A DNA stretch of 11,367 nucleotides from positions 1 to 11,367 of the forward strand of contig JAJRVM010000194.1 of NCBI GenBank assembly GCA_024277285.1, read 5' to 3'. The notes beneath the pieces are model-generated. The model was given only the letters and a program-made list of their open reading frames with translations. It did not search any database and had not been told where the DNA came from. A program made the position numbers and the translations under genes. This document shows, in pieces, positions 1-11,367 of this stretch. The first letter of the stretch is position 1. Every line of letters begins with the position of its first letter. Source of the DNA: Planctomycetota bacterium (GTDB taxonomy: Bacteria > Planctomycetota > Planctomycetia > Pirellulales > Pirellulaceae).

Positions 1-15
1 ATTCTGCAGATTCGT

Positions 16-22
16 GGGAGAG
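16..22 (+). promoter_or_regulatory. Ribosome binding site deciding the start of the cyclophilin gene
   Basis: GGGAGAG lies six bases before the ATG at 29 and overlaps the alternative GTG at 14. It supports the ATG, which also places the signal peptide at the extreme N-terminus. Confidence 0.6.
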
Positions 23-28
23 ATTTCA

Positions 29-1225
29 ATGGCTCGACGTTTTGTGATACTGGCATCATTTTCAGCGGCACTGCTTGGATGGTCCCTGCTAACCTCGGCG
101 GCCATTGCCCAAGAGAAGACGGCCCAAGAGAAGACGGCCAAAAAGCCACCGGCCGAAGAGTCCGCCACGCCACCAGAAACAGCGCCCGCCAAAGACGCGG
201 CGGCGGCAGAAGTTGCGTTTGAAGCCAAGTTTGCCGAGTGGAAGACGCTGATCAAGCACTTGCGTCAACTCCGCACCGACTTCCAGACGGCCGACGCACC
301 CACGATGGAAGCGATGGCCAAAGACTGGGATGCGACCGTCGCTAAGGCGGACAAAATGCTGCCCGACCTGATCGATGCAGTCATCGCCGCCTATCGAGCG
401 GCCCCCAACGAAGATCGCGTCAAGACCAGCTTCCTCGCCAAGGTCGTTGGCGATTACGTCGCGCGCGACCTCTACGAGCCGGCCTTGAAAATCGGCAACA
501 TCCTGGTCGAAAACGATTGTGATATGCCCGGCGTTTATCGGGATACCGGCACCGCCGCGTTCGCACTGAATCAATACGACCGAATGGCGGAATTGATGGG
601 TAAGGCCGAGAAACTCAACGCACTGACCGGCGACGCAGCCCGACTAAAATCTGAAATGAAAGACTACAAGGAATTCTGGAAAGCAGAACAAGAACTGCGT
701 GCGAAAGAGGCGAAGGCAGACGATCTGCCTCGTGTCAAACTGACGACCACCAAGGGCGACATCGTTGTCGAACTATTTGAAAACGAAGCACCGGACACCG
801 TTGGTAACTTCATCAGCTTGGTAAAGAGCGGTTTCTACGACAATCTGACGTTTCATCGCGTGATTGCCGGGTTCATGGCTCAGGGCGGATGCCCCGAAGG
901 CGACGGGACCGGCGGCCCCGGATACTCGATCTATGACGAGTGTGACAAACCGGAAGCACGCAAGCACTTTCGCGGTGTGCTAAGCATGGCTAAGACCAAT
1001 GCGCCCAACTCGGGCGGGTCTCAGTTCTTCATCACTTACCGCCCCACTCCCAACTTGAACGGCAAGCACACCGTCTTTGGCCGCGTAATCGAAGGGATGG
1101 ATGTGGCCGCCAAACTGCAACGCCGCGATCCGCAAGACAAAGACGCTCCCCAGCCAGACCGAATCATCAAGGCCGAGGTACTTCGTGACCGCGGCCACGA
1201 GTATCTGCCCAAAAAGGTCGAGTAG
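29..1225 (+). CDS. Exported cyclophilin-type peptidyl-prolyl cis-trans isomerase with N-terminal helical domain
   Basis: This protein should catalyse cis-trans isomerisation of Xaa-Pro bonds outside the cytoplasm. Numbering from the ATG at 29 gives 398 residues. Residues 1-27 form a signal peptide (basic MARR, hydrophobic core, cleavage near AIA-Q). Residues 28-55 are a Lys/Ala/Pro-rich linker containing a duplicated QEKTA. Residues 55-230 are predicted mostly helical, possibly TPR-like, and I cannot assign them to a family. Residues 235-390 are a full cyclophilin fold: FHR with catalytic Arg277, FMAQGG (Phe282, Gln285), GGSQFF (Gln332, Phe334) and NGKH (His347). The position of human CypA Trp121 is Asn342, so cyclosporin binding is expected to be weak. 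An upstream in-frame GTG at 14 exists, but the ATG at 29 has a GGGAGAG ribosome site and starts directly with the signal peptide. The gene converges on the helicase. The isomerase call is firm; the role of the helical domain is unknown. Confidence 0.93.
   Translation: MARRFVILASFSAALLGWSLLTSAAIAQEKTAQEKTAKKPPAEESATPPETAPAKDAAAAEVAFEAKFAEWKTLIKHLRQLRTDFQTADAPTMEAMAKDWDATVAKADKMLPDLIDAVIAAYRAAPNEDRVKTSFLAKVVGDYVARDLYEPALKIGNILVENDCDMPGVYRDTGTAAFALNQYDRMAELMGKAEKLNALTGDAARLKSEMKDYKEFWKAEQELRAKEAKADDLPRVKLTTTKGDIVVELFENEAPDTVGNFISLVKSGFYDNLTFHRVIAGFMAQGGCPEGDGTGGPGYSIYDECDKPEARKHFRGVLSMAKTNAPNSGGSQFFITYRPTPNLNGKHTVFGRVIEGMDVAAKLQRRDPQDKDAPQPDRIIKAEVLRDRGHEYLPKKVE
108..137 (+). repeat. Perfect 15-bp tandem duplication inside the cyclophilin gene
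   Basis: The 15-mer CCCAAGAGAAGACGG occurs twice in direct succession, without mismatch, and encodes two copies of AQEKT just after the predicted signal-peptide cleavage site. The unit is a multiple of three, so the frame is kept. It looks like a recent slippage event in a low-constraint linker. Confidence 0.85.
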
Positions 1226-1305
1226 CGCAGCAGCTCGACGGAAGCGCCAATGGACGTCTGGCGCGCTGGCGACCCCAGCTACGAGGCGATGGAAAGCCAC
1301 GCGTA

Positions 1306-1326
1306 GCCTGGGATTCCATCCCGGGC
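1306..1326. terminator. Hairpin downstream of the cyclophilin gene
   Basis: GCCTGGGA (1306-1313) pairs with TCCCGGGC (1319-1326) around a TTCCA loop: eight pairs including one G.T. It lies 80 bases after the cyclophilin stop. No T-run follows directly; a T5 tract occurs only at 1401-1405. It could be part of a termination or 3' end structure, but the intrinsic-terminator signature is incomplete. Confidence 0.35.
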
Positions 1327-1452
1327 ATGGACAGCGCTCCAGCTGCAAAAAGCCAGCTATCGCCAACACCCCCAAATAAGCGCAGCCCGCAACGCGCCCC
1401 TTTTTAAGCGACCGGCAATAGAAAGCTGCACGGAGGGATTAACGTCGCCCAT

Positions 1453-1490
1453 GCTCGGGAAAGATTCCCGAGCCACGCTGCATCTGCGTG
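1453..1490. terminator. Two adjacent hairpins between convergent cyclophilin and helicase genes
   Basis: GCTCGGGAA (1453-1461) and TTCCCGAGC (1465-1473) form a perfect nine-pair stem with a three-base loop. It is followed at once by CACGC (1474-1478) pairing with GCGTG (1486-1490). The pair sits three bases beyond the helicase stop at 1494 on the minus strand, where a shared or bidirectional terminator is expected. Neither strand carries a clear U-tract after the stem, so this is a stable 3' end structure rather than a textbook intrinsic terminator. Confidence 0.45.
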
Positions 1491-1493
1491 TTA

Positions 1494-2756
1494 TTACAAC
1501 GCGCGACGATGCCGGCGAGCACCACGGCGCGCGGCAAAGGGGGGCGGAGGTGGCGGCGGCTCTTGCTCCTGAGCCGGTTGCTCGGACCGGTCCAATTCGA
1601 TCGAAACGTTACCCAATTCGTCGCGCTGCAATTGCCGGTTGATTCGCTGCTCGATGCGGGTCAACTGAGGCCCTTCTTCCGAAGCCACAAACGTGTACGC
1701 CACACCCTCACGACCCATCCGCCCCGTTCGTCCGACACGGTGAACGTAATCGTCACAGAACTGAGGGATGTCATAATTGATGATGTGCGAGATTCCCGAC
1801 ACATCGATCCCGCGCCCCACGACGTCGGTAGCAATCAGATACCGGAGCGTGCCCGCACGAAACTCCTTCATCACTTGATCACGAGATCCCTGTGACATGT
1901 CTCCGTGGATCGCCGCCACACTCTTGATCTGCTTGCCCAGGCGGCGTTGTAGCGTATCAACACGTCGCCGTGTCCGGCAAAAGACGATCGCTTGCTTCGG
2001 TTCCTCACGCGCAACAAGACGCAACAACAGATCGAATTTGCGTGTGTGCTCCACCGTGAAGTAGCGTTGTTCAATCGTCTCGACCGCAATGTCTTTGGGC
2101 GAGAAGTTCAACGTCTCTGGCTCATACATGTAGCGGCGCGCCATCCGCTCGATCGGCGGCGGAACCGTGGCACTAAGCAACAGGGTCTGCCGATCTTCCG
2201 GACACTGCCGCAAAATCTTCTCGATGTCCGGCCGAAAGCCGATGTCCAACATGCGATCGGCCTCGTCCAAGACCACAATTTCCAACTCGTTCAGGATAAA
2301 CGTCCTGCGACTCATGTGGTCCATGACCCGGCCCGGCGTTCCGACCACAATATCAGCACCACGCCGTAGCTTGTCGATCTGGCCACGAATCGGCTTGCCA
2401 CCATAGAGGGCCACACACGTCAAGCGATGGTTCACCGCCAGCCGCAACACTTCCTCACGAACTTGTACCGCCAGTTCGCGTGTCGGTACCAGGATCAGAG
2501 CACGAGGTGCCTTTGAAGAATGGTATTCCAACACCTCGATGATCGGAATCGCGAATGCCGCCGTCTTTCCCGTTCCCGTTTGCGCTTGCCCAACAATGTC
2601 GATGCCGTCGAGCGCTTTGCGGATAATTCCCGCCTGGATCGTAGTAGGGGTCTCGTAACCGACCGCCTTCAACGTCTTCAGCATCGTGTCCGATAACGTC
2701 AAGTCCGTGAACTGAGGCGGGCTTTTCTTGCGAGTTCGTTTTTTCTTTTTGGCCAA
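1494..2756 (-). CDS. DEAD-box ATP-dependent RNA helicase with proline/arginine-rich C-terminal tail
   Basis: This is a cytoplasmic RNA helicase of the RhlE/DeaD type, expected to unwind or remodel RNA duplexes using ATP. From a TTG at 2756 it has 420 residues. All core motifs are present: Q motif with Phe16 and Gln41, motif I AQTGTGKT (58-65), PTRELAVQ (91-98), TPGR (140-143), DEAD (164-167), SAT (195-197), IVFCRTRR (257-264), ATDVVGRGID (309-318) and HRVGRTGR (339-346). The tail has seven prolines (400-406), then an Arg-rich end (RRGARRHRR), probably a flexible RNA-binding extension. The frame is open upstream to 2963 but holds no ATG before the Q motif. TTG at 2756 gives a Lys-rich start (MAKKKKRTRKK) typical of the family; no Shine-Dalgarno site is visible. 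The helicase identity is firm and the start is inferred. Which RhlE/DeaD subgroup it belongs to is open. Confidence 0.93.
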   Translation of the reverse strand: MAKKKKRTRKKSPPQFTDLTLSDTMLKTLKAVGYETPTTIQAGIIRKALDGIDIVGQAQTGTGKTAAFAIPIIEVLEYHSSKAPRALILVPTRELAVQVREEVLRLAVNHRLTCVALYGGKPIRGQIDKLRRGADIVVGTPGRVMDHMSRRTFILNELEIVVLDEADRMLDIGFRPDIEKILRQCPEDRQTLLLSATVPPPIERMARRYMYEPETLNFSPKDIAVETIEQRYFTVEHTRKFDLLLRLVAREEPKQAIVFCRTRRRVDTLQRRLGKQIKSVAAIHGDMSQGSRDQVMKEFRAGTLRYLIATDVVGRGIDVSGISHIINYDIPQFCDDYVHRVGRTGRMGREGVAYTFVASEEGPQLTRIEQRINRQLQRDELGNVSIELDRSEQPAQEQEPPPPPPPFAARRGARRHRRAL

Positions 2757-3336
2757 GGGTGTACTCTGTCTTTTTTCGTTTTTCTTGTCAAAACTTCTGA
2801 TTCGTGTATGAATTCCCAGCAGTGCATGAAGTCGGATATCTTCTTGAATTCGCGGTTTTCCAGAATTTTCGCGAACCGCACGCCTTTTCAAGGGATGATC
2901 GCCAACCTGGCCAAACACCCCGATCAGTGTACATTCATGCTCCCCCGGACGCTTCGTTACCAATCGGCTAGAGTATTACAATAGCGTAACGTTTCACTCC
3001 GCGCCGAGACTAATGCCGTAAAGCTAACACCAGACGGGCTTTGGGTCAACTGGACGAGCAGCAAACAGGTCCGTGATCCCACTGGGCTACCGAAGGCAAG
3101 AAACTTGTTCTCTTGCACATATTCCAGCGACCAACGGGAGCGGGTCAATGCAGTCCGAGCGGTAGTTCGTAGTTGGTTGGCGGCCCTGCCGCCCTGTGTA
3201 ACTCAACTGTGCGAAACGTGGCAGCCAAGCCAACTGGCGCACGGGTGTCGTCCGCCGCAAACCATAATGGCCCGTTTAGAATCAACTGCCCCGTCAGAAA
3301 AAACAGGACGCCTGCTTCCCGAAAGCCCTCAACGCC
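2757..3336. other. Gene-free divergent region between helicase and HEAT-like gene
   Basis: These 580 bases separate two divergently oriented genes and should hold both promoters. The helicase-proximal third (2757-2830) is A/T-rich for this genome. An AT-rich patch, TATTACAATA, lies at 2974-2983. The structured repeat copy occupies 3075-3199. A -10-like TAGAAT lies at 3277-3282, about 55 bases before the HEAT-like ATG, but without a good -35. Short open frames here run through the repeat and show no family features, so I call none of them a gene. Confidence 0.5.
3075..3199 (+). repeat. Dispersed structured intergenic repeat, copy 1
   Basis: This is nearly identical to the reverse complement of 8921-9044. 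The core 3095-3199 aligns without gaps over 105 bases with six differences (3101, 3120, 3124, 3144, 3166, 3170). The preceding 20 bases match less well, with four differences and one extra C. On the plus strand it can fold as GCAAGA (3096-3101) with TCTTGC (3111-3116); CGAGC (3156-3160) with GTTCG (3165-3169) around GGTA; ACCAAC (3130-3135) with GTTGGT (3172-3177) enclosing that hairpin; and GGCGG (3179-3183) with CCGCC (3189-3193). It ends 138 bases before the HEAT-like start and reads toward it. No transposase and no flanking direct repeats are visible. Confidence 0.85.
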
Positions 3337-4890
3337 ATGGACTTACACTTTTCCTACTTGCTCGAATCGCTCCGTGATCCGGGGACGCTCGATGACACAC
3401 AAATGGAACAGTTCGTCAATTGCTGCGCCGTCATTGACGACCTGCCGACGGATGAATTGAACGAACTTTTCGACGCCATGCAACAGCACTGCTCGGCGCA
3501 CACATCGACCGGCGATGCTCCGCCCGAGCCACTACTCACCCCGGTGCTTGCCCGAACCGTCGTTCGACAGCATCGGCTGAGTGAGCCGATTGAAGAGGGA
3601 TTGCGGCAACGTGTCGTGTCGCTGTATGGCAGCCTGGGAACTGGCTCGCGATGTGCCTGGCGTTTACTCCAGTACCTGGCGACAGCCGCCACGCAAGCAG
3701 ATCTGGCCGCATTGACGGAGTGCATCATCGCAGCCCCTCCGGACGACCCGCAAGCGGCGGCCCTGGCACTCACCCCACTCTTCCAAAGCCGCGACTACGA
3801 TCCAACCCCTCTGTTCCCACACTTGTTCGCCTCATTGCAACATTTGAGCATCGCAGCACCGGTGCTCGACCTCTCAAACTACCTGGTTCGTTCCGGCATG
3901 CTCCATCAGCACCCGGCGGCCACACGCAGCGGTGACCTGGCCCAACTGCTCGGCAGCCTCGTCCAACAGCTAGGCCGTATCGAGGAGAATCCGGGAGCAA
4001 CCAGCAAGTCCCCCGAACAACTGGGTACCAAAGTGGATGAATGCGTATCACTTGTCGTTGCGCTCTGTGACGCCATGGCGTTGATTGGCAGCCGCTCGGT
4101 CGTCGGCAAACTCTACGACGCCATGGAGTTGGGACACCGGCGCATTCAAACGGAAGCGGCCGCAGCATTGGCCAAGCTGGGCGAGTCGGCAGGCGTCGAT
4201 CAACTCGTGCAACTCGCAGCCGAACCAGTTGCACGTTTGCGTGTGATTGCTCACGCGGAAGAGCTGAATATCGTCGACAAGATCGATGAGGCCTTACGCA
4301 CCGACGAAGCACGGGCAGAGGCCCAAATCGCCTTGGAATTGTCCCAGCCCACATTCTTCGGTGTGCCACCAAGCAAACTGGAACGAATCGATTCGCGGAC
4401 CCAATTTTGGCCGGGATACGATGCCCCCGTACTCTGCTTCCTGTTCCGATACGAATACCAATTCCAAGACGCTCTCTACAGCAACATTGCAATTGCGGGC
4501 CCGCTTGTACACGCCCTTGCCGCGGACCTGAGCGATTTCCCCCCAGGTGACATATACGCCGCTTATGCCGGCTGGGATCTGGACGATGAAAACGTATTTG
4601 AGATCCCGTTGGACGCTCCCACAATGGCCCAACGCGCCGAAGCGGAACGTCTCGAACGACGGCTGCATGATGCCCAATACGATGCGATCCAATCCTTGGT
4701 GTTAGGTTTCTTTTTCGGCGAGCGTGTGCTCGTCGCGCGCGCGCGACGCGAAGAAAGGACCGGGATCGTCGTTGTCGATCAATCGGCCATCGATTGGTTT
4801 CCCCTGCGAACGCTTCGGAACCCGATTGATGCGCACACCGCCTTTTGCATCTACCAAGGGCGCCGTCTACTCAGATCGTTTAACGGCTAA
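3337..4890 (+). CDS. HEAT-like alpha-helical repeat protein of unknown function
   Basis: This is a 517-residue protein with no signal peptide or membrane segment, so probably cytoplasmic. Residues 1-330 are rich in Leu/Ala helices. The stretch around 267-315 (RRIQTEAAAALAKLGE, then AVxxLRVIAHAEEL-like helices) looks like HEAT repeats, which usually serve as protein-binding scaffolds. From about residue 337 the composition changes to a compact domain rich in aromatic residues (FFGVPPSKLERID, then FWPGYD, FLFRYEY, IAIAGPLVHA, DIYAAYAGWD) up to about 430. A charged helical region and a C-terminal beta-rich segment follow. I do not recognise a catalytic motif and assign no enzyme function. The ATG at 3337 has no strong ribosome site. 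The alpha/beta hydrolase starts 82 bases downstream on the same strand, so co-transcription is possible. The structured repeat lies upstream. That this is a real gene is well supported by its length and codon pattern. Confidence 0.85.
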   Translation: MDLHFSYLLESLRDPGTLDDTQMEQFVNCCAVIDDLPTDELNELFDAMQQHCSAHTSTGDAPPEPLLTPVLARTVVRQHRLSEPIEEGLRQRVVSLYGSLGTGSRCAWRLLQYLATAATQADLAALTECIIAAPPDDPQAAALALTPLFQSRDYDPTPLFPHLFASLQHLSIAAPVLDLSNYLVRSGMLHQHPAATRSGDLAQLLGSLVQQLGRIEENPGATSKSPEQLGTKVDECVSLVVALCDAMALIGSRSVVGKLYDAMELGHRRIQTEAAAALAKLGESAGVDQLVQLAAEPVARLRVIAHAEELNIVDKIDEALRTDEARAEAQIALELSQPTFFGVPPSKLERIDSRTQFWPGYDAPVLCFLFRYEYQFQDALYSNIAIAGPLVHALAADLSDFPPGDIYAAYAGWDLDDENVFEIPLDAPTMAQRAEAERLERRLHDAQYDAIQSLVLGFFFGERVLVARARREERTGIVVVDQSAIDWFPLRTLRNPIDAHTAFCIYQGRRLLRSFNG

Positions 4891-4972
4891 ACAGATACGA
4901 ACCAGGAAGCATCAAGAAGTCGTGAACGGTTCTATTCCAACTCACCCAATTTCATACGGATGGACCTACTCA

Positions 4973-5893
4973 ATGCGTCGTAAACACCCAATGCGATCGC
5001 TCGCCACGCTATTCTCATTATTCTCATTCTGTTTCATGTGCATGGTGACCGCATCCGCCACTCGCGCCGCCGACGCTGTTTACGAACAGCAGAAGAACGT
5101 CGTCTATGCGGAAGTGCATGGCACCGGCCTGCTCATGGACATCTTTACGCCCACCGGCACGCCGAACGGACTAGCCATCGTGGACGTCGTCAGTGGGGCT
5201 TGGTACTCAGACCGAAGTAAGATCCGCGATCACACCGTGGCGATGGTTTACGACATCTTCTGCAAACATGGTTACGTCGTCTTCGCAGCGCGCCCTGGCT
5301 CGAAAACCCGCTATACAGCTGCCGAAATGGACCAGCACGTCAAGATGGCGATCCGCTTTGTGAAACAGCATGCGGAACAATACAAGATCGAGCCCAAGCG
5401 AATTGGACTCATGGGCGCGTCCGCCGGCGGACACCTTGCGACACTCGCCGCACTGACTCCACTTGCCGCCAACTCCGATTCCAAACAGCCGGTCGAGCGC
5501 CATAGCACAGACGTAAAAGCCGTCAGCGTCTTTTTTCCACCCACCGATTTCCTCGACTGGAAAGAGGGCCAAATGGCGGACCGCGAAGTGCTCGGTCAAC
5601 TGTTGTTCTCAGGTGGTGCCAAAGGCCACACCGAGAAAGAAATACGTGACGCCGCCCGCCGCATCTCGCCACTCTACCATGTCAACAAACCGACGATCCC
5701 ATTCCTGTTAATCCACGGTGACGCCGCCCCGCTGGTCCCTCTCTCGCAATCTGAAAAACTGGTCGCGGCAATTCGCAAAGCGGGCGGGTCCGCCGAATTG
5801 ATCGTCAAACCGGGTGGCGGGCACCCGTGGCTAACGCTTCCCTTTGAAGTAACCAAGATGGCCGACTGGTTCGACAAGCAACTGCGAAAATAG
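4973..5893 (+). CDS. Exported alpha/beta hydrolase (carboxylesterase-like) lacking the canonical Asp
   Basis: This 306-residue protein has a signal peptide (basic MRRKHPMR, hydrophobic core through about residue 26, cleavage near ATRA-AD), so it acts outside the cytoplasm. The body is an alpha/beta hydrolase of the BD-FAE/acetyl-esterase type. The nucleophile elbow is GASAGG with Ser150, the His is in GGGHPW (His284), and the strand before the acid loop is PFLLIHGD. In relatives this loop reads HGDxDPxVP, with the second Asp as the usual catalytic acid. Here it is HGDAAPLVP, so that position is Ala252 and only Asp250 remains. It may use Asp250, have reduced activity, or have changed function. 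Likely substrates are esters or acetylated polysaccharides, but this is inference. The frame is open upstream to 4724 inside the HEAT-like gene. The ATG at 4973 is chosen because it begins the signal peptide; the ATG at 4991 is a possible alternative. It converges on the PQQ-like gene. Confidence 0.88.
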   Translation: MRRKHPMRSLATLFSLFSFCFMCMVTASATRAADAVYEQQKNVVYAEVHGTGLLMDIFTPTGTPNGLAIVDVVSGAWYSDRSKIRDHTVAMVYDIFCKHGYVVFAARPGSKTRYTAAEMDQHVKMAIRFVKQHAEQYKIEPKRIGLMGASAGGHLATLAALTPLAANSDSKQPVERHSTDVKAVSVFFPPTDFLDWKEGQMADREVLGQLLFSGGAKGHTEKEIRDAARRISPLYHVNKPTIPFLLIHGDAAPLVPLSQSEKLVAAIRKAGGSAELIVKPGGGHPWLTLPFEVTKMADWFDKQLRK

Positions 5894-6044
5894 CCGCGCG
5901 CGCATTGGCTGTGACCGCGGAACGAGCGCGCCTTCGGAACCGTTTCTTGAAAAGGGGGCCAACACAGGTCAGCCGTTGTGATGCCACGCGCGAGTTCCTG
6001 GGGACGGCGTGGGCTTCTGGAGGCACAGAGCGCGAGTGCGCGTC

Positions 6045-8708
6045 TCAACGTCGTTGCTCTACTGGCGCGTCCTGCCGTCGAAACGGCGCGGCTGATCGGT
6101 CCCCATAACGCATCGATAACTGTAACCCGCTGCCATTGGCGGTGTAGAACAACCGTCCATTTGAAATCTGCGCGCCGACACACTGCAAGACGTCAACGGC
6201 TGGCCCCGTCGAAATGAGCCGGTTCCCGTTCGCCGTATCGATCACATCCATGTTCGGGCCGAGCAAGTAGTTACCATCCATCGTGAACCGAGTGCAACGA
6301 TAGTCTTTCGTCAATTCGCACAGTACTTTGCCGCTGTCCGCCTCCAGTAAGTACCCCTGCCGGTATTGAGCGTGCGTGAACAATCGGTTGCCCGCCACCG
6401 TGACGACATGTATCGCCCGTTCAATCGGATCCGATTTCCAAACGAGCTTGCCGTTCGCGGTATCAAGACACCATACGCGATTGGTCTTCCCTTCGATCGC
6501 ATTGTATCCGCCCAGGTAAAGCCGTCCGTCATGGACTGACGGAACACAACCTGCATGGACGGCATACTGAGTCGTCCGCCATTGAATTGCCCCGGTCTTG
6601 GCATCAATCGCTGCCGTCACTCCTTTCACTTTCTTATTGCCGAAATAGCACGAGTAGTAAAGCGTGCCTCCATCGAGACACATGCCCGCGTCGTCGCCAC
6701 CTTGACCGTACTCGGAAAAGTCCAAGGACCATACTTCACGACCGGTCTTCAAGTCCCAGGCCTTGACGAGCGGTTTCTGATCGGGGCCAAATCCGTACGT
6801 GCTCTGGTGTTCAAACAACCAATTTCGGCCAGTATAGTTCCCCGTACTGAATTGGTAGAAAATCAAACCGTCGTGGATCAATGGTGGCAACTGTCGATTC
6901 CAACTGGGCGAGCCAGTAAACGGCACTTCCCAAATCAGCTTGCCCGTGGCAGCATCAATGCAGCGCAAGCGACATTGTCGCAAACCGGCTTGGGGAAGAT
7001 ACAACCGCTCGTCATGGTACGCGGGTGTAGTAAAAGAGACGTGCACGCCCGGGTAATACGCGCGCCACAGCAGTCGTCCCGTCTCTTCTTCCACCGCCAT
7101 CACCTGCCCTTCAGCCGTGTGCGTATAAACGCGCCCACCACCGATCGTCGACAGATGTTTGATCGTGCCCTCGCAACGGCGAATCCACCGCATCGTCAGC
7201 GGCATCTTGACATGCTGTTGTGTCCGATTCGTGTTGGCCTGGTTGCCAAAATGCGTATCCCAGTTGTACTTGGCGGCAGCGTATTGCCCCTTAAGTGGAC
7301 TGCGAATACTCGCCAAGTCAAGCGGCAACTCTGGCAGCGAGGCTTTTCCGCCCGGCCCGAGAATATACAGGTACCCGTCCTCGCCACCAAAAACAACTTG
7401 CCCGTTGGCCACCGCCGCTGGAGCCGAGATCGGACGCCCGAACGGCGTTTGGAAGACCCAAGGCGACTGGTTTGAATCTAACGGCACGATCGCCAACCGC
7501 CCATCCAAACAGCTGACAATCACTCGATCACGCACCAGCATCGGCTGCGCAATTGAGGGAAAATCGCCCAGTGACGTTGTCTTGCCGTCGGCATGCCGAC
7601 ACAAACCGAATTGCTCCTCGGGGCGACAGCGAAAAACATCGCCATCACGAATACTGACCGCCGAGAAACTCATACTCGGATCACTGTGATAGTCCGTCGC
7701 GGTACCCGGCACGAACGTGGCAACCGGTTTTTGATTCACAATCCGCAACACCTCCACGCGCCCCGTATTGTCACGGCGAAACCACTGTCGGTACACACTC
7801 CCCTTATCATCCAAACTCAGCCCAAGTGTCGCCGGACTCTCGTTCGGTGCGTACCCTCCCAACATTTTGGCGACGTCGCCGTTATCGTGCAGCCAAACAA
7901 TCGAACCGCCAGCCGGGATGACCAACGTTCGACCATGCAACGCGATATTGCGTGAACATAGAAACTGCTCGCGCCACGTCACTCGACCATTCTGGTGTTT
8001 CAACCAATCCTGACCACTCCATCGGTCTCCGCTGAACTTGAGCACCTCGCGCACGTAATCCCATGTCCACCGCGTCTCGCCGGCCGGCGACAACGCAAAC
8101 ACGCGTGAACCAAGAGTCGCGAAATAGACCCGATCCGCTCCAACTACCGGGCATGAGAAAATCGGCTCACCAAGTTCAATCTTCCGCGCGACGCTGCCGT
8201 CACTCGCCTTCAACACGTAATAGTCGCCAGCCATCGTGCCGAAATGAATGTAGTCTCCCGCCACCACCGGGGCTGAGTAGTTGTTGCAATTCAATGGACT
8301 CGGGTCACTCGCGAACTTCCAAACAACGTCGAATGAACTGGCATCCACGCAGAAAAGCACTCCCGAACCGTCCAACACGAAAATGCGTCCATGATCGATC
8401 ACCGGGGAGGCAAACACCGAGTCGGTCAACGGGAGCGCCGCTTGAAGACCTAGCGGGACCTTCAGCTGGATCTCGCTGGCGTTGCCGGAATGCTCGCTGT
8501 CGAAACCATGCTGTGGCCAACTCTCATTCGATTGCACCGACACGGGCCGCATTGCGATCACTAGCATCAACCACACGATGACGCCAAACCCAGCGTTTCC
8601 ACAGACGCACGCAAGTGCCCTTGCAACCGAACCGGGGCTATGCATCACTCCCGCAACTGCTCGTGTCCCACAACCGACAAGACAACAAGTACTACGAACT
8701 CGCTTCAT
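6045..8708 (-). CDS. Large exported PQQ-like beta-propeller repeat protein
   Basis: This 887-residue protein is built almost entirely from PQQ-like (quinoprotein-type) propeller blades, recognisable by repeated D-x-x-T/S-G-x-x-x-W strands. Examples are CVDASSFDVVWKF near 120-131, AVEEETGRLLWRAY, CIDAATGKLIWEV, AWDLKTGREVWSL, AIDAKTGAIQWRT and CLDTANGKLVWKS. Roughly ten or more such motifs suggest two propellers, with a central linker around 440-500. A Cys-rich N-terminus is followed by a hydrophobic segment at 42-53, so it is secreted or membrane-anchored. WPQHGFDSEHSG right after this resembles the entry motif of exported planctomycete propellers. I see no dehydrogenase active-site signature or haem CXXCH, so a binding or structural role is more likely than an enzyme. 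The ATG at 8708 has GAGGAAG just upstream; an internal ATG at 8645, preceded by GGGAG, is an alternative. The second repeat copy lies 213 bases upstream in the same orientation. Confidence 0.9.
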   Translation of the reverse strand: MKRVRSTCCLVGCGTRAVAGVMHSPGSVARALACVCGNAGFGVIVWLMLVIAMRPVSVQSNESWPQHGFDSEHSGNASEIQLKVPLGLQAALPLTDSVFASPVIDHGRIFVLDGSGVLFCVDASSFDVVWKFASDPSPLNCNNYSAPVVAGDYIHFGTMAGDYYVLKASDGSVARKIELGEPIFSCPVVGADRVYFATLGSRVFALSPAGETRWTWDYVREVLKFSGDRWSGQDWLKHQNGRVTWREQFLCSRNIALHGRTLVIPAGGSIVWLHDNGDVAKMLGGYAPNESPATLGLSLDDKGSVYRQWFRRDNTGRVEVLRIVNQKPVATFVPGTATDYHSDPSMSFSAVSIRDGDVFRCRPEEQFGLCRHADGKTTSLGDFPSIAQPMLVRDRVIVSCLDGRLAIVPLDSNQSPWVFQTPFGRPISAPAAVANGQVVFGGEDGYLYILGPGGKASLPELPLDLASIRSPLKGQYAAAKYNWDTHFGNQANTNRTQQHVKMPLTMRWIRRCEGTIKHLSTIGGGRVYTHTAEGQVMAVEEETGRLLWRAYYPGVHVSFTTPAYHDERLYLPQAGLRQCRLRCIDAATGKLIWEVPFTGSPSWNRQLPPLIHDGLIFYQFSTGNYTGRNWLFEHQSTYGFGPDQKPLVKAWDLKTGREVWSLDFSEYGQGGDDAGMCLDGGTLYYSCYFGNKKVKGVTAAIDAKTGAIQWRTTQYAVHAGCVPSVHDGRLYLGGYNAIEGKTNRVWCLDTANGKLVWKSDPIERAIHVVTVAGNRLFTHAQYRQGYLLEADSGKVLCELTKDYRCTRFTMDGNYLLGPNMDVIDTANGNRLISTGPAVDVLQCVGAQISNGRLFYTANGSGLQLSMRYGDRSAAPFRRQDAPVEQRR

Positions 8709-8710
8709 GA

Positions 8711-8717
8711 CTTCCTC
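8711..8717 (-). promoter_or_regulatory. Ribosome binding site of the PQQ-like gene
   Basis: Read on the minus strand, GAGGAAG is followed by TC and the ATG at 8708. The spacing is slightly short, but the match is the best near this start and favours 8708 over the internal ATG at 8645. Confidence 0.5.
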
Positions 8718-8920
8718 GTATCAGTCAGAGGGTCGAGTAGGATCAAACCACGCTCGCGTCGCGTTCTGCAAACACGTTCAAGCATCGCCTCTTCCTACCC
8801 GATCAGATCATTACATCTACTGGCACCACAACGTCCGTTCCGCGAACTCTAGCGACACGCGTTTGGGAGGCTACTTCGGCGACAACGGCTCCAGTATGCA
8901 TATCCTCGATGCCCAAAGCA

Positions 8921-9044
8921 ACACAGGGCGGCAGGGCCGCCAACCAACTGCGAGCTACCGCTCGGACTGCATTGATCCGCTCCCGTTGGTCGCTGAAATT
9001 TGTGCAAGAGAACAAGTTCCTTGCCGTTAGTAGCACAGTGGATC
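8921..9044 (-). repeat. Dispersed structured intergenic repeat, copy 2 (inverted relative to copy 1)
   Basis: The reverse complement of 8921-9025 matches 3095-3199 at 99 of 105 positions by hand alignment, with weaker similarity on to about 9044. Read on the minus strand it keeps the same hairpins: CGAGC-GGTA-GCTCG, now fully Watson-Crick; GCAAGG with TCTTGC, closing with G.U; ACCAAC with GTTGGT; and GGCGG-CCCTG-CCGCC. It reads toward the PQQ-like gene and ends 213 bases before its start. It also lies downstream of the DUF1559 gene, so it could belong to that transcript's 3' end instead. Confidence 0.85.
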
Positions 9045-9174
9045 TCGCCCCCCCCTTTTGTCACACCAAGAAGCCGTTACGATCCCGATCACTTAGAACC
9101 TGTCGCAAGACCATCGGTAGGTACCGCCGATACCGAGCAAATCCACAAGGCCAGTCAGGTTATGTGACAAGCTC

Positions 9175-10077
9175 TTAGTCATGCACCGATCCCAGCCGGC
9201 GCCAGACATCGATCGCGACCGATTCGTCAAAAAAGCGCGTCGAACCATCAACGAGTGCTGCGATCACTCCGCCAACGTGATTACTACTAAACGCACACTC
9301 CCGTTCGATCTCTCTGCCATCGCGAGTGTTGATCGGATAGTACGCCGAACCGAGCGCTTCGGAAAAATCGCTGCCCCTCCGACTGTCGGCGTTGGGATGA
9401 TACAGATAAAACCGGTCACACGTAAAACAACCAGCATCCCCGTCGAGCAGAAACACCGCTTCGCTCAATAGCAGAGTGTGAGACGTACCATCACGCACGT
9501 CACGCATGCGCCGCGGCGGGCGCGTCCTTCCCTTGAAGTCGGCAGCAACGATGACTCCATTCGACTCACTCATTCCGCCCGGTCCATGATTGTCGTGCTT
9601 GGCATCGCCACCGGCACATGCCAAGTAGTTGGTTACGAAGCGGCCGGGTAATTGATTGACGCTTGACGTCGTCGGCGATCCCTGATCCGGACAACGAAAC
9701 AACTCCAAGCGAGTTCGAGCCAGGCGTTGCAACACAAGACTGTTTCTGTCGCTGCCACGCCACCAGCCAAGGTCAGACCAAGGAACCGTATCGGCCAATT
9801 GCGATTGCTCGACAAACGGCAGAATATGAGTGGACCAGGACTGCCCCCAGCCACCATTCACTCCGTAAGGAAAACTACGGCATACGTCGTGATAATGCTG
9901 TATCGCCAACCCGATCTGCTTGACGTTTTGCTGGCATCGAAGCCGGCGTGCTGCCGCTCGAACCGACTGGACGGCCGGAATCAACAAGGCAACCAGCATG
10001 CTGATTACGGCCACAATCACCATCAACTCGATGAGCGTTAGCCCTTTGCGAGTCCTGTATTGCTGACGGTGCGACAT
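9175..10077 (-). CDS. DUF1559 prepilin-like protein
   Basis: This 300-residue protein belongs to the DUF1559 family, which is greatly expanded in planctomycetes. Residues 8-34 are a type IV pilin-like N-terminus: basic RTRKG, predicted prepilin-peptidase cleavage after Gly12, then LTLIE with the conserved Glu17 at mature position +5, and a long hydrophobic helix. Residue +1 is Leu rather than Phe. Family features follow in order: Arg/Ala-rich helix with CQQNVKQIGLAIQHYHD, SWSTHILPFVEQ, NYLACAGG, RDGTSHTLLLSEAV, and near the end NH-X9-DG (His267, Asp277-Gly278), the family's C-terminal signature. It is probably displayed on or secreted through the envelope by a type II or IV pilus-like system; the exact function of the family is not established. 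An AGG ribosome site lies ten bases before the ATG. The lipoprotein gene precedes it by 157 bases. Confidence 0.95.
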   Translation of the reverse strand: MSHRQQYRTRKGLTLIELMVIVAVISMLVALLIPAVQSVRAAARRLRCQQNVKQIGLAIQHYHDVCRSFPYGVNGGWGQSWSTHILPFVEQSQLADTVPWSDLGWWRGSDRNSLVLQRLARTRLELFRCPDQGSPTTSSVNQLPGRFVTNYLACAGGDAKHDNHGPGGMSESNGVIVAADFKGRTRPPRRMRDVRDGTSHTLLLSEAVFLLDGDAGCFTCDRFYLYHPNADSRRGSDFSEALGSAYYPINTRDGREIERECAFSSNHVGGVIAALVDGSTRFFDESVAIDVWRRLGSVHD

Positions 10078-10234
10078 ATTGCACTTACCTGCACGCGATA
10101 AACGCCTTTGACACGGCGATCACTGAATCGCGTCCTCAAGAACCTGTTGGACAACAACTAACACCCGATCGAGCAGAGTCACGATACGGTTGTCGACAGC
10201 GAGTCCAGGCCGCGCAGCTGGCGTACGAACCACG

Positions 10235-10384
10235 CTACGGCCCCTCCTCCGGTAAGATAGGTTCGACGATCGGGGGCGACACCTCCACCGCTCGTGGCCG
10301 TGCCGGCGGCATCCCCTCGCGCCGCGCACACCCAGAACTCGCAAATAGCCCCAACAATCCAATCAATACCACGGCATATCGCAT
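10235..10384 (-). CDS. Small proline-rich lipoprotein
   Basis: This is a 49-residue protein. Residues 1-18 form a short lipoprotein signal: Arg2, a hydrophobic Leu/Val core and FASSGC, with Cys19 as the lipidation site. Ser at -3 is a non-standard but tolerated lipobox residue. The mature part is only about 31 residues and is rich in proline and glutamate (PPARPR, then SPPIVEPILPEEGP). An upstream in-frame ATG at 10417 would add eleven hydrophilic residues before the signal. I prefer 10384, which has GGAAAGGA upstream. The gene lies just before the DUF1559 gene on the same strand. Small exported proteins next to DUF1559 genes are, from memory, a common planctomycete arrangement, so an accessory role in the envelope is plausible. 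A +1/-1 slip near the GGAGGAGGGG stretch at its end would join a further open frame running to about 10120, so it may have been longer. Confidence 0.6.
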   Translation of the reverse strand: MRYAVVLIGLLGLFASSGCARREGMPPARPRAVEVSPPIVEPILPEEGP

Positions 10385-10537
10385 TAGTCGCCACGTCCTT
10401 TCCGGTTCTTCGCCCATGACATCTCAGTCGCAATGGGCTCGGTTCTAAATCAACCGTATCGCAACACCACCGCTGCGGTCCTTCGTTAGCCACACCGCAC
10501 TAGTGCCGCCAGATTCGCCGAGCGCCACTTGGCGACG

Positions 10538-10909
10538 TCAAAACACCATTCGTTTGAACTCAACGCGTTCGCGTCCAAAATTCAACAGCATTCCCACCTT
10601 GATACCGGTCGCCTTCAGCTCATTGAGCAGCTGTGCCTCGTCCGCACGGTTATATTCCTTTGCCACCTTCACCTCTACGATCACTCGCTCGTCGACAAAC
10701 AGATCCGCCCGGTAGACGCCCACATTGGTGCCCTTGTACAGAACGTCGATCCGCCGCTCCGTCTCGCACAACGCGTTCGCGCCCAACAACTCGACTTGCA
10801 TCGACTGCCGGTACACGCTTGCGAGAAACCCATATCCAAGCGTGTTGTAAACCTCAAACGCCGCTCCCACGATCTTTCCGGTCGTCTCCTTGTGCAGCAA
10901 CTCGGGCAT
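10538..10909 (-). CDS. GxxExxY-family protein (PD-(D/E)XK-like) lacking the signature Glu
   Basis: From the ATG at 10909 this has 123 residues, close to the usual family length. The order matches GxxExxY proteins: a first helix TTGKIVGAAFEVYNTLG, the signature region GFLASVY (27-33), a beta-hairpin ERRIDVLYKG, a core strand RADLFVDERVIVEVKV, then a helix with EAQLLNELKATG and a final GMLLNFG strand. Asp69 and Glu79-x-Lys81 fit a nuclease-like PD-(D/E)XK core. The family-defining Glu is Ala30 (GCA codon at 10820-10822), one base from GAA. In-frame ATGs at 10942 and 10975 are alternatives. The one at 10909 has GGGGTG upstream and matches the family's N-terminus. The biochemical function of the family is not known. 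It is a cytoplasmic protein, probably transcribed alone, with a minisatellite upstream. Confidence 0.88.
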   Translation of the reverse strand: MPELLHKETTGKIVGAAFEVYNTLGYGFLASVYRQSMQVELLGANALCETERRIDVLYKGTNVGVYRADLFVDERVIVEVKVAKEYNRADEAQLLNELKATGIKVGMLLNFGRERVEFKRMVF

Positions 10910-11074
10910 TGTCTTCACCCCACAATTGCGGTCGCTGTTCATCACTGCCCCGCTGCCACGGCTCAGTCTCAACACGCGGCACTTGAGCTCCCTACATAGC
11001 TAATCACCAAACGCACCCAAAACCCCTCACGGAAAATAGAATTTTTTTGGCTGCCAATCCCTGCCGACTTCTGA

Positions 11075-11367
11075 CGACACGGAGCAGGATGCGAGGAGGA
11101 GGGCCACGGATGGAACACGGATCGACACGGAGCGGGGCGCGAGGGGAGGCCACGGATGGAACACGGATCGACACGGAGCGGGGCGCGAGGGGGGGCCACG
11201 GATGGAACACGGATCGACACGGAGCGGGGCGCGAGGGAGGGCCACGGATGGCACACGGATCGACACGGAGCGGGGCGCGAGGGAGGGCCACGGATGGAAC
11301 ACGGATCGACACGGAGCGGGGCGCGAGGGGGGGCCACGGATGGAACACGGATCGACACGGAGCGGGG
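11075..11367. repeat. 46-bp minisatellite array, running off the window edge
   Basis: The block starting CCACGGATGG recurs at 11104, 11150, 11196, 11242, 11288 and 11334, an exact 46-base period with no spacers. A degenerate partial unit with a 2-base insertion (11075-11103) precedes it, and the last unit is cut by the window end. Each unit holds three CACGGA sub-motifs about ten bases apart, then a GC-rich tail with a G-tract. Units differ at one A/C position (11252) and in the seven-base G-tract (GGGGAGG, GGGGGGG or GGGAGGG). The unit has no stop codon on the minus strand, and 46 is not a multiple of three, so all minus frames stay open. The proline-rich frames there are repeat artefacts. 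Confidence 0.95.

Follow-up and report, generated by a model that had tools for sequence, protein, structure and literature searches.

Two nearly identical intergenic repeats, placed in opposite orientation and each in front of a gene, raise the question of whether they regulate the genes that they face or are copies of a mobile DNA. We examined this in the window (the whole stretch of 11,367 nt that was analysed, which makes up the planctomycete contig JAJRVM010000194.1 in full) and in related genomes. The most likely answer is that the repeat is a mobile element rather than a regulator, REP-related in design and failing two REP tests, those of size and of a transposase gene flanked by the repeat.

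The repeat pair in the window

A repeat search of the window found a single long inverted pair, with arms of 121 nt at 3079-3199 and 8921-9041 that are 92% complementary. This agrees with the original prediction of two near-identical inverted copies: base-by-base comparison gave ten differences over the 121 nt, seven of which are transitions, and six differences, five of them transitions, in the 105-nt stretch 3095-3199 that had been described as the core. Both copies lie outside called genes and, as had also been noted, each reads on its own strand toward the start codon of the next gene, the ATG of a HEAT-like gene at 3337 for copy 1 and the ATG of a PQQ-like gene at 8708 for copy 2. Copy 1 is flanked by a DEAD-box helicase gene and the HEAT-like gene, and copy 2 by the PQQ/BamB-like gene and a DUF1559 gene. 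The closest other relative of the HEAT-like protein is 69% identical and that of the PQQ-like protein 84%; relatives of the former, where the organism is named, come from Pirellulaceae, from another planctomycete group or from a plain 'bacterium'. Comparison with relatives revealed a short direct repeat of an end tag, with CTGTG at both ends of copy 2 and CTGGG/CTGTG in copy 1. The features of the two copies are as follows.

3082 to 3198, plus strand: complete unit of copy 1 with both of its tags, 117 nt (repeat arm; unit limits inferred from relatives)
3126 to 3198, plus strand: conserved 73-nt core of copy 1, found with model R1 (cmsearch 92.0 bits, E 4e-19; the window is in the R1 training set)
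3156 to 3169, plus strand: hairpin H1 of copy 1, CGAGC-GGTA-GTTCG (covariation, 112 distinct copies)
3179 to 3193, plus strand: hairpin H2 of copy 1, GGCGGC-CCT-GCCGCC, beside the 3' tag (covariation, 112 distinct copies; five stem pairs modelled)
3082 to 3086, plus strand: 5' tag position of copy 1, CTGGG, family form CTGTR (direct reading; alignment of relatives)
3194 to 3198, plus strand: 3' tag of copy 1, CTGTG (direct reading; alignment of relatives)
8922 to 9038, minus strand: copy 2, whole unit, 117 nt (repeat arm; limits as for copy 1)
8922 to 8994, minus strand: conserved 73-nt core of copy 2 (cmsearch 95.9 bits, E 4.9e-20; in the R1 training set)
8951 to 8964, minus strand: hairpin H1 of copy 2, CGAGC-GGTA-GCTCG (covariation)
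8927 to 8941, minus strand: hairpin H2 of copy 2 (covariation)
9034 to 9038, minus strand: 5' tag of copy 2, CTGTG (direct reading)
8922 to 8926, minus strand: 3' tag of copy 2, CTGTG (direct reading)

Single window copies fold no better than shuffled sequences (z +0.36 and +0.12), so a structure is supported only when many copies are compared. The window also holds a tandem array of a 46-nt unit at 11075-11367 (6.3 copies, 95% matches), which reaches the contig end, and a gene of the PDDEXK_3 family at 10538-10975 on the minus strand (Pfam E 8.6e-33).

Anatomy and distribution of the family

The unit measures about 105-120 nt and consists, in order on the strand of copy 1, of a 5' tag, some 40 nt of 5' sequence whose similarity is mainly confined to a lineage, the stretch AGCGACCAACGGGAGCGG, a variable stretch, H1 (CGAGC, a four-base loop that by eye is mostly GGTA, and GCTCG), a short linker, H2 and a 3' tag. 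The 73-nt core with its two hairpins has been conserved through compensatory change. Among 113 copies aligned from 100 chosen sources (112 distinct rows), 97.7% of pair cells were standard versus 89.0% in shuffled controls, and there were 93 double-change cells versus 14.8, although this last count is leaned by the fitting of the 112-row alignment to the structure; the unfitted 31-row alignment already has changes on both sides at 4 of 12 pairs. The signal vanished when the partner position was slid. A covariance model had been proposed as a check, and its outcome is that covariation maintains a structure of two hairpins. Cells with G-U numbered 20 versus 13 with A-C, so that the counts do not clearly mark either strand as the RNA, and the structure may act as RNA or as single-stranded DNA, on either strand. 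Protein coding, which had been judged unlikely, is unlikely indeed because the core length is free modulo 3 (23, 45 and 45 of 113 copies) and none of the reading frames stays open throughout the copies; a search with copy 2 read as protein gave no homologue. Two further candidates for structure were rejected, namely a 5' hairpin visible by eye in the window copies, which had no covariation in five lineage sets, and a tRNA-like look of the H1/H2 stretch, a likeness that by eye the consensus does not keep.

A BLAST search with copy 1, in which as a rule no more than three candidates per genome were scored, matched 21 of the 241 genomes of the family of genome G001 at E <= 0.001 (best 6e-21). When the loci were searched locally with BLAST, 38 places emerged, of which 34 entered a first alignment; 29 of these, joined by the two window copies, became the 31 rows of covariance model R1, the two rows of L036 and those of L069, L070 and L071 having been dropped. 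R1 detected the element in 19 of the 241 family genomes at E <= 1e-6. Eighteen genomes were common to both lists. R1 added G148 and did not recover G024, G156 or G202, whose BLAST matches had all been short. A phylum-wide search with R1 matched 5 of 392 genomes, G149 included. The filters were strict and the candidates per genome few, and these family and phylum counts are therefore lower bounds. Copy number at E <= 0.01 in ten chosen genomes, with no more than 150 candidates scored in each, was at least 150 in each of G077 and G082, 116 in G005, 93 in G043, 37 in G147, 18 in G149, nine in G196, seven in G058 and four each in G065 and G195. Congeners differ in number, with 32 copies in G147 and 18 in G149 at E <= 0.001, one match at E <= 1e-6 in G148, and G144 not among the 19 matching genomes.

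Searches of plasmids and phages gave no real match (two Haloferax matches of 27 nt, E 0.4, lay inside a gene). Exact-pattern searches of viral contigs and genome contigs gave nothing, the second pattern (RTCAATG) being probably too lineage-specific. Rfam had no match in the window at the gathering score, in keeping with the suggestion that the element has not been described, and six loci searched at E <= 1 gave three weak matches, none on the element. Locus L036 carries an 84-nt tandem array at 3925-4168 (2.9 copies) with H1-like and H2-like hairpins and weak model matches; the usual core start is absent, and the array is possibly a distant relative of the element.

End tags, arrays and gene boundaries

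Each unit has the same short tag at both ends, and this tag differs between lineages. It is CTAC in G147 and G149 (per base 59-85% at the 5' end and 74-92% at the 3' end; 39 copies), CTAG in G005 (70-90% and 85-95%; 20 copies) and, as read by eye, ACTTG in G082, TTAG in G516 and CTGTG in the window, the window's nearest relatives and G043. Past the 3' tag, conservation drops in G005 and, one G further on, in the CTAC lineages; the boundary is less sharp in G082 because many 3' flanks there go on with GTGGC. Copy-by-copy matching of the two tags within genomes was weak (p 0.016 in G005, 0.049 in G149, 0.16 in G147 and 0.43 in G082) in a permutation test that included array members and in which the G082 3' anchor was displaced. 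In G147 the six bases past the tag also match slightly (p 0.011). The tag is mostly a property of the lineage, which fits target choice and not random target duplication. Unlike in a classical MITE, terminal inverted repeats with target duplication were not found: in agreement with the original prediction, inspection by eye showed no terminal inverted repeat, either in the two window copies or among those aligned. 'CT' was considered as the invariant of the tag and was ruled out by the TTAG of G516.

In G147 and G149, 87% of the 39 copies have a G immediately past the 3' CTAC, and the joint of the L127 array is without this G; the CTAC lineages behave as if the target were CTAC followed by G. 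At L133 4001+ and L142 4001+ the 5' start departs from the consensus and matches 9 nt of the copy's own 3' flank.

A pair of tags that changes at both ends together between lineages is what the reprogrammable guide of an IS110-type (DEDD, bridge-RNA) element would allow, and CT occurs in four of the five tags, with the same tag at both ends. The element would on this account be a miniature derivative of such a transposon. However, the TTAG lineage breaks the CT rule, and the IS110 transposase, which was present in five of ten element-bearing genomes tested, was absent at E <= 1e-10 from G005, G082, G077, G065 and G196 (incomplete assemblies could hide one). We consider an IS110 origin very unlikely.

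Clusters of two to four units made up 11 of 86, and nine of the 11 have head-to-tail spacing of 104-114 nt, the other two having spacings of 296 and 380. Pieces consisting of the 3' hairpin and tag stand directly upstream of a full unit at L127 3941-3959, L132 4113-4131, L181 3940-3958, L187 4116-4134, L200 3946-3966, L204 4107-4127 and L208 4106-4126, and an eighth, at L201 4171-4191, lies between two other copies. Most of these resemble 5'-truncated units, and the L204 piece, at a contig end, may be a whole unit. At L199 4381-4446 and L201 4297-4349, 5' parts of the element are fused to another repeat with TTTGTAGCTACGTT.

Pieces of this kind, which keep the 3' hairpin and tag, lack the 5' part and in G147, G005 and G082 immediately precede complete copies, are consistent with retroposition of a structured, SINE-like RNA copied by a reverse transcriptase in trans, as is the conserved RNA-like structure. 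Deletion or unequal exchange would explain the pieces as well, however, because seven of the eight abut a full unit, and the element's ends match a fixed tag, which argues against such copying. Retroposition is accordingly a doubtful explanation to which we give little weight.

The genomic context was analysed at loci from six genomes, nearly all of them centred on copies and thus not random, with a simple codon-usage gene caller. At a gene score above 20 and an overlap above 60 nt, 99 of 100 copies were intergenic at loci of which called genes cover 60-81%. The expectation of numerous dispersed copies at intergenic sites was borne out in related genomes. A lower gene cut-off brought six of the 100 copies into overlap with open reading frames, four scoring 17-18, one 43 and one 130. 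On the 3' side of the 99 intergenic copies the neighbouring gene presented a stop in 51 cases and a start in 45, with no gene in three, and on the 5' side a start in 63 and a stop in 29. Within 40 nt there were 29 stops and five starts on the 3' side and eight stops and nine starts on the 5' side (Fisher p 0.007, arrays collapsed). A TAG stop lies inside the tag of 17 of the 99 copies. In G082, where the tag is free of stops, a stop is nevertheless found at a distance of 2-9 nt from three copies, and the tag alone may thus not explain the preference. Nine neighbours, picked because they abut the 3' end, share no theme (metK, pgi, carB, a leuA-like gene, an efflux protein, DUF1559 and others). 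Orientation of the element gave no signal against local GC skew (p 0.83; the loci are short and the test weak) and opposes the local gene majority (p 0.0045).

These boundaries bear on the idea that the repeat acts in cis, as a regulatory RNA or leader carried upstream of particular genes. In its favour, both window copies aim at a start codon, H1 and H2 covary strongly, and neither an Rfam match nor a homologue for copy 2 read as protein was found. A strand bias toward a downstream start codon, the test that came with the original prediction, nevertheless failed to appear in the wider sample, and close to gene boundaries the preference runs the other way. The nine 3'-abutting neighbours are unrelated genes, the G-U and A-C counts do not clearly favour either strand, and congeners are without the element at three sites (described below). 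A leader or regulatory RNA is in our judgement quite unlikely. From the prediction of a dispersed regulatory or RNA element, dispersal and structure stand, whereas regulation is not supported; mobility is the better explanation of the dispersal, given the presence and absence of the element at orthologous sites.

Short folded units that are able to follow a stop codon and to stand in tandem also call to mind integron attC sites or cassette remnants. The boxes of attC sites are GTTRRRY and RYYYAAC. By eye, the consensus ends of the element are tags of the CTAC/CTAG/CTGTG type and not an R box pair, and the nine sampled neighbours include housekeeping genes. Both points speak against an attC origin, which is hardly credible.

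Probable insertion, likeness to known elements and the candidate enzyme

Orthologous sites were followed in four congeners, G144, G147, G148 and G149. The element follows metK in G149 only; two tandem units follow leuA in G147 and none in G149, G148 or G144; and the element follows pgi in G149 and is absent from G147, G148 and G144. Across these 12 orthologous loci R1 gave strong matches only at L216, L244 and L274 and nothing at E <= 0.4 in the other nine. The joint after metK reads CG-TAG-TTG in G147 versus CG-TAG-(element)-GTAG in G149; because sequences flanking the empty sites have diverged, this joint is placed only approximately. These patterns are most simply read as insertion, and loss in three genomes per site is less simple.

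We compared the unit with known mobile repeats. GTAG repeats have been reported in Planctomycetes, with several REP families in R. baltica, and their termini often give flanking ORFs a TAG stop (Di Nocera et al. 2013, PMC3733652). They are thought to be moved by a Y1 transposase, TnpA-REP (PMC3733652, PMC8266576, PMC6006769). Like GTAG REPs, the element is high-copy (at least 150 copies in G077 and G082) and extragenic (99 of 100), and its tag can supply a TAG stop (17 of 99). In the CTAC lineages its bottom strand reads GTAG, immediately adjoined by a stem of 6 bp that closes a loop of 3 nt. This GTAG-at-stem tag is present in G147 and G149, whereas the window, G005, G082 and G516 carry other tags, and at the foot of H2 the window copies have CACAG, unlike the GTAG of GTAG REPs. 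Also unlike GTAG REPs, which are palindromes of 20-40 bp, the unit is about 105-120 nt long, such that only H2 fits; it has a non-palindromic conserved core; its tag varies by lineage; and H2 plus tag was found without a full unit eight times in 540 kb of copy-centred loci, each time in or beside a cluster. A literature search by title and start of abstract found no description of the element; H2 may overlap with one of the R. baltica REP consensus sequences.

The TnpA-REP/RAYT REPtrons (PMC8266576, PMC6006769) would fit in that what is recognized there is a single strand folded into a hairpin, with four specific nucleotides at its foot. Genes of the Y1_Tnp family occurred in 12 of 12 element-bearing genomes tested and also in eight of ten genomes without the element, and their presence thus proves nothing. 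Unlike in REPtrons, no Y1 gene was found flanked by the element: none of 30 Y1 loci (taken from 136 Y1 matches, 19 of the 30 from element-bearing genomes) had an R1 match at E <= 0.1, and many of them carry other repeats on both sides. In G149, G147 and G043 the copy closest to any of the 17 Y1 genes listed was 18.7 kb away, and four of these genes were on copy-free contigs. A search of three genomes with an 18-mer of the core gave 114 matches. No autonomous parent sharing the element's ends was found among the 103 that coincide with model matches; the other 11 are four with 1-2 mismatches in G149/G147 and seven in G043. As no Y1 gene was found flanked by the element, we infer the moving enzyme rather than show it. 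One Y1 gene of an element-free genome, at L161, lies between inverted copies of a different repeat (1305-1366 and 1998-2059), which holds a CCAACGGGA stretch resembling part of the core and gives weak model matches (E 0.21).

Miniature elements derived from IS200/IS605 insert 3' of a fixed short target, free of a variable target duplication, and have hairpins near both ends. The element is like these in its fixed short tag and 3' hairpin, and unlike them in that no parent was found, a 5' hairpin is without covariation and one tag serves for both ends. As to the mode of insertion, the tags fit, the joint is placed only approximately, and in two copies 9 nt recur in the flank.

Taking these likenesses together with the empty sites, we think that the element is probably a non-autonomous, site-specific mobile DNA resembling GTAG-tagged REPs, with a Y1/HUH enzyme acting in trans as our best guess. 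The element would insert beside a tag sequence that is already present in the DNA. As its far end brings along a tag of its own, insertion would restore the tag, together with any stop codon in it, and the tag could be used again, and a restored tag that receives the next copy would give rise to arrays. A single-strand transposase of the Y1/HUH type (of the TnpA-REP or IS200/IS605 kind), supplied in trans, may recognize the folded H2 and its tag, as in GTAG-tagged REPs, although this step is less certain than the choice of site. Any function for the host would be secondary.

A different possibility, which we regard as unlikely, is that the folded core itself carries the targeting information, with its strand, as DNA or RNA, guiding a host-encoded enzyme to the tag; this would make the element a previously undescribed class of mobile DNA. 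If that were true, small changes in the element would retarget whole lineages from CTAC to CTGTG, CTAG, ACTTG or TTAG.

The repeat adds a sizeable dispersed family to planctomycete genomes and warns against taking every conserved structure with covariation in front of a gene for a riboswitch or leader. Lineages with tags of their own, matched at both ends, are natural experiments in retargeting, and a mobile element that encodes no protein lets one ask how a target is chosen and which enzyme moves the element.
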